From Candidatus Nyctobacter psychrophilus (GTDB lineage Bacteria > Vulcanimicrobiota > Vulcanimicrobiia > Vulcanimicrobiales > Vulcanimicrobiaceae): 64,000 nucleotides of DNA. The notes below the pieces were generated by a model. The model was given only the letters and a program-made list of their open reading frames with translations. It made no database searches and had not been told where the DNA came from. Where the stretch lies: the NCBI GenBank assembly GCA_014305025.1, contig JACRTY010000011.1, positions 1 through 64,000 of the forward strand, written 5' to 3'. Every line of letters starts with the position of its first letter. The first letter of the stretch is position 1. Made by a program: the position numbers and the translations under genes. This document shows positions 1 to 64,000 of the stretch, piece by piece.

Positions 1-225
1 GGCGGCGTCTTTCGCAACGAAGGCCTGTGCCGTGCGTTTCGCTCCTCCGTCGACCTCGGCATCCGCGACGCATCTGTACTAGAAGAGAGCAGCGTACCCG
101 TAGAGCACGAAAAAAGGCGGGTGCTGTTCGTTGAACCGGCAGGCGATCCCACGGACGGCGCGCTCTTGCTGGCGCGCCGCCTGCGCGAAGGCGAACCCAT
201 TGCAGGCTGGGCTGCGGTTGGCTGA
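1..225 (+). CDS. C-terminal end of a BadF/BadG-type ATPase (N-acetylglucosamine kinase-like)
   Basis: The window opens inside this reading frame, which runs to a TGA at 223-225 (74 residues seen). The visible tail contains GGVF near its start and a DPTDGAL motif near its end. This resembles the PVDGAL segment that closes the BadF/BadG/BcrA/BcrD ATPase fold of N-acetylglucosamine and related amino-sugar kinases. The next gene is nanE and its probable TTG start overlaps this stop, so an amino-sugar phosphorylation role fits. The N-terminal nucleotide-binding half lies outside the window, so the substrate cannot be judged. Confidence 0.6.
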   Translation, partial: GGVFRNEGLCRAFRSSVDLGIRDASVLEESSVPVEHEKRRVLFVEPAGDPTDGALLLARRLREGEPIAGWAAVG

Positions 226-919
226 GCCGGACTTGGTTCTCGAACGGTTGCGCGGCGGCTTGATCGTGTCGGTCCAGGCCGAGTCCGGTTCCGTCCTCGG
301 CGCGCCCGCGACGATCGCGCTGCTCGCACAGTGCGCCGTTCGCAACGGCGCCGTCAGCGTGCGCATCGAAGGCGCCGCCAACATCGCGGCCACGGCCGCT
401 GCGGTGGACGTTCCGATCATCGGCATCATCAAACGGCGTCATCTCGGTTTCGAACCGTACATAACGTCGACGGCCAGCGAAATCGACGACGTTGCGCAAG
501 CCGGCGCTGCCGTCGTTGCCTGCGACGCGACGTTGCGCGGCCGACCGGAAGGACGCGACGCAGCCGCACTGATCGCGTACGCTCATGCTCGCGGCCTGCT
601 CGCGATGGCAGACTGCTCGGAGGTCGGCGATGCCGATGGCGCCGTTGCGGCGGGAGCCGATATCGTCGCAACGACGTTGGCCGGCTATACCGCCGCAACG
701 CACGGTCGGCCGTTGCCGGCGCTTGACTTGGTCGTTTCGATCGCGGCGCGTCATCCGTTCGCGGTCTGCGAAGGCGGCGTCGGCGATCCGCGCCGCCTCG
801 CCGCCGCGTTTGCCGCCGGCGCGAGCGCCGTCGTCGTCGGTAGCGCGATTACGAACGTCGATGCGCTCGTGCGCGGTTTCGCCGCCGCCGCCCCACGCGC
901 GCGACAAACCCAGCCTTAG
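218..919 (+). CDS. nanE: N-acetylmannosamine-6-phosphate 2-epimerase
   Basis: This is a NanE-family TIM barrel that converts ManNAc-6-P to GlcNAc-6-P in amino-sugar catabolism. Family hallmarks in order are GGLIVSVQAE, PIIGIIKR, the YITST segment, ACDAT followed by RGRP, CEGGV, and VVVGSAIT. The frame is open from a TTG at 131. I prefer the TTG at 218 because it overlaps the upstream stop and gives 233 residues, the usual family length; no strong ribosome binding site decides it. It follows the BadF-type kinase, so the two probably act together on N-acetylhexosamines, for example from cell-wall recycling. Confidence 0.88.
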   Translation: MAEPDLVLERLRGGLIVSVQAESGSVLGAPATIALLAQCAVRNGAVSVRIEGAANIAATAAAVDVPIIGIIKRRHLGFEPYITSTASEIDDVAQAGAAVVACDATLRGRPEGRDAAALIAYAHARGLLAMADCSEVGDADGAVAAGADIVATTLAGYTAATHGRPLPALDLVVSIAARHPFAVCEGGVGDPRRLAAAFAAGASAVVVGSAITNVDALVRGFAAAAPRARQTQP

Positions 920-949
920 TGCCGCTGCGCCTTCGCGCAGCCGCACTAA
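916..949 (+). terminator. hairpin terminator after nanE
   Basis: A 14-base stem with one mismatch (916-929 against 936-949) closes a 6-base loop, and the nanE stop codon lies in the left arm. There is no U-tract, so its strength as an intrinsic terminator is uncertain. It separates nanE from the oxidase operon. Confidence 0.55.
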
Positions 950-1028
950 AGTCAAAGACGGGGACTTGGCGCTTTCGGTATAAAAAGCGTGGGGCGCCGC
1001 GAACATCGTCGTCTCCGAAGGAGTATCC

Positions 1029-2114
1029 TTGGCACAGTCTCGGGCACACCGGAAGATGAGTCTGGGGCCTGGCTTTTGGCCCGTCACGATCGCGTTGACG
1101 ATCGTCAACGTGGCCATCTCATACGTGATCGCCGTCTTTCCGTTCGAGCAACTCGTGCCGATCGTCGGCGCGCCCGCCGACCAGATCGATACGCTCTTTC
1201 GGTTCATGAGCGTCATCGGCAATGCGATCTTCGTCTATGTGCTCGGCTACTTGGTCTACTTTGCGATCGTCTGGCGCTGGCGTCCGAGTGACGGCCCCGA
1301 TGCAATCGGCGTTCAGGTTCACGATGTGCCGAAACTCGAATTCTGGTGGACCGTCGTTCCCAGCATCATCGTCGCCATCATCGCCATCTTCTCCGTGCGC
1401 ATTTGGGCGGGCATGCAGAACACCCCGGGCGACGTTCTGACGATGGAAGCGATCGGGCACCAATTCAAGTTCGAGTTTCGCTACCCGAAGATGAAGAATT
1501 CGGTGTACGACTCGATGCACGTCCCGGTCGACACGCCGGTCACGCTGAACGTCACCTCGGCCGACGTTTTACATTCGTTTTGGTCGCCGTCCCTGCGCAT
1601 CAAAGCCGACATGGTTCCGGGCCTGGTTCAAACGTTGCGCTTCACACCCGAGCACATCGGCAAGTATGCGATCATCTGCACCGAGTTCTGCGGCACGCAG
1701 CACGCGAACATGGCGGCCGCGTTGTACGTCGATTCCCAACAGGCCTTCGGCGCGTGGCTTTCCGCGCAGGCGAGGCAACAGGGGCAGGCCAGCGCTCCGG
1801 TCGCGCTCGGTTCAGGGCAAGCCGCCGCGGGCCAAGCGCTGTTCGGCCAAAAATGTTCGACCTGCCACAGCATCGGACCGTTCAATCAGAAGATCGTCGG
1901 TCCGGGGCTCGGTCATCTCTTCAACGATCCGGCGCATCCGGCGCTCGTGACCGGTGAAAAAGCGAGCCCCGCCGCGATCTCGCACATCCTCATCAGCGGT
2001 TATCAGGGCCCCATCGGCGTGATGCCGAACCGCCAAGCCAATGCCCTGAGCAATCAAGACATCGCGAATCTCGTCGCCTATCTCACCAGCCTGAGCCAAA
2101 AGAAACAGCGATGA
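1029..2114 (+). CDS. ctaC: cytochrome c oxidase subunit II with fused cytochrome c domain (caa3-type)
   Basis: Subunit II passes electrons from cytochrome c through the CuA centre to subunit I. It has membrane segments at about 15-37, 63-83 and 106-126, then a cupredoxin domain. CuA ligands are visible as H182, C217, E219, C221, H225 and M228. A C-terminal cytochrome c domain follows, with CSTCH at 276-280, which makes it a caa3-type subunit. The TTG start at 1029 is supported by AAGGAG at 1018-1023; a later ATG at 1056 is less well placed. The usual Trp-rich electron-entry patch reads Q-F-K-F-E-F here. It is the first gene of the oxidase operon, 22 bases before ctaD. Confidence 0.95.
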   Translation: MAQSRAHRKMSLGPGFWPVTIALTIVNVAISYVIAVFPFEQLVPIVGAPADQIDTLFRFMSVIGNAIFVYVLGYLVYFAIVWRWRPSDGPDAIGVQVHDVPKLEFWWTVVPSIIVAIIAIFSVRIWAGMQNTPGDVLTMEAIGHQFKFEFRYPKMKNSVYDSMHVPVDTPVTLNVTSADVLHSFWSPSLRIKADMVPGLVQTLRFTPEHIGKYAIICTEFCGTQHANMAAALYVDSQQAFGAWLSAQARQQGQASAPVALGSGQAAAGQALFGQKCSTCHSIGPFNQKIVGPGLGHLFNDPAHPALVTGEKASPAAISHILISGYQGPIGVMPNRQANALSNQDIANLVAYLTSLSQKKQR

Positions 2115-2136
2115 GCATCATTCACAGGGAGCACGC

Positions 2137-3846
2137 ATGGCAGTAGCCGCGCACGCCGGCTTTATCGGCGGCGATACCCACGATCACATCCATCCCGAGC
2201 CGCAGGGCTTCATCAGGAAGTACGTCTTCTCGCTGGATGCCAAGGTCATCGGCATCCAGTACATGGTCGCGGCGTTTCTCTTTTTCTTGATCTCTGGACT
2301 CCTGGCCGAAGTCGTGCGAACGCAACTGCTGGTGCCCCGGGGAGCGATCCTCTCGAACGACACCTACAACGGCGTCTATTCGCTGCATGGCTCCTCGATG
2401 GTCTGGATGGTCATCATTCCGCTGATGACCGGCGCCTTCGGGAATTTCGTCATGCCGCTGCAGATCGGAGCGCGCGACGTTGCATTTCCGTGGCTCAACC
2501 TGTTGAGTTTCTGGCTCTTTCCCGTCTCGGCCGTCATTCTGTTCTCGTCGTTTCTCATCGGCGCGCCCGACGCCGGCTGGACCGAATATCCCCCGATCTC
2601 CGTGCAGGGACCGGCGGGCACGTCGCTGTGGTGCATCGCGATCTTCCTGATCGGCATCAGCTCGACGATGACGGGTCTGAACTTCATGGTCACGATCGTG
2701 AAGATGCGCGCGCCCGGCATGACCTTCACGCGCATGCCGCTGTTCGTGTGGGCCTCGCTTGCGACCGCGCTGCTCAATATGGTTGCGACCGCCGCGCTCT
2801 CGGCCGCGACGGCGGCGCTCTTCATGGAGCGGCAGTTCAACGTCCCGTTCTACGACCCGACGCGGGGCGGCAGCCCACTGCTCTGGCAGCACATGTTTTG
2901 GTTCTACTCGCACCCGGCCGTCTACATCATGATCTTGCCGGGCTTCGGCATCGTTTCCGAAGTGTTCCCGACCTTCGCGCGCAAGCCGATCTTCGGCTAC
3001 AAGATGATCGCGTTTTCGTCGATCGCGATCGCGCTTTTGGGCTTCATGGTGTGGGCGCACCACATGTTCACCTCCGGCATGGCGCCGTGGCTGGCGTTGC
3101 CGTTCATGATCCTCACGATGGTGATCGCCGTCCCGACCGGGATCAAGATATTCTCCTGGCTCGCCACCTTATGGGGCGGCAAGATTCACTTCCACCCCGC
3201 CATGTTGTTTTCGCTCGGGTTCATCGCGACGTTCACGTTCGGCGGGATCACCGGCGTGTTTCTCAGTTCGGTGCCCTTCGACTACGATGCGCACGGGACG
3301 TACTTCATCGTCGCGCACATCCACTACGTGCTGTTCGGCGGCTCCGTGTTCGCGCTCTATTCGGGCTTGTATTACTGGTGGCCGAAGATCACCGGGCGCA
3401 TGATGAGCAATACGCTCGGCGTCTGGCATTTTTGGTTGACGTTCCTTGCGTTCAACGTCACGTTCTTACCAATGCACCTGCTCGGGCTGTGGGGCATGCC
3501 GCGCCGCGTCGCGCAGTACCAACTCCATCCCGAATTTCAGTTCTGGAACGATGTCGCTTCGGTGGGTTCGTACGTGCTCGCGCTGTCGACGCTCATCCTG
3601 ATCTACAACATGGTGCAGAGCTTACTGCGCGGCAGGCGTGCGCCGGGCAACCCGTGGAATGCGCGGACGCTCGAGTGGATGACGACCTCACCGCCCCCCT
3701 ATTACAACTTCCGCACGATCCCGGCCGTCCTGAAAAACCCGTACAATTTCGGTGAGCCGCTGCCGTACATCGGCTTGGATGAAGCGGAGTCGGCCGGCAG
3801 CACGCATCCTCCCGCCGGCAGTTCCCCGCTGCCCGCGCACGCGTAG
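2137..3846 (+). CDS. ctaD: cytochrome c oxidase subunit I (A2-type haem-copper oxidase)
   Basis: This is the catalytic 12-helix subunit that reduces O2 to water and pumps protons. CuB and haem ligands are present: H259 in YSHPAVY (257-263), H308-H309, and H394/H396 in VAHIHY. The K-channel segment VPTGIKIF is intact. The canonical HPEVY glutamate is replaced by alanine within YSHPAVY. That is the accepted signature of A2-type oxidases, where Tyr-Ser substitute for the D-channel glutamate. A GGGAG ribosome binding site precedes the ATG. At 569 residues it has normal length. The promoter is presumably upstream of ctaC. Confidence 0.97.
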   Translation: MAVAAHAGFIGGDTHDHIHPEPQGFIRKYVFSLDAKVIGIQYMVAAFLFFLISGLLAEVVRTQLLVPRGAILSNDTYNGVYSLHGSSMVWMVIIPLMTGAFGNFVMPLQIGARDVAFPWLNLLSFWLFPVSAVILFSSFLIGAPDAGWTEYPPISVQGPAGTSLWCIAIFLIGISSTMTGLNFMVTIVKMRAPGMTFTRMPLFVWASLATALLNMVATAALSAATAALFMERQFNVPFYDPTRGGSPLLWQHMFWFYSHPAVYIMILPGFGIVSEVFPTFARKPIFGYKMIAFSSIAIALLGFMVWAHHMFTSGMAPWLALPFMILTMVIAVPTGIKIFSWLATLWGGKIHFHPAMLFSLGFIATFTFGGITGVFLSSVPFDYDAHGTYFIVAHIHYVLFGGSVFALYSGLYYWWPKITGRMMSNTLGVWHFWLTFLAFNVTFLPMHLLGLWGMPRRVAQYQLHPEFQFWNDVASVGSYVLALSTLILIYNMVQSLLRGRRAPGNPWNARTLEWMTTSPPPYYNFRTIPAVLKNPYNFGEPLPYIGLDEAESAGSTHPPAGSSPLPAHA

Positions 3847-3860
3847 CGGCGGCCGACAGC

Positions 3861-4496
3861 ATGGCAGCCGCCAGTTCATTCAACGCCACCCACGAAGCCA
3901 TCACCGTCCGCTACAACAGCGTGGACCACGCGTATGCGGAGCAGCGTGATATCCGCTTGCTCGGGTTCGTGTTGTTCTTGATCTCCGACGTCGTCATCTT
4001 TTCGGCGTTCATCTTCGCGTATCTCTACTTGCGCAACTCGGTGCCGAACTGGCCGCCCATCACCAAGGGGGGTCATCAGCTGCCGCGCTTCGATGTGGCG
4101 TATGCCGCCATCAATTCGACGATCTTATTCGGTTCGGGTGCGACGATGCACTCGGCCATGGAGAGTTGGAAGCGGCTCGACAAGCCGGCGTTCAACCTCT
4201 GGTTGCTGGCGACGATCGTGCTCGGCATCGCGTTCCTCGGCGGCCAAGGGTACGAGTACCACAGCGCGCAGGTCACGTGGGCCGGTTCAACGATGGGCGC
4301 CAGTTTCTTCACGTTGACGGGCCTGCACGGCTTTCACGTCTTCATCGGCATCATTTACCTGTGCGTGCTGTACCTGCAGGCCAATCGCGGCGTGTATACG
4401 GGTTCGAAGTATTTCGGACTGACGGCGGGAACGCTCTACTGGCACTTCGTCGACGTCATCTGGGTCGCACTGTTCTTTCTCTTCTATCTCTGGTAA
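3861..4496 (+). CDS. ctaE: cytochrome c oxidase subunit III
   Basis: A membrane protein of 211 residues with about five hydrophobic helices. Family landmarks are the RLLGFVLFLISD helix, GASFFTLTGLHGFHV, and WHFVDVIWVALF at the C-terminus. Subunit III stabilises subunit I during turnover. The short form with five helices is common in bacterial caa3 and quinol oxidases. It lies 14 bases after ctaD in the same operon and is followed after 9 bases by a small membrane protein. Confidence 0.95.
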   Translation: MAAASSFNATHEAITVRYNSVDHAYAEQRDIRLLGFVLFLISDVVIFSAFIFAYLYLRNSVPNWPPITKGGHQLPRFDVAYAAINSTILFGSGATMHSAMESWKRLDKPAFNLWLLATIVLGIAFLGGQGYEYHSAQVTWAGSTMGASFFTLTGLHGFHVFIGIIYLCVLYLQANRGVYTGSKYFGLTAGTLYWHFVDVIWVALFFLFYLW

Positions 4497-4505
4497 AGGC
4501 GGAAC

Positions 4506-4718
4506 ATGGAAGGCGCCACGGGCGTAACGGCCTCAATCGAAAAGTCGATCGCCTTCGTATTCGCGATCGTCGTCGGCGGTACGACGTCGTTCCAGTTGGC
4601 GAAGGACTGGAAGTCGACCGGCCTCGACAATCAGGTCACCAAACTACTGCTCGGGCTGATGGCCTTCGGCTGCATCCTCGTCATCCTCGCCGCCGTCGGC
4701 GTTTTGGGAGGCGTTTAG
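4506..4718 (+). CDS. small two-helix membrane protein of the oxidase operon
   Basis: A 70-residue protein with two predicted membrane helices, about 14-30 and 46-68, joined by a polar loop containing KDWKSTG. It starts 9 bases after ctaE and ends 4 bases before the next small gene. Position and size suggest a subunit IV-like or assembly role in the oxidase, but I recognise no family. Expression from the ctaC promoter is likely. Confidence 0.65.
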   Translation: MEGATGVTASIEKSIAFVFAIVVGGTTSFQLAKDWKSTGLDNQVTKLLLGLMAFGCILVILAAVGVLGGV

Positions 4719-4722
4719 CACT

Positions 4723-4902
4723 ATGCACGACATCTACGACGACCGCGGCGTCCCCGTCTCGTCCGGCATCCCGCCGCTCGTCGTGGGGGCGGCCATTCTC
4801 GGCGCCGTCATCATTGTGACGATGCTGACGCTCGTTTTTACGAGCAGCGCCTTCGGCCACGCTTGGCCGGCTTCAACCTCGACGCAGATCAAACTGTCGT
4901 AG
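4723..4902 (+). CDS. 59-residue single-helix membrane protein closing the oxidase operon
   Basis: The reading frame starts at an ATG at 4723, behind GGGAGG 11 bases upstream, and ends with TAG at 4900-4902. The product has a polar N-terminus (MHDIYDDRG), one hydrophobic helix at about 18-40, and a short polar tail. Its place directly after the 70-residue protein, the good ribosome binding site and the sharply amphipathic layout argue that it is real. It could be a small accessory subunit of the oxidase. No homologue is recognised by eye. Confidence 0.6.
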   Translation: MHDIYDDRGVPVSSGIPPLVVGAAILGAVIIVTMLTLVFTSSAFGHAWPASTSTQIKLS

Positions 4903-5144
4903 TCAACGATGGCGCTTCTCGAAGTAGGGGTCGCCCTGGGGCTGATTCATGCTGGGATCATACCACGCTTTGCCTGTTACGGGGATCCGGTGATGATGCC
5001 GAATGGGAGATGCGGCGCTTCTCTGAGGAGTTGGGGCTGATCGATTACGTCACCGCTCAGCGTGTCTACCACTCAATCTACGAGTACGTGAGCTACGATT
5101 CAGAAATAGAACGAGCGTTTGCCATGCAGCTCGATATCGATTGA
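4863..5144 (+). pseudogene. gene remnant, possibly from a type III restriction enzyme or DEAD-helicase Res subunit
   Basis: A 93-codon frame overlaps the end of the preceding small gene. Only its last 50 residues look protein-like: acidic helical text ending in YEYVSYDSEIERAFA and a short tail. The YDSEIERAFA segment resembles the YDSxxExxFA signature near the C-terminal region of type III restriction Res subunits, but the expected following domain is missing. I read it as a truncated relic. The first 40 residues probably have no coding meaning. The family assignment is tentative. Confidence 0.3.
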
Positions 5145-5226
5145 CGTGTAAGCGACCTCACCCGCTCGTTGACTGAAACGATGCTGCCACGGCGCTGCGA
5201 AGTGCGCTGTTCATGAGGTTCTGATA

Positions 5227-5243
5227 ACCGCGACCTTCGCGGT
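5227..5243. other. short perfect hairpin in the debris region
   Basis: A 7-base perfect stem (5227-5233 and 5237-5243) with a 3-base loop lies between the Res-like relic and the broken VOC gene. It could terminate either convergent transcript. There is no U-tract on either side. Nothing else is recognisable in 5145-5287. Confidence 0.35.
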
Positions 5244-5287
5244 CTGGTCAACAGCTTGGGCCGGTTCACGACTTCGTCGCGACCGTT

Positions 5288-5478
5288 TCACGGTAGCATC
5301 GTGGACGGCGCTTCGTCGAATGCGATGCCGGCTTTCTGCACCTCCTGATACGGTAGCAGCCACACGAGCGATTCATCGTGGAGGTCGCCGACTTGGATGC
5401 GGGGTAGAATGCGACCGCTTTGTCGACGTCGTCGACTTCGATCGCGATGTGGTTGCAGCCGTAGACCGTGACGCTCAT
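5288..5478 (-). pseudogene. VOC/glyoxalase-family gene collapsed by an internal out-of-frame deletion
   Basis: The start overlaps the queA-like stop as ATGA and encodes a normal VOC N-terminus (VYGCNHIAIEVDDVDKAVAFY). Directly afterwards, in a different frame, the sequence reads RIQVGDLHDESLVWLLPY and continues to a stop at 5288-5290, which looks like the C-terminus of the same family. The roughly 80 residues between them are absent. A deletion near 5398-5405 has fused both ends out of frame, so the metal-binding fold cannot form. It was probably the last gene of the SDR-queA operon. Confidence 0.75.
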
Positions 5479-6536
5479 TGTATGTCCTTTGGGTGACGAC
5501 GGTTCGGCGCCCTCAACACGAGGTGCACGTCGCCGAATTCGTGCCAGAGATATCGTTCCTCAAGAGCGGCTGCGTAGGCTCTCCGGAGGTCATCGTCATC
5601 CAGGAATGCACGCACGAGCTGTAAATGGCTGGCGCGCGGCTCGTGGAAACCCGTCAACAAGCCGTCGACGATCTGGGGAGGGTGCGCGGGCGTGACGAGC
5701 AGTTCGCTCCACCCTTGCGAGGAAATCAGCTCGCCGCCCAACGCGGCGGTTTCCAGCGCGCGGACGACCGTCGTGCCGATCGCGATCACGCGGCCGCCTG
5801 CGGCCCGCGCCGATCGGACGGCGCGTACGGTCGCCGGCGGGACGACATAACGTTCGGGCGCCGGCGGTTCGTGTGCTTCGGGACTGGAGACGCCGCAATG
5901 CAAGGTAACCGACGCGAGTTCGACGCCGCGTGCGCGGAGTGCCGCCAAAGTCTGGGCCACGAACGGACGGCCCGCCGAAGGCAGTTCGGCCGAGCCGGGC
6001 TCACGCGCGAAGATTGTTTGATACGCCGCGGGAGCGATGCCGGCGTCAGCGTAGCCATAGCGAATTGGAAGACCGTAACGCATCAAATATGCGAGCGCGT
6101 TGCCGCTGACCGAAAGAGTAGCGTACCACAGCCGTTGGTGCGGCGGAGCAACCCGTTCCAGCACGGTTAGATGCCCGCTAGCGTGCAGTTCGAAGCGTTC
6201 CCCGCGGGTTACGCAGGCCCGCGGCTCAACGATCCAGAGTGAGCCCGCGATGTGCGTCGCGACATGAATCTCGACCGGCCTTCCGTCGACCGCCAACGCC
6301 GCGAGCGAACCAGGAAACGTCGCGGAATCGTTTGCAACGAGCAGGTCGCCAGACTCGAGATACATCGGCAGACCGCGAAAGGACGCGTGTTCGATGTGCC
6401 CGCTGCGCGAAACCAAGAGCCGAACGTCATCGCGGCCCAAGCCGCGCTGCTCCGCCGGCGCGCGGGCTTCGAGTTCGGGCGGTACCGTGAAATCGAAACT
6501 GGTTGATGACGACGCAGGAACAAGCAGTGCGCTCAC
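5475..6536 (-). CDS. queA: divergent S-adenosylmethionine:tRNA ribosyltransferase-isomerase (QueA-like)
   Basis: QueA transfers and isomerises the ribosyl part of SAM onto 7-deazaguanine in tRNA to make epoxyqueuosine. Family features in order are FDFTVPPELEA, GDLLVANDSATFPGSL, AYQTIFA, VTLHCG, and GGRVIAIGTTVVRALE. Differences from textbook QueA are PSAG in place of PTAG, RPFVA in place of LHFT, and loss of the GTFRPV-type segment. It may therefore be a specialised paralogue. The GTG at 6536 overlaps the SDR stop, giving 353 residues. The frame extends far upstream, but that part is arginine-rich text antisense to the SDR gene. No other queuosine gene is visible here. Confidence 0.78.
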   Translation of the reverse strand: MSALLVPASSSTSFDFTVPPELEARAPAEQRGLGRDDVRLLVSRSGHIEHASFRGLPMYLESGDLLVANDSATFPGSLAALAVDGRPVEIHVATHIAGSLWIVEPRACVTRGERFELHASGHLTVLERVAPPHQRLWYATLSVSGNALAYLMRYGLPIRYGYADAGIAPAAYQTIFAREPGSAELPSAGRPFVAQTLAALRARGVELASVTLHCGVSSPEAHEPPAPERYVVPPATVRAVRSARAAGGRVIAIGTTVVRALETAALGGELISSQGWSELLVTPAHPPQIVDGLLTGFHEPRASHLQLVRAFLDDDDLRRAYAAALEERYLWHEFGDVHLVLRAPNRRHPKDIQ

Positions 6537-7294
6537 GCCGTCACCGGCATCATGTTGCTTTGTAACTCGACGCGCAAAAAGGCGTCGCGCGGTCGTGCGA
6601 TCGCTTCGAGTAAAGCCGGCGCGACCGCTTCGGGATGCGGCAGCGACGAGAGGTCCTCGCCGGGTTCTGCATCGCGGTGCATCGCCGTCTGCATGTTGGC
6701 CGGGTCGGCTACGATCACGCTGACGCCGCTTCCATGCAGTTCGACGGCTAACGTACGCGACAGGTGTTCGAGCGCGGCTTTGCTGGCGCCATAGCCGCCC
6801 CAGCCCGCATAGGCGCTCGGGGCGGCGTCGGAACTGACGTTGACGATCGTACCGTGGGTGCGCCGCAGCGCCGGGAGCGCTTGCTGAATCAGGTGCAGCG
6901 GGGCGAAAGCGTTGGTCAGAAAAAGCACGTCGAACGTGTCGCGGGCGAGGTGTTCGAGCGCCGGCATCGGAGAGAGGCCGAGAGTCGAGGCGTTGTTGAC
7001 GATGAGATCGATGCGGCCGAAGTTGCGCTGCGCTGCGGAGGCCAACGCGTGCACGTGACCGCCGTCCGCGACGTCTCCTGCGAGCGCAACGAGCGACGTG
7101 TCTCGGTGTAATGTACGCGCGGCTTCGTCGAGCACAGCGGCATGCCGTGCCGTGATAACGAGGTTTAGTCCCCGCTTTGCGAGCAACGCGGCTACGGCAA
7201 AACCGAAACCTTGCGAAGCACCCGTGACGATCGCGACGTGCCCGGGCTCGAACCAGCGTTTGTTTTCCACGCCGCCATCGTAGCGAGAATACAC
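6533..7294 (-). CDS. SDR-family NAD(P)-dependent oxidoreductase
   Basis: A classical short-chain dehydrogenase with a Rossmann fold. Near the N-terminus is the cofactor motif TGASQGFG; NNAS follows, then the catalytic Ser region VNVSS and the YGASK motif. The substrate cannot be inferred. A GTG at 7294 gives 253 residues and a GTG at 7270 gives 245; neither has a clear ribosome binding site. It is the first gene of a minus-strand operon whose next gene, the QueA-like enzyme, starts within its stop codon. Confidence 0.88.
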   Translation of the reverse strand: MYSRYDGGVENKRWFEPGHVAIVTGASQGFGFAVAALLAKRGLNLVITARHAAVLDEAARTLHRDTSLVALAGDVADGGHVHALASAAQRNFGRIDLIVNNASTLGLSPMPALEHLARDTFDVLFLTNAFAPLHLIQQALPALRRTHGTIVNVSSDAAPSAYAGWGGYGASKAALEHLSRTLAVELHGSGVSVIVADPANMQTAMHRDAEPGEDLSSLPHPEAVAPALLEAIARPRDAFLRVELQSNMMPVTA

Positions 7295-7327
7295 GCTGCG
7301 CGCACCGCACGCCGGTACGGCTGCGCA

Positions 7328-7345
7328 CCTGTCCGAAGGGACAGG
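7328..7345 (-). terminator. hairpin after the response regulator
   Basis: A perfect 7-base stem (7328-7334 and 7339-7345) with a 4-base loop starts 4 bases past the response-regulator stop. No U-tract follows. It separates the signalling operon from the SDR operon on the same strand. Confidence 0.5.
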
Positions 7346-7349
7346 AACA

Positions 7350-7964
7350 TTACAATAAGCCGCGGGCTTGTGCGATTGCCACCGCTTGTGCGCGATTGGT
7401 CGCGCCGAGCCGGTCCAGCAGTTCGCCGACGTGAAACTTGACGGTTCGCTCGGTGATGTCGAGCCGCGTCGCTATCGTTTTGTTTGCCAGGCCCTGGGCC
7501 AGCAGCGCTAAGATCTCGCGCTCGCGCTCGGTGACGCGCAATCGCCGCGGAAGCCGCATGACGCCGGCTAGTGCGGTGGCAACCTCCGGACTTAGCCGCG
7601 ATTCCCCGGCCGCGGCGGCCCGTGTCGCGGCGATGAGTTCGTCGCTCGGCGTTCCCTTGAGCACGTACGAGCGTGCACCGCGTTCCAGAGCCGCCGCAAT
7701 GCGCTCCTCGCCGCCGTACGCGGTGAAGACGACGATGCCGGCGTTGTTTGCGGCGGTGAACGACGCGATCACATCGAGCCCGCTCCGGTCGGGCAATTCC
7801 AAATCGAGCACGATCACGTCCGGGCGTTCGCGCGCGATCAGGTCCGTCGCCGTCGCGGCGTCGGCCGCCGTGCCGACGACGCGAATCTCTTCTGCGTCGG
7901 CCAAATTCGCTACGATGCCATCGCGAACGATCGGATGGTCGTCGACGACAACGACCCGGATCAT
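7350..7964 (-). CDS. NarL/FixJ-family response regulator
   Basis: A 204-residue DNA-binding response regulator. The receiver domain (1-120) has the acidic pocket DDH near its start, the phospho-acceptor Asp in VIVLDLELPD, and the conserved Lys in VLKGT. A LuxR-type helix-turn-helix fills the C-terminus (TEREREILALLAQG, then TVKFHV). The ATG at 7964 overlaps the kinase stop as ATGA, so kinase and regulator are translationally coupled. Target genes are not evident; the adjacent SDR operon is one candidate. Confidence 0.95.
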   Translation of the reverse strand: MIRVVVVDDHPIVRDGIVANLADAEEIRVVGTAADAATATDLIARERPDVIVLDLELPDRSGLDVIASFTAANNAGIVVFTAYGGEERIAAALERGARSYVLKGTPSDELIAATRAAAAGESRLSPEVATALAGVMRLPRRLRVTEREREILALLAQGLANKTIATRLDITERTVKFHVGELLDRLGATNRAQAVAIAQARGLL

Positions 7965-9088
7965 GGCGGCAACGGTACGGTTACGTCGATCGCCGTTCCG
8001 CCCTCGGGAGGCACTGAAAATGCGAAGCTTCCACCCAGACGCTGGGCACGTTCGCGCATCCCGACCAAACCGTAGCGCTCGGCGTGCGCCGCGCTTGCAT
8101 CTAAGCCGATGCCGTCGTCCGAAACGCACACGTGCACGGCGTGGGCGTCGCCGGCGAGGCGGATGCGCACGCGCTGCGCGTCGGAGTGGCGCCGCACGTT
8201 GGACAGCGCTTCGTTCACGATACGGTACAGTTCCACGTCGACCGAGTGTGGCAGCACAGGGGCCGATGCCGCTTCAACCGAGGCCCGGATTCCGCTCTCC
8301 GACGTGAACTGGTGCGCCAGTGAAGCAAGCGCCGCGGACAGCGTTTTGCCGGCGAGCGGATCGCCGCGCAACGCGCCGATCGAATCTCGCGCATTGGCGA
8401 CCGAACGCCGCGTTACGGCGAGGGCCGTGCCCAGTGCACGCCGCGCTTCATCGTGTTGGCCCTCGAGATGTCGCGCGGCATGTTCGATGTGCAAACCAAC
8501 GGCCGTCAGGTCTTGGGCCAACGTATCGTGCAGTTCACGCGCGAGGCGCGTCCGCTCGTCGGAACGCGCGGCGCCGGCCGCGTCGGCGAGTGTGGCGCGC
8601 TCGATCGCAAGTCCGACGATGGCGCCCACGGTTTCCAGCAGCTGGAGATCGCGCTCGGAGAGCGGCCGCCAGGCGGGTCCGGTCAGGTTCATGATGCCGA
8701 GCCGGTGTTCGGCGGAGCGCAAAGCAACGCTCGCATGGTAGCGAATGCCTCCACTGAGGTCCGGCACGCCGGGCACCGAACGTAAACGGCTGCAGGCGAC
8801 GACGTCGACGTTATTGCCGCGCAACGCTCCCGACGCAAACGACTCCATGCACCAGCATGGTTCCGCCGTCATCTCGACGGGGCGGCGCAGTAGCGGCGGA
8901 AGATTGAGCGAAGCGGCAAGGTAAAAGCGATCGCTGTCCGCGTCGAGTAACCAGACCCAGCCGGTGTCGAGTTCAAGTCGCCGGCCGACGATTTCCAATA
9001 CGCGCTCGAGCACGTCACTCGATCCCAGCGTGGTCGCGAGCGTCTCGAGAAGCGTGAGGTCCTGGTCGCTCGTCGTTGGCCCCGTCAG
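7961..9088 (-). CDS. GAF-domain sensor histidine kinase (HisKA_3 type)
   Basis: The protein has an N-terminal GAF domain, then a DHp helix with the phospho-acceptor His in LARELHDTLAQDL, and a C-terminal HATPase (NEALSNVRRHS; DDGIGLD; YGLVGMRERAQRLGG). The GAF domain carries PCWCMESF and, about 25 residues on, ACSRL, so three cysteines could bind metal or sense redox. No ATG, GTG or TTG lies at a sensible start. A CTG at 9088 overlaps the upstream stop as CTGA and gives 375 residues; a GTG at 9013 would cut into the GAF domain. The frame is open to a GTG at 9244. Soluble, with no membrane segment. Confidence 0.88.
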   Translation of the reverse strand: MTGPTTSDQDLTLLETLATTLGSSDVLERVLEIVGRRLELDTGWVWLLDADSDRFYLAASLNLPPLLRRPVEMTAEPCWCMESFASGALRGNNVDVVACSRLRSVPGVPDLSGGIRYHASVALRSAEHRLGIMNLTGPAWRPLSERDLQLLETVGAIVGLAIERATLADAAGAARSDERTRLARELHDTLAQDLTAVGLHIEHAARHLEGQHDEARRALGTALAVTRRSVANARDSIGALRGDPLAGKTLSAALASLAHQFTSESGIRASVEAASAPVLPHSVDVELYRIVNEALSNVRRHSDAQRVRIRLAGDAHAVHVCVSDDGIGLDASAAHAERYGLVGMRERAQRLGGSFAFSVPPEGGTAIDVTVPLPP

Positions 9089-9669
9089 CCGCGGCGCATG
9101 ATGCCGACTCCCGCCGGCGCGAACGATTCGGGCATGACGCCGGTCGAACGCCCGTCGATGCGGTGGATGCCGCCGTAGTAGCTGAACTCGATCAGCGCCG
9201 GCCGCGTGCTGTCGGGCATGGGCACAGCTCCCACGCTGGGCCACTCGGCGACGGTGCGCCGCTCCTCGTTCAGCACGGCGACATAACCGTTCGAGTCGGC
9301 CTGCGTGTCGCGGTCGGGCTTGCGATAGCGGACGTAGCCGTCGACAATGAAAATCGGCGAGAATGTCTGCACGAGCGCCCGCAACGGTGCGACGAGCACC
9401 GCCACCGCATACGTGAGAAAGGCAAGGGCCGCAAGCCCAAAGATCGGTGCGATGACGATGGCGGATTCCCAGCGTGTCATCTTCGCTCCACCGGGAAGTT
9501 GAAAGAAGATGAGGCCGGCGGTCAGGCCGCCGAAGACGGCAAAACAGATGATCGGTTCAATCGCGATGAGCAAACGCCCGAGCAACCCGTTGAGCACGAC
9601 CCGTCGTTCGGCGCGCGTCCATGGCCGACGCACGAGCGACTGGTTGCAGGCGCGCACGCGTTTCGCCAT
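9085..9669 (-). CDS. membrane protein of unknown function, upstream of the two-component system
   Basis: A 194-residue protein with a basic N-terminus and two hydrophobic helices (about 34-57 and 68-92), then a C-terminal domain of about 100 residues with FIVDGYVRYR and YYGGIHRIDG. I do not recognise the family. Its stop overlaps the kinase start, so it may supply or modulate the signal for the kinase. The ATG chosen (9669) shares bases with the start of the divergent SCO gene; a start further upstream would overlap that gene. Confidence 0.7.
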   Translation of the reverse strand: MAKRVRACNQSLVRRPWTRAERRVVLNGLLGRLLIAIEPIICFAVFGGLTAGLIFFQLPGGAKMTRWESAIVIAPIFGLAALAFLTYAVAVLVAPLRALVQTFSPIFIVDGYVRYRKPDRDTQADSNGYVAVLNEERRTVAEWPSVGAVPMPDSTRPALIEFSYYGGIHRIDGRSTGVMPESFAPAGVGIMRRG

Positions 9670-10711
9670 GTCTTCGGGTTCTGCGCGCACGGTGGCCCTC
9701 CTCGGCTGGCTATTGCTCGGCATGCTGCTCGTGCCGTGCCGGGCCGCGGCGCACGAAACGTCGTTGCACGGTTTGCTGCTCGCAGTCTTACCCAGCCGCG
9801 GCGAGGTCGTCGTGCGCTACGATCCGTTCGCGGCCGTCGCAGCGGGAAGCGCGACGTTCCGCGTCGAGCCCGCAACCGCACTGCGGGCGCTCAAGTTCGG
9901 CGAAAGCATTGAGGCCACGGTCGATCTCGATACGAAACCGTGGACGTTGCACGACCTTCGGAGGACCGCTGCCGCGCAAACGGCGCGGAGCGCAGCGACC
10001 CCCGCCGACAACCTCGCCGGAGTCCTGCGCGACGTGCACCATGTCAGCGTCGGCGAATACGCGCCCGACGCAACGTTCGTCGACCAGCGCGGGCGACCGT
10101 TCTGGGTGCGCGACTTCCGCGGGCAGACCGTCGTGCTCGCATTCATCTACACGCGTTGCCGCGACGCGCGCGAATGCCCGCTCATTTCGTCCAAGTTTTT
10201 ACAGCTGCAAGAGCGCTTCCGCGGCCAGCCGGTGCACTTGCTCGAAGTGACGCTCGATCCGTCGTACGACACGCCTTCCGTTCTCGCGCGCTATGGTCGG
10301 ACGTTCGGCGCACAGCCGGCACGCTGGTCGCTTGCGACGGGCGACCCCGAAAAAGTACTCGACTTCGCGGCGGCCTTCGACGTGACGGCGTTTCCCGACC
10401 AGCGGATCGGGTTGATCCATTCGGAGCGTACCGTCGTGATCGATCAGTACGGCACGATCCGCGAACTGATCGACGAGGGCTCTTGGTCCCCGGACGAACT
10501 CGTCGCCGCCGTCGACCACGACCGCCGTCTCGCCGCCAACCCGTTGCAGCGTCTCGATCTGTGGCTGTCATCCGCGGCAGTCGCCGTCTGCGGCAATTCA
10601 GTCGCCGGTTTCTCAGGCTTCACCGACCTGCTGACGGTGCTTGCCATCGTCGCGTTCTTCGCGTTCCTCTTCTGGCGTGTCGGCCGGGCCATCGCCCGCG
10701 GCGCCACTTGA
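9668..10711 (+). CDS. SCO1/SenC-family copper chaperone with N-terminal CusF-like domain
   Basis: A periplasmic thioredoxin-fold protein that delivers copper to, or reduces, the CuA site of subunit II. After a signal peptide (about 1-28), residues 30-95 resemble the CusF/DUF-type copper-binding domain seen ahead of some SCO proteins. The SCO domain follows, with YTRCRDARECP, a C-x5-C copper motif. The later ligand His cannot be assigned with confidence; LIHSERT is a candidate. A C-terminal membrane helix is present (LLTVLAIVAFFAFLFW). It probably serves the ctaC CuA centre 6 kb away. An ATG at 9668 is used; a GTG at 9692 is an alternative. Confidence 0.85.
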   Translation: MSSGSARTVALLGWLLLGMLLVPCRAAAHETSLHGLLLAVLPSRGEVVVRYDPFAAVAAGSATFRVEPATALRALKFGESIEATVDLDTKPWTLHDLRRTAAAQTARSAATPADNLAGVLRDVHHVSVGEYAPDATFVDQRGRPFWVRDFRGQTVVLAFIYTRCRDARECPLISSKFLQLQERFRGQPVHLLEVTLDPSYDTPSVLARYGRTFGAQPARWSLATGDPEKVLDFAAAFDVTAFPDQRIGLIHSERTVVIDQYGTIRELIDEGSWSPDELVAAVDHDRRLAANPLQRLDLWLSSAAVAVCGNSVAGFSGFTDLLTVLAIVAFFAFLFWRVGRAIARGAT

Positions 10712-10741
10712 GCGCGATGCTATGGCGCGACGGGCTCCGCT

Positions 10742-11580
10742 TCAGTGTATCGTGATATCGCCGCTCGAGGTTGCGACGTCGAGCGAGGGGGCACCGTCGA
10801 GCGCCGTCGGTAGCCGTGCGACATTGCGTATGTCGCCCGAACGCGTTGTCGCATGGAGAGACCCGCGGAAACTCCGAGGCACCGTTACGTCGATGTCTCC
10901 GCTGGTGCTTTGCAAGGTAAGTGACGTTCCGGACGAAGTCGGGGCGAGCGTAACGCGCTGATCGCCGCTGCTCGACGTCAACGACAGCGACCCGACGATG
11001 TCCCGCGCGCGCACGTCACCGCTGTGGGTCTGCGCGCGCAGCCCGGCATTGCACGATCCACGACGACGTCGCCCGATGAATTCATCACGCTGACGGGGCC
11101 AAGCGCGCGATCGACGAGCACGTCGCCACTCTGAGCTCGGATGCCCAGCGGAGCGTTGAGATCCGCGACGGTGACGTTTCCCGAACTCGATGCGACGTCG
11201 AGCGCGGACACCCGCGGGACGTGCAGGGTGAACCGGCCTCCCGCGATGTGCGTGAACGCACCGGCGGGTTTGTCGATGGAGACGATCGTACGGCCGTCCA
11301 CTCGGCGGCGGGTGACGCTCACGCCGTCGAGCGCCGTGCGGCTCCAGCCGCGCACCGTGCCGTGCACGCGTAAGGTGCTGCCCGAATCCGGCACGAGCGT
11401 CAGATCGAACGATGACGTCCGTACTTCGAGCCGCGTACCGGAAGCCAGATCGAACGTCGCGTCGACGACGCGCGAGAAGGGCGAGAACCCGAACCAGGTG
11501 GCGCCCGCCGGATATCCGCTGGTCGCGACCGCGCAGGCGGTGAGCGCGGCCAGTACGGTGAGCTGAGCCGAACGTTTCAC
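10742..11580 (-). pseudogene. DUF4097-like repeat protein, frameshifted
   Basis: The 5' part (10978-11580) encodes a signal peptide and beta-repeat text with recurring SSGD/SGDV units, typical of DUF4097 putative adhesins. The 3' part (10742 to about 11044) continues the same repeat pattern (HSGDV, SSSGDQ, STSGDI, TRSGDI, TSSGDI) in another frame. The two join if one base is added near the CCC run at 11042-11044. As given, the product is truncated after about 185 meaningful residues. Decay and a homopolymer sequencing error are both possible. Confidence 0.75.
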
Positions 11581-11588
11581 GAAAGGTT

Positions 11589-13019
11589 CTACGTCCCGGC
11601 TTCGCGGGTGTTTCGTTCTTGCGCCCGGGGCGCGAGCAGCAAGGTCAGCAGGGCCGTCACTGCGGCCAGCGCCGCAAACGTTGCGTACGCGAACCGATAC
11701 CCGGCGACATCGTCGATCTTACCGCCGACCGCACCTCCTGCCAGCGACCCGCCGACGATTTGGCCCATGATGAGAAAGACGCTGAGCACCCCCACGGCCG
11801 TAGCGCGCATGGTCCCGGGCACTTCATTGGTGATGATGTAGCGCGTCGGCGCGCCGAGCAGCGCGCCAAAACCGATGCCCGCGAGCGTGATGCCGGCGAC
11901 TGCGAGCCACAACGTTTGCAGCGCCGCCGCGAAAAGACCGAGACCCAGCGCCGTCAACGCGGCCCCGCACAACAGCACGACACGGCTTCCGACCGCATCG
12001 AGCGCCCGCCCAGCCAGCGGAATCACGACAACGAACATGAGCGCGCCGATCGCGGCAATTCCCCCCGCGCCGGCCGCGGTCAGCCGATCGCCCGCCACCA
12101 GTGCCGCCGGGATGAAGAACAGCGCGCCTTCCAGCAGCCCGATCAGCACCTCGAGTCCGTACGTCACGATCAGTTGCCGCGTGGCAAAGAGGCCCGGCGC
12201 GATGATCGGTGCCACAGCGCGCCGTTCGATGGAAAAGAGCGCCACAAACGCAGCGAGCGATACCGCCAGGCCTGCGAACGTGATCTCGTTGCCGATGAGC
12301 GCCGTGCGGGCGTCGAGCCGCGTAAGCCCGACCATTACGCCTAACAATCCGACCGCGAGCGTCGTAATCCCGGCAATGTCGAGCGGCCCGCGGGCTCGCG
12401 CGGGCAAACTGGGGACGTGACGTTGCGCGAGCGCAATCACGATAAGCGCCAGCGGAACGTTGGCCGCGAAGATCCAGTGCCACGAGAAAAAGTGCGTCAC
12501 GATGCCGCCGACATTTGGGCCGATAATGGCGGCGAGTCCCCACACTGCGCCGAGCATTCCAAGCGCCGAACCGCGTCGCTCGCTCGGCACGCGGTCGGCA
12601 ATCGCCGCGGTCGCGACGGGAAAAATCCCACCCGCACCCGCAGCTTGGATGACGCGCGCGAGCAAGAAAACCGCAAAGCTCGGCGCAGCGATGGCCAGCA
12701 CGCTGCCGACGCCGAACAGCGCGACGCAGAAGGTATACACCGGGCGCCGTCCCAGCGAATCGGAAAATTTGGCGGCGATCGGAATGCTGACGACGTTCGC
12801 AAACAGGTACAGCGTAAACGTCCATGCGACCGCGCGCGGCGTGATGCCAAAGGCGTGCGCGATGGCGGGCAACGCGGGCGACAGCACGCCGAGATCGAGC
12901 GCGCCCGCGAAGACTCCGAGACCCAGCGTGAGCAGAAGCAGTCCGTGCGCGCGATCGAAGCGGTGCCCCGCGACGTTCGTCTCCCCGGATGCCGCCGTCG
13001 CCCCGGCGGTGGTCGTCAC
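11589..13019 (-). CDS. major facilitator superfamily drug/metabolite transporter
   Basis: A 476-residue membrane protein with about 14 helices, as in the DHA2 family. MFS motifs are visible: DLGVLSPALPAI in helix 1, KFSDSLGRRPVY (motif A) after helix 2, RVIQAAGAGGIFP, and GPNVGG in helix 5. It probably exports small molecules by proton antiport. The GTG at 13019 overlaps the ctaB stop (GTGA), so it is translated with haem A synthesis genes. Whether it exports a haem-related or unrelated compound is unknown. Confidence 0.9.
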   Translation of the reverse strand: MTTTAGATAASGETNVAGHRFDRAHGLLLLTLGLGVFAGALDLGVLSPALPAIAHAFGITPRAVAWTFTLYLFANVVSIPIAAKFSDSLGRRPVYTFCVALFGVGSVLAIAAPSFAVFLLARVIQAAGAGGIFPVATAAIADRVPSERRGSALGMLGAVWGLAAIIGPNVGGIVTHFFSWHWIFAANVPLALIVIALAQRHVPSLPARARGPLDIAGITTLAVGLLGVMVGLTRLDARTALIGNEITFAGLAVSLAAFVALFSIERRAVAPIIAPGLFATRQLIVTYGLEVLIGLLEGALFFIPAALVAGDRLTAAGAGGIAAIGALMFVVVIPLAGRALDAVGSRVVLLCGAALTALGLGLFAAALQTLWLAVAGITLAGIGFGALLGAPTRYIITNEVPGTMRATAVGVLSVFLIMGQIVGGSLAGGAVGGKIDDVAGYRFAYATFAALAAVTALLTLLLAPRAQERNTREAGT

Positions 13020-13933
13020 CCGATGACGCGGTCCAGCACCATCGCGGCGCACATGAGCGCGAGGTACAGGAGTGAATATTTGAAGAGGACGCGCGCGAGC
13101 GGCTTCGTCGGACCGACGAGCATCCTCCAGGCATCCCAGATGAACACCGCGCCGAGAATGGCGGCCGGCACGAAATACCACAGCCCCAGCACGTGCAGCG
13201 GCGTCAGCGCGAGCGACACGGCCACGAGCACGAGCGTATATGCGAAGATTTCGCGCTTTGTCCGTAACGTGCCGCGGACGTTCGGCAGCATCGGCACGTT
13301 CGCGCGGTGATAATCGGTGTTCGCCATCAGCGCCAAAGCCCAAAAGTGCGGCGGCGTCCAAAGAAAGATCAGCGCGAACAACCCGAGTGCCGGCGTTCCC
13401 ACGGTGTGCGTAACGGCGGCCCACCCCACGAGCGGCGGCACGGCGCCGGCCGCCCCGCCGATGACGATGTTGAGCGTCGTCGTGCGCTTGAGCCACAACG
13501 TGTAGAACAGCACGTAGTAGGCATTGCCTGCCAGCGAGAGCCAGGCGGCGAGCGGGTTCGCGAACGCGTAGAGCAAGCCGAACGAGACCAAGCCCAGCGC
13601 GGCTGCGAAGGCCAGTCCTGCGGAGGGCGAAATGCGGCCCGTGGCGACGGGACGCGTTCGGGTTCGCACCATGAGCGCGTCGATGTCCCGGTCGATCACG
13701 CAGTTGAAGGCGCCGGCGGAGCCGGCAGCGAGCGCACCGCCGATTAGCGTGGCCACCGTTAATCCGAGCGGCGGCAGTCCATGGGCCGCCATCAGCATCG
13801 CGGCGAAGGTCGTAACCAACAGCAGCACGATGATGCGTGGCTTCGTCAGTTCAAAGTAATCGTTTAACTGGCCGCGCCAACCGGCCGGTTGAGCCGGTGT
13901 AAACCCCTCCAGTCGCGAGAGCGTCGAACTCAC
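13016..13933 (-). CDS. ctaB: protohaem IX farnesyltransferase (haem O synthase)
   Basis: A UbiA-family prenyltransferase of 305 residues with about nine helices. It attaches farnesyl to haem B to give haem O for the oxidase. Signature sequences are LTKPRIIVLLLVT, the first Asp-rich motif NCVIDRDIDALM, RTRTRPV, and WTPPHFWALAL; YHRANVPMLP follows. The GTG start overlaps the ctaA stop, and the stop overlaps the MFS start. The preceding gene makes haem A from this product. Confidence 0.95.
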   Translation of the reverse strand: MSSTLSRLEGFTPAQPAGWRGQLNDYFELTKPRIIVLLLVTTFAAMLMAAHGLPPLGLTVATLIGGALAAGSAGAFNCVIDRDIDALMVRTRTRPVATGRISPSAGLAFAAALGLVSFGLLYAFANPLAAWLSLAGNAYYVLFYTLWLKRTTTLNIVIGGAAGAVPPLVGWAAVTHTVGTPALGLFALIFLWTPPHFWALALMANTDYHRANVPMLPNVRGTLRTKREIFAYTLVLVAVSLALTPLHVLGLWYFVPAAILGAVFIWDAWRMLVGPTKPLARVLFKYSLLYLALMCAAMVLDRVIG

Positions 13934-14874
13934 GCGTTCGAGGCCATGCCGCGGACCGCAAGTGAAGCCTTGCGGGTGCGTGCGGTCGCCGGCTGCGGTT
14001 CTAAGGTCGACAGCACGGCGGCAATGACAAAGCACAAGAACACGGTGACGGCGTTGGCCGCATGGACTTCGCGCATGTCGGTCGGCAAACGCAAGACGAC
14101 GTTGGCGAAGCCGAGTACGATTTGCAGGGCCGCGAACGCAAGCCCCGTTCCTGCCGCGACACCGGCGCGACCGGCGCCGTGCCGGCGTATGACCGCGACG
14201 GCTGCAAACGCAACGAGCGCAAAGGCGCCGGCAAGCGCACGATGGAGCATTTGAACGAACTGTGCCGCGGTGGTTCCCCAGAGCGTTCCATCGCACGCCG
14301 GCACGGTCGTGCACGCCAGGCCCGCGTAACTGGAACTGACGTATGCACCGACGCACATCGTCGCGAAGGCGAACGCGGCCGCAAGCACGAGCGCCGGCGT
14401 AACGCTGCCGCGAAAGCGCGGGCGCAGGGCCGGCATGGCGTGGGGCACCGGCGCGACGATGGCGAGCACGGCAAGCGACGTCAACGTTGCCAGCAAGGCC
14501 ATGCCCATCGCCCAATGCAGCATGACCGAAATGGGGCTGTTGGCCAAGAGCACCGTTGCACCGCCGAGCCCGATCTGCGCGAGAAACACGGCAATGAGCG
14601 CCGCGAGCGCCGTCGTCAGGCCCGCGATGCGCGCCCGCTCCCGGATGCCCGTCATGATAACGCCGAGCACGACGAAACCTTCCAGGAATGCGACGAGGCG
14701 ATGCGACCATTCGAGCACGACGCCGCCCGCCAGCGCCGGCACCACGTGACCGTGGCACAGCGGCCAATCGGGACACGTGAGGCCGGCATCGTTGATTCGC
14801 ACCCAGCTTCCCAACACCGCGATCGCAAAAGCCAATGCAGCGCTTGTGATTGCGAATCCACGAAAGAGCTTCAC
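13930..14874 (-). CDS. ctaA: haem A synthase (CtaA/COX15)
   Basis: This enzyme oxidises the C8 methyl of haem O to the formyl group of haem A. An eight-helix membrane protein with LGSWVRINDAGLTCPDWPLCHG in helix 1 and the next loop, EWSHRLVAF, MLHWAMG, MLHRALAG, and EVHAANA supplying the paired His residues. A loop Cys pair (LACTTVPACDG) matches the disulphide of the type with eight helices. The GTG at 14874 has GAGGG 5 bases upstream; a GTG at 14880 is the alternative. First gene of the ctaA-ctaB-MFS operon. Confidence 0.94.
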   Translation of the reverse strand: MKLFRGFAITSAALAFAIAVLGSWVRINDAGLTCPDWPLCHGHVVPALAGGVVLEWSHRLVAFLEGFVVLGVIMTGIRERARIAGLTTALAALIAVFLAQIGLGGATVLLANSPISVMLHWAMGMALLATLTSLAVLAIVAPVPHAMPALRPRFRGSVTPALVLAAAFAFATMCVGAYVSSSYAGLACTTVPACDGTLWGTTAAQFVQMLHRALAGAFALVAFAAVAVIRRHGAGRAGVAAGTGLAFAALQIVLGFANVVLRLPTDMREVHAANAVTVFLCFVIAAVLSTLEPQPATARTRKASLAVRGMASNA

Positions 14875-14884
14875 GGTCACCCTC

Positions 14885-14913
14885 AGTGTAAAAGCAGCCG
14901 CACCGGCGGACAA
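14885..14913 (-). promoter_or_regulatory. predicted sigma-70-like promoter of ctaA
   Basis: Read on the minus strand, TTGTCC (14908-14913) and TACACT (14885-14890) are separated by 17 bases. The expected transcription start would fall within a few bases of the ctaA start codon, implying a very short or absent leader. Confidence 0.4.
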
Positions 14914-15008
14914 CGACTTTGGAGCCTTGCTCAGCGCTTTACCCGAAGAGGGCATCAGCCGCTTGATCTGCGAGGCCATGGAGCACGCTTCGCGAAGCGC
15001 CGCATTCA

Positions 15009-15443
15009 ATGAGGACGCTCGTGGCGCTGGGCGTTTTGCTCCTGGCGCTGTGCGGCTGCCGCGAAGTTCGCGTAAAGACCTATGCGCACGGTACGACGTC
15101 CGTATCGGGTGGCAACCGCATCGTGGTCGTGCGCAACCGGCACGAACTCGAGGAATTCGGCATTCGCGCGCCGGTGCGTTTCAATCATGAATTCGGCGTG
15201 CTGCTGCTGCTGGGACCGCATGAGGAAACGGGCTGGCGCCAAACGATCGAGTCGATTCGAGCCAATGCCGACCGCGTCCGCATCGTCGCCTTCGAGCGGG
15301 CTCCGGCCGACGGCGGCGAACCGGCCGAGCCGTACCGCACCTATACGCTTTGGATCGTCCCCAATTCGGTATACCGCATCGGATCGGTCCTCGATGTCGT
15401 TACTCCCGAGGGAGACCCCTTGGCCTCCACCATCCTCAGATAG
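15009..15443 (+). CDS. putative lipoprotein, PrcB_C-like
   Basis: A 144-residue exported protein with a hydrophobic signal ending in a lipobox-like LCGC at about residues 14-17. The mature part has NHEFGVLLLLG and ETGWRQTIESI, which resemble the protease-complex PrcB C-terminal domain, a small beta fold. That assignment is weak. It stands alone, divergent from ctaA and 54 bases before the GH130 gene. Confidence 0.6.
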   Translation: MRTLVALGVLLLALCGCREVRVKTYAHGTTSVSGGNRIVVVRNRHELEEFGIRAPVRFNHEFGVLLLLGPHEETGWRQTIESIRANADRVRIVAFERAPADGGEPAEPYRTYTLWIVPNSVYRIGSVLDVVTPEGDPLASTILR

Positions 15444-15497
15444 CGCCGATAACCGCCAAAGCCGCTCGGTACGGCCGGCATCACAACGAGGACAGCT

Positions 15498-16571
15498 TTG
15501 AACGTTGACACCATGGCGTCGATCGGCGCCGACATCACCCGCTTGGGCGTGGTCCTGGAACCGAACGGCGACCCAAAAGAAGCCGAGGGCGTCCTCAATC
15601 CGGCGACGACGCGCGCGCGTGACGGCAAGCTGCTCGTCTACCCGCGCAGCGTCGCCCGCGGCAACGTCTCACGCATTGGCCTCGTCGAGGCGAGCGGCGC
15701 GCCGGAGAACCCGCGCTTCACGCGAGTCGGTTATGCCCTTGAGCCTCAAGCTCCGTACGAAGTCCGCACCGGCCCCGGCGGCTACGGCTGCGAGGACCCG
15801 CGCGTGACCTTCGTGCCGCTGCTCGACCGCTACGTGATGGCATATACGGCCTTCGGTCCGGTCGGGCCGCGGATCGGCATCGCGCTGTCCCGCGACGGCT
15901 ACGAGTGGGAGCGCCTAGGCGTCGCCGATTTCTCCGGCCACGACCTTCCCGACGGCGACGACAAGGACGGCGTTTTCTTTCCCGAGCCCGTGCTCTCGCC
16001 CGACGGGGTCGAAAGCTTCGCGTTCTACCATCGCCCCATGCGCCACGTCGTGGCCATCGACGTGTGCGCCGCCGCTCCCATCGTGCTGGCCAAGCCGCCG
16101 AGCGAGCGTGAGTGCACGCGGATCGCCTACGTTCCGGTCGACTCCGTGCTGGACGACCGGCGCAATTTGCTACGCGTCCGGGAGAGCGCGCTCGTCCTCG
16201 AGCCGGGGCCCGACTGGGGCCTGATCAAGAACGGCGGCGGCACGCCGCCCATCCGTATTGCCGAGGGTTGGCTGTCGTTCTACCACGGGGTCGACGTGCA
16301 TGCCGCCAAAGACGGCCGCTGCTTGGGCATGCGGTACTGCGGCGGTCTCATCGTCCACGATGCCGAGCGACCCCACATCGTTCGCTACCACTCGCCGGCG
16401 CCGCTGCTGGCCCCCCAGACGGTCGAAGAACGCTTCGGCACGGTCAACGAGGTCGTGTTCCCGACGGGCCTCGACGTCCGCCCCGACGCTCCCGAGCGCG
16501 ACTACGACCTCTATTACGGCATGGCCGATTCTAAAGTGGGGCGAGCACGCGTTCGATTGAACGCCGCCTAA
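15498..16571 (+). CDS. glycoside hydrolase family 130 protein (beta-mannoside phosphorylase-like)
   Basis: A five-bladed propeller enzyme of 357 residues. GH130 enzymes phosphorolyse or hydrolyse beta-mannosides. Family marks are EGVLNPAT, a GGYGCEDPRVT segment with conserved EDPR, YTAFGP, and KNGGGTPPIR followed by GWLSFYHGV near the phosphate-binding region. There is no signal peptide, so it acts in the cytoplasm. The TTG start at 15498 is preceded by GAGGA. Linkage specificity cannot be told from sequence alone. Confidence 0.88.
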   Translation: MNVDTMASIGADITRLGVVLEPNGDPKEAEGVLNPATTRARDGKLLVYPRSVARGNVSRIGLVEASGAPENPRFTRVGYALEPQAPYEVRTGPGGYGCEDPRVTFVPLLDRYVMAYTAFGPVGPRIGIALSRDGYEWERLGVADFSGHDLPDGDDKDGVFFPEPVLSPDGVESFAFYHRPMRHVVAIDVCAAAPIVLAKPPSERECTRIAYVPVDSVLDDRRNLLRVRESALVLEPGPDWGLIKNGGGTPPIRIAEGWLSFYHGVDVHAAKDGRCLGMRYCGGLIVHDAERPHIVRYHSPAPLLAPQTVEERFGTVNEVVFPTGLDVRPDAPERDYDLYYGMADSKVGRARVRLNAA

Positions 16572-16591
16572 GCGGCCGCTGAGTTCGCCGC

Positions 16592-17131
16592 GTGCTGCGG
16601 TATTTCGCGGTCGCCTCCGCGCTCGTCGTCGCCTTCATCGTCGCCGTCACGGCGTTTGACGTCGGCGGCCCGCCGGCCAACGGACGCTCGCGCTACGTCA
16701 CCGCGACGGGCACGCCCGGGCCGCCGCAGCATGAGCCCGACGTCGCGCGGACGCCCGAAGCGGTGACGGGCTTTGCGCCGTGGGCGCTGTCGGCGCTTCC
16801 GGAATGCTTCACCCAAATGCGTGAAGTGCGCGGCCCGGCGGCGTACGTGCGGAGTCGTATCGATGCTGCGCTCGTCGCGATTCCGGTCGGCAGGGAGTTG
16901 CGCAGCGGCGACTGCATCGTCGTTCGGCGCGGGCCGGGTCAGCTCGACGTGACCCGCGACCCCGACGTGGCTTTGATCGTCGCGGGCGTCACGGCGTTTC
17001 TGACCGAGCGCGGCGCTTGGGACGCGCCGCGCACGCGAACGCTCCTCGTCGTCGTGCGCAGCGGACCGGGCCTCGTGCTGCGGCGTTACCGCACCGCTGC
17101 CGACGCCGTCATCGTCCCCTGCTGCCGCTAA
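16592..17131 (+). CDS. hypothetical membrane-anchored protein
   Basis: A 179-residue protein with an N-terminal hydrophobic helix (about 2-22) and an extracytoplasmic domain. The domain holds cysteines in ECFTQ and GDCIVVRRG and a closing PCCR, so it may be disulphide-bonded. No family is recognised. It lies 20 bases after the GH130 gene and a hairpin separates it from prfC. Confidence 0.6.
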   Translation: MLRYFAVASALVVAFIVAVTAFDVGGPPANGRSRYVTATGTPGPPQHEPDVARTPEAVTGFAPWALSALPECFTQMREVRGPAAYVRSRIDAALVAIPVGRELRSGDCIVVRRGPGQLDVTRDPDVALIVAGVTAFLTERGAWDAPRTRTLLVVVRSGPGLVLRRYRTAADAVIVPCCR

Positions 17132-17133
17132 GT

Positions 17134-17161
17134 CGGTTCCCCAGCGGAGCGGCGGGAACCG
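17134..17161 (+). terminator. hairpin between the hypothetical gene and prfC
   Basis: Perfect 8-base arms (17134-17141 and 17154-17161) enclose a 12-base loop, 2 bases after the upstream stop. No U-run follows. It may terminate or stabilise the upstream message. Confidence 0.4.
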
Positions 17162-17196
17162 GAGGCGCTTGCCGTCCGGTCGAACGGAGTCGATCC

Positions 17197-18837
17197 ATGC
17201 AAGCGACGGAAGCCGATCTCGCTACGGCCGTCGAGCGGCGGCGCACGTTCGCGATCATCTCGCATCCCGACGCCGGCAAGACGACCTTAACCGAAAAACT
17301 GCTGCTCTACGGGGGTGCCATCAACACCGCCGGACAGGTGGCGGCGCGCCGGCGCGCGCGTCAAGCAACCTCGGATTGGATGGAACTTGAACGCGAGCGC
17401 GGCATCTCCATCACGTCCACCGTGCTGCAGTTTCCGTACAAAGGCTGCACGCTCAACCTGCTCGATACGCCGGGACACCAGGATTTCGGCGAGGATACGT
17501 ATCGCACGCTGCTCGCGGCCGACAGCGCGGTCATGTTGATCGACGCGGCCAAAGGCGTCGAGCCCCAGACAAAAAAACTGTTCGCCATTTGCCGCGCGCG
17601 GCGTATTCCGTTGTTCACGTTCATCAACAAACTGGACCGCCCCAGCCGCGATCCGCTCGAACTGCTCGACGAACTCGAAAAGGTGCTCGGCATCGCCGCC
17701 TATCCGCTGATCTGGCCGCTCGGCAACGGGCCAAGCTTTCGCGGCGTGTACGATCGTCGTACGCACGACGTGCACCTCTTCGAACGCACGCAGCACGGCG
17801 CCAAACGCGCTCCCGTGCGCGTCACCGATGTGGGCGATCCGCACTTCGCGGCATTGACCGACGAGACGACGTACCGCGAGTTTTGCGATGGTCTCGAACT
17901 GCTCGAAGGTGCCGGCGCGGCGTTCGACCGCGGCGCTTTCCTGACCGGCGATGCGACCCCGGTGTTCTTCGGCAGCGCGGTAACCAACTTCGGGGTCGAA
18001 CTGTTTTTGGACGCGTTCATCGGTCTCGCGCCGCCGCCGCGCGCGCGCGCCGCGGCTCTCGACGGCAGCGGCAAGACGCGCGACGTACTGCCCGCATCCG
18101 ACGACTTTAGCGGTTTCGTCTTCAAGATTCAGGCCAACATGGATCCACGCCATCGCGACCGTGTCGCCTTCCTGCGCGTGTGCAGCGGTCGCTTCCAACG
18201 TGACATGACGGTGCGCAACATGCGCACGGGCAAAGACGTCCGCGTGACCCGAGCGATGAAGTTGTTTGCGAGCGAGCGTGAAGTCGTCGACGAAGCGTAC
18301 GCGGGTGACGTCGTCGGTTTGGCCAATCCCGGCAGTTTTGCAATCGGCGATACGCTGTGCGCCGGCACGCCGGTTACCTACGATCGCATTCCATCGTTTG
18401 CGCCGGAGTTCTTCGCGAGCGTGCGCAACGTCGACACCGGCGCCTATAAGTCGTTCGGCAAAGGAGTCGCCCAACTGGCCGAAGAGGGCGCAATCCAAGT
18501 GTTCTACGCGCCCGGCTCAATGCGCAGCGAGCCGATCTTCGCCGCGGTCGGCGAATTGCAATTCGAAGTCGCGAAGTACCGCCTGGCCGCCGAATACAAC
18601 GTCAAGACGGAGTTTTTGCGGCTACCGTTTTCGCTCGCGCGCCGCGTCGTGGCCGACGCCGCGGCAATCCGGGCCGCGACCTGGCCGTCCAACGCGCGCC
18701 AGGTGGAAGATGGCGACGGTGCGCCCGTCGCGCTGTTCGAGAGCGGCTGGAGCGTGCGGCTGGCGCAAGAGTGGAACCCGCTGCTACGCTTCGAACCGTT
18801 TGAAGCAAGCGCCCGGCTCGCGGAGGCGGTCGGATGA
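17197..18837 (+). CDS. prfC: peptide chain release factor 3
   Basis: A translational GTPase that ejects RF1 and RF2 after termination. The GTPase domain shows G1 HPDAGKTT (23-30), the switch II DTPGH and the G4 NKLD. RF3-specific features are the ATSDWMELERERGISITS segment, PFTF-like LFTFINKLDRPSRDP, and the C-terminal domain with VGELQFEV. The ATG at 17197 is preceded by CGGAG and gives 546 residues, close to family length. The frame continues upstream, but that part overlaps the previous gene. Its stop overlaps the next start as ATGA. Confidence 0.95.
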   Translation: MQATEADLATAVERRRTFAIISHPDAGKTTLTEKLLLYGGAINTAGQVAARRRARQATSDWMELERERGISITSTVLQFPYKGCTLNLLDTPGHQDFGEDTYRTLLAADSAVMLIDAAKGVEPQTKKLFAICRARRIPLFTFINKLDRPSRDPLELLDELEKVLGIAAYPLIWPLGNGPSFRGVYDRRTHDVHLFERTQHGAKRAPVRVTDVGDPHFAALTDETTYREFCDGLELLEGAGAAFDRGAFLTGDATPVFFGSAVTNFGVELFLDAFIGLAPPPRARAAALDGSGKTRDVLPASDDFSGFVFKIQANMDPRHRDRVAFLRVCSGRFQRDMTVRNMRTGKDVRVTRAMKLFASEREVVDEAYAGDVVGLANPGSFAIGDTLCAGTPVTYDRIPSFAPEFFASVRNVDTGAYKSFGKGVAQLAEEGAIQVFYAPGSMRSEPIFAAVGELQFEVAKYRLAAEYNVKTEFLRLPFSLARRVVADAAAIRAATWPSNARQVEDGDGAPVALFESGWSVRLAQEWNPLLRFEPFEASARLAEAVG

Positions 18838-19246
18838 GCGCGCGTTCCAACCGGCAGTTGTTCATCGCCGCCTTCATCGTCGTCGTCCTCATCGTCGTCG
18901 TGGCGAATCTCATCGGCCACCGTAAGAACCGCTACGAGCGCATGGCCGACTCGATAACGCAGGCCCTGGCGCGCAACGACATGGCGCCGGTGCAAAAGGA
19001 CTTCAACGCCGTCGATCGTCCGCAGTTGCAAGACCGCGAGCGGGTCGGACACCTTTCGAACCTGGTCGTCTCGATGGGGACTTTCAAAGGGAGCAAGGAA
19101 ACGACGCCGCGCGGTTCCGATCCGAATTACCATTCGTTCGTCGAAACGTTTGCCAAAGGCACGCTCGCCGAGAAGTTCCAACTCGATCCCGACGGAAAAA
19201 TCACGCGCTTCCACATCGGTCCGAGCGCGAGTGCGAACCCGGGCTC

Positions 19247-19250
<4 letters not shown>
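18834..19250 (+). CDS. hypothetical single-helix membrane protein
   Basis: A 138-residue protein with one hydrophobic helix (about 9-26) and a soluble domain containing QALARNDMAPVQKDFN and FAKGTLAEKFQLDPDGKI. The soluble part resembles small NTF2/DUF3887-like folds only in general character. It overlaps prfC by 4 bases and the next gene by 4 bases, so it belongs to the prfC operon. No function is assigned. Confidence 0.65.
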
Positions 19251-21236
<1,986 letters not shown>

Positions 21237-21254
21237 AAACGCGAGCGGAACGCG

Positions 21255-22190
21255 GTGCACGCACTGGTCACGGGCGGCAATGGTTTCGTTGGGCGATATC
21301 TGAACGCTGAACTGCGCGCGCGCGGCTACGAGACCTTCGTCGCGGGTCACAGGCGCGACGGCAGCGACGTTGATGCGCCCCTCGACCTCGCCGACGCCGA
21401 TAACGTTCGATCCATCGTTGAGGCGGCACATGCCGACGTCGTTTTCCACTTGGCGGCGCAGGCGTTCGTGCCGGCGTCGATTGCGCAGCCCCTCGATACG
21501 TACGATACCAACGTGATGGGGACGGCACGGCTCGTGGAAGCCTTGCGCAAGCTTCCCCAGGCGCGGTTTCCGAAGCTACTCTTCGTCAGCTCCGCCGAAG
21601 TGTACGGCGTTCATGAGCCGAGCGACATGCCGCTGAGAGAGCACGCCGCATTGCGGCCCGCCACGCCGTATGGGGCCAGCAAAGTTGCGGGCGAAGCCGT
21701 CGCGCTCGCATCGGCGCGCAGCTACGGACTGCCCGTCATCGTGACGCGAGCATTCAATCACATCGGTCCCGGACAGAGCGACCGTTTCGTCGTCGCGCGT
21801 TTCGCGAAGCGTCTGGCCGACATCGCAGCGGGAGGCGATCCGGCGTTTCCCGTCGGGAACCTGGAACCGCGGCGCGACTTTCTCGACGTGCGCGACGTGG
21901 TGCGCGCGTACGTCGATCTAGCGGAACGAGGCCGTGAGGGTGAGGTTTACAACGTTTGCAGCGGTACGCCGACGAAGATCGCCGACGTTCTGCGCACGCT
22001 CGTGACGATTGCCCGCGTCGGCGTTGAGATTCGCGAGGATGCTGCTTTGCTGCGGCCGGCGGATGCGCCGTTGCTCTATGGCGACAACGCGAAACTCGTC
22101 GCGGCGACGGGCTGGAAGCCGGCTCATGCGCTGCCACGTTCCTTACGCGATATCTACGAAGCCGCGTGCGAAAAAGTAGCGCGGACGTGA
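21255..22190 (+). CDS. rmd: GDP-6-deoxy-D-mannose reductase
   Basis: An extended SDR of 311 residues with TGGNGFVG at the N-terminus, FVSSAEVYG, the catalytic YGASK and the NHIGPGQSDRFV segment. That last segment and direct linkage to gmd favour Rmd, which reduces the Gmd product to GDP-D-rhamnose, over a generic epimerase. A GTG start lies 18 bases after gmd. The stop overlaps the larC start. Confidence 0.85.
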   Translation: MHALVTGGNGFVGRYLNAELRARGYETFVAGHRRDGSDVDAPLDLADADNVRSIVEAAHADVVFHLAAQAFVPASIAQPLDTYDTNVMGTARLVEALRKLPQARFPKLLFVSSAEVYGVHEPSDMPLREHAALRPATPYGASKVAGEAVALASARSYGLPVIVTRAFNHIGPGQSDRFVVARFAKRLADIAAGGDPAFPVGNLEPRRDFLDVRDVVRAYVDLAERGREGEVYNVCSGTPTKIADVLRTLVTIARVGVEIREDAALLRPADAPLLYGDNAKLVAATGWKPAHALPRSLRDIYEAACEKVART

Positions 22191-23446
22191 ACGTCGCCTA
22201 CGTCGAGATGATCGGCGGTGCGAGCGGCAACATGCTGCTCGGCGCCTTCATCGACGCCGGAGCCGATGCCCAGCTCATCGAGGCGGCGCTGCGCACGATT
22301 CCCGTCACGGGATGGACGCTCGAACGCAAGCGAGTCGTCAAGTGCGGCATCGCCGCCGAGCACGTCGAGTTTCGTATTCCGGGCGAAGATCACGACGCGC
22401 ACGCGCCCGCGCACGACCATCGTTCGGCTAGCGGCCGGCGTCTTGACGAGGTGCTCGACATCGTGGACCGCAGCGGGCTGAGCACGGGGCAAAAGGGTCG
22501 TGCCCGCGATGTCTATGTGCGTCTCGCCGAAGCCGAAGCAAAAGTGCATGGCACGCCCGTCGATCGCGCGCACTTTCACGAGGTCGGGGCGACGGACGCG
22601 ATCCTCGACGTCGCGAGTGCCTGCATCGCCCTCGACCTGCTCGCAGTCGAACAACTGACTTGTTCCGCATTTCCCGTGGGCCGCGGCACGATTGCCATGA
22701 CGCACGGTCGCTATCCGAACCCGCCCCCGGCAACCGCCGAACTGTTACGCGGTGTTCCGACGTACGACGGCGGGATCGACGGCGAGATGGTGACCACGAC
22801 CGCGGCGGCGATTCTGACGACGTTGGGGGAGGACGTCGGCGTGCGTCCGAGCATGCGCGCCGAGCGAATCGGCTACGGTGCGGGACGGTCGGATTTTCCG
22901 ATCCCCAACGTCACGCGCATCGCGATTGGCACGCGCGCCGACAACGTCGAAGGTACGACGTTCACCGCTCCAGACATGGCGCAGAGTGAGTTCGCCGGCG
23001 GCGATGTCTCGACCGACGAGATATGCGTGCTGGAAGCGAACATCGACGACATGTCGCCGCAGCGCTTCGAACTCGCCCTGGAACGCACGCTCGCAGCCGG
23101 AGCCTTCGACGTCTGGCTCGCGCCGATCACGATGAAAAAGTCTCGCCCCGCAGTCTTGTTCGGCGCCGTCGCACCACTCGATGTCGCGGCGCGGGTCGCG
23201 CAGGCCATGCTATCCGAAACCACCACGCTCGGCGTCCGCACGCGACGTGAACGCCGGTACGTCCTCGCGCGGGAGATCAAGACGCTGGACACGCCGTTCG
23301 GTCCCGTCCGCATAAAAGAAAGCAGCATCGACGGGGAGAGGCGACGCACGCTGGAATACGACGACGTGGCCCGGATCGCGCGCGAACGCAACTTGTCATT
23401 CGCGGTAGTCGCGCAAACGCTGGAAGACGTGCTGCGCGCGCCATGA
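22187..23446 (+). CDS. larC: nickel-pincer cofactor biosynthesis protein LarC
   Basis: LarC inserts nickel into pyridinium bis-thiocarboxylic acid mononucleotide to complete the cofactor of lactate racemase and relatives. The N-terminus EMIGGASGNMLLGA, the HFHEVGATDAILD motif, GRGTIAMTHGRYPNPPPAT, and EANIDDMSPQ are typical. The His-rich linker (residues about 67-80, DHDAHAPAHDHR) fits nickel handling. The GTG at 22187 overlaps the rmd stop; 419 residues is normal. LarB and LarE are not in this window. Confidence 0.93.
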   Translation: MNVAYVEMIGGASGNMLLGAFIDAGADAQLIEAALRTIPVTGWTLERKRVVKCGIAAEHVEFRIPGEDHDAHAPAHDHRSASGRRLDEVLDIVDRSGLSTGQKGRARDVYVRLAEAEAKVHGTPVDRAHFHEVGATDAILDVASACIALDLLAVEQLTCSAFPVGRGTIAMTHGRYPNPPPATAELLRGVPTYDGGIDGEMVTTTAAAILTTLGEDVGVRPSMRAERIGYGAGRSDFPIPNVTRIAIGTRADNVEGTTFTAPDMAQSEFAGGDVSTDEICVLEANIDDMSPQRFELALERTLAAGAFDVWLAPITMKKSRPAVLFGAVAPLDVAARVAQAMLSETTTLGVRTRRERRYVLAREIKTLDTPFGPVRIKESSIDGERRRTLEYDDVARIARERNLSFAVVAQTLEDVLRAP

Positions 23447-24051
23447 GCATAGACCGTAACCCGACGTGGCGCGACGGCGTCTTCAAACGACGCGGAACGT
23501 TACTCGCCTTACCTGCGGTGGCTCTGGTGGTTTTGGGTCGGCCTTCGAGGCAATCCGTAGCGGTCGGCGTGCCCATCGCTTTCGTCGGCGAAGGACTGCG
23601 CTGCTGGGCGGTCGGCTATTCCGGCGTTACGACGCGTGCTGATTACGTCACGGCGCCGCAGCTGGTAACCGCGGGTCCCTACGCCTACATCCGTAATCCG
23701 CTATACGCCGGCAACCTGATCACGGCGCTCGGCTTCACGATTGCCTTTACGGGTGGCCTGGCGGCGATGCAACGAGCGATGCTGTGCATCGCTGGACTAG
23801 GCACAATGCTTAGCGTCTATGCCTGCATCGTACCGCTGGAGGAAAGCTACTTGCGGAGGACCTTCGGCTCGAAGTTCGACGTCTACGCGGCTCGGGTGCC
23901 GCGCATAATTCCGCGCGCGTGGCCGCTCCAATCGCAAGTCGGCTCCTACGATGCGACCGTAGTCGCACGCGCAGAGACACGAACGTTCTTGACCTTCAGC
24001 GCGATGCTCGCCGCGCTGATTCTGAAGACCGTTCGCCGCGAACATGGGTGA
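23443..24051 (+). CDS. isoprenylcysteine carboxyl methyltransferase (ICMT)-family membrane methyltransferase
   Basis: A 202-residue membrane protein. The SAM-binding ICMT/PEMT signature is present: AGPYAYIRNPLYAGN, then EESYLRRTFGSKFDVYAARVPR. The substrate is not predictable; bacterial members methylate lipids or isoprenoids. The ATG overlaps the larC stop, so it is the last gene of the prfC-to-ICMT run. The next gene is convergent. Confidence 0.85.
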   Translation: MSIDRNPTWRDGVFKRRGTLLALPAVALVVLGRPSRQSVAVGVPIAFVGEGLRCWAVGYSGVTTRADYVTAPQLVTAGPYAYIRNPLYAGNLITALGFTIAFTGGLAAMQRAMLCIAGLGTMLSVYACIVPLEESYLRRTFGSKFDVYAARVPRIIPRAWPLQSQVGSYDATVVARAETRTFLTFSAMLAALILKTVRREHG

Positions 24052-24064
24052 GTGGGGTTACGAG

Positions 24065-24745
24065 CTATATTTTCGGCTTGGGCGAAGGGGACGCGGACGT
24101 TCCCGCGGGCGCGCCGTCTGCCGCAAGCTTGTTGGCAATGTCTACGCGAAGCGCGTTGACGATGCCGCCATAGCGCAATTTCTCACCGCCTCCGAGGGCG
24201 TTTCGCTCGACTTGATAGACGGTGTGGTTCCCACGCGCCTCGTCGGCATGTGCATCGTTGGCGACCTGTTGCGAATCGGAAGCCGTCAACCGACCAGCGC
24301 CGCCGCCTTCGACTTTCACCGACACCATCGTTCGATCGGGGGTGGACCCGCCAAGTTGTGCAGCGATGTCGTCGGCGGCGTGATACAGTTTGTCCGCCGT
24401 CGCTCCATTCGTTTTCGTCGCCGCGAGGTAGAGCGCCGCGGCTGCCGATATCCCGAGATACCGCTCGCGATCCTGATCGGGCCGCACGTTGGGAAGCTGG
24501 TAGCACTTGATAAAGTTGCGAGCTCCGGCAACGGCGTCGGCGGCGCTGATGTCGTCGGTCCCCTTGGCCGCGCGGTCCGCGAAGGCGTGCGCCTCCGGAC
24601 AGCGATCATCGATGTAGCGCCGGTCGGACAGGCTGAAGACGTCGTGAGGAGAGAAGGCGGCGGCGACGACCGGAAACTGTCCCGCTACGCCACATAGGAC
24701 GACGACGGCGAACGGCATACCGAGGACAGGAAAATGCTTTCTCAT
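24065..24745 (-). CDS. hypothetical secreted protein
   Basis: A 226-residue protein with a signal peptide (about 1-29) and an alpha-helical mature region holding two cysteines (DDRCPEA and FIKCYQL). The C-terminal tail is Pro/Ser-rich. No family is recognised. An opposing frame at 24044-24697 is also open but has no signal peptide and looks like low-complexity antisense text, so the minus strand is preferred. The ATG at 24745 leaves 59 bases before the divergent CDF gene. Confidence 0.55.
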   Translation of the reverse strand: MRKHFPVLGMPFAVVVLCGVAGQFPVVAAAFSPHDVFSLSDRRYIDDRCPEAHAFADRAAKGTDDISAADAVAGARNFIKCYQLPNVRPDQDRERYLGISAAAALYLAATKTNGATADKLYHAADDIAAQLGGSTPDRTMVSVKVEGGGAGRLTASDSQQVANDAHADEARGNHTVYQVERNALGGGEKLRYGGIVNALRVDIANKLAADGAPAGTSASPSPKPKI

Positions 24746-24804
24746 CGGAATCGATTTCGCGCCCAGCGGGGACCTCTCCGGCTCGGTGGCACGCGGACAG
24801 AAGG

Positions 24805-25719
24805 ATGACGCTGAGCCAGACAACCTCCAGGAGCAGTAGCACGTTGCGCTGGGCGCTGGCATTGACCATCGGGGTGGCGTTGCTTGAATTAGGCGGCGGC
24901 CTTGCGGCGCATAGTCTGGCCCTCGTGACCGACGCCGCACACGTGGGGATGGACGCAGTCGCGCTTGGAATCGCCGTGGCAGCCGCGATCCAAGGCAGCC
25001 GCCCGCCGACCGACCGGCAGAGCTACGGGTTCGCGCGTTTCGAGATCATTGCCGCGCTCGTCAATGGGATGCTGCTATTCGGGATTACCGCCGTGATCGT
25101 CGTCGAGGCCGTGCGGCGTTTTGCTTCGCCCGAGCTTCCGGGCGGAGAAATCATGTTTGCGGTCGCGGCGGTGGGATTCGCGGTGAACGTCGGCATCGGT
25201 ATGATGTTGCTGCGGTCGGCGCGCAAGGACATGAACGTTCGGGCCGCCCTCTTCCACGTCGGTAGCGATGCGGTCGGGGCCCTGTCGGTCGCCATCGGGG
25301 GAATCGTCCTCCTCGTCACACGGGCGAGTTGGATCGACCCGGCTCTCTCGCTGTTCGTGGCCGCCATCATCTTGATCGGTGTCGTGCGCATCGTCGGCGA
25401 GGCCGTCGGCGTACTGCTTGAAAGCGCCCCTGCCCATGCCGCGATCTCCGTCGTACGGCAGCGGATGGCCGCCTTGCCTGGCGTGGAAGCAATCCATGAC
25501 CTCCACGTGTGGACGATCGGCAGCGGGGAGCACGTTCTGTCCGCGCACGTTATTCTTTCGGATGCTCGCATAAGTGAAGCGAGTGCGATTCTTCAGCAGA
25601 TCGAGCAGCGCGTCCGCAGCGAGTTTGCGATCGGCCACGTTACCGTGCAGTTCGAGTGCAAGACTTGCGCCCAGGACGAAGCGATTGTCTGTACGCAGCG
25701 TCCGGATGGTGGAAAATAA
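24805..25719 (+). CDS. cation diffusion facilitator (CzcD-type metal exporter)
   Basis: A six-helix proton-coupled exporter for zinc, cobalt or cadmium, 304 residues long. Metal-site motifs are VTDAAHVGMDAV in helix 2 and FHVGSDAVGAL in helix 5, both HxxxD type. A cytoplasmic CDF dimerisation domain follows with IHDLHVWTIGSGEH. The C-terminus adds a short Cys-containing tail (ECKTCAQ and IVC) that may sense metal. AGAAGG precedes the ATG. Single gene, divergent from the secreted protein. Confidence 0.92.
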   Translation: MTLSQTTSRSSSTLRWALALTIGVALLELGGGLAAHSLALVTDAAHVGMDAVALGIAVAAAIQGSRPPTDRQSYGFARFEIIAALVNGMLLFGITAVIVVEAVRRFASPELPGGEIMFAVAAVGFAVNVGIGMMLLRSARKDMNVRAALFHVGSDAVGALSVAIGGIVLLVTRASWIDPALSLFVAAIILIGVVRIVGEAVGVLLESAPAHAAISVVRQRMAALPGVEAIHDLHVWTIGSGEHVLSAHVILSDARISEASAILQQIEQRVRSEFAIGHVTVQFECKTCAQDEAIVCTQRPDGGK

Positions 25720-25729
25720 CGCCTCCTTT

Positions 25730-25746
25730 CTGGGGCGATTCCCCAG
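25730..25746 (+). terminator. short hairpin after the CDF gene
   Basis: A perfect 6-base GC-rich stem (25730-25735 and 25741-25746) with a 5-base loop starts 10 bases past the stop. The rest of the gap up to 25861 holds the ribosome binding site GAGG of the receptor gene and no other clear signal. Confidence 0.4.
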
Positions 25747-25861
25747 ATTAAGAGGAATTAAGGTGACGCTCCGGATAAGGCACCGAGGTCCCCAGCGCTG
25801 GCCTTTTCGAGAGCGGCGTGTATACGGGGCTCCCAATTCACTCAACGCTTTCGAGGTATCG

Positions 25862-28800
25862 ATGATGCACTCTCGATCCTTACTGTCAGGCCTTCTTCGG
25901 GGCCGCAGCTTTTTTGCGTTTGCGCTGACGCTGGTCTTCGTTGCCGTGTCGGTACTCCCGTCGTTTGCGGCGGGCGGTCAAAAGGGCAACGTCAACGGCC
26001 AGATCGTCGACGCGACGACCGGCGCGCCGGTTGCGAACGCGCGCATAACGATCGCGGCTCCCTCCGGAAGGCAGGAGGCCACCACCGACTCCAAAGGGCG
26101 CTTTTCGTTCTTGGGAGTTGTCGTCGACACGTACACGCTTTCCGTCGAAGCGCAAGGCTACACGCCGTTTTCGCAGAGCGGTTTGACGGTCATCGGCGAC
26201 CAAAATCTTGAGGTCGGACAACTCAAAGTCTCAAAGCAGTTGAGAACGATCGCGCGGACTACGACTCGTTCTATCGCATCTGCGTTCCAACCCAATCAGA
26301 CGGTAGATTCCGTCACCGTCAATTCCGGCCGTATCACGCAGACGACCGGTAAAGCGGAGTCCACCAACGAGAACGCTCTGCTCCTGGCGGTGCCGGGTGC
26401 CACGCTGGACGTGAACAACAACATCACGATTCGCGGCAGCCTCGAAAATGAGGTCGGCTATCAGCTCGACGGCATCCCCTTCACCGAGCCGTTCTTCTCG
26501 ACGAACGGCAGCAGCAACCGCTTCAGCGGCCTATCGCAAGTTCAGGTTGTCGAAGGCGCCGGCGATGCGACCCAGGGCAACGTCGGTGGCGGCGTCGTCA
26601 ACCTGATTCCGAAGCGCGGCACGTTTCCGCCCTTCGGCGTCCTCGACGCCGAGATCGGCACGCCCGGGCAGTACAGCCAGGGCGCGCTCGAGTATGGGAT
26701 CGCCTCGCAGAGCGGCAACATTTCGAACTATATTTCGTACCTGCAGACCAACCGTCGCATCCTGTACGGACTCGCCACGACGGGCGCCGCTCCCTACGGA
26801 AGCAATAACTTTTACAACAACAGTCGAGACGTCAACACCGACCTCATCGACAACTTGGTTCTAAAGTTCGGCAAGAACCTCGGGCAGTCGTTTCAGGTTC
26901 TTTACGAAAACCGTCGCTTGACCGCGTTTGGGCCGTACGGCGGCGTGTCATACGGTGGCACCAATCCGACGGCGTACTTTCAGACCGATCCGTATCAGTA
27001 CGCGCCGATAGGCCTAACGGATCCCCTCAACGGCAGCGCCGGTCTGCTCGCGTCGATCCTGCCGACGCTCAATGGCCAAGCCTCCGTGAATCAGCCGCCG
27101 CCGCACGAGCAACCCCAGATTGACGATCAGACGCAAGCGTTGAAGTTCGAGTACGACAATCAGATCAACGCATCGAATTTTCTCGATCTGAAGTTGTACA
27201 ACTTCAACTTCGCGAAGGGCAGCACGGATACGATCGGACAGGCCGCGCAGGACCCGAGCGTTGCGACCGTCGGCGGACGCCGCTCCGGGCTCATCGCCGA
27301 CTTCATTCACCAGTTCACGCCGAACTACACGTTCACGTTCCGCGTCGAAGGTGAGAACCAGCATCCGATGTGGGATGGCTTCAACCCCTACAACCTCGCC
27401 CAACTCATGGAAGGGACTCCCGGCGGGCTTACCCCCGGTAACGGGGCCACGCCGTCGCTTGCGGACTTTCTCAGCCCCGGACCCGGCGGCGTCTGCCCCG
27501 TTGCCGGCGGTTGCTACCTCTCTCAGTTCTTCCCGGCCGGTCAAGTGCCGAAGCTGCCGATCTCGGGCATCAACTATAACCAAGCGCTGTTCCAAACGTT
27601 TGGCATTGCGATCCGTAACCAGATCAACATTCGCGACCGCTTGCGGTTGGATCTAGGCGCGCGTTACGACGGTGCGATCTACCGGTTCGGTCCCAATCCG
27701 TTCAACACGAATCCGCTAGATCTCAATAATCCCTCGGACGTTCCTCCGGCGGCGCTCGCCAACAAGTACATCAATCCGCGAACGGTCGATCCACGCGCGG
27801 CCGTTTCGTATCAGATGGGCCGTAACGACTCGTTGCGCTTCGGGTACGGACGCTCGACCACGTTCCTCAACGCCCAGACGGCTGGAACGCCGGCCGGACT
27901 GTATAATGCCGAAAGGCTGCAACACGTTCCCGCCCTTGATACGGCCGCTGCCCCCGCATGCGGAAGCGGTACCAATCCCGCTGGTCTCTTCAAGTGCGCG
28001 AACTATGCGCAGCAACTGTATTGGTTGTACGACCAGAACTTCGACGCCCCGGACCTTGGTGGGGCGACGGCGCAAGAGGCGAGCAACTATGACATTACGT
28101 ACCAGCACCAATTTCCCAACGGCGTCGGTCTACGCGTTACACCGTTCTACAAACTGAGCACCGGCCTGCCGTCTTTCGCGCTTTTAAGCGAAACGACGGA
28201 CCCGGTCACCGGCGCAATTCTCACCGAGGTCTTCACGGCAAACAATAACGGGATCAACCGGACTTCAGGCGTCGAGTTCGGCCTGACGACCCCTGAGCGC
28301 GCGGTGGGCTTTGACGGGTTCTTCTCGGCGACGTATCAGAACGTCTTAACGAGCGCGCCGCCGCTCATCAACGGCGAGGCAAATCTGCCGATCATTTCAT
28401 CGGGTTCACTGGCACTTGGTGACGTGTATCGCGCCGGCTACGTCTCTCCGTTCGTGGCTCGGCTGGGCGTCGAGTACAAGACGAAGTTTGGACTGCGCAT
28501 CAATCCCATCTTGCAGTACGATCGGGGCTTCCCGTTCAACGTCGGTAACACGATCGCGTCGCGGTCGGCGATCTTCGGTAACTTCCAAAACGTTCCGCAG
28601 GTCAACGTTGGGCCAGGACGCACGACGATCCCCGGTTTCAACGGAGCTACTGGCGGCGCTCTCGCGACGAACTACGTCGATCCGGCACTCCCGGGTAGCG
28701 TCTTCAATCCGAACATCGCGGCCACGCGCGGTACGCCCGAGTCCTCAGCGGCAGGCGGCATCCTGTACCATCCCGACCTCACCGCCGACTTGACCGTGGA

Positions 28801-29092
28801 ATACAAGAAAGGGCGTAACACGTTCGGCGTTCAGGCGACGAATCTGTTCGGGAACATCTACAACGGCGTCGTGCCCGGCGTCAATCCGTATTACCAGCCG
28901 GTAGCGACGGGTGTCTCCGGACCGCAGACGAGTCAGGTTAAGCAGGCCGTTCCCGACTTCCAGGGCGGAATCTACAATAATCGTGGATTCGCCAACGTCC
29001 CGGCCGATGCCAACGCGTACACGAACGCCGCGTATTTGTTGAATCCGTCGAATCCGACACGGTTCACCTTCTACTACCAGCTCGCACTGTGA
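25862..29092 (+). CDS. TonB-dependent receptor with N-terminal carboxypeptidase-regulatory-like domain
   Basis: A 1076-residue outer-membrane receptor. A signal peptide (about 1-36) is followed by a CarboxypepD_reg beta-sandwich (about 43-122), a linker with LRTIAR at 127-132, a plug (about 150-245, with GYQLDGIPF and GGGVVNLIPK) and a beta-barrel rich in alternating aromatic strands. The barrel loops have Asn/Pro/Gly-rich stretches. No TonB box is obvious. The ATG at 25862 has GAGG 5 bases upstream. The next gene is a lipoprotein, so the two may form an uptake pair. The substrate is unknown. The linker motif is shared with the second receptor at 46654. Confidence 0.9.
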   Translation: MMHSRSLLSGLLRGRSFFAFALTLVFVAVSVLPSFAAGGQKGNVNGQIVDATTGAPVANARITIAAPSGRQEATTDSKGRFSFLGVVVDTYTLSVEAQGYTPFSQSGLTVIGDQNLEVGQLKVSKQLRTIARTTTRSIASAFQPNQTVDSVTVNSGRITQTTGKAESTNENALLLAVPGATLDVNNNITIRGSLENEVGYQLDGIPFTEPFFSTNGSSNRFSGLSQVQVVEGAGDATQGNVGGGVVNLIPKRGTFPPFGVLDAEIGTPGQYSQGALEYGIASQSGNISNYISYLQTNRRILYGLATTGAAPYGSNNFYNNSRDVNTDLIDNLVLKFGKNLGQSFQVLYENRRLTAFGPYGGVSYGGTNPTAYFQTDPYQYAPIGLTDPLNGSAGLLASILPTLNGQASVNQPPPHEQPQIDDQTQALKFEYDNQINASNFLDLKLYNFNFAKGSTDTIGQAAQDPSVATVGGRRSGLIADFIHQFTPNYTFTFRVEGENQHPMWDGFNPYNLAQLMEGTPGGLTPGNGATPSLADFLSPGPGGVCPVAGGCYLSQFFPAGQVPKLPISGINYNQALFQTFGIAIRNQINIRDRLRLDLGARYDGAIYRFGPNPFNTNPLDLNNPSDVPPAALANKYINPRTVDPRAAVSYQMGRNDSLRFGYGRSTTFLNAQTAGTPAGLYNAERLQHVPALDTAAAPACGSGTNPAGLFKCANYAQQLYWLYDQNFDAPDLGGATAQEASNYDITYQHQFPNGVGLRVTPFYKLSTGLPSFALLSETTDPVTGAILTEVFTANNNGINRTSGVEFGLTTPERAVGFDGFFSATYQNVLTSAPPLINGEANLPIISSGSLALGDVYRAGYVSPFVARLGVEYKTKFGLRINPILQYDRGFPFNVGNTIASRSAIFGNFQNVPQVNVGPGRTTIPGFNGATGGALATNYVDPALPGSVFNPNIAATRGTPESSAAGGILYHPDLTADLTVEYKKGRNTFGVQATNLFGNIYNGVVPGVNPYYQPVATGVSGPQTSQVKQAVPDFQGGIYNNRGFANVPADANAYTNAAYLLNPSNPTRFTFYYQLAL

Positions 29093-29118
29093 GCGGCGAG
29101 CGCACGATAGGGAGCAGA

Positions 29119-30486
29119 ATGCTACAAAAACGTATCGGTATGGTGGGCGGCTTGCTCGCGGCCGTCGCACTGTCGAGCTGCAGCGGAAACGGTCAGAACC
29201 CGCAAAAGGTGACCACCGTCAATCCCCTGCAGGGCAAACTTCAGTTGGCCGTCGGCACGGCCAATATCTTCGGAGACCTTGGCGCTGGCGGCGGCGCGTT
29301 GACCGGCCTCAACGTCGTCGCGACGTTCCGCCAACCAGCCGGCGCGCAAACGCCGGGTGATACGGATGCGCTCGTCAACACGCCCACGTTGTCGGGGCCT
29401 TTCACGCTCCCGACGGCCGCGGGTACGCCGGACGCCTACGGTTCAACCATTGGGACAGGGCCTGGCCCTGGCGAGACCGGCGGCGCGAGAGTCACCGCGA
29501 CGCCGCAGCAAAATCCCGGCTCGAGCACGATCCCGGCTTCAACGTTCGGGGTGAGCGGCGGCGTTACCGGGCTTGGGATCGAGCCTTTCAACTACACGAC
29601 CACCGGAACAGCTGGCACGGTCGGAACGCCAACGACGTTCAAGCCGTACATCGTACCCGCGTACGATAACGGCGACGCCAACGCGTTTCGGCCGTGGGGC
29701 GGGCCACCTGCGTTCGATCCGAACAAGGACGGCAAAGGCGAACGCGACGGGACGGCGGTTTCGACGACGATCCTCGGCGTCTCCGAAGGGCTCGATGTGT
29801 TTGCCGGCGTCGCTCCTGCCGTCGGTTCGTATTCGTTGAGCGTCAACGTGCCGACATCACAAAACGGAACGAGCGGTAACGTCTCGACGAGCGCGAGCCT
29901 GGGCTCTGGAGCCCTGCTTCCCGCCGTCACGCCGCCGGTAGCGGCGCCGGACGGCACCGGCGGCGCTACGTTGGCGGTCACCTTACCGGCGGGCGTCACC
30001 GAAGCATACGTCCAGATAACCGACTTCGGTTTACCCGAGAATCCGGATGGGTCGCAAAACGGAAACTGCAACAGCGCGGGGGACGGTGGTCCCGGCAACA
30101 ACCCACCAATCTATTACACGTTGTTCGTGACGGCATCCGGGACGGCCACGCTACCGCCAAACGATGGGCCGGGAACGCCCGGCACGACGACGCCTTCAAT
30201 CTGCACGCCGACGCAGAACACGACGGCAAGCGGATCAACGACTCCTAGCGTGGGCGATCAGTTTACCACTCAACTGATCGGGTTCGACTATCCCGCCTAC
30301 CAGGCATCGTATCCGAACAGCAACGGCAATCCCGCGCCCACGCTTCTCGGAGCAGCCGGTCAGGCCGACATCACGATCTCGTCAGCCATGTCCTTCATGC
30401 AACCCGTGGGAACGGCAGCCATCCGCGTGAAATCGTTTGCCTTCCTCAAGCGGGTGTCGGCAACGTCTGCACGCCTTCGGCATTAA
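29119..30486 (+). CDS. lipoprotein paired with the TonB-dependent receptor
   Basis: A 455-residue lipoprotein with lipobox LSSC (Cys 21). The mature part is Gly/Thr/Pro-rich and of low complexity, with beta-like segments. Residues 200-211 read DPNKDGKGERDG, matching the DxNxDGxGxxD calcium-binding loop of EF-hand and dockerin-like motifs. The ATG at 29119 has GGGAG upstream. It begins 26 bases after the receptor. By analogy with SusC/SusD it may be a surface ligand-binding partner, but there is no sequence similarity to SusD. Confidence 0.7.
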   Translation: MLQKRIGMVGGLLAAVALSSCSGNGQNPQKVTTVNPLQGKLQLAVGTANIFGDLGAGGGALTGLNVVATFRQPAGAQTPGDTDALVNTPTLSGPFTLPTAAGTPDAYGSTIGTGPGPGETGGARVTATPQQNPGSSTIPASTFGVSGGVTGLGIEPFNYTTTGTAGTVGTPTTFKPYIVPAYDNGDANAFRPWGGPPAFDPNKDGKGERDGTAVSTTILGVSEGLDVFAGVAPAVGSYSLSVNVPTSQNGTSGNVSTSASLGSGALLPAVTPPVAAPDGTGGATLAVTLPAGVTEAYVQITDFGLPENPDGSQNGNCNSAGDGGPGNNPPIYYTLFVTASGTATLPPNDGPGTPGTTTPSICTPTQNTTASGSTTPSVGDQFTTQLIGFDYPAYQASYPNSNGNPAPTLLGAAGQADITISSAMSFMQPVGTAAIRVKSFAFLKRVSATSARLRH

Positions 30487-30508
30487 GTCGCCCGCGCAGC
30501 GTAACCAC

Positions 30509-30538
30509 AAGAGGGAGGGGTTCACGCCCTTCCCTCTT
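30509..30538 (+). terminator. strong hairpin after the receptor-lipoprotein operon
   Basis: Arms at 30509-30519 and 30527-30538 pair over 11 bases with a one-base bulge, 22 bases past the lipoprotein stop. The loop is 7 bases. A typical U-run is lacking. Confidence 0.6.
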
Positions 30539-30585
30539 CGTCGTAGAAGTGTCGTCAGATACGGCGTCTTAGCTGCGACGCGAGT

Positions 30586-31341
30586 TTATTTCGAGCACGG
30601 CGAAAAACCGGCGTCAGCCTGATCGGCTGCCTGCACCTCATCATCACGCTCGCGGGCGCGGCGCGTATTCAGCTCCACGGCTGCAGAACGCGCCATTTCC
30701 GTCAGCGTCGGCGGGACGCGGTCGCGCGGGTCGGCGCTGTGCTCAAAGGGACCGAGCGGCGTGTAGCTGGCGCGGATGTAATCTTCGTCCCGCTGCTGCT
30801 GTGAAATCGCGGGGTGCGCGTTGACGTAGAGCATGAAGCGGCTGATCGCTTCGGCGAGCACCATCTGGCGGTGCAGCGCCCCGCCCAGCGCGTTTGCATA
30901 CGTGACCAGCGCTTCTTTTTGTTCGGCCGTCGGCGCCGATGCCGCGACGTCGCGCAGAGCTTTGGTTTCTTCGACCGCCGCGCGTGCGCGCGTACGCAGG
31001 GTCGTGAAACGCTTCAAGAGTTGCGCGATGCCGTGCTGCCGCGCAAGTTCGGTCTCGTCGAGGTCCGTCGTGCTGAGGTATTGCACATCGTCGTCCAGAT
31101 CAGCGTCACCCTGCAGCGCGGACGCGGTCGCTAAACCACCGTGATCGTAGACCTGCTGACAGAAAGCGGTCTTCGCATGAATGCGGCCGATCAGGCGCAG
31201 CGGCGAACCGGACGCTGAAGGAGTAGTTACCGTACCGGCCGGCGACGTTCCAGAAGATGGCGCCCCCGTCGCCACTCCGCAACCGAATCCCAGCGCGACC
31301 ACCGCGCTCCCAGTTTGCATCAACGTTCGGAATCCGGCCAT
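30586..31341 (-). CDS. secreted protein of unknown function, paralogue of 34276-34986
   Basis: A 251-residue exported protein with a signal peptide (about 1-26). Shared blocks with its paralogue are PLRLIGR(I/V)HAKTAFCQ, DHGGLATAS, DDDV(Q/N)YL, ETKALRD, GP(F/W)EHSADPRDR, and the terminal ERDDEV followed by QADAGFSPC. Two conserved Cys (in AFCQ and SPC) may form a disulphide. The mature domain is helical and acidic. The ATG at 31341 has a G-rich ribosome binding site about 9 bases upstream. I recognise no family. Confidence 0.72.
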   Translation of the reverse strand: MAGFRTLMQTGSAVVALGFGCGVATGAPSSGTSPAGTVTTPSASGSPLRLIGRIHAKTAFCQQVYDHGGLATASALQGDADLDDDVQYLSTTDLDETELARQHGIAQLLKRFTTLRTRARAAVEETKALRDVAASAPTAEQKEALVTYANALGGALHRQMVLAEAISRFMLYVNAHPAISQQQRDEDYIRASYTPLGPFEHSADPRDRVPPTLTEMARSAAVELNTRRARERDDEVQAADQADAGFSPCSK

Positions 31342-31417
31342 GCGACTCAAACCCCCGTGAAGCCGCTTCGAGTGTCTGTTCTATTCGCGGTGTCTCGTCC
31401 TACGTTCCCCTGAAGCC

Positions 31418-33400
31418 TTACGTGCCTTTCTCGGCACCGATATAGCGGATCAATTTCAGGAATAGCGCCGGCGTGGTCGCAAGGCTGTTTGGGTCGCCGT
31501 ACACGATGTAGAACTCGTTATGCGCAGCAAGGAAGTGGAATGCGAAGCTGACGTTTCCGGCGGAAACGTAGTCGAATGGTGCCGAGCCGTTGAGCGTTCC
31601 GAGCGGTGCTTGCGGCGTCGGCAGGTCCGGCGCTTGAAAGGCGTTGGGCAGATTGCGGCCGATGATGCGCCGGATGCCTACGTCGAAGGACGCGTCTCGG
31701 CTGAGCTGCCAGTCGAGGCTGGCGCGCTCGAGCCACTGCTTGGCCACAGGTTCGGCAGCGATCGGGGACCCGCCGTAGAGATTCTCGTCGGCTTCCAGTG
31801 AAAGGTTCAGTCGTTTGCGCACGGGCAAAGTCGTAAAGTAAGACCATTCCGTCAGGCGCCCGTGTGAGTATGGCCCGCTGGTGTAGGTGACGGAACTCGG
31901 GGTCGCGGTCTGACCCCGGTACGAAACGTAGATGCCGTTGGCGTTGAACGGCAACAGCTCGCCGTCGTACGTCTGGACGCCTTGCGAATTCTCGTAGAGA
32001 TGCACGGAGATGAGATTGCGCAGGTCGACGTTGAGCTGAGCGCCGCCGTCGGTCTGCGCGGGTCGACCGAGGTGGTCCGCATACCGCCCGTAATACGAAC
32101 TGATGGAAACGTCGTGCAGCGGTGCGTGCGCGGCGAAGTTCACGGTATGGCTGTAGAATGCGAAATAGCCGGCGATGTCCGGTTGATTGACGTAACCGTC
32201 ATAGGGTGAGAACTGCGGTCCGATTTTCTGGAACGAAATCAGCGTTGTCGTCAGGCGACTTGCATAGCCTGCGCCGTACTCGAAGTAATCGGCCAAACCC
32301 GGCACGCTGACGCTCGTACCGCGGTCGACGCCGCCGTTGAAGTAGGCGAACAGATGAGTGTGCTGGTTCGATACTCCGGTGTACAGGGTGGTCGCATCGT
32401 CGCGGGTTCCGGGTAGATCGGCAGCGACGCGCTGCAGCGACGCGGCGTAGACGAGTTTCGGGTCGTTGTACGCGTACGTTGCGACCTCCGCGCTATCGTT
32501 GCGACCCGTTCCGACGGCATCGAAGGCGGCGAAACTGGTACGGCCCTGGGTTCCTTCATACGCGTAGCCGTCGCGGAACGTCGGAATGGCGGGCGTGTAC
32601 AGCGTCGTGGGACAGTTGTTGCAGCTGAACGTATTGTTGAAGTTTGACCCGACCTGTGTGAAGAACGACCGCACCTCACCGTAACGCCGCGCGAAGGCCG
32701 TTGGCGCGATTGTCTGCTGATCGATTTCGACGTTTGAATAGTCCGGATGCAGCGCGGCGACGAGCGACGAGGTGAGGGTCACCGGCAGCGCGAGATCGGC
32801 GCCGATGCGTGACGTGCTGCCGCCGTACGCCGGAGTCGTCAGTTCGCCGAGCCCGTACAGTTGCACGCGGGTCTTCGGCCGCGCCGCTTTCGCATTGCCG
32901 TGCGCGGCGATGCCGCTCAGCGTCCCGGCGAAGGCGGGGTCACCCGCCCCGCGTTGACCTTCAACGTGTTCCCAGACCTGCGTGCTGTTCGTCACGATCG
33001 TCGTGCGCTCGAATTGCGCGCTCCACGTCGTCGAGCCACCGCTGCGAATGATATCGAACGGAACGTGCATCGTGACGACGTACCCTGAAGGCGTGCGGCG
33101 CGCCGCCGCAATCCATTGGGGAGCATAGGCGGTATTTTCACTCGATGACTGGTAGCGCGCGCCAAGCGCGTTGGAGGTGAACGTGTACTGGAAACCGTTG
33201 GTCCCTTGCGGCGACAACACGAGCGTAACGTTGTCGTCGCTTAGAACACTGCCGCCGTTGGTTGCCTGCGACGCCGTCAGCGCTTCGCGCTCGGTGACGT
33301 CGAAAGCGACATCGAGGCCACCCGGATCCTGCGCGATGTAGGCGGTCGTCGGTTCGCCCGAACGCTGGTACGTGAAGTCGAACGATACCGGAACGCGCAC
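31418..33400 (-). CDS. CBM9-domain outer-membrane barrel protein (DUF5916-like), body of a gene interrupted by TAG
   Basis: The 660-codon frame starts inside a CBM9/DOMON-like domain (QDPGGLDVAFDVTE; FQYTFTSNALG) and continues into a beta-barrel region with HPDYSNVEIDQQ and RRYGEVRSFFT. These resemble DUF5916 proteins, which pair a CBM9 domain with an outer-membrane barrel. It lacks its own signal peptide. The missing N-terminus is encoded directly upstream in the same frame, beyond an amber codon at 33404-33406. A GTG restart at 33400 would give a protein without an export signal. Ancestral full length is about 712 residues. Confidence 0.7.
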   Translation of the reverse strand: MRVPVSFDFTYQRSGEPTTAYIAQDPGGLDVAFDVTEREALTASQATNGGSVLSDDNVTLVLSPQGTNGFQYTFTSNALGARYQSSSENTAYAPQWIAAARRTPSGYVVTMHVPFDIIRSGGSTTWSAQFERTTIVTNSTQVWEHVEGQRGAGDPAFAGTLSGIAAHGNAKAARPKTRVQLYGLGELTTPAYGGSTSRIGADLALPVTLTSSLVAALHPDYSNVEIDQQTIAPTAFARRYGEVRSFFTQVGSNFNNTFSCNNCPTTLYTPAIPTFRDGYAYEGTQGRTSFAAFDAVGTGRNDSAEVATYAYNDPKLVYAASLQRVAADLPGTRDDATTLYTGVSNQHTHLFAYFNGGVDRGTSVSVPGLADYFEYGAGYASRLTTTLISFQKIGPQFSPYDGYVNQPDIAGYFAFYSHTVNFAAHAPLHDVSISSYYGRYADHLGRPAQTDGGAQLNVDLRNLISVHLYENSQGVQTYDGELLPFNANGIYVSYRGQTATPSSVTYTSGPYSHGRLTEWSYFTTLPVRKRLNLSLEADENLYGGSPIAAEPVAKQWLERASLDWQLSRDASFDVGIRRIIGRNLPNAFQAPDLPTPQAPLGTLNGSAPFDYVSAGNVSFAFHFLAAHNEFYIVYGDPNSLATTPALFLKLIRYIGAEKGT

Positions 33401-33406
33401 GGCCTA

Positions 33407-33556
33407 TGCCCACGAATCATCGAGCGTTCCGGCGAGCGAGGGTGCCTTCTCGAGGAGCGGAACGGCGATCGCGAACGATTCGCCGGTGGCCAGGACCGGA
33501 GTCGCCGCCAGAAATGCCGCACATGCCAATACGAGCAGCGAAAATAGGCGATGCAT
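33407..33556 (-). pseudogene. 5' segment of the barrel gene: signal peptide cut off by an in-frame amber codon
   Basis: Starting at an ATG at 33556, 50 codons encode a signal peptide (HRLFSLLVLACAAFLAATPVLA) and the opening of a CBM9 domain (APSLAGTLDDSWA). The next codon is TAG (33404-33406), followed in frame by the 660-codon body. CBM9-type domains normally continue here without a break. One base change at a Lys, Gln, Glu or similar codon explains the stop. Confidence 0.7.
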
Positions 33557-33609
33557 GGCGTTAGCGACGCGACATGGGGCGCTGTGAAGCGATGGAATAC
33601 CGGAGCCGC

Positions 33610-34176
33610 TTAGGTCGGGGGTGGCCCGAATACTGAGATGAGGTCGGGGAAATCGACGGGAGCCTCGCCCCAGACCGTCGTTTTTCGGGAGAAAGGGTCA
33701 ATCAGCACGACGTAGTGTGCGCCCGCTTTGAACCAACGCTCACATTTCGCGCGTTCGATGGATACGGCACTCGGTGTGCGCTGCGACTCAGAGAGTAGCT
33801 CGACGACGATGTCGGGCACGAGCGACGGAATTTTCTTACGCTCTCTCTCGCTCATGGAGTCGACGCGGTCCTGCCGCACGAGCCCGACGTCGGGCGCAGG
33901 GGCGTCGCCGTCCGGAAGCCGGTAGTTGGCGCTCGGACTCGTGGTGACGTACCCGTGAGACCGTGCCCAGGTCGTGATGAGATACGCCAGATCGTTCTCG
34001 CGTACGCCGCCGTCAAAGCCCATCGGCGGACTCACGACGAGCTTACCTCCAATCCGTTCGACCTGCATGTCGATGCGTTCGCCGAACAGCATGAGCGCAT
34101 CGTCGTCCGTAAGGGCATCATGTGCAAGGAGGCGTAGGTCGCGGTCGCTCGGCGTTGCCTCAGTTTTCGCTTGCAT
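33610..34176 (-). CDS. Uma2-family (DUF820) putative PD-(D/E)XK endonuclease
   Basis: A 188-residue protein. Uma2 features in order are an N-terminal helical part, VVSPPMG, APDVGLV (the catalytic Asp region), PDIVVELLSES (E-x-S core), and a C-terminal segment with KCERWFKAGAHYVVLIDP. These proteins are widespread and their role is unresolved; several are linked to mobile or phase-variable regions. It stands between the barrel gene and a secreted paralogue. Confidence 0.85.
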   Translation of the reverse strand: MQAKTEATPSDRDLRLLAHDALTDDDALMLFGERIDMQVERIGGKLVVSPPMGFDGGVRENDLAYLITTWARSHGYVTTSPSANYRLPDGDAPAPDVGLVRQDRVDSMSERERKKIPSLVPDIVVELLSESQRTPSAVSIERAKCERWFKAGAHYVVLIDPFSRKTTVWGEAPVDFPDLISVFGPPPT

Positions 34177-34275
34177 ACGTCGTCGTTTCCGACCACCTCC
34201 ATGCGCTAGGCGTTCCCGTCGTTTTCGCTACACGCAAATGAGGCCGCTGCACCCGGGCGAACGCGCCGTCTCCCG

Positions 34276-34986
34276 TTACTTCAAGCACGGCGAGAAGCCG
34301 GCGTCAGCCTGTTGTGATGCGAGAACCTCGTCATCGCGTTCCGGACCGCGCCGCTTTCCGAGGTCGTTGGCCGCGGCACGTGCCATTTGCGTCATCGTTC
34401 CGGGGTTACGGTCGCGCGGATCGGCGCTATGCTCCCACGGTCCGAGTCTGCTGTAGACGGTGCGGGAGTAATCGAGATCGTGCTCCTGCTCGGTCACCGT
34501 TTGGTGCGCTTCGGCGGAAATCGTGAAACCGGTCAGGGCGTTCGCAACCAGCGCGGTTTTCTGGTCTTGCGTCGGCGCCGCAGCGGCCCCGTCGCGCAAT
34601 GCTTTCGTTTCGCCGATCGCGGCCTTCGCCCGCGCTTGCAGCGCCGTGAAGCGCGCCGTCAGAGCGGTGACGGCACGGTGGCGTCCGAGTTCCGATGAAT
34701 CGAGGTCGACCTTATTGAGATAGTTCACGTCGTCGTCGATGTCGTCGTCACCCTCGAGCACCGACGCGGTCGCGAGCCCGCCATGATCGAGCACCGACTG
34801 ACAGAAGGCCGTCTTCGCATGCACGCGCCCGATCAAACGCAGCGGCGAACTGGAAGCTGCCGGGATGGGAACGGGTGTGGCGACCGGTACCGGCTCTCCC
34901 GGCGGGGCCGCTGCGGCGACGCCGCACCCTAACCCAAGCGCGATCAAAGCGCTTACCGCTAATGGCAACCTTTGCGATCGGGCCAT
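34276..34986 (-). CDS. secreted protein of unknown function, paralogue of 30586-31341
   Basis: A 236-residue exported protein with a signal peptide (about 1-27). It shares most of its length with the paralogue 3 kb away, including HAKTAFCQ, HGGLATAS, ETKALRD, EHSADPRDR and a matching C-terminus ending QADAGFSPCLK. It lacks about 15 residues found in the middle of the other copy. Both cysteines are kept. The 3' ends of the two genes are also very alike in DNA, which suggests a fairly recent duplication or gene conversion. Confidence 0.72.
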   Translation of the reverse strand: MARSQRLPLAVSALIALGLGCGVAAAAPPGEPVPVATPVPIPAASSSPLRLIGRVHAKTAFCQSVLDHGGLATASVLEGDDDIDDDVNYLNKVDLDSSELGRHRAVTALTARFTALQARAKAAIGETKALRDGAAAAPTQDQKTALVANALTGFTISAEAHQTVTEQEHDLDYSRTVYSRLGPWEHSADPRDRNPGTMTQMARAAANDLGKRRGPERDDEVLASQQADAGFSPCLK

Positions 34987-35141
34987 GAGACTCTCCGCCC
35001 CCGTAGACGCTTTGCGTCTCGGGTAGATTCGACATCGGACGTTTGCGCCTTCTCACACGCCGGCGCTCTCCACGTCGCGAAGGGAGGCAATCGGGCATCC
35101 GGAAGTTCCTCCGTTCTCCCGTCCCCCGCAGAAAGAAGCGC

Positions 35142-36479
35142 ATGCAGTCCAAAACCGTCGTCCTCAGTACCGCTCGTACGCCGTTCGGCAAGCTCGGCGG
35201 AGCACTCGTGTCCCTCTCCGCCACGACGCTCGGCGGGGAAGCGATTCGGGCCGCGGTCGAGCGCGCGACGCTTGACCCCGCCGAGATCGAGCACGTTATC
35301 ATGGGCAACGTGATTCAGGGCGGTAACGGTCAAGCGCCGGCGCGTCAAGCGATGTTCAAGGCCGGCCTTGCCAAGACGACGACGTTCGAGACGACGAACA
35401 AGGTGTGCGCCTCCGGGCTCGTCGCCATTGTGCAAGCGGCGCGCCTCATCAACGATGATTCGAAGCAGGTTGCGGTCGCCGGCGGAATGGAGTCGATGTC
35501 CAACGCTCCGTACGCGCTTCCGAACGCGCGCTTCGGCTATCGCTTCGGCGACGGCGTGTTCGTCGATCTCATGAACTACGACGCGCTGCTGGATCCGTTC
35601 TCCGGCTGGACGATGGCGCAGGCGCAAACGCGCGTAAACACCGACCTCGGCATCACGCGCGAAGTGCAGGACGAATTCGCGTACCTTTCGCACGAGCGCG
35701 CGGCGAAGGCAACCGCCGACGGTCGCCTCGCCCAAGAAATCGTCGCGCTGAAGATCGCAACCAAAGCGAAGGGGAAACTCGTCGTCGATGCGCTGCCCGC
35801 AGCCGCGCGCGCGCGCGTGCCGGTTCACGCCGGCGGAAATGGCGCGGCGAACAAGCTCTTCCACGCGCCACCCGAGAACATGCAGGCGCAAGTCGCGCGT
35901 TACAACTCATACGTCACCGGCGACGTACCGTATACGGTCGTCGACAAAGACGAACCGATCCGCTCCGACGCGTCGCTCGCTGCGATGGCGAAACTGCCGC
36001 CGCTCGACAAAGACGGCACGGTGACCGCCGGCAACGCCCCCGGCGTCAACGACGGCGCTGCGGCGGTCGTGCTGGCAAGCGAAGATTACGCGCGCAGCCA
36101 CGGTTACGAAGCACTCGCGACGGTCGTCGATCATGCCGATGCCTCGTGGGATCCCGCGTATCTCGCGCTGACGCCGGCGATGGCCGCGCAGCAGTTGCTC
36201 GATCGCCACAACCTCAAAGCATCCGACGTCCATATTTGGGAAGTCAACGAAGCATTCGCGGCCGTCGCTTGGAGCACGGCGAACCTCCTCGGTATCGACC
36301 CGCGCGCAATTAACCTACAGGGCGGTGCGGTTGCGCTTGGCCATCCCGTCGGTGCTTCGGGCGCGCGCATCGTCGGCGCGGTCGTTCACCAACTGCGCCG
36401 CCGCGGCGGCGGCTACGGCATCGCAGCCATTTGCAGCGGCGGCGGCCAAGGCGATGCGGTGCTCATCCGCGTGGACTGA
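35142..36479 (+). CDS. acetyl-CoA acetyltransferase (thiolase) with an internal insertion
   Basis: A thiolase of 445 residues, about 50 longer than usual. Catalytic motifs are intact: NKVCASGL (acylated Cys), NEAFAAVAW, GGAVALGHPVGASGAR and CSGGGQGDA. The extra residues lie between LVVDALP and SDASLAAMAKLPP, about 220-275, and include RYNSYVTGDVPYTVVDKDEP. The insertion is near the CoA-binding loop. AGAAAGAAG precedes the ATG. With the hydroxyacyl-CoA and acyl-CoA dehydrogenases downstream it fits fatty-acid or butanoate metabolism. Confidence 0.92.
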   Translation: MQSKTVVLSTARTPFGKLGGALVSLSATTLGGEAIRAAVERATLDPAEIEHVIMGNVIQGGNGQAPARQAMFKAGLAKTTTFETTNKVCASGLVAIVQAARLINDDSKQVAVAGGMESMSNAPYALPNARFGYRFGDGVFVDLMNYDALLDPFSGWTMAQAQTRVNTDLGITREVQDEFAYLSHERAAKATADGRLAQEIVALKIATKAKGKLVVDALPAAARARVPVHAGGNGAANKLFHAPPENMQAQVARYNSYVTGDVPYTVVDKDEPIRSDASLAAMAKLPPLDKDGTVTAGNAPGVNDGAAAVVLASEDYARSHGYEALATVVDHADASWDPAYLALTPAMAAQQLLDRHNLKASDVHIWEVNEAFAAVAWSTANLLGIDPRAINLQGGAVALGHPVGASGARIVGAVVHQLRRRGGGYGIAAICSGGGQGDAVLIRVD

Positions 36480-36490
36480 AGCCGGTTTCT

Positions 36491-36832
36491 TTAGCCGCGG
36501 ACTGCGAAGGTCTGTTGTAACGTAGCCAAGATAGAACGCAGGGTCGAGTCGTCTACGTTGCCGAGCGGGCGAATGAGTCGGCCCGATGAGACGGAACGAA
36601 TTTGATCGCACAGAGCCCGCCCGGCCCGATTTCCGAACATCACGTTAGCCCGCCACGGCGCGTCCGCGGCGTGCCTCGACAGTGGAACGACTACGACCGT
36701 CTTGACACGGTCGTTCATCTCGTCGGGCGAAACGATGACCATCGGCCGCGGCTTCGAAATCTCGCTGCCCATTGTCGGTTTGTACGAAGCTAGCCACACA
36801 TCGCCCAAACGATAACGCGACAATCCGATCAA
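36491..36832 (-). CDS. MazF/PemK-type mRNA interferase toxin
   Basis: A 113-residue toxin with the PemK pattern: YRLGDVWLASY, SKPRPMVIVSPDEMN, VVVVPLS and CDQIRSVSSGRL. These endoribonucleases cleave mRNA when not bound by their antitoxin. A TTG start at 36832 overlaps the antitoxin stop as TTGA; a TTG at 36823 is also possible. It is convergent with the thiolase, 11 bases away. Confidence 0.85.
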   Translation of the reverse strand: MIGLSRYRLGDVWLASYKPTMGSEISKPRPMVIVSPDEMNDRVKTVVVVPLSRHAADAPWRANVMFGNRAGRALCDQIRSVSSGRLIRPLGNVDDSTLRSILATLQQTFAVRG

Positions 36833-37089
36833 TCCCAGTCCGGGTCCGAAAGATCGTCCTGGCGGTCGAGCAAATTGGCATCCAACCATGCTTTGTCCTC
36901 ATCCGTCAGCTCCAAGACTGGTCCGTCGCCCCAGCCCTCCCGCACTTTTCGCTTGGGCTTGAGCACGAGCGAGCCATCGACGAGGCTCATCTCCACGGTT
37001 TCTCCGAGGGCTAGTTCGTCGATGAATGCCTTCGGAATGATGACGCCTTTTGAAGTGCCGATCTTCCGTAGCTTCGCTTCCATGGCCAT
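36829..37089 (-). CDS. MazE/AbrB-type antitoxin
   Basis: An 86-residue protein with an N-terminal SpoVT/AbrB swapped-hairpin domain (KLRKIGTSKGVIIPKAFIDEL) and an acidic C-terminus (TDEDKAWLDAN to DPDWD) that would wrap the toxin. An ATG at 37089 or 37083 starts it without a ribosome binding site. The start lies inside an AT-rich palindrome, consistent with autoregulation. Confidence 0.85.
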   Translation of the reverse strand: MAMEAKLRKIGTSKGVIIPKAFIDELALGETVEMSLVDGSLVLKPKRKVREGWGDGPVLELTDEDKAWLDANLLDRQDDLSDPDWD

Positions 37090-37097
37090 AATATTAT
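37088..37097. promoter_or_regulatory. palindrome at the MazE start, candidate operator or -10 region
   Basis: A perfect 10-base AT palindrome (ATAATATTAT) overlaps the antitoxin start in otherwise GC-rich DNA. It resembles the AT-rich targets of AbrB-fold autorepressors and may also supply the -10 box. Confidence 0.4.
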
Positions 37098-37232
37098 CAT
37101 AAGGCGACGGTGCCCGAAAGAGGTGCCTCACGGCGCCGCCGAGGTTCCATTCGCAAAGCGTATCAGCGGTAAGCCGACGATGTCGTACGTCGATGACGCG
37201 GTGCCGATGCCGGCTTCCTCGATGCGGCGAGG

Positions 37233-37667
37233 ATGTCGCGGCTCATCGCATCTTTGAGCACGCGCGTGCCATGGCTCGGGGACCCGAAGCGTAACACGAA
37301 CGTCGTTTCAGAATGGATCAAGCCGGAACCCGACCGAAGCGTCGTTTCATGGCTGGCCGACGTCGATGAGGAAAGCGTCTTTCTGAGCCGTGGTATGCTA
37401 CGCCGAAATTCGGCGCGGCATCGAAGCGATGTCCCGGGACGCCAGCGTGAACGGCTGCGACAGTGGCTCGAAATCGATCGCTCCATCGCCGAAGCATGGG
37501 GCGTCGTTCTGGACGGTGCGCGACGGGTGGGCATTACGGTCGGGACGATGGACGCCTTCCTTGCTGCCACGGCGAAAATCCATGGGATGACGCTCGCCAC
37601 GCGAAACGTCAAAGACTTGAGCAAGCTAGGGATCGAAGTCTTCGATCCGTGGACATATCGGAGGTAA
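37233..37667 (+). pseudogene. decayed VapC (PIN-domain) toxin
   Basis: PIN-domain text is clear: NTNVVSEWIKPEPDRSVVSW, ERLRQWLEIDR, AEAWGVVLDGARR, TMDAFLAATAKIHGMTLATRN and a final EVFDPW. Two compensating frameshifts scramble residues in the middle: between about 37392 and 37430 the neighbouring frame reads VVCYAEIRRGIEAM, the expected helix with a catalytic Glu. The first catalytic Asp of the usual LDTN is Asn here. No antitoxin partner is seen upstream. It ends 4 bases before the next gene. Confidence 0.7.
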
Positions 37668-37671
37668 TACG

Positions 37672-38637
37672 GTGAAAGTTCTCGTTGTCGGTGCCGGGCA
37701 GATGGGGGGCGGTATCGCGCACGTTGCGGCGCTCTCGGGTGATGAGGTGACGTTGCTCGACCGGGAGCAGCGCTTCGTCGACGGTGCGATTGCGACCATG
37801 CGGAAAAACCTCGATCGCGGCGTCGAGAAGGGGCGCGTTACGCCGCAGGACCGCGACGCCGCGCTCGGGCGCATCACGCCCGCCGCGGCATGGCGCGAAT
37901 TCGACGTCGACGTTGCGATCGAAGCGGCGACCGAGAACGAAGAACTCAAACGCGACATCTTCCGCAAGTTGGACGCCTCCACGCCCGAGCGCACGATCCT
38001 CGCGAGCAACACGTCGTCCATTTCGATCACGCAACTGGCCGCGGTCACCAAGCGTCCCGAACGCGTGATCGGCATGCATTACATGAATCCCGTTCCGGTG
38101 ATGAAACTCGTCGAAATCATCCGCGGCATCGCGACGGCGCCGCAGACGTACGAAACCATTCGTGCCCTCGCGGTGCAGCACGGTAAGACGCCGGTTGAGG
38201 CGCGCAACTATCCGGGCTTTATCTCCAACCGCATCCTGTGCCCGATGCTCAACGAAGCGGTCTTCGCGTTACAGGAAGGCGTCGGCACGGTCGAATCGAT
38301 CGACACCGTGATGAAGCTCGGCATGAACCATCCGATGGGGCCGCTCGAACTTGCCGACTTCATCGGTCTCGACACGTTGCTTGCGATCATGGAGGTGCTC
38401 GTCGAGGGATACGGCGATCCGAAATACCGTCCGTGTCCACTCTTGCGCGAGTACGTCGATGCGGGCTGGCACGGGCGCAAAACCGGTCTTGGGTTCTACG
38501 ATTGGCGTGGCGGCGAACGGCGCGCGCGCACCGATCTGACGGCGAGCGGCGTTCCGGCGTTCTCGGGCGACGGTACCGCCGCGCCCTCCGGCGCGTCGGC
38601 GCAGGCGCCTGCCGGCGTGGCCAACGGCGCGCGGTGA
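37672..38637 (+). CDS. 3-hydroxyacyl-CoA (3-hydroxybutyryl-CoA) dehydrogenase
   Basis: NAD-dependent dehydrogenase of 321 residues. The Rossmann motif is VVGAGQMGGGIAHVAA. ASNTSSISIT, the catalytic His in IGMHYMNPVPVMKLVEII, and the C-terminal NHPMGPLELADFIGLDT match the Hbd/FadB2 family. The extra C-terminal tail (after about 290) is Ala/Ser/Gly-rich. A GTG start follows GGAGG. The stop overlaps the acyl-CoA dehydrogenase start. Runs between acetoacetyl-CoA and hydroxybutyryl-CoA or in beta-oxidation. Confidence 0.94.
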   Translation: MKVLVVGAGQMGGGIAHVAALSGDEVTLLDREQRFVDGAIATMRKNLDRGVEKGRVTPQDRDAALGRITPAAAWREFDVDVAIEAATENEELKRDIFRKLDASTPERTILASNTSSISITQLAAVTKRPERVIGMHYMNPVPVMKLVEIIRGIATAPQTYETIRALAVQHGKTPVEARNYPGFISNRILCPMLNEAVFALQEGVGTVESIDTVMKLGMNHPMGPLELADFIGLDTLLAIMEVLVEGYGDPKYRPCPLLREYVDAGWHGRKTGLGFYDWRGGERRARTDLTASGVPAFSGDGTAAPSGASAQAPAGVANGAR

Positions 38638-39797
38638 TCGACGCCCCAGCGCCGCCGCTCTTCGACGTCACGGCCGACCAGCGCGAAATCGGCGATTTGT
38701 CGCGCACGATCGCCGAGCGCGAGATCGCGCCGCACATCCTGGCGTGGGATCGCGAACACCGCTTCCCGCGTGAACTGTACGCGAAACTCGGCGATGCGGG
38801 CATCATGGGCCTCATCATCCCCGAACGCTACGGGGGCGCAGGCGCCGATTACGTGTCGTACGCGCTCGCGATCGAGGAGTTTGCGCGCGTCGATGCCGGA
38901 ACGGCCGTCACGCTTTCCGTTCATCTCATGATCGCGTCGGCGATTGTGCGCCTGGGCGACGACGCCCAAAAAGAACGGTATCTGCCGCGCCTCGCCGGCG
39001 GCGAGGCAATCGCCGGTTTCGCGCTCACCGAACCCTCCGCCGGTTCCGACGCCGCGGCACTCGCGAGCACGGCGCGCCGCGACGGCGACGAGTACGTGCT
39101 CAACGGCCGCAAACAGTGGTGCACGAACGGGAGTTATGCCGGGGTCACGATGGTCATGTTCCGCACCGGCGGTCCCGGCCCCAAAGGCATCTCGGCCTTT
39201 CTGATCGACAACGATACGCCGGGCATCGTCGTCGAAAAAGTGACCGAGAAACTCGGTATCCACACGAGCAACACGTGCGACCTCGCCTTCGATGACGTGC
39301 GCGTGCCGGCAGACGCGCTGCTCGGCGCGAAAGGCACCGGCTACACGATGGCGCTGAGCGCGCTCGGTGCCGGGCGCATCGGCATCGCGGCGCAGGCGAC
39401 CGGCATCCTTGCCGCGTGTCTCGATGCGTCGGTGAAGTTCGCCAAAGAGCGCGAAGCCTTCGGGCGCCCGATCGCGGCCAACCAAGGCGTGTCGTTCAAG
39501 ATCGCGCAAATGGCCACCGATCTCGATGCCGCGCGATTGCTCGTTTATCGTGCGGCGTCGCTCTGCGATCGGGGTGAACCGTACGCGCTCGCGGGCAGCA
39601 AGGCGAAACTGTTCGCCTCGACCGCCGCGCGCAAACACGCGGGCGAAGCCGTGCAGATTCATGGCGGCTACGGATACACCACCGAGTTTCCGGTCGAACG
39701 CTACTATCGCGACGCGAAGATCACGGAGATCTACGAGGGAACGAGCGAAGTCCAACAACTGCTCATCGCCCGCTCGCTGCTCGGGCGCTTCGACTGA
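38634..39797 (+). CDS. acyl-CoA dehydrogenase
   Basis: FAD enzyme of 387 residues that oxidises acyl-CoA to enoyl-CoA and hands electrons to ETF. Signatures are GFALTEPSAGSDAAAL, KQWCTNGSYA, REAFGRPI, and QIHGGYGYT with the catalytic Glu in KITEIYEGTSE. Length and Glu placement suit the short-chain/butyryl-CoA group. The GTG at 38634 overlaps the previous stop as GTGA. The stop overlaps a possible CTG start of the next gene. Confidence 0.95.
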   Translation: MIDAPAPPLFDVTADQREIGDLSRTIAEREIAPHILAWDREHRFPRELYAKLGDAGIMGLIIPERYGGAGADYVSYALAIEEFARVDAGTAVTLSVHLMIASAIVRLGDDAQKERYLPRLAGGEAIAGFALTEPSAGSDAAALASTARRDGDEYVLNGRKQWCTNGSYAGVTMVMFRTGGPGPKGISAFLIDNDTPGIVVEKVTEKLGIHTSNTCDLAFDDVRVPADALLGAKGTGYTMALSALGAGRIGIAAQATGILAACLDASVKFAKEREAFGRPIAANQGVSFKIAQMATDLDAARLLVYRAASLCDRGEPYALAGSKAKLFASTAARKHAGEAVQIHGGYGYTTEFPVERYYRDAKITEIYEGTSEVQQLLIARSLLGRFD

Positions 39798-40327
39798 CCT
39801 TCCCGGTTCCGCACACCAAGCCGTTTGAACGCAGCGACCTGCGGCGCTATCGAACGCGACAACGCGCACGTGACGTGCAGTTGCTCGACGGTTGCATCGT
39901 CATCGGTCCGCAGCGCGATGAGGCGGCCCTCCGCGCAATCGCGACCCTGGCAGCATCACTCGAATTGCATCGCCGCAAACTCGGCTACGGCGCCCTGCGC
40001 GAGCGTCCCGATCTCGCCTTCGACCGCTACAACGTGCGTACGCCGGCGCTCGCGTTTTTCACCGGTGACGTCGGTCACGCGCCGGTGTTGGTGGTCGAAG
40101 CGATGAACGCGAACGAGCAATTCGGCGTCATGCGCGCCAAGCTGGAGCGCTACCTCGATTTCGGCGTGCCGACCGCCCTCGGCCTCGACCCGGGAACTCG
40201 GCACGTTCTGATCCGCAGCGGCAGCGGGCGGTCCGAGATGATCGACAGCGGGCCGCTCGGCTTACCGTCGCCGCTGACCGCTTGGGAGTTTCGAGCCGAA
40301 GTGCTTTGGTGCCGTGAATCAGCATGA
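39794..40327 (+). CDS. divergent Uma2-like (PD-(D/E)XK) protein
   Basis: The recognisable part is residues about 75-140: RPDLAFDRYN, then APVLVVEAMNANEQFG, KLERYLDFGVPTALGLDPGTRHVLI. This parallels the Uma2 core (PDxxxx, VEVxS, KxxxYxxxGV, DP) but is shorter and lacks an N-terminal helix bundle. A GTG at 39875 gives 150 residues. A CTG at 39794 overlapping the upstream stop would give 177 and mirrors the CTG coupling of the kinase gene. Its coupling to lipid genes is unexpected. Confidence 0.55.
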   Translation: MTFPVPHTKPFERSDLRRYRTRQRARDVQLLDGCIVIGPQRDEAALRAIATLAASLELHRRKLGYGALRERPDLAFDRYNVRTPALAFFTGDVGHAPVLVVEAMNANEQFGVMRAKLERYLDFGVPTALGLDPGTRHVLIRSGSGRSEMIDSGPLGLPSPLTAWEFRAEVLWCRESA

Positions 40328-40506
40328 AGGCAACGACATATTTTCGTGAAAGCGCCCAACCTCGGCATGGTATCACGGATGCTATGTGCGAGCGGATCCA
40401 CGGACTCGATATCGACGTGTTCGGACGATTGCTGAAGTTGAGATTCCGCGCACTCATCTTGCTTTATGACGCGAGGGCACACGCGCGCAAGCGCGAACGG
40501 CAAAGT

Positions 40507-43500
40507 ATGTTCCGCCGATTGATCGCGGCGCTGTTCATCGCGCCGCTTTTCTCGCCGTCCCTACTGCCCGGTCGGCTGGGGGCGCAAAGCCGAGCCGTCG
40601 ATCCGGCGCTTTTCGCCGGTTTGCATTGGCGCATGATCGGGCCGTTTCGCGGTGGACGCACCGTCGCGGTCGCCGGCGTGCCAGGCGATGGGCGAACGTA
40701 CTATACCGGAGCGGTCGGCGGCGGCGTCTGGAAAACGAGTGACGCCGGGCGCACCTGGAACCCGATCATGGATTCGCAACCGGTGGCTTCGATCGGCGCG
40801 CTGGCCGTTGCGCCGAGCGATCCGAACGTCGTCTACGTCGGCAGCGGCGAAGCCGACATGCGTTCCGACATTCAGCACGGCAAGGGCATGTACCGTTCCA
40901 ACGATGCCGGCGCGACGTGGGCGCACATCGGCCTCGACGATTCCCGCCACATCGGCCGCGTGCTCGTCGCGCCGCGCGATCCGCAGACCGTGCTCGTCGC
41001 CGCGCTGGGACACGGGTACGCGGCCAGTGACATGCGTGGCGTCTACCGTTCGACCGACGGCGGCGCGTCGTGGACCCGTACGCTGTCCCACGACCGCGAC
41101 ACGGGCGCGATCGATCTCGCGGCCGACCCGACGATGCATCAAGTGTATGCGTCGCTCTGGCAGACGCGCCGTCCGCCGTGGAGCGTCTACCCGCCGTCGG
41201 CCGGACCCGGCAGCGGGCTCTACAAATCGAACGACGGCGGCGTGACGTGGGCGCAATTGCACGGCGGCCTGCCGACGCAGGATGTCGGTAAAATTGGTTT
41301 AGCCGTCGCGCCGAGCGAACCGCAGCGCGTCTACGCGATCGTCGATGCGAAAGCGGGCGGCCTGTACCGCAGCGACGATGCCGGTTCAACCTGGCGGTTG
41401 ATCGACGGCGACGTGCGCTTGTGGCAGCGCGGCTGGTATTTCTGTCACGTGACCGTCGACCCCAAGAATGCCGACACCGTCTACATCTCCGACACGTCGG
41501 TCTACCGATCCACCGACGGCGGCGCGCACTTCACGGCGATCAAGGGATCGCCCGACGGCGACGATTTTCACCAGATGTGGCTCGATCCGCTCGATCCCTC
41601 GCACATGGTGTTGGGCAGCGATCAGGGAACGAGCGTGAGCACCGACGGTGCGCGCACGTGGAGTTCGTGGTTCAATCAACCGACGGGCCAGTTCTATCAT
41701 GTGGCGACCGACAACGCGTTTCCGTACCGTTTGTACGGCGCGCAACAGGATAGCGGCGCGGCAATGATCGTGTCGCGCAGCGATCACCGCGGCATCGAAG
41801 AACGCGATTGGCGTCCGATCACCGCGGGGGGAGAAAGCGGTTCCATTGCACCCGACCCGCGCGATACGGATATCGTGTACGGCGGAGAAGTCGATCGCGA
41901 AAACCTGCACTCGAATCAGACGCAATCGGTTTCGCCGACCGCTGGACGTCCGGGCGTGTGGCGCAGCGAATGGACGCAGCCGCTCGCCTTCGGTCCCGAT
42001 CACGCGCTGTACGGCGCGCACCAACTGATCTTTCGCAGCCGCGATGGCGGGAACCGCTGGGCGGCGATCAGCCCTGACTTGGCGCGCCGTAACCCGGGAA
42101 CGCCTCCGAATCTCGACGCGCCGACGGCTGCCGACGCCGATCTGCCCGAGCCGCGCGGAGTCGTGTTCGCGCTCGCACCGTCGCCGCGCAACGCAAACGT
42201 TCTGTGGGCGGGCACTGATGACGGCCTGGTGCACGTGACCGTCAACGGAGCACGCACGTGGCGCAACGTGACGCCGCCCGGCGTGAGCGCGTGGAGCCGG
42301 ATCGACACGATCGAGGCTTCACCCTTCGACGTGCGTACCGCTTACGTGGTGGTCGACCGCCATCGCCTCGACGACGAGCGGCCGTATGTCTTCATCACGC
42401 GCGACGGCGGACGTACATGGCATAGCGCGAACGCCGGGATTCCGGACGGCAGCTTCGTGCACGTCGTGCGCGCTGATCCCGTTCGTCGCGGGCTGCTCTA
42501 TGCGGGAACGGAAACCGGCGTGTTCGTCTCGTTCGACGACGGTGAGTCGTGGCAGTCGCTGCGCCTGAACATGCCGCTGTGTTCCGTGCGCGACATCAGC
42601 GTGCGTAACGGTGATCTCGCGGTCGCGACGCACGGCCGCGCGTTCTGGATCCTCGATGATGTCGAGCCGCTGCGCGAACTTTCCGCCGATGCATCGGCGG
42701 CCGCGCGGCTCTTTACGCCGCGCGAGGCCGTTCGAACGCGCGAGGGCAACGACGAAGCGGAAGCGACGCCCCCGGAGATCGTGCTCGGCGAGAATCCCCC
42801 GAACGGCGCGTACGTCGATTACATCGTGCCCGCGGGCGCGCTCGGTCCCGTGACGCTTACGATCGCGGATGTGCGGGGTGCGGTCGTACGGCGGTGGTCG
42901 AGCAGCGACGTGCCGCACGCAGTCAGTCCCAACGATGTCGATTTTCCGGCGTATTGGATCGTTACGCCGCAAGTGCCGTCGGCCTCGCCGGGCATGCACC
43001 GCTTCGTATGGGATTTCCATCGCGCGCGCGCCGACGGCCCGCTCGCACCGCCCGGCCGCTACGCGGCACAGCTGACGGAGAACGCCCGCACCTTCACGCG
43101 CCTCTTTACCCTGCGGCGCGATCCGCGCGTCCGCGCGAGCGACGCAGACCTCGTCGCGCAAGCGGCGCTTGCGAACGCGATCGACGGCCTCGGCATGCAA
43201 GTCGATGCAGCCCTTTCCCAAGTGAAGGCTGCCCGAGCGAAAGCGAACGCCGACGTGACTTCGATCGATCGCATTGCCGGCACGCCGCCGGACGAAAATC
43301 CGCGCAACTCCATGGGCGCCCCCGTCACCGAGTTCACCACGTTGCGCGCCGAACGCGTCCAACTGACGGAACTCGAAGCGGCCGTCGAAAGCGCCGATGC
43401 CGCCCCAACCGCCGAACAACGCTCGGCCTGGACACCACTACGCGCGCGGACGGTACGGTCGCTTGCAGCTTGGCGTACACTCGTTGGAGCAACGCGATGA
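40507..43500 (+). CDS. secreted BNR/sortilin-like beta-propeller protein
   Basis: A 997-residue exported protein with a signal peptide (about 1-27). About eleven Asp-box repeats (S/T-x-D-x-G-x-T-W; for example SDAGRTWNP, TDGGASWTR, RDGGRTWHS) indicate propeller domains of the VPS10/sortilin type often annotated as glycosyl hydrolase. A C-terminal region (about 760-997) has a beta-sandwich-like part and a helical tail. Catalysis is not assured. The ATG at 40507 lacks a strong ribosome binding site. The 180-base gap upstream shows no other feature. Confidence 0.85.
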   Translation: MFRRLIAALFIAPLFSPSLLPGRLGAQSRAVDPALFAGLHWRMIGPFRGGRTVAVAGVPGDGRTYYTGAVGGGVWKTSDAGRTWNPIMDSQPVASIGALAVAPSDPNVVYVGSGEADMRSDIQHGKGMYRSNDAGATWAHIGLDDSRHIGRVLVAPRDPQTVLVAALGHGYAASDMRGVYRSTDGGASWTRTLSHDRDTGAIDLAADPTMHQVYASLWQTRRPPWSVYPPSAGPGSGLYKSNDGGVTWAQLHGGLPTQDVGKIGLAVAPSEPQRVYAIVDAKAGGLYRSDDAGSTWRLIDGDVRLWQRGWYFCHVTVDPKNADTVYISDTSVYRSTDGGAHFTAIKGSPDGDDFHQMWLDPLDPSHMVLGSDQGTSVSTDGARTWSSWFNQPTGQFYHVATDNAFPYRLYGAQQDSGAAMIVSRSDHRGIEERDWRPITAGGESGSIAPDPRDTDIVYGGEVDRENLHSNQTQSVSPTAGRPGVWRSEWTQPLAFGPDHALYGAHQLIFRSRDGGNRWAAISPDLARRNPGTPPNLDAPTAADADLPEPRGVVFALAPSPRNANVLWAGTDDGLVHVTVNGARTWRNVTPPGVSAWSRIDTIEASPFDVRTAYVVVDRHRLDDERPYVFITRDGGRTWHSANAGIPDGSFVHVVRADPVRRGLLYAGTETGVFVSFDDGESWQSLRLNMPLCSVRDISVRNGDLAVATHGRAFWILDDVEPLRELSADASAAARLFTPREAVRTREGNDEAEATPPEIVLGENPPNGAYVDYIVPAGALGPVTLTIADVRGAVVRRWSSSDVPHAVSPNDVDFPAYWIVTPQVPSASPGMHRFVWDFHRARADGPLAPPGRYAAQLTENARTFTRLFTLRRDPRVRASDADLVAQAALANAIDGLGMQVDAALSQVKAARAKANADVTSIDRIAGTPPDENPRNSMGAPVTEFTTLRAERVQLTELEAAVESADAAPTAEQRSAWTPLRARTVRSLAAWRTLVGATR

Positions 43501-43548
43501 CGCGCTTCGTGCCGCCGGCTCGGCGACACAACGATACACGGTCGCGTA

Positions 43549-43989
43549 TTACGAAATGCCTTGCGTGCTCGACCAGGGATCGATCACCATGAGTTCCTCG
43601 AACCCGGCTACTTTGAAATGCCGCACGTTTCGGGTAACGACAGGAAGGCCGCGAAAGGACGCGATGGCGGCGATTTGCGCGTCGGTCGCCGGAAGTGTTT
43701 TCCCGCGATGGCGCGCCGCTGCGACAGCCCGGCCCCATATCCGCGCAGCGGCGAGGTCAAAGGGAAGGATGCGCTCGTCGAACTCTTCGACGAGATGCTG
43801 AATCCACGACTCCAGCGAGCGACGTTTTTTGGACGGCTTGAGCAGCGCAATCCCGATCTCTAACTCGCCGATCGAAGGCGCGCCGATGTACCCGTCCTGC
43901 GCTGATTGCGCTGACATCCAATGGAGAAATCCGTCATTCGGTCGCCGCTTGGTCAGTTCTGAAAGTGCGGTCGTGTCCAGTAAGAACAC
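43549..43989 (-). CDS. VapC-family PIN-domain toxin
   Basis: An intact 146-residue PIN nuclease. Acidic residues are in FLLDTTALSEL, the Glu of IGELEIGI, and the Asp of PATDAQIAA, followed by PVVTRNVRHF. VapC toxins cut tRNA or rRNA. The GTG start shares one base with the antitoxin stop, so the pair is coupled. Confidence 0.9.
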   Translation of the reverse strand: MFLLDTTALSELTKRRPNDGFLHWMSAQSAQDGYIGAPSIGELEIGIALLKPSKKRRSLESWIQHLVEEFDERILPFDLAAARIWGRAVAAARHRGKTLPATDAQIAAIASFRGLPVVTRNVRHFKVAGFEELMVIDPWSSTQGIS

Positions 43990-44270
43990 TACCGGGTCAC
44001 CTCGTCGAACAAGTCGACGGGCGGGTCATAGTGCTCTTCGGCGTGCGTGAGGTCCAACTCCGAGCGCATCAGCGGCGAATGCAACAAGAACGACAGCAGA
44101 GGTTTGGGCGGCCGCATCGCTTCATACTGGGCGACTGACACCACGGCGGCAGCCGGCTTACCCCTGCGCAGGATCACCTGCGCCCGTCCCGCCTGGGCCA
44201 TGTCTACCAGTTCAGAAAGTTTCGCTTTAGCGTCTTGAAGATTCCAAGCATGGTCGTGCAATCGCGCCAC
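43989..44270 (-). CDS. Phd/YefM-type antitoxin of the VapC toxin
   Basis: A 93-residue protein. WNLQDAKAKLSELVDMAQAG and VILRRGKPAAAVVSVAQYEAM form the Phd/YefM DNA-binding fold. The acidic tail (TEEH-like HAEEHYDPPVDLFDEVTR) would neutralise the toxin. A GTG at 44270 starts it, with no ribosome binding site. The predicted transcription start coincides with this codon. Confidence 0.88.
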   Translation of the reverse strand: MARLHDHAWNLQDAKAKLSELVDMAQAGRAQVILRRGKPAAAVVSVAQYEAMRPPKPLLSFLLHSPLMRSELDLTHAEEHYDPPVDLFDEVTR

Positions 44271-44272
44271 CA

Positions 44273-44305
44273 GACTAGATTACACTAGTTCACTAACGAG
44301 GTCAA
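44273..44305 (-). promoter_or_regulatory. vapB promoter with overlapping inverted repeat
   Basis: On the minus strand TTGACC (44300-44305) and TAATCT (44277-44282) are 17 bases apart. An imperfect inverted repeat built from CTAG half-sites (44273-44291) covers the -10 box, suiting autorepression by the antitoxin complex. The start site would be near 44270, the GTG itself, so the message may be leaderless. Confidence 0.5.
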
Positions 44306-44385
44306 GGTATCGCCCGACCATGGCCGAGGTTTTCCACACCGAAGCGACAACCTCGGGTGGTTTGCCTTCGAGGAGATCGCCGCTG

Positions 44386-45549
44386 ATGAAACTGATGGAG
44401 CATCAAGGGAAAGAGCTATTCCGCCGGGTCGGGATACCGACGCCGCGGGGCGTTCATGCCGCCAGCGTGGCGAACGTGACGGCGTTTATCGAGAGCAATC
44501 CCGGCTCGTGGGTGCTCAAGAGTCAAGTCATGATGGGCGGTCGCGGGAAAGCCGGCGGCATCAAGTTCGCCGATGACGCGAAAGCCGGTGAGGCCGAGGC
44601 GCGTGGACTGATTGGTAAAGTGTTGAAAAACGCGCAGAATCCCGACGGCGAGGAAGTGAAATCACTGCTGATCGAGGAGAAGGTCGCGATTGCCAGCGAG
44701 GCCTATGTTTCAATCGCGATCGACCGCGCGGCGAAGAAGCCTGTCGTGATCGTCACCGCGCAGGGCGGTATGGACGTGGAAGAAGTCGCCGCTCACGATC
44801 CGGATGCGATCAGTAAGTACTGGATCGATCCAGCCATCGGGTTTCAACCGTTCGAAGCGCGCCGGCTTGCCTTCGCGGCCAAACTACCGGCCGGATTTCA
44901 CAAGGCGTTTCCCAAGGTCCTCGACGGCCTCTATGCGTTGTTCCTGGACTACGGTGCGCAACTGGTCGAGATTAACCCGCTTGTGCTTACGCAATCGGGC
45001 GACGTGATCGCAAGCGACGCGAAAGTCGAACTCGACGACAACGCGCTCTATAAGCATCCAGAACTCCAAGCGTGGCGCAGCGATGGACCGGCCGATGAAG
45101 ACCAAGCTGCGGCGGTTGCGATTGGCCTGGGGATGTCCAACTATGCCAAGCTCGACGGCACGATCGGCGTGATCGCGAACGGCGCGGGGCTGGGCATGGG
45201 GACGATGGACGCAATCCGCACGGCCGGTGGTTCGGCTGCGAACTTTCTGGATATCGGCGGCGGCGCGCAAGCGGAGCTGGTCAAAAAGAGCTACCAGCTC
45301 GTGACCAGCGATCCCAAGGTCAAGGCGATGTTCATCAACATCTTCGGTGGAATCACCCGGGGCGACCAAGTTGCGCACGGAATCGTGCAGGCCTTGCAAG
45401 GCGGCGACGTGCGTGAGGTGCCGCTGGTCGTTCGACTGACGGGCACCAATGAAAAGGAAGGCCGCGCGATTTTGGCGGCCGCCGGCATGCATCCGGTGGA
45501 AACGATGGACGAGGGCGCGCGCCGCGCCGTTGAGTTGGCAGGTCGATGA
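44386..45549 (+). CDS. sucC: succinyl-CoA synthetase beta subunit
   Basis: A 387-residue ATP-grasp subunit that converts succinyl-CoA to succinate with nucleotide triphosphate formation in the TCA cycle. Marks are EHQGKELFRRVGIP, SQVMMGGRGKAGG, AEINPL-like LVEINPLVLT, GAGLGMGTMD, NFLDIGGGA, and FINIFGGITRGDQVA. The ATG at 44386 follows AGGAG. Its stop codon lies in the loop of a hairpin. sucD follows after 27 bases. Confidence 0.96.
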   Translation: MKLMEHQGKELFRRVGIPTPRGVHAASVANVTAFIESNPGSWVLKSQVMMGGRGKAGGIKFADDAKAGEAEARGLIGKVLKNAQNPDGEEVKSLLIEEKVAIASEAYVSIAIDRAAKKPVVIVTAQGGMDVEEVAAHDPDAISKYWIDPAIGFQPFEARRLAFAAKLPAGFHKAFPKVLDGLYALFLDYGAQLVEINPLVLTQSGDVIASDAKVELDDNALYKHPELQAWRSDGPADEDQAAAVAIGLGMSNYAKLDGTIGVIANGAGLGMGTMDAIRTAGGSAANFLDIGGGAQAELVKKSYQLVTSDPKVKAMFINIFGGITRGDQVAHGIVQALQGGDVREVPLVVRLTGTNEKEGRAILAAAGMHPVETMDEGARRAVELAGR

Positions 45550-45560
45550 AAATCGACCTG
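45539..45560 (+). other. hairpin around the sucC stop codon
   Basis: Perfect 9-base arms (45539-45547 and 45552-45560) close a GAAA tetraloop of the stable GNRA class. The sucC stop codon spans the top of the stem and loop, and the sucD ribosome binding site lies just downstream. Possible roles are mRNA stability, partial termination, or setting the SucC:SucD ratio. Confidence 0.45.
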
Positions 45561-45576
45561 TCGGGAAAGGATAGCC

Positions 45577-46455
45577 GTGTCGATCTGGCTTGATAAAAAC
45601 TCGAAGGTCATCGTTCAAGGCATCACCGGCCGCGAAGGACTGTTTCACACCGGACGGATGCTGGCGTACGGCACGAACATCGTCGGCGGGGTGACGCCCG
45701 GCAAGGGCGGTACGAAAATCGAAAGCGGGCAACCGGTCTTCAATACCGTCAAGGACGCCGTCGACGCGACGGGTGCCACGCACACGATCATCTTCGTTCC
45801 GCCGCCCTTTGCCGCCGATGCGCTGTACGAAGCCTACGATGCCGGCATCACGCTGGCGGTTTGCATCACCGAAGGCATTCCGGCGCACGACATGCTCAAG
45901 GTCGTCGCCACGACGCAGCCCATGCGGATCATCGGGCCGAATTGTCCGGGCCTCGTCTCCCCGGGCCGGTCGCTGGTGGGGATCATGCCTGGGCACGTGT
46001 TCGCCCCCGGCCGCGTCGGCATGATTTCGCGTTCGGGCACCTTGACCTACGAGATCGTCGACGGGCTCACCAAAGCGGGCCTCGGGCAGTCGACGTGCGT
46101 CGGCATCGGGGGCGACCCGATCATCGGCACGACGTTCGTGGACTGCCTGCGCGAGTTCGCGAATGATCCCGAAACGGACGCGGTCGTCGTGTGTGGTGAA
46201 ATTGGGGGTTCCGACGAGGAAGACGCCGCGGCTTTCATCACCGACCACCTCCCGAACAAACCGGTCGTCGCCTTCATCGGCGGCCGTTCAGCGCCCAAAG
46301 GCAAGCGGCTCGGTCACGCCGGAGCGATCATTTCCGGCAACTTCGGAACGCCGGAAAGCAAGCTCGCCGCCTTCGCCGCCGCCGGCGTGCCGGTTGCAGA
46401 ACGCCCTTCGGAGATACCGCGGCTCGTGGAGGAACGGCGGGCTGCGCGAGTTTGA
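45577..46455 (+). CDS. sucD: succinyl-CoA synthetase alpha subunit
   Basis: A 292-residue CoA-binding subunit. [20 protein letters not shown] opens the protein, then [34 protein letters not shown], and the phosphorylated His in [13 protein letters not shown] at 45577 follows AAAGGA. It forms the enzyme with SucC. The 198-base gap to the next gene holds the receptor leader and a 10-base palindrome. Confidence 0.96.
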
Positions 46456-46538
46456 GTTCCCCCTGGAACGCCAGAATCGGGAATGCCACAAGACTGCCTG
46501 TAAAAAGGAACGGCTTGGTGGCTCTTTAGAAGGGCTTA

Positions 46539-46548
46539 ATCCTAGGAT
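46539..46548. promoter_or_regulatory. palindrome in the leader of the second receptor gene
   Basis: A perfect 10-base palindrome (ATCCTAGGAT) lies 106 bases before the receptor start, between sucD and the ideal AAGGAGG ribosome binding site. It may be an operator; no promoter boxes are convincing nearby. Confidence 0.25.
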
Positions 46549-46653
46549 AACCCTGGGAAGACTCGAAAGAAACTGACAGCGCTCGCCCGCCCTCGTGCAG
46601 GACGACGCTTTTCGCACCCCTTCTCTACGAAACACGCTTCTTAAGGAGGCAGC

Positions 46654-49600
46654 ATGCTGCATCACCGTACCGTGCAGTCGCTCGTCGCCGTTTTCGCACT
46701 CGTCGCAATGCTCTGTCAGGGAACATCGGTTCTGGCAGGCACGACGGGAACGCTGTCCGGCACAGTGACCAACACGACCGATAATCGGCCGCTCGCGGGA
46801 GCAAAAGTCACCGCAGCGAGCCCGTCCCAAACCTCAACCGCGACAACGGATGCAGGCGGACACTTCACCATTCTCTCCCTGCCGCCTGACACGTACACGG
46901 TGTCGGTCGATGCGCAGGGTTTTCAACCGGCATCGGTTCCCGGCATTTCGGTGAACGCCGACCAGACGCGAGTGCTCTCGCTGACGGCGGCCAAAGCGTT
47001 GCGCACGATTGCCCGCGTAGCGTCGCGTGCCGCGACGTCTCTCGTCAAACCGGGTACGACGGCCGACATCTACTCGGTCAACCCCACCCAGCAGGCGAAA
47101 CTCGCGGTTGCCGGCGGCGGCGGAACGCTAGACTCGGCGTTCTCGGCGCTCTCAACGGTGCCGGGGGTCGCGGTCGCGCCCGGTCAGGCCGGGTACATCG
47201 GCGCCGGTCCGACGCTCTCGATTCGCGGCGGCGACTACGACCAAATCGGCTACCAGTTCGACGGCATCCCCATCAATCGCTCCTTCGACAACTATCCCTC
47301 GACTGCGACGTCGTCGCTTGGCCAGCAAGAGTTGCAAGTCTATACCGGCGCACCTCCGCCGGGCAGTCCCTCCGAAGGGCTGTCGGGATTCATCAATCAG
47401 GTCATCAAGACCGGAACAATCCCTGGCTACACGACGGGCTCCGCCGCCATCGGCTCCCCGTACTACCATAAGTTCAGCTTCGAGGATAGCGGGACGACGC
47501 TCAAAAATCGTTTGTCCTTCTACGTCGGCCTGGGTGGCTACAACCAAACGCAGCGATACGTAGACCAATACGACGGGGCGAGCCTATCGAAGAACTACGG
47601 CTATCCGTATGGCGTTCCTTGCGGCGCCGCAGGAACGTATTCGCAGGTTGTGGCCCCGTCATGCTATGTCAACGGGGCGTACACGCCGCAGGGTTTCCTG
47701 CTCCTGCCGTACACGGGATTCAGCCAATCGCAAGTCGCTGACCGCGATTCGATCATCAACTTGCACTACTACTTCCCGCACAAGGATGGCTCCCGCGACG
47801 ACATCCAGGCTCTGTATGACAACAGTACGCTCAGCACACAGGTCTACAGTGCTGCCAATGACCTCGGAGGGATCGGGCTCGAGCAGAACATCAATGTGGC
47901 GAACGGCGGATCGCTTGCCGGAAACTCGAACATCAACCCGAACAGTCTCGGTTTCCTTACGAACGGCAAGCCGAATACCACGACCTACATCGACGGCTTC
48001 CAACTCGGCCTTCCAACGGGCGGATTCTTGCCGACGAACTACCGTCAGTACGCGTCGATCTACTCGTTCCCCAACGTTCCAGCGCATACGTTCGACGACC
48101 AAGTCAATCCGGGTCTACGGGACGGCTTCAACAACAATCAAGTGATCGCGAAGCTGCAATACACAAAAACGCTCGGTACGGCGGCTTTCTTGCGGGTGTA
48201 CGGCTACACGTTCTATTCGAACTGGCTCAACACCGGGCCGAACTCAGCCTACATTCCTTACGGTGCAATTCCCGGAGACTACCAGCTGTCTTCGCACGCG
48301 CGCGGGGGCGGGTTTCAATTCTCCGATCAGCTGAACTCTCAAAACCTCCTGAGCATCGACGGTGACTACACGAAAGCGACCCTCGTGCGCAGCAACAATA
48401 CGGAATATCTCAATGGGTTATTTGGCCCGAATTCAGTGAACTCTCGCACCGCTATCGGCGTGCTCGTCGACGGCAACAATCCGACGAACGGCGTGTGTTA
48501 TAGCTATACCGGGGCGCCGGTCAACTGCCTTGCAAGCCCGACGCGTTATAATGGGGGCTGTCATGACGCGATGGGCAATCCCACGAACTGCGTCTCAGGG
48601 GCGGCGGTCGACTCTGGTGCAGTGGCGCAATATGCGACGCTCCAGCAAGCGTATAACGGCTCGGTCGCGCCGATCACAGCCGCGACCTGTGGAAGTGGAC
48701 CGTGTAAATACCTTGTCATCGGGAACGGCCAATACGCGACGTATAACGACGTCACGCCGCAGTTCTTCGGTGCCTCCATCAACGACCAGATCCGCCCTTC
48801 CGATAAACTGTCGTTCAACGTGGGACTGCGCCTAGACGATTATCAGTACATCGGCGGTAACACGTCGGGCGGTCCGGCGCGCGCGTTCTGGTACAACGCA
48901 TATAACAGCGAGGTGTGCGAGAACCCCGTTGACCAGTCACTCAAGGTCAAGCGGTCTGGCGCGGCATGTCCCACGGGTACGAGCGCTGTCCACTTCACGA
49001 ATCCGAGTGGGAGCGTAACGTATCCGGAGTTCCAGCCGCGCCTCGGATTTACATATTCCATCACGCCGCAGACCGTTTTCCGCGCGGCCTACGGTCGCTA
49101 CACGGAACCACCGAATTCGGCCTTCGAGCAGTACGACGCGCTGCAAAGCAATGCTCCCGCCCTGCTCTACGGTACGTACGGGTTCCAGGCGTTCGGCTTT
49201 ACGACGCCCAACCACCCGATTCCGCCGGCGGCGTCCAACAACTACGACTTCTCGATCGAACAGTCGTTTTCGGACCAGCTGGCGATCAAGATATCCCCGT
49301 TCTTGCGGTCAACGCAGAATCAGACCCAAAACTTCTTCTTGAACCGCGCGACGAGTTTCGTCTCAGGCCTCAACGTCGGTAACCAGACGTCCCGCGGTGT
49401 GGAGTTCGAACTCGATAAGGGCGATTTCACGCGCGACGGTCTGTCCGCGAAGCTCGCCTTTACGTACACGAACAGCTACATTCGTTACAACACCCTCTCA
49501 AACGGCTCGACCGTCCTAACACCGGTGGTCGACGCGATCAACACCTATAACTCGTTCACGAAGGCCGGCGGCGGCGCACCGTGCTATACACCCGTCACTT

Positions 49601-50340
49601 CTACGGGAGGCGGCACCCCGGTTGCCACCTGCGCGTCCGGCGACGTCGCCAACCCGTACTACAACGCTCCTCAGCAGAATCCGAACGCCTTCAGCGGCAC
49701 GAACACCTACATCCCGTACGATACGATTCCGGCCGGCATCGGGGTCTCGTCTACTCAGTACGGCTATCCATACGTCGCCTCACTGACGCTCAACGAGAAG
49801 GTGAAGCGCTTCTCCATCACCCCAATCGTGCAGTTCTATGCCGGACAGCGCTACGGCTCGCCGCTCGCAACCGGGGGCATCGACCCGACGACGTGTGGAG
49901 CTACCCTGGCAGGGTCGGCCGCCAGCGATCCGCGCTATCAGTTCGGAGCCGCCGGCGGTTCACCGTACGACGTCAATAGCTGTGGGCAGCTCACGAGCGG
50001 CATCCCGAATCTGCAAACCGGTAAGTTCGACGGAATCGGCGACTTCGTCGAGCCTTCGCAGCTTTTGATGCACCTCCAGTTAAGCTACCAGGTTTCAAAG
50101 AACTTCTCGCTGACGGCGAACCTGGCGAACATCGTCAACACGTGCTTCGGCGGGTCGAACGTGCCGTGGAAGGTCAGTGGGGCGTGCGGATACGGACTCG
50201 TCGAAAACGGGATCACCGGGGGAATCGGCAACACGTATAATCCCGGAGATGCAATCCAGCCCGCGATGCGCTATGCCTATGGCCCTGGCTTCACTCAACA
50301 GCCGTTCGGCGTGTACTTCGGGGCAAACATTGGTCTCTAG
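46654..50340 (+). CDS. large TonB-dependent receptor with carboxypeptidase-regulatory-like domain
   Basis: A 1228-residue outer-membrane receptor. Signal peptide about 1-28, CarboxypepD_reg domain about 32-112, LRTIAR linker at 116-121, plug about 140-260 (SIRGGDYDQIGYQFDGIPI) and a long barrel. The barrel carries cysteine pairs in loops (for example PCGAAG and PSCYV; YNGGCHDAMGNPTNCV). The start has a perfect AAGGAGG. It is larger than the receptor at 25862 and has no lipoprotein partner. A terminator hairpin follows. The substrate is unknown. Confidence 0.9.
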   Translation: MLHHRTVQSLVAVFALVAMLCQGTSVLAGTTGTLSGTVTNTTDNRPLAGAKVTAASPSQTSTATTDAGGHFTILSLPPDTYTVSVDAQGFQPASVPGISVNADQTRVLSLTAAKALRTIARVASRAATSLVKPGTTADIYSVNPTQQAKLAVAGGGGTLDSAFSALSTVPGVAVAPGQAGYIGAGPTLSIRGGDYDQIGYQFDGIPINRSFDNYPSTATSSLGQQELQVYTGAPPPGSPSEGLSGFINQVIKTGTIPGYTTGSAAIGSPYYHKFSFEDSGTTLKNRLSFYVGLGGYNQTQRYVDQYDGASLSKNYGYPYGVPCGAAGTYSQVVAPSCYVNGAYTPQGFLLLPYTGFSQSQVADRDSIINLHYYFPHKDGSRDDIQALYDNSTLSTQVYSAANDLGGIGLEQNINVANGGSLAGNSNINPNSLGFLTNGKPNTTTYIDGFQLGLPTGGFLPTNYRQYASIYSFPNVPAHTFDDQVNPGLRDGFNNNQVIAKLQYTKTLGTAAFLRVYGYTFYSNWLNTGPNSAYIPYGAIPGDYQLSSHARGGGFQFSDQLNSQNLLSIDGDYTKATLVRSNNTEYLNGLFGPNSVNSRTAIGVLVDGNNPTNGVCYSYTGAPVNCLASPTRYNGGCHDAMGNPTNCVSGAAVDSGAVAQYATLQQAYNGSVAPITAATCGSGPCKYLVIGNGQYATYNDVTPQFFGASINDQIRPSDKLSFNVGLRLDDYQYIGGNTSGGPARAFWYNAYNSEVCENPVDQSLKVKRSGAACPTGTSAVHFTNPSGSVTYPEFQPRLGFTYSITPQTVFRAAYGRYTEPPNSAFEQYDALQSNAPALLYGTYGFQAFGFTTPNHPIPPAASNNYDFSIEQSFSDQLAIKISPFLRSTQNQTQNFFLNRATSFVSGLNVGNQTSRGVEFELDKGDFTRDGLSAKLAFTYTNSYIRYNTLSNGSTVLTPVVDAINTYNSFTKAGGGAPCYTPVTSTGGGTPVATCASGDVANPYYNAPQQNPNAFSGTNTYIPYDTIPAGIGVSSTQYGYPYVASLTLNEKVKRFSITPIVQFYAGQRYGSPLATGGIDPTTCGATLAGSAASDPRYQFGAAGGSPYDVNSCGQLTSGIPNLQTGKFDGIGDFVEPSQLLMHLQLSYQVSKNFSLTANLANIVNTCFGGSNVPWKVSGACGYGLVENGITGGIGNTYNPGDAIQPAMRYAYGPGFTQQPFGVYFGANIGL

Positions 50341-50370
50341 CAGCTAATAGGCTCTAGGATTCACCTGGCC

Positions 50371-50414
50371 GGTTTCCGGGCCGCGCTTTCGGTTTCGATA
50401 GCGCGCCGGAAACC
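50371..50414 (+). terminator. long hairpin after the second receptor
   Basis: A 9-base perfect outer stem (50371-50379 and 50406-50414) continues, after a 2-base bulge, into a 6-base inner stem (50382-50387 and 50400-50405). It begins 31 bases after the receptor stop. No U-run. Confidence 0.6.
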
Positions 50415-50473
50415 CCGCCTCGGGTATATCGCAAGCGTCGCGTTCATCCCGGACGAGTGGTACGATCAGTTCT

Positions 50474-50644
50474 GTGACGTTCGGCTATCATTGCGAAGAG
50501 TGCGAAGAGGCGGTGTGGTCGACAGCACCGCGCGGTGAACTCGAGTGGTTGTGCAACCGCGAGCACGTCGCGCGCGAGGTAGCCAAGCATGTGCAGGGTG
50601 GCCTCGCCACGGGGCACAACCTCCTGCTGACGCGTCGCCCCTGA
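50474..50644 (+). CDS. 56-residue paralogue of the 51425 protein with an internal deletion
   Basis: A GTG at 50474 opens a frame matching the gene at 51425 almost codon for codon (VTFGYHCEECEEAVWS; GELEWL; NREHVAREVAKHVQ). The copy lacks 13 codons near the C-terminus, in frame, and then rejoins at LLLTRRP. Conserved HCEEC could bind a metal. It may be functional or a decaying duplicate. Its stop lies 2 bases from the end of the convergent toxin pseudogene. Confidence 0.55.
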   Translation: MTFGYHCEECEEAVWSTAPRGELEWLCNREHVAREVAKHVQGGLATGHNLLLTRRP

Positions 50645-50646
50645 AT

Positions 50647-51000
50647 TTAGAGCGCGAGAGCGACGGCGATGCGCCGGCGAATGGCGGTGAGTTGAGCGGG
50701 CGTAATGCGCGAAGGCGTTGTTTGGACGCGCTGCAACGAGATGCTGGTCACATGGTGAGCGAGCGCCCATGAGGTCATTTGCGCGCCGTTCTCGGGCGTC
50801 GGCTCGATGCGTTCGGCGAAGGCAGGATAAGCGAGTCCTTCGTCGCGCGTAAGCGGAACGACGAGCGTATTCGGATAGGCGGGCGGGAAGAGTTCGTCGT
50901 CTTAGACCACGACGGCGGGTCGAATCTCTGTCGGTTCGCGCAGAACCGCGTCGAGTCTCCAATCGACCAACACGATTGTGCCGGCTGAGTGCCGCGTCAC
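50647..51000 (-). pseudogene. PemK/MazF-like toxin with an in-frame ochre codon
   Basis: A GTG at 51000 overlaps the antitoxin stop (GTGA). The frame reads GTIVLVDWRLDAVLREPTEI and RPAVVV, then TAA at 50902-50904, then DDELFPPAYPNTLVVPLTRDEGL and further toxin-like text to a TAA at 50647. Both halves are in one frame and together match the PemK pattern at normal length (117 codons). The stop occupies a position where a Glu or similar residue is expected, so the toxin is cut after 32 residues. Confidence 0.7.
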
Positions 51001-51239
51001 GGCAAGTCGCCAATCGGCGTGCTGTAGGTTTCGATTTCAGATTGCGCTTCGGGCTTACGGGCAAGATACGCCGTCACGCGCTCACCCTCAGCGCGAATTG
51101 CAGAACGGCGCAAGCGTCGAGCTTCAGTTTCGGCGAGGCCGCGAACCAGCGTGCTCAGACCCGTTCCCTGTCGGCGCGCGGCTGCTGCGAGAATCTTGCG
51201 ATCTCGATCGTCAAGCCGAATGCTTAGCGTGTCGCCCAT
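50997..51239 (-). CDS. ribbon-helix-helix antitoxin
   Basis: An 80-residue protein beginning with GDTLSIRLDDRDRKILAAAAR, a ribbon strand and helix typical of RHH repressors, and ending in an extended polar tail (SEIETYSTPIGDLP). It partners the broken toxin. The ATG at 51239 has no ribosome binding site. Minus-strand TTGGTC and TTACAT, 16 bases apart, lie just upstream and could be its promoter. Confidence 0.75.
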   Translation of the reverse strand: MGDTLSIRLDDRDRKILAAAARRQGTGLSTLVRGLAETEARRLRRSAIRAEGERVTAYLARKPEAQSEIETYSTPIGDLP

Positions 51240-51424
51240 GGCCGGAATGTAACACGGATAGGTACCACGACCAAGCACGACACCGCCCAATAACCCCGTG
51301 CGGCCTTCAGCTCGTCGAATTCACCGTACCTGCCGCCTTTAGAGCCGCACCAGCGTAAGGAACCAACGGTGAATGGGGGGTCTCCGCAGAGCCGCGAGGA
51401 TCGGCGGGGTATCACAAGAGCCTT

Positions 51425-51634
51425 ATGACGTTCGGTTATCACTGCGAAGAGTGCGAGGAGGCGGTGTGGTCGACGGCGCCGCGCGGCGAACTCGAGTGGT
51501 TGCGCAACCGCGAGCACGTCGCGCGCGAGGTGGCAAAGCACGTGCAGGCGGGCTTGGACACGTGGATCGTCGAGGGACTCGATTTCCTCGACCGCCACAG
51601 CGGCCACAGCGTCGTCTTGACGCGGCGCTCGTAG
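51425..51634 (+). CDS. 69-residue protein with an HCEEC motif
   Basis: A small soluble protein, MTFGYHCEECEEAVWS at the start and a helical middle with REHVAREVAKHVQAG. The HC-EEC group could coordinate zinc, but only one Cys pair is present, so a full ribbon is not formed within one chain. The near copy at 50474 supports it being a coding gene. No family is recognised. Confidence 0.55.
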   Translation: MTFGYHCEECEEAVWSTAPRGELEWLRNREHVAREVAKHVQAGLDTWIVEGLDFLDRHSGHSVVLTRRS

Positions 51635-51646
51635 TCCCGCAACGAG

Positions 51647-51934
51647 CTAGTGGGGAATGCGAAGCCGCTCGCCCGGAACGATCGCCGCGCTGCGAAGGTG
51701 ATTGGCGGCCAGGATGCGATCGATCGTCTCCTGCGTGCTCCCGTCGGCGGCCGTGTACCGGTCGGCGATCGACCAGAGGCTGTCACCGCGCGTGACGGTA
51801 ACGGTGGTGGTGCGGGTGGGACTGGCCGCGTAGAACCGCGACTGCGAGAGCGCCGGAATTGCGACCAGGGCGCCGAGCGCGGCCAGTGTGACGGCCGGCA
51901 TCAAGGTGATCCGTTTTCGTCTCCAGGCGTACAT
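51647..51934 (-). CDS. LysM-domain protein divergent from lexA (YneA-like)
   Basis: A 95-residue protein with a short basic N-terminus, one membrane helix (about 12-31) and a C-terminal LysM domain (TVTVTRGDSLWSIADRYT; ILAANHLRSA; VPGERLRIP). An AGGAG lies 8 bases before the ATG at 51934. Size, architecture and divergence from lexA match Bacillus YneA, the SOS-induced cell-division inhibitor, although sequence identity cannot be judged by eye. A strong promoter next to an SOS box precedes it. Confidence 0.75.
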   Translation of the reverse strand: MYAWRRKRITLMPAVTLAALGALVAIPALSQSRFYAASPTRTTTVTVTRGDSLWSIADRYTAADGSTQETIDRILAANHLRSAAIVPGERLRIPH

Positions 51935-51985
51935 CGGGCATGCTCCTGGGCCCATATCTTGGGCCAAACTCTTGTTCGTGCCCCT

Positions 51986-52015
51986 ATTGTAGCGTGACCG
52001 GGCGGTGACTGTCAA
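51986..52015 (-). promoter_or_regulatory. sigma-70-type promoter of the LysM gene
   Basis: Minus-strand TTGACA (52010-52015) and TACAAT (51986-51991) are separated by 18 bases, close to consensus. Transcription would begin near 51979, leaving a leader of about 45 bases with the AGGAG site. Confidence 0.65.
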
Positions 52016-52021
52016 TCATTC

Positions 52022-52035
52022 CGAACGTACGTTTG
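52022..52035. promoter_or_regulatory. SOS box (LexA operator), Gram-positive type
   Basis: CGAACGTACGTTTG matches 13 of 14 positions of the Bacillus-type operator CGAACRNRYGTTYC. It sits between lexA and the divergent LysM gene, 6 bases upstream of the LysM -35 box, so one LexA dimer could repress both. Confidence 0.7.
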
Positions 52036-52114
52036 CGTTGGCCCGGGACAATGTGGTACCCTCCTTTTAACCGCGACGCGATTTCGCGCCGCTTCCGAAA
52101 TTTGGTGTTCATCT

Positions 52115-52732
52115 ATGACCGAGCGCGCGCCGTCGGATCGGCAAACGCACATCCTCGAGGCCATTCGCAGCTATACCAAACAATACGGCTACCCGCCGTC
52201 GGTCCGCGAGATCGGACAACTCGTCGGACTTTCATCGTCATCCACGGTCCAAGCCCACTTGCGATCGTTGGAGAAACAAGGCTTCATTCGCCGCGACCCT
52301 ACCAAGCCGCGCACGTTGATCATGCGCCAGGATGCGGCGACGGAGCAACGCGAGAGCGAGTACGGCGTCCTGCCGATCGTCGGCAAGGTTGCGGCCGGCA
52401 CGCCGATCACCGCGGTCGAGAACGTCGAAGGCGAATTCGTCGTTCCGACGGAGTTGGCGCGCAAGGACGGCACCTTCATGCTGCGAGTTCAGGGCGAGTC
52501 GATGGTCGACGCGGCAATCCTGGACGGTGATCTGATCGTCGTCGCACCGCAAGCCGACGCGGCCAGCGGCGAAATCGTCGTCGCTATGGTCGACGGCGAA
52601 GCCACGGTCAAGCGGTTCTTCAGAGAGAAGGGACGCATTCGCTTGCAACCGGAGAACCACGCGATGAAGCCGATCTACAGCGACGACGTCACGGTGCTCG
52701 GCAAGGTGGAAGCCGTCTACCGGCGCCTCTGA
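52115..52732 (+). CDS. lexA: LexA SOS repressor
   Basis: A 205-residue repressor. The winged-helix domain (1-70) includes PPSVREIGQLVGLSSSSTVQAHLRSLEKQG. The self-cleavage site is A94-G95 in KVAAGTP; the catalytic dyad is S129 (QGESM) and K166 (ATVKRFF). RecA-stimulated autocleavage would derepress the SOS regulon. A matching operator lies 80 bases upstream. Confidence 0.97.
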   Translation: MTERAPSDRQTHILEAIRSYTKQYGYPPSVREIGQLVGLSSSSTVQAHLRSLEKQGFIRRDPTKPRTLIMRQDAATEQRESEYGVLPIVGKVAAGTPITAVENVEGEFVVPTELARKDGTFMLRVQGESMVDAAILDGDLIVVAPQADAASGEIVVAMVDGEATVKRFFREKGRIRLQPENHAMKPIYSDDVTVLGKVEAVYRRL

Positions 52733-52781
52733 CGGCGTAGGCGCGGGTCGGGCGGGACCGGCGCGCGAACGCTCGATCCTC

Positions 52782-53978
52782 GTGACCGCGGATCCGTCCC
52801 TCGTACCCGCGCGCAACCGGTTGATCGGGGCGCTCATTCGAGCGGCGCGCGCCGTCGCGGAATCGCCCGAAATGCTCGCCATCCGTCGTTCGCTCCCGGT
52901 GAGTTTCATCGGGCTCGCCGCCGGCCTGCTCGGATTCATGGCGACGGGCGCCGGAACGTTTCTGCACCGCTTTCAGGCTTCGTTTCCGGCCGCATTCGGC
53001 ATCATGTCGGCGCTGCTGGTCATCGTGTTGGCGTTCGATCTCGCGCCTCGGCGTAAGGTGCCGCGCTCCGTCGCGCTCCCGCTCGCCTGCGCTGCATTCG
53101 CCCTCGCGCTACCGTACGGCGAGCGCCCGACGCTGGGCGCGTTAGCAACGGCGCTCGGTTCAAGCGGGCTGTTTCTGGCGATCGGCATCGCGCTTGCGAC
53201 GGTCGCCGCACTGGCGCTCGCTCGTGCGAGATTTGGCCCCATTCGAGGCTCACTCGCGGCGGCGGCGGTCGTCCTCGGCGTCGTCGTCGGCTTGCGCCTG
53301 TGCGGGATTTCGTTGACCGCGGCGCTCGACATCGCGATCGCGCCGCTCGGGCATCTCGGCGACAGTCTCGGGGCGCTGCTCGTCATCGTCCTGGTCGAAA
53401 CCCTGCTCTGGACGATCGGCATCCATGGGCCGGCGCTGCTCGCGGCCGTCGTGCTGCCGGTTTACGTCAACCTGCAGCTCGCGAACACGCAGGCGCTCGC
53501 GCACGGCCGTCCGTTGCCGCACATCGTGACGGTATCGATGTTCTTGTTCGCCTTCCCGGGGGGCGCCGGGGCGACGTTTCCGCTCGTGCTGTTGCTGTTG
53601 CGCAGCCGCGTCGTGCGGCTGCGCCGCGTCGCGTTCGCGACGCTCTTGCCGTCGCTCGCGAACGCGAACGAACCGCTGATGTTCGGGTTGCCGCTCGTGC
53701 TCAATCCGACGCTCGGCGTTCCCTTCGTCCTGGTTCCGCTCGTCCTCGCCGCCGTCTCCTATGAAGCGATGGCGCTCGGCTGGGTCGCGCGCCCCGCCTA
53801 TTACATTCCGTCGACGATCCCGCTTCCGCTCGGTGCATTTTTTGCGACCCGCGACTGGCGCGCGATCGTGCTCATGCTGAGCAACGTGACGCTCGGACTT
53901 GCGATGTATGCGCCGTTCGTGCGCGCCTTCGAACGGCAAGAACTGGCGCGTGAGACAATCCGCCGAAAGGCTGCATGA
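52782..53978 (+). CDS. PTS EIIC-like sugar transporter (cellobiose/chitobiose type), orphan
   Basis: A 398-residue membrane protein with about ten helices. Family landmarks are WTIGIHGP, FAFPGGAGATFPL, and NANEPLMFGLPLVLNPTLGVPF, which corresponds to the EIIC substrate-binding loop with its conserved Glu. PTS EIIC takes up and phosphorylates sugars with EIIA and EIIB, but neither is in the window. It may therefore act as a facilitator or use distant partners. The GTG start follows lexA by 49 bases, and the end overlaps the next gene. Confidence 0.82.
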   Translation: MTADPSLVPARNRLIGALIRAARAVAESPEMLAIRRSLPVSFIGLAAGLLGFMATGAGTFLHRFQASFPAAFGIMSALLVIVLAFDLAPRRKVPRSVALPLACAAFALALPYGERPTLGALATALGSSGLFLAIGIALATVAALALARARFGPIRGSLAAAAVVLGVVVGLRLCGISLTAALDIAIAPLGHLGDSLGALLVIVLVETLLWTIGIHGPALLAAVVLPVYVNLQLANTQALAHGRPLPHIVTVSMFLFAFPGGAGATFPLVLLLLRSRVVRLRRVAFATLLPSLANANEPLMFGLPLVLNPTLGVPFVLVPLVLAAVSYEAMALGWVARPAYYIPSTIPLPLGAFFATRDWRAIVLMLSNVTLGLAMYAPFVRAFERQELARETIRRKAA

Positions 53979-55245
53979 GTCTCGGATCCGCGTGATCGAA
54001 GCGCTCCTCGAGCGCTTTGCCGTCGACCCGCGCGTCGCTGCTGCCGGCCGGCGGGCGGCTGGCGCATGCGAGGGCGGCAGGGAACGTGCAGCCGCGCGGG
54101 CGACCGTGTCCGCCCAGATGCTCGCAGCATTTGCCGCGGAAGGCGTCGCCGATAGCGATCTGGCCGCAACCTACGGTTACGGCTACGACGACCGCGGTCG
54201 CGAACGCTACGATTCGTTGCTGCGGCGAATCTTCGGAACCGAAAGCGCCTTCGCGCGCTTGTCGCTCGTCAGCGGCACGCAAGCGATCACGGCGACCATC
54301 GAGGCGTGCACGCCGGCGGACGGCCGCGTCATCGCGGCGGCGGGACGGCCGTACGATACGCTGCGCAACGCCCTCGTCGATGCGCCACACTCGCTGGCGC
54401 GCCGCGGGGCACGCTATGATGAAATCCCGCTCGCCGATGACGGCGGCGTCGATCACGGGGGACTCGAGCGCGCTTGCCGGGCCGGCGTCGATGTGGTCCT
54501 GGTACAACGCTCGCGCGGTTACGCTGCGCGTCGTTCGCTCTCGGCCCGCGAGTGCGGCGAGGTTGCGCGGACGGTCAAGCGCGCCGCCCCGCAGGCGCTG
54601 GTTCTCGTCGACAACTGTTACGGTGAACTCGTCGAGCCGACGGAACCGACGCACCATGGCGCGGACGCCGTGATGGGCTCGCTGATCAAGAACCTCGGCG
54701 GCGGAATCGCGCCGGGCGGCGCGTACGTCGCGGGCCGACGTTCGGTCGTCGAGCGCGTCGCCGCCCGGCACTATGCGCCCGGCTTGGGAACGGCGCTCGG
54801 GCCGTCGTTCGGTCTGACGCGCGCCCTCCTGCAGGGTCTGTTCGCCGCGCCCCAGGCCGTGACGGAGTGCCTGGCCGGCCTCGACTTCGCAGCGGCCCTT
54901 TTCTCCGAACTTGGCGAAGAGGTTCATCCGCCGGCCGGAGCGCCGCGTTATGATATCGTGCAGGCGATCCGGTTGGGCTCGCGACAGCGGCTGCTCGCCT
55001 TCGCGCGCGGCTTGCAGCGGGCGATGCCCGTCAACGCGCGCTTCGCGCCCGAGCCGGGCGACGTTCCGGGATATCGCGAGCCGGTCGTGATGTCGGCCGG
55101 CGCCTTCATACCGGGGGCAACGATCGAACTTTCCTGTGATGCGCCCCTACGCCCGCCCTTCGAAGTCTATCTGCAAGGCGGCACCAGCCGTTCCCATGGC
55201 ATGCTGGGCGCGCTGCTGGCAGCGGACTCCCTGGCGGCCTGCTGA
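53950..55245 (+). CDS. methionine gamma-lyase/aluminium resistance-family PLP enzyme
   Basis: A 431-residue fold-type I PLP protein. YGYGYDDRGRERYD, SGTQAITATIEACTP, VLVDNCYGELVEPTEPTHHGAD and the PLP Lys in MGSLIKNLGGGIAPGGAY are hallmarks of this family (annotated as methionine gamma-lyase family or aluminium resistance protein). Physiological substrate is uncertain. A GTG at 53950 overlaps the EIIC gene by 29 bases; a GTG at 53992 is an alternative. Confidence 0.88.
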   Translation: MRQSAERLHESRIRVIEALLERFAVDPRVAAAGRRAAGACEGGRERAAARATVSAQMLAAFAAEGVADSDLAATYGYGYDDRGRERYDSLLRRIFGTESAFARLSLVSGTQAITATIEACTPADGRVIAAAGRPYDTLRNALVDAPHSLARRGARYDEIPLADDGGVDHGGLERACRAGVDVVLVQRSRGYAARRSLSARECGEVARTVKRAAPQALVLVDNCYGELVEPTEPTHHGADAVMGSLIKNLGGGIAPGGAYVAGRRSVVERVAARHYAPGLGTALGPSFGLTRALLQGLFAAPQAVTECLAGLDFAAALFSELGEEVHPPAGAPRYDIVQAIRLGSRQRLLAFARGLQRAMPVNARFAPEPGDVPGYREPVVMSAGAFIPGATIELSCDAPLRPPFEVYLQGGTSRSHGMLGALLAADSLAAC

Positions 55246-55335
55246 AGTCCTTATCGAGCGGCAAGTTCGAACGTTAAAAGCCTGCTCGTTCGAGAAAGCA
55301 AATACGCCCCTCCGCAGAACCTCCCCCACAATGAA

Positions 55336-55740
55336 ATGGAGAATGCGTCCGTGAGCGATCAAGCCACTCAGAGCGGCGAAGTTTACCGCCGGAGGTACGT
55401 GCGGGTCGCGGTCGCCATGCCGGTTTCCTACACGCGCGACGGCGACGATGCGACCAACTCTGGTCACATCAGCGACTTGGGCGGCGGGGGCGTCCGCCTC
55501 GCGAGCGACGAGGACCTGCCGCTCGGCTCCGTGTTGCTCTTGCGTTTTGCGCTGCCCGACGTCGGCCGGGATTTGGTTGCCCGCGGCCGCATTGTGCTGT
55601 CGTTCTACAACGCCGAGGACAAGCGTTTCTTCCACGGCATCGCTTTCACGCAGATCGACCCGCGCGATCAGGAAGAGATCATCCGCTACGTGTCAGGCGA
55701 AGTCCAACGCCTAGCGCTCGAAGGCGACTCCACCGACTAA
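55336..55740 (+). CDS. PilZ-domain protein (c-di-GMP receptor)
   Basis: A 134-residue protein. RRRYVRV supplies the RxxxR c-di-GMP motif and SDLGGGGVRL the (D/N)xSxxG-like motif with Gly in place of Ser. IDPRDQEEIIRYV is the usual C-terminal helix. It may link c-di-GMP to envelope or motility functions. An ATG at 55336 is used; the next GTG is at 55351. A long inverted repeat follows. Confidence 0.9.
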   Translation: MENASVSDQATQSGEVYRRRYVRVAVAMPVSYTRDGDDATNSGHISDLGGGGVRLASDEDLPLGSVLLLRFALPDVGRDLVARGRIVLSFYNAEDKRFFHGIAFTQIDPRDQEEIIRYVSGEVQRLALEGDSTD

Positions 55741-55791
55741 CGAACGCGCATTAACGAATTTAACGCCGAACCGGACTCACGGTAACAGCCT

Positions 55792-55899
55792 GGTAAGGGG
55801 CTTTGGGTTCGCGTGTGGCGAGGAGCCTAGAGCCGAAGTGGCCTATGGCCATGAGGCTCGTAGCGACGACGTCCACACGCGAACCCAAAGCCCCTTACC
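55792..55899. repeat. 108-base element with perfect 27-base inverted arms
   Basis: Arms at 55792-55818 and 55873-55899 are perfectly complementary over 27 bases. The 54-base centre can itself fold, with a TGGCC/GGCCA hairpin at its tip inside a GAGCC/GGCTC stem. It sits between convergent genes, and the right arm contains the stop codon of the 55895-56137 gene. No transposase or target duplication is seen. It could be a bidirectional terminator, a miniature mobile element or a structured RNA. Confidence 0.85.
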
Positions 55900-56137
55900 G
55901 GTGGCCGCTACCCATGAAGCCATAGAAAAAGTAGCGGTTGCCTTCGGAGGTCTCGATCACGATGCGCGTGTCTTCGATCGTGGCGCTCGCAATGGTCTTG
56001 TCGACGAGCGTGTCGAGAATGGACTGCGTCTGCTCGAATTCCGCTTCACGTAATGCGTCGGGATCAACCTCGAGCAGGTTGAGGAGGTCGCTGAGGCCGT
56101 GACCGGCGGGTTCGGAGGGGTCGGACCCGATTGCCAT
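55895..56137 (-). CDS. small acidic hypothetical protein
   Basis: An 80-residue protein with helical acidic text (SDLLNLLEVDPDALREAEFEQTQS) and a beta-like C-terminus (TRIVIETSEGNRYFFYGFMGSG). AGAGGAG precedes the ATG at 56137. It is convergent with the PilZ gene across the inverted repeat and divergent from the FHA gene. No family recognised. Confidence 0.65.
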   Translation of the reverse strand: MAIGSDPSEPAGHGLSDLLNLLEVDPDALREAEFEQTQSILDTLVDKTIASATIEDTRIVIETSEGNRYFFYGFMGSGHR

Positions 56138-56230
56138 GCTCCTCTCTTCGCTGCCCGTCCAAAACGCCATGCCGACGGCAAGCGTGCCGACCGGGAACCC
56201 ACGTGCCCTGGGCCAAAGGTTTGATGGCCA

Positions 56231-56524
56231 ATGTATATTTTGGAGGTGCTGAACGGCCCGCTCGATGGAAAGACGTGGCCGTTCGAGCGCGAGATCACGA
56301 TCGGCCGCGACGAGGCAGTCGCCGGTGCCTGCATCACGCTCGATCGCTACATTTCCCGTCGGCACGCTCAAGTGCGGGAAGAGGGCGACCGGTTGCTCTT
56401 GGCCGATTTGTCCAGCCGCAACGGCACGCGCCTGGGCGACCGGAGGGTAACCGAAACGCGCATCACGCCCGGGGAACGTTTCATCGTCGGCAGCACGCTG
56501 TTGCGTGTGATGCGCAACGGCTGA
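56231..56524 (+). CDS. stand-alone FHA-domain protein
   Basis: A 97-residue forkhead-associated domain that binds phosphothreonine. ITIGRDE, the SRRHA motif (YISRRHAQV), DLSSRNGTRLGD and a closing beta strand match the family. No kinase is nearby. It ends 2 bases before the panC start and is probably co-transcribed with the coenzyme A genes. Confidence 0.92.
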   Translation: MYILEVLNGPLDGKTWPFEREITIGRDEAVAGACITLDRYISRRHAQVREEGDRLLLADLSSRNGTRLGDRRVTETRITPGERFIVGSTLLRVMRNG

Positions 56525-56526
56525 CC

Positions 56527-57444
56527 GTGCAGATCGTTCGAACGCCGAGTTCATCGCGCGCGATCGCCCGCACGTTGGCGCGTCCCGTAGGCCTCGTGCC
56601 GACGATGGGGGCGTTGCATCGCGGTCACCTGGCGCTCGTCGAGCGCGCCAAACGCGAGAACGCGACGGTCGTTGCTTCGCTATTCGTCAATCCGTTGCAG
56701 TTCGGCCCGAACGAAGATTTCGAGCGGTATCCGCGTTCGTTCGACGCCGACGCCGCTGTGCTTGAAGCCGGCGGCGTCGACCTGTTGTATGCGCCCTCGC
56801 TCGAACGAATGTATCCGCCAGGGTTCGCCGCGCGCGTCGGCCTCGACGTCGTGACGGCACAGTACGAGGGAGCGTGGCGGCCGGGTCACTTCGGCGGCGT
56901 TGCTACGGTCGTCACCAAACTTCTGCACGCGATCGAACCGACGTCGCTCTACCTCGGACAGAAAGACGTGCAACAAGTCGCCGTGCTGCGGGCGCTGCTG
57001 CGCGACCTCGACTTCGCGACCAACGTCGTCGTCGTTCCCACCGTCCGCGAACCCGACGGTCTCGCGCTGTCGAGCCGCAACGCCTATCTTTCTGCCCAAG
57101 AACGCGCGGCAGCTCCGAGCGTGTTCCGGGCCCTTGAAACCGTCGCGGCGCTCGTACGCTCCGGAGAAACGGATCGGGCGCGCGTGCTCGCCGCAGGTGA
57201 AGCGTTGCTGGAAGCGCCGCTGCGGTGGGATTACGTCGCGGTCGTCGATCCCAAAACGTTCGTCCCGCTCGACCCGCTGCGGCGGCCGGGCATCGTTATC
57301 GGTGCCGCGCGCGCGGGCAGCACGCGTCTGCTCGATAACGTGCCGGTGGCCGGCGCCGACGGAATCGACCCGGTGTTGACGCCTGAGAATCCGCGGCGCC
57401 GGAACCTGACGGAAAAGCCGGCTTCCTCGCGATCGATGCGATGA
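56527..57444 (+). CDS. panC: pantothenate synthetase
   Basis: Condenses pantoate and beta-alanine using ATP. LVPTMGALHRGHL (HxGH at 31-34), FVNPLQFGPNEDF, PGHFGGVATVVTKL, YLGQKDVQQ and ALSSRNAYL are the family blocks. The GTG at 56527 gives 305 residues with a short extra tail. The ATG of coaBC overlaps its stop. panB and panD are not in the window. Confidence 0.96.
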   Translation: MQIVRTPSSSRAIARTLARPVGLVPTMGALHRGHLALVERAKRENATVVASLFVNPLQFGPNEDFERYPRSFDADAAVLEAGGVDLLYAPSLERMYPPGFAARVGLDVVTAQYEGAWRPGHFGGVATVVTKLLHAIEPTSLYLGQKDVQQVAVLRALLRDLDFATNVVVVPTVREPDGLALSSRNAYLSAQERAAAPSVFRALETVAALVRSGETDRARVLAAGEALLEAPLRWDYVAVVDPKTFVPLDPLRRPGIVIGAARAGSTRLLDNVPVAGADGIDPVLTPENPRRRNLTEKPASSRSMR

Positions 57445-58631
57445 ACCGCATCGTGCTCGGTGTCGCGGGAGGCATCGCGGCCTATAAAGCGGCGGCGCTT
57501 TGCAGCGCGCTCGTGCAATGCGGCGATGAGGTCGACGTCGTCATGACCGCTGATGCCGAACGCTTCATCGGGGCGCTCACGTTCGCCGCTCTGACACGGC
57601 GTCCCGTACACACGTCGCTCTGGCAAGCACCGGAAATGATCCCGCACATTGCGCTTGCGCGCGAGGCGGCCGCCGTGGCCGTCGTGCCGGCGACGGCCAA
57701 CGTGCTGGCGAAACTGGCCCACGGCATCGCCGACGATCTGCTGACCAACGTCGCGCTCGCGACGCGCGCTCCTCTCATTCTCGCGCCGGCGATGAACACG
57801 GCGATGTACGAGCATCCCGCGACGCAGGCGAATCTGCGGACGTTGCAGGAGCGCGGCGCACATATCGTTGCGCCCGAGGCCGGGTTCCTAGCCGAGCGCG
57901 AGAGCGGCGTCGGCCGCCTGGCCGAACGCGATGTGATCGTAGCGGCGCTGCGCGATGTGCTGGCGCGTTCGCAGGAACTCGCCGGCACCCGCGTGCTGAT
58001 CACCGCCGGACCGACGCGCGAAGCGCTCGATCCGGTGCGCTTTCTTTCCAACGCCTCAACCGGCACGATGGGCATTGAACTCGCGCGCGAGGCGATCGCG
58101 CGCGGCGCCGACGTCGATCTCGTGCTGGGCCCGACCGTGGTGGAGCCGCCCTTTGGCGCACGCGTCGTGCGCGTGACGACGGCAGACGAAATGTGTGCGG
58201 CCACACTTGCCCGTGCAGCCGGTGCGAACATCGCGATTGCGAGTGCAGCGGTTGCGGACTGGCGTCCCGCGCTTGCCCAAGCGCGCAAAGTGAAAAAGGA
58301 GGACGCGCCGCCGGCACTTGCGCTCGAGCGCACGCCGGACATTCTCGCGGCGCTCGGTGAACGCAAGAATGGGACGTTCCTCGTCGGCTTCGCCGCGGAG
58401 ACGCACGATCTCGAAGCACACGCGCGTGAAAAGCTGGTGCGAAAGCATCTCGACGCCATCGCCGTCAACGACGTATCGGATCCCGCGAGCGGCTTCGGAA
58501 CCGGCGACAATGAGATCGTGCTGCTATGGGACGGCGGCCGTGAAGCGCTCGGCCGCGGCCCCAAACGCGCGCTGGCACGTTCGATGTGGAACGTGCTCGC
58601 GCGATTGCGTGCCGCGCGCTCCAACGGTTAA
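57441..58631 (+). CDS. coaBC: bifunctional phosphopantothenoylcysteine synthetase/decarboxylase
   Basis: CoaC (1-180) is a flavoprotein with the active-site His in MIPHIAL (H69) and PAMN at 116-119. CoaB (185-396) has ITAGPTREALDPVRFLSNASTGTMG and the AVADWRP segment. The loop that carries the catalytic Cys in Escherichia coli CoaC (LACG) reads LAERESGVGRLAE here, with Glu at the Cys position (E152). The ATG overlaps panC as ATGA. Confidence 0.95.
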   Translation: MNRIVLGVAGGIAAYKAAALCSALVQCGDEVDVVMTADAERFIGALTFAALTRRPVHTSLWQAPEMIPHIALAREAAAVAVVPATANVLAKLAHGIADDLLTNVALATRAPLILAPAMNTAMYEHPATQANLRTLQERGAHIVAPEAGFLAERESGVGRLAERDVIVAALRDVLARSQELAGTRVLITAGPTREALDPVRFLSNASTGTMGIELAREAIARGADVDLVLGPTVVEPPFGARVVRVTTADEMCAATLARAAGANIAIASAAVADWRPALAQARKVKKEDAPPALALERTPDILAALGERKNGTFLVGFAAETHDLEAHAREKLVRKHLDAIAVNDVSDPASGFGTGDNEIVLLWDGGREALGRGPKRALARSMWNVLARLRAARSNG

Positions 58632-58637
58632 GCTCCA

Positions 58638-59426
58638 TTGCTGTTGGCTGTCGATGTCGGGAATACCGAGACCAAGCTCGGGCTGTTCGAGCGCCTCAAC
58701 GGTCACGGGCTGCAACTGCAAAAACACTGGCGCATTGGGACCTCGCGCACGCGAACGACCGATGAATTCGGGATGTCGTTCACGACGCTGTTGCAGATCG
58801 CGGGGCTCGCGGCCGAGCGCGTGCAGGCGATCGCGATCTCGAGCGTCGTGCCGCAGATCGATGCGGCGCTCGATCAGGCGTGCCGGACGTACTTCGCGTG
58901 CGAGCCGCAGTTCTTCACGGCGGCAACTCAGAGGCTCATCGAAGTATCGACGGAGCGCCCGAAGGAACTGGGCAGCGATTTGCTGGCCGCGGCCGTTGCG
59001 GCCAAGGCCGCCTTCGGCACGCCTGCCGTCGTTGTCGGGTTCGGCACCGCGACGACATTTGGGGCGATTTCGCGTGAAGGCGAGTATCTCGGCGCGGCGA
59101 TCGCGCCGGGCATCCGGACGTCGATCGACGCCCTGGTCGAGCGCACGGCCAAGCTGCCCCAGGTGGCGCTCGAAGCGCCGAACGGTCCGATCGGACGCGA
59201 CACCGTTTCGGCCTTGCAGGCGGGCATCGTCTTCGGTTTCGTCGGGCAAACCGAGGCGTTGGTCGCCCGCCTCAAACACGCGATCGGTGACGATGCGCGC
59301 GTGGTTGCCACGGGGGGTCTCGCGGAGGTCATCGCCCGGCAAACCAGCGCCATCGATGCCGTCGAACCGCACCTCGTCCTCGATGGCCTGCGCCTGTTCT
59401 ACGAGAGCGGGGTTCCCGCGCGGTGA
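58638..59426 (+). CDS. coaX: type III pantothenate kinase
   Basis: A 262-residue ASKHA-fold kinase that phosphorylates pantothenate without feedback by CoA. AVDVGNTETKLGLF, AISSVVPQID, VVVGFGTATTFGAI and the GAAIAPGIRTSIDALVERTAKLP segment are characteristic. A TTG at 58638 starts it 6 bases after coaBC. The stop overlaps the next gene as GTGA. Confidence 0.94.
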   Translation: MLLAVDVGNTETKLGLFERLNGHGLQLQKHWRIGTSRTRTTDEFGMSFTTLLQIAGLAAERVQAIAISSVVPQIDAALDQACRTYFACEPQFFTAATQRLIEVSTERPKELGSDLLAAAVAAKAAFGTPAVVVGFGTATTFGAISREGEYLGAAIAPGIRTSIDALVERTAKLPQVALEAPNGPIGRDTVSALQAGIVFGFVGQTEALVARLKHAIGDDARVVATGGLAEVIARQTSAIDAVEPHLVLDGLRLFYESGVPAR

Positions 59427-60447
59427 TCTACGAAAACCCCATCATGCCGCATGCCGCCGCGCCGCTTCAGATCGGGACGCTCGAGGTTTGGCCGCCGGTC
59501 GTACTGGCGCCGATGTCGGGCGTCACCAATCGCACCCTGCGCGCGCTGTACAAACCGTTCGGCTTCGGCTTGACCGTAACGGAATTTGTTTCATCGAACG
59601 CCTTGCAGCACGGCTCGGAGCGCACGATGGAGATGATCGATCAGCACGGCGTCGAGAAACCCGTCGCGACGCAATTGTGGGGCAGCGATCCGGCGCTCAT
59701 GGCACGCGCGGCGCGGCTGGTGCGCGAGTGCGGCGCCGACATCGTCGACATCAACTTCGGTTGCCCCGCGCCCAAAGTGACGAAAACCGAAGGCGGCAGC
59801 GCGTGCCTGCGCGACGTCGCGCGCTGCGAGGCCATCATGCGCGCGGTCGTTAACGCGGTCGACTGTCCCGTCACGGTCAAGATGCGGTTAGGGTGGAGTG
59901 AGGACACGCTCGTGTACCGGGAGGTCGCGCAGCGCGCGCAGTCCGTCGGCGTCGTTGCATTGACCTTACACGCGCGCACCGCGAAGCAGTTTTACAAAGG
60001 CAGCGCCGACTGGGCGCACATCGCGGCGCTCAAAGCCAGCGTCGACATTCCCGTGATCGGCAACGGCGATTTGTCCGATCCTCACGATGCGTTGCGCAGG
60101 ATGCAAGAGAGCGGGGTCGACGGCATCATGCTGGGCCGTGCCGTTCTCGGCAATCCGTGGCTGGTCGGCGGCGTGCGCGATCTCATGGAAGGCCGCCCCG
60201 CACGCGAGCTTCCCGCCGCAGCGGAGCGCTTACGCTACTCGATGCACCATTATCGGACGATGGTGGACGAATGGGGCGAAGCGCGTGCCGTGCCGCAAAT
60301 GCGCAAGCACCTCGGCTACTATCTCAAAGGGTTCAGCGGCGCGAGCGAGCTGCGTGAACGCTTGATGCGCACACCGACCGCCGCCGAGACGCTCGAAGCC
60401 GTCGCGGCCACGATCGAACGGCTCGAAAGCTGCGAAACGCTCGCGGC

Positions 60448-60451
<4 letters not shown>
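59423..60451 (+). CDS. dusB: tRNA-dihydrouridine synthase
   Basis: An FMN enzyme that reduces uridines in tRNA D-loops. VVLAPMSGVTNRTLR, DINFGCPAPKVTKTEGGSACL with the catalytic Cys, TVKMRLGW, LTLHARTAKQFYKG, and GIMLGRAVLGNPW match DusB. A GTG at 59423 overlaps coaX; an ATG at 59444 is also possible. The stop overlaps the aminotransferase start. Confidence 0.94.
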
Positions 60452-61773
<1,322 letters not shown>

Positions 61774-61820
61774 CGGAAATTCGCGGTATAGAATGATGTA
61801 CAGCTTTAGCGGAGGTTTCT

Positions 61821-62024
61821 GTGCCTAGAAAAATCGCTAATCGGAAGTCTACATCCGGGGCGTTTCCCGACATGGGTGGCGACGTCATCCCGTTGAAACG
61901 ATCCGCGTCTTCGTCATGGGACGACTACTTCGCCGCGAGGGACCCCGGGGCGCTCCCGGACGACTTTTTTTGGGACCGTCACGATGAGAAGCCGCAGACT
62001 CGTACACCCTTTCCGAGGGCATGA
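61821..62024 (+). CDS. 67-residue protein with a VapB-like C-terminal segment
   Basis: A GTG at 61821 is preceded by GGAGG. The second half (SSWDDYFAARDPGALPDDFFWDR) resembles the acidic toxin-binding tail of some VapB antitoxins. The N-terminus is short and basic with no clear DNA-binding fold, and there is no adjacent toxin. It may be an orphan antitoxin remnant or an unrelated small protein. Confidence 0.5.
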   Translation: MPRKIANRKSTSGAFPDMGGDVIPLKRSASSSWDDYFAARDPGALPDDFFWDRHDEKPQTRTPFPRA

Positions 62025-62134
62025 CTGCGCGGGGCACGCCGGCCACGAATACCCCTCGCTTCGCCATGCGTGGGTTTTCGCACGCGTACGCCACGTTCCG
62101 CACCTGCAACACGGCTGAAGCGTAAGCGCGCGGC

Positions 62135-62569
62135 GTGCCGTTTGTCGAGAGCACGATCGTCGTGCAGGCTCCAGCGCGCAGCGTGTATGAACTGGCGAAG
62201 GATCAGGAACGTTTTCCCGAGTTCATGCCGGACGTCGAGCTCGTGACCGTGGTGAAACGCGACGGTAACCGTGTCATCTCGCGCTGGAAGACGCTCGTCG
62301 AAGAGGCGCCGATCGAGTGGATCGAAGAAGATCGTTTCGACGACGCACGCTTGCGCGTCGATTACAAACTGCTCGAAGGCGACCTCGACACGTTCGAGGG
62401 TTCATGGACGTTCGATGAACGCAACGGTGAAACGCACGTGCGCCTCGGCGTGACGTACGATTTCGGGGTTCCGACGCTGGCCGAACTGATCGGCCCGACC
62501 CTGCACAAGAAGGTCCGCGAAAACAGCGAGATGATGCTGGCGGCCCTCAAACGTGAAGCCGAAGGCTGA
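62135..62569 (+). CDS. SRPBCC/COQ10-like START-domain protein
   Basis: A 144-residue helix-grip protein. FVESTIVVQAPARSVYELAKDQERFPEFMPDVE is split by normal family spacing, followed by SRWKT and DFGVPTLAELIGPTLHKKV. Proteins of this type bind hydrophobic ligands (polyketide cyclase or ubiquinone-binding COQ10). GTG start; single gene. The ligand is unknown. Confidence 0.85.
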   Translation: MPFVESTIVVQAPARSVYELAKDQERFPEFMPDVELVTVVKRDGNRVISRWKTLVEEAPIEWIEEDRFDDARLRVDYKLLEGDLDTFEGSWTFDERNGETHVRLGVTYDFGVPTLAELIGPTLHKKVRENSEMMLAALKREAEG

Positions 62570-62593
62570 AATCTGCCGGTGAGGACATGCCTG

Positions 62594-63085
62594 CTACCGT
62601 TTATGCCGTATCGATGCAATAAGATCTTCGGACTCGGCTTTACTCGCGCGCCGCGCTTCGCGGATTACTCTGGTGCGCTCCCGGAAGGGCCCTATCCCTC
62701 CTTCTCGGCCAAAAATTGATGGAAAAACGACGCCTCGATAACAAATCATGAAGCACCACAGCACGGCAAAACCGAGGAGAAACGCCGGAAGCGACGCAGG
62801 AGCTGTGATAAAGAAGCCGGCGAAAGCGTACGCGAACGCAACAACATAGACCCCAGCAAGAACGAAAGCGATAACTCCAGGCCTGGGTTTAGCGCGCATC
62901 AATGACACGATCGGCCAAATGCAGAGATACGCCAACCCGGCGATCATCAGGGCCATGATCGCCATCGCGGCATTGTGTTGCCCGAGACGCCCGATGTTTG
63001 TGATAAAGACGACAAGCGCGACGAGGAACGCCAAATTCACGTAATACCGCCGCCTATAGTCGGGCGGAAGTCGCTGCAACCACAT
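62594..63085 (-). CDS. four-helix membrane protein of unknown function
   Basis: A 163-residue protein with four hydrophobic helices between about residues 15 and 115, then a basic cytoplasmic tail ending in IRHKR. The ATG at 63085 lies 5 bases after the stop of the small membrane protein upstream, so the two are likely co-transcribed and may interact. No family recognised. Confidence 0.65.
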   Translation of the reverse strand: MWLQRLPPDYRRRYYVNLAFLVALVVFITNIGRLGQHNAAMAIMALMIAGLAYLCIWPIVSLMRAKPRPGVIAFVLAGVYVVAFAYAFAGFFITAPASLPAFLLGFAVLWCFMICYRGVVFPSIFGREGGIGPFRERTRVIREARRASKAESEDLIASIRHKR

Positions 63086-63090
63086 ATCGC

Positions 63091-63297
63091 CTACCGTCCT
63101 CGTCGCGCGGCGCTCACCCGCACCGCGATTGAGGCAATTGCGTAGACGCAAATGACGGCGTAACCGACCAGCACGAAGCGCGTCTGCGGAAGCACGATGC
63201 CTTGGTGGATGTCGCGCACCTGCACGATGATTCCGACGACGGCGACGATCAGCAACAGCACGCTGAGCGCGTTGCGCGCGGCAAGCGACCGGATCAT
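63091..63297 (-). CDS. small two-helix membrane protein
   Basis: A 68-residue protein with helices at about 10-28 and 40-60 and a basic C-terminus (SAARRGR). It starts 109 bases from the divergent reductase gene and is coupled to the four-helix protein. The frame extends upstream to 63537, but that part is antisense to the reductase. Confidence 0.6.
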   Translation of the reverse strand: MIRSLAARNALSVLLLIVAVVGIIVQVRDIHQGIVLPQTRFVLVGYAVICVYAIASIAVRVSAARRGR

Positions 63298-63405
63298 GCA
63301 GTGGCTTCCATCCGAGCGCCTTCGCGCGCATGGCGGCCGAACCTCGTCGCAGCCGCGCGGTGGGCGGCATAAGAGACCGCGCCCCGACGGCGAACGCTCC
63401 CGCCC

Positions 63406-64000
63406 GTGAAGTTCGCCTTCATCGTTCATCCGACGTCGCTCGAAGACGTGGTTCGGTACGAGCCGGGAGCCGTCGGCAAGGGGCGGCCGCTGATCGAGAA
63501 GATCATGGAGTGGATGCCGCCATACGCGGCCGTGCATGTCACCGGAGTTCGGGCGCCCGACGGACGCGAGACCGAGGGGTGGTTCATCGCGGCGAACTTC
63601 ATGCCGGAAACGATGCTGGCGCTGCCGCGTGAAACCGTCTATGGGAAGATATCGGCCGCGATCACCCTCGGCGGGGAATTCGGAGCCGAAATCGTTGGCC
63701 TTGGCGCCTTCACCGGCGTCGTCGGCGACGCCGGCCTCACTTTAGCCGAGCGTTCGCCGCTGCCGCTGACGACCGGTAATTCCTTAACGATCGCCGCCGG
63801 GGTGAAGAGTTTACTGCGCGGCGCGCGCGAGATGGACGTTGAATTGGGGACCGCAACGGCCGTCGTCGTCGGCGCGACGGGTTCGATCGGCTCAGCGTGC
63901 GCCGAACTCCTCGCGCCCCACGTCGCCCATCTGGTGCTGGTGGCGCGCAACCGCACGAGGCTCGAAAAGTTCGGGACGTCGCTGCGCGAGCGAGTTGATT
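63406..64000 (+). CDS. long-chain acyl-ACP reductase (AAR)-like protein, 5' part
   Basis: The frame opens at a GTG at 63406 and runs off the window (198 codons seen). FIVHPTSLEDV at the start, GWFIAANFMPETML, GLGAFTGVVGD, TTGNSLTIAAG, and the NADP-binding VVVGATGSIGSACAELLA in order match cyanobacterial AAR. That enzyme reduces fatty acyl-ACP or acyl-CoA to aldehydes, the first step to alkanes. The catalytic Cys lies beyond the window. No aldehyde decarbonylase is visible here. A divergent small membrane gene lies upstream. Confidence 0.72.
   Translation, partial: MKFAFIVHPTSLEDVVRYEPGAVGKGRPLIEKIMEWMPPYAAVHVTGVRAPDGRETEGWFIAANFMPETMLALPRETVYGKISAAITLGGEFGAEIVGLGAFTGVVGDAGLTLAERSPLPLTTGNSLTIAAGVKSLLRGAREMDVELGTATAVVVGATGSIGSACAELLAPHVAHLVLVARNRTRLEKFGTSLRERVD

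Follow-up and report, generated by a model that had tools for sequence, protein, structure and literature searches.

A palindromic repeat, probably of the ERIC/IRU class, lying on a stop codon in Candidatus Eremiobacterota

What is a 108-base palindrome with perfect arms doing between two convergent genes? The element lies at 55792-55899 of the window, by which the whole 64-kb stretch of DNA analysed is meant, and consists of two 27-nt arms that are 100% complementary and separated by 54 nt. It is the sole perfect 27-bp inverted repeat with a spacer of at most 100 in the window, and at 12 bp nearly all inverted-repeat matches there are part of it. The plus strand folds at -90.2 kcal/mol, against -45.0 +/- 3.6 for shuffled sequences (z -12.6), and the minus strand at -86.7 kcal/mol (z -10.4). 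The preliminary description of this DNA had pointed to perfect 27-base arms, a centre that also folds and a convergent-gene setting that includes one stop codon, and each of these is present: the computed structure continues through the centre with purine-rich internal loops, a PilZ gene runs towards the element from the left, and an 80-aa open reading frame (ORF) on the other strand ends inside the right arm. The features are as follows.

55336-55740, plus strand: left flanking gene, PilZ domain protein (Pfam E 4e-14), ending 51 nt before the element
55792-55899, plus strand: whole ERIC-like palindromic repeat, written in its best-folding orientation
55792-55818, plus strand: left (5') outer arm, 27 nt, pairing perfectly with the right arm
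55819-55872, plus strand: conserved core, helices split by purine-rich internal loops (GA; GAA opposite GA)
within 55819-55872, plus strand: apical helix of the core, GTGGCC/GGCCAT, with a 3-nt loop
55873-55899, plus strand: right (3') outer arm, 100% complement of the left arm
55895-55897, minus strand: TAA stop of the convergent 80-aa ORF, inside the right arm, its usual position in the family
55895-56137, minus strand: abutted gene, the 80-aa ORF, with no Pfam family

The evidence set out below makes it very probable that the element is a mobile repeat of the ERIC type. Elsewhere in the window, two 140-nt direct repeats that are 89% identical lie 951 bases apart (50475-50614 and 51426-51565).

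A dispersed family: conserved core, covarying arms

The palindrome is one copy of a dispersed multicopy family. In its own genome (3.22 Mb in 58 contigs, Ca. Eremiobacterota), blastn returned 20 matches, including the reverse match of the element to itself, and a covariance model of the element (R1) recovered 17 strong full-length copies besides fragments. Uniqueness, the outcome that the preliminary description had set against mobility, is thus not borne out. When 16 of these copies are aligned, the core is almost invariant, while the outer arms are different in each copy yet complementary; arm identity between copies falls to about 50% with pairing kept. The strong selection proposed earlier can accordingly be specified as selection on pairing, whereas the recent origin proposed with it finds no support for this copy, the maximum identity between any two copies in the genome being 77%. 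The copies form one long stem-loop of about 104-108 bp, and measured outwards from the core they share an arm length of about 21-23 bp.

Copies are unevenly distributed among relatives. R1 matched 24 of 60 related genomes. All 24 belong to the same family or order as the window, and the 14 genomes from a third family in the class gave no match. Copy number among related genomes ranges from 0 to about 70, the highest value belonging to one relative (G011). Some loci (L149, L087, L108, L170 and G011:C10:72581-72842) carry head-to-head pairs about 20-220 nt apart or adjacent tandem partial copies, resembling BIME arrays. Across 84,980 genomes, the core pattern occurs in 50 stretches, nearly all from Ca. 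Eremiobacterota bins or one uncultured related bin, a result that identifies the phylum. A search of the same genomes for the exact arms gave no match because the arms differ in every copy. Rfam 15 yielded no above-threshold match to the element in the window, in six loci or in a copy from Rheinheimera, and a viral origin was rejected, the viral contigs being without a core match.

The pairing is documented by covariation. RNAalifold found compensated double changes in 33 of 42 pairs among the 16 own-genome copies. Counts against shuffles gave a covariation of 0.523 (0.176 when shuffled) and pairing in 91.9% of cells, compared with 33-45% when partners were slid. A second model, R2, was built from 45 Eremiobacterota copies, in which double changes occur in 37 of 42 pairs, covariation reaches 0.850 (0.203 shuffled) and 94.7% of cells are paired (36-41% in slid controls).

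Such covariation, the purine-rich internal loops and a wobble bias confined to one strand look RNA-like, and sites common to several species retain compensated arms. All of this would suit a conserved structured RNA, either a 3'-UTR element or a small RNA, produced from the plus strand, selected in place and spread only via gene duplication. GA loops and GAA-opposite-GA loops suit sheared G-A pairs, which form in RNA or in single-stranded DNA. A copy number that varies from none to about 70 and a site found empty in a sister species count against such an RNA, as do the absence of any conserved sequence upstream of the copies and further points taken up below, and this explanation is considered doubtful.

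Placement at gene 3' ends and the strand that folds

Copies of the family tend to abut an opposite-strand gene at its 3' end. Among 163 distinct copies, the right-hand gene is on the opposite strand in 136, and the stop codon of this convergent gene falls between -20 and +5 nt from the element's right end in 116; the left-hand gene's stop occupies the same range at the left side in only 18, all of these counts being approximate, as genes outside the window were called by a simple codon-usage script trained on the window. In about one third of copies, both flanking genes run the same way. The abutted genes are diverse and many are housekeeping genes (rpsD, rpsJ, tuf, groEL, clpX, atpG, map and coxA, named by eye from sequence), and an element is found at rpsD in four genera.

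A strong fold between convergent genes is also what an unusually long intrinsic, bidirectional terminator would offer. Over the 163 copies, however, there is no enrichment of T after the right arm or of A before the left arm, and without a U tract the element is not an intrinsic terminator. The conserved, strand-specific core and the one third of copies that lie between same-direction genes facing the element also argue against intrinsic termination, which is very unlikely. The earlier remark that the palindrome exceeds a normal terminator was correct.

The imperfect pairs within the arms bear on which strand matters. On the plus strand, mismatches take the form of G-U rather than A-C in a ratio of 77:6 in the model alignment. 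The excess is not an artefact of covariance-model alignment, as scoring G-U and A-C alike still gives 258:29, and this ratio therefore identifies the folding strand as the one antisense to the abutted gene. The plus strand is also the better folder in 152 of the 163 copies, by 9 kcal/mol on average. The G-U share is 0.91 in convergent settings, 0.90 where same-direction genes oppose the element and 0.79 where both genes run with it, and this near independence of flanking-gene arrangement speaks against a structured RNA. The folded antisense strand is likely to be the selected form; whether that form is single-stranded DNA rather than RNA is judged an even question.

The placement directly after stop codons, with roughly one copy in three flanked by genes that run the same way, is what would be expected of an mRNA hairpin in the minus-strand transcript of the abutted gene, where it could act as a stabiliser, a processing site or an attenuator between co-transcribed genes, as has been proposed for ERIC in Yersinia. 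Enterobacterial ERICs are reported to lower upstream transcripts via RNase E in an orientation-dependent manner (reviewed in PMC2229807; PMC10969869). The arm mismatches, however, weaken the minus-strand hairpin, placing A-C where the plus strand has G-U, the opposite of what selection on such a hairpin predicts, and an effect on mRNA could still be a by-product of insertion. The mRNA hairpin is a serious contender, though the balance is tilted against it.

The attC sites of integrons provide a parallel for the strand. These are hairpins at the stop codon of an ORF whose antisense strand folds and whose sequence is variable while the structure is kept. By analogy with them, the strand bias argues that a single-stranded DNA intermediate may fit better than an mRNA hairpin. 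The present element follows the same logic, being a hairpin at a stop codon, right after an ORF, with the antisense strand folded. It differs in lacking the conserved end boxes (RYYYAAC...GTTRRRY), in being conserved at its centre instead of its ends and in abutting housekeeping genes instead of lying in cassettes, so that an attC site, or a direct relative of one, is very unlikely.

Distribution beyond Eremiobacterota and relation to ERIC

Two of the core-pattern stretches come from outside Eremiobacterota, one from Rheinheimera riviphila and one from a Nanoarchaeota bin. Both show the same fold, and the model matches these genomes at E 8.6e-12 and 3.2e-11, respectively. Copies were found in 42 of 197 genomes of the family to which the Rheinheimera genome belongs, and R3, a broader covariance model, places copies in at least 124 of 398 Pseudomonadota genomes (nine candidates scored per genome). 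These matches overturn the view that the element is confined to Eremiobacterota. In the Nanoarchaeota phylum, R3 detected the element in one of 194 genomes, namely the original bin, and with no second carrier there a transfer or a rare lineage is suggested. This bin (G061) contains two copies (L237 and L238), with arms of about 25 bp, beside genes resembling archaeal RPA and RadA by sequence.

The Pseudomonadota copies repeat the arrangement described above. An antisense gene or tRNA end lies within 25 nt of the right end in 45 of 61 copies, a plus-strand gene ends at the left in 2 of 61, and the arm mismatches are again biased (GU:AC = 147:23). The copies adjoin tRNA-Ile or tRNA-Ala in rRNA spacers and the 3' ends of guaB, dnaK, nqrF, mreB, secA, atpD, eno and others (named by eye). 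At five gammaproteobacterial loci (L236, L239, L240, L244 and L254), the element lies directly after tRNA-Ile or tRNA-Ala in the spacer of an rRNA operon, in antisense orientation, and one genome of this set (G064) has four matches of identical score. Copies of this kind bear on the structured-RNA explanation: they are antisense to rRNA transcription and fill the tRNA-Ile/tRNA-Ala spacer, where a promoter would no longer fit. A small RNA transcribed from a promoter of its own was accordingly rejected, the rRNA spacers being too tight and an upstream motif absent.

First recognised around 1990, ERIC repeats have become a common tool for typing strains. To our knowledge, neither the agent that mobilises them nor the strand that matters has been established. 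In work by De Gregorio et al. from 2005, ERICs that overlap stop codons reportedly prefer one orientation. ERIC is described as a mobile element with TA termini and TA target duplication (PMC2229807; PMC2759123), and its reported hosts are Enterobacteriaceae and Vibrionaceae (PMC10969869).

The present family includes enterobacterial ERIC as a distant relative, according to the covariance models. R2, whose training set held no ERIC or gammaproteobacterial sequence, places seven of seven enterobacterial ERIC copies in register on the plus strand, and R3 agrees on the placement. Model E-values are rough: R2 gives 2.2e-7 for Klebsiella, 5.4e-6 for Pantoea, 1.1e-4 for E. coli F128 and 0.0038 for the fourth-best copy, with weak matches at L332, L295 and L333 (0.016 to 0.27), and the chromosomal E. 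coli ERIC itself is weak on this rough scale (0.055 with R2, 0.01 with R3). On the opposite strand of the ERIC hairpins, R2 scores far lower or finds no match. The plus strand of ERIC is the better folder in all seven copies, and where a gene end was seen on the right (E. coli ybhI, Pantoea and Rahnella), the gene was antisense in three of three cases. Some copies share their apical part, GGAGCTTACnnnnGTAAGTGA, with ERIC.

Like ERIC, the element is a long single stem-loop that is multicopy and intergenic and lies beside gene 3' ends in the same orientation, and the two have in common a core AAGGCG ... CAACG and a GA internal loop under the apical helix. The element is shorter (about 104-108 bp against 127), has a shorter middle part, mostly carries a GAA/GA loop where ERIC has GA/GA, has more diverse arms, lacks general TA ends and belongs to another phylum. 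Since Ca. Eremiobacterota is outside the reported host range, the element is assigned to a related branch and not to ERIC proper; what is new is that the mobile palindromes of the ERIC/IRU class have a branch in Eremiobacterota, which sits on a stop codon.

Other palindromic repeats resemble the element in part. Correia/NEMIS of Neisseria, pneumococcal RUP and other MITEs are likewise non-autonomous palindromes of about 100-150 bp that enter transcripts (PMC2229807), but they have conserved terminal repeats instead of a conserved centre with variable arms. REP/BIME sequences with their RAYT (TnpA-REP) are also palindromic and dispersed, although REPs span 20-40 bp and carry a tag at one end (PMC3733652), while the element measures about 105 bp and has no conserved foot; an identity with REP/RAYT was rejected on size and on the missing foot.

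With the element in at least two bacterial phyla, ERIC-type repeats are far more widespread than thought, and the homologues from a second phylum, whose copies number in the hundreds and covary naturally, constitute a comparative data set. Three rules are suggested: selection acts on the strand antisense to the abutted gene; the element's right end lies at the 3' end of a gene, be it a stop codon or the end of a tRNA; and conservation is concentrated in the core, with variable arms. Each is testable, and together they would narrow the hunt for the mobilising enzyme. A broader proposal, put forward tentatively, is that ERIC-type palindromes form one ancient class spanning Eremiobacterota, Pseudomonadota and one Nanoarchaeota bin, whose selected form would be the folded antisense strand. 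This strand would amount to a recombination substrate of single-stranded DNA, put at housekeeping-gene 3' ends, also within rRNA operons, by machinery yet to be found. If true, this cross-phylum reading would replace that of ERIC as an mRNA hairpin limited to enterobacteria and vibrios.

Proposed movement and retention

Mobility, as suggested in the preliminary description, is supported by the many dispersed copies, their variable number among relatives and an empty site in genus g38. Four of the seven copies in genome G038 are at sites also occupied in G039. At a further site (L185), G039 has the same convergent genes, with flanks 90-92% identical, and lacks the element: it reads GGCATCTAGAGAGATCTCTTCTCTACGC where G038 has GGCATCTGAAACGATCTCC...GATCGTTTCTCTACGC with the element between. 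A G039 copy located after sucD is absent from G037. The sister species thus support mobility by a clean empty site at one locus and an absence at another, though the empty site could be a loss.

Other sites have been held for long. A shared copy (L182/L302) has changes on both arms, and sites common to several genera (rpsD in four; nqrF and guaB repeatedly), with arms divergent yet paired, suggest a role at the site itself and not mobility alone. Compensated arms at sites retained for long argue for an in-place function too, which is compatible with selection on the folded strand.

Overall, the explanation that accounts best for these results, and that is considered probable, is a non-autonomous palindrome of the ERIC/IRU class that moves by way of a folded strand, inserts at stop codons or tRNA ends and is then retained. 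The element would move as, or be recognised as, a folded single strand (the plus strand, antisense to the abutted gene). Insertion would take place at or beside stop codons or tRNA 3' ends, where nothing breaks. Retention could follow if a strong hairpin right after a gene is harmless, or useful as a 3' boundary or processing site of the RNA.

The ends of the element offer a further comparison. TA occurs at the same offset on both ends in only 36 of 163 copies, which weighs against the preferred explanation; the window copy has it at 55794-55795 and 55896-55897, where a TA duplication and arm pairing are not separable because the arms are palindromic. In a group of small Pseudomonadota genomes (L268-L294), conserved outer ends, AACTGTTCAG...CTGAATAGTT, extend past the arms like true terminal inverted repeats.
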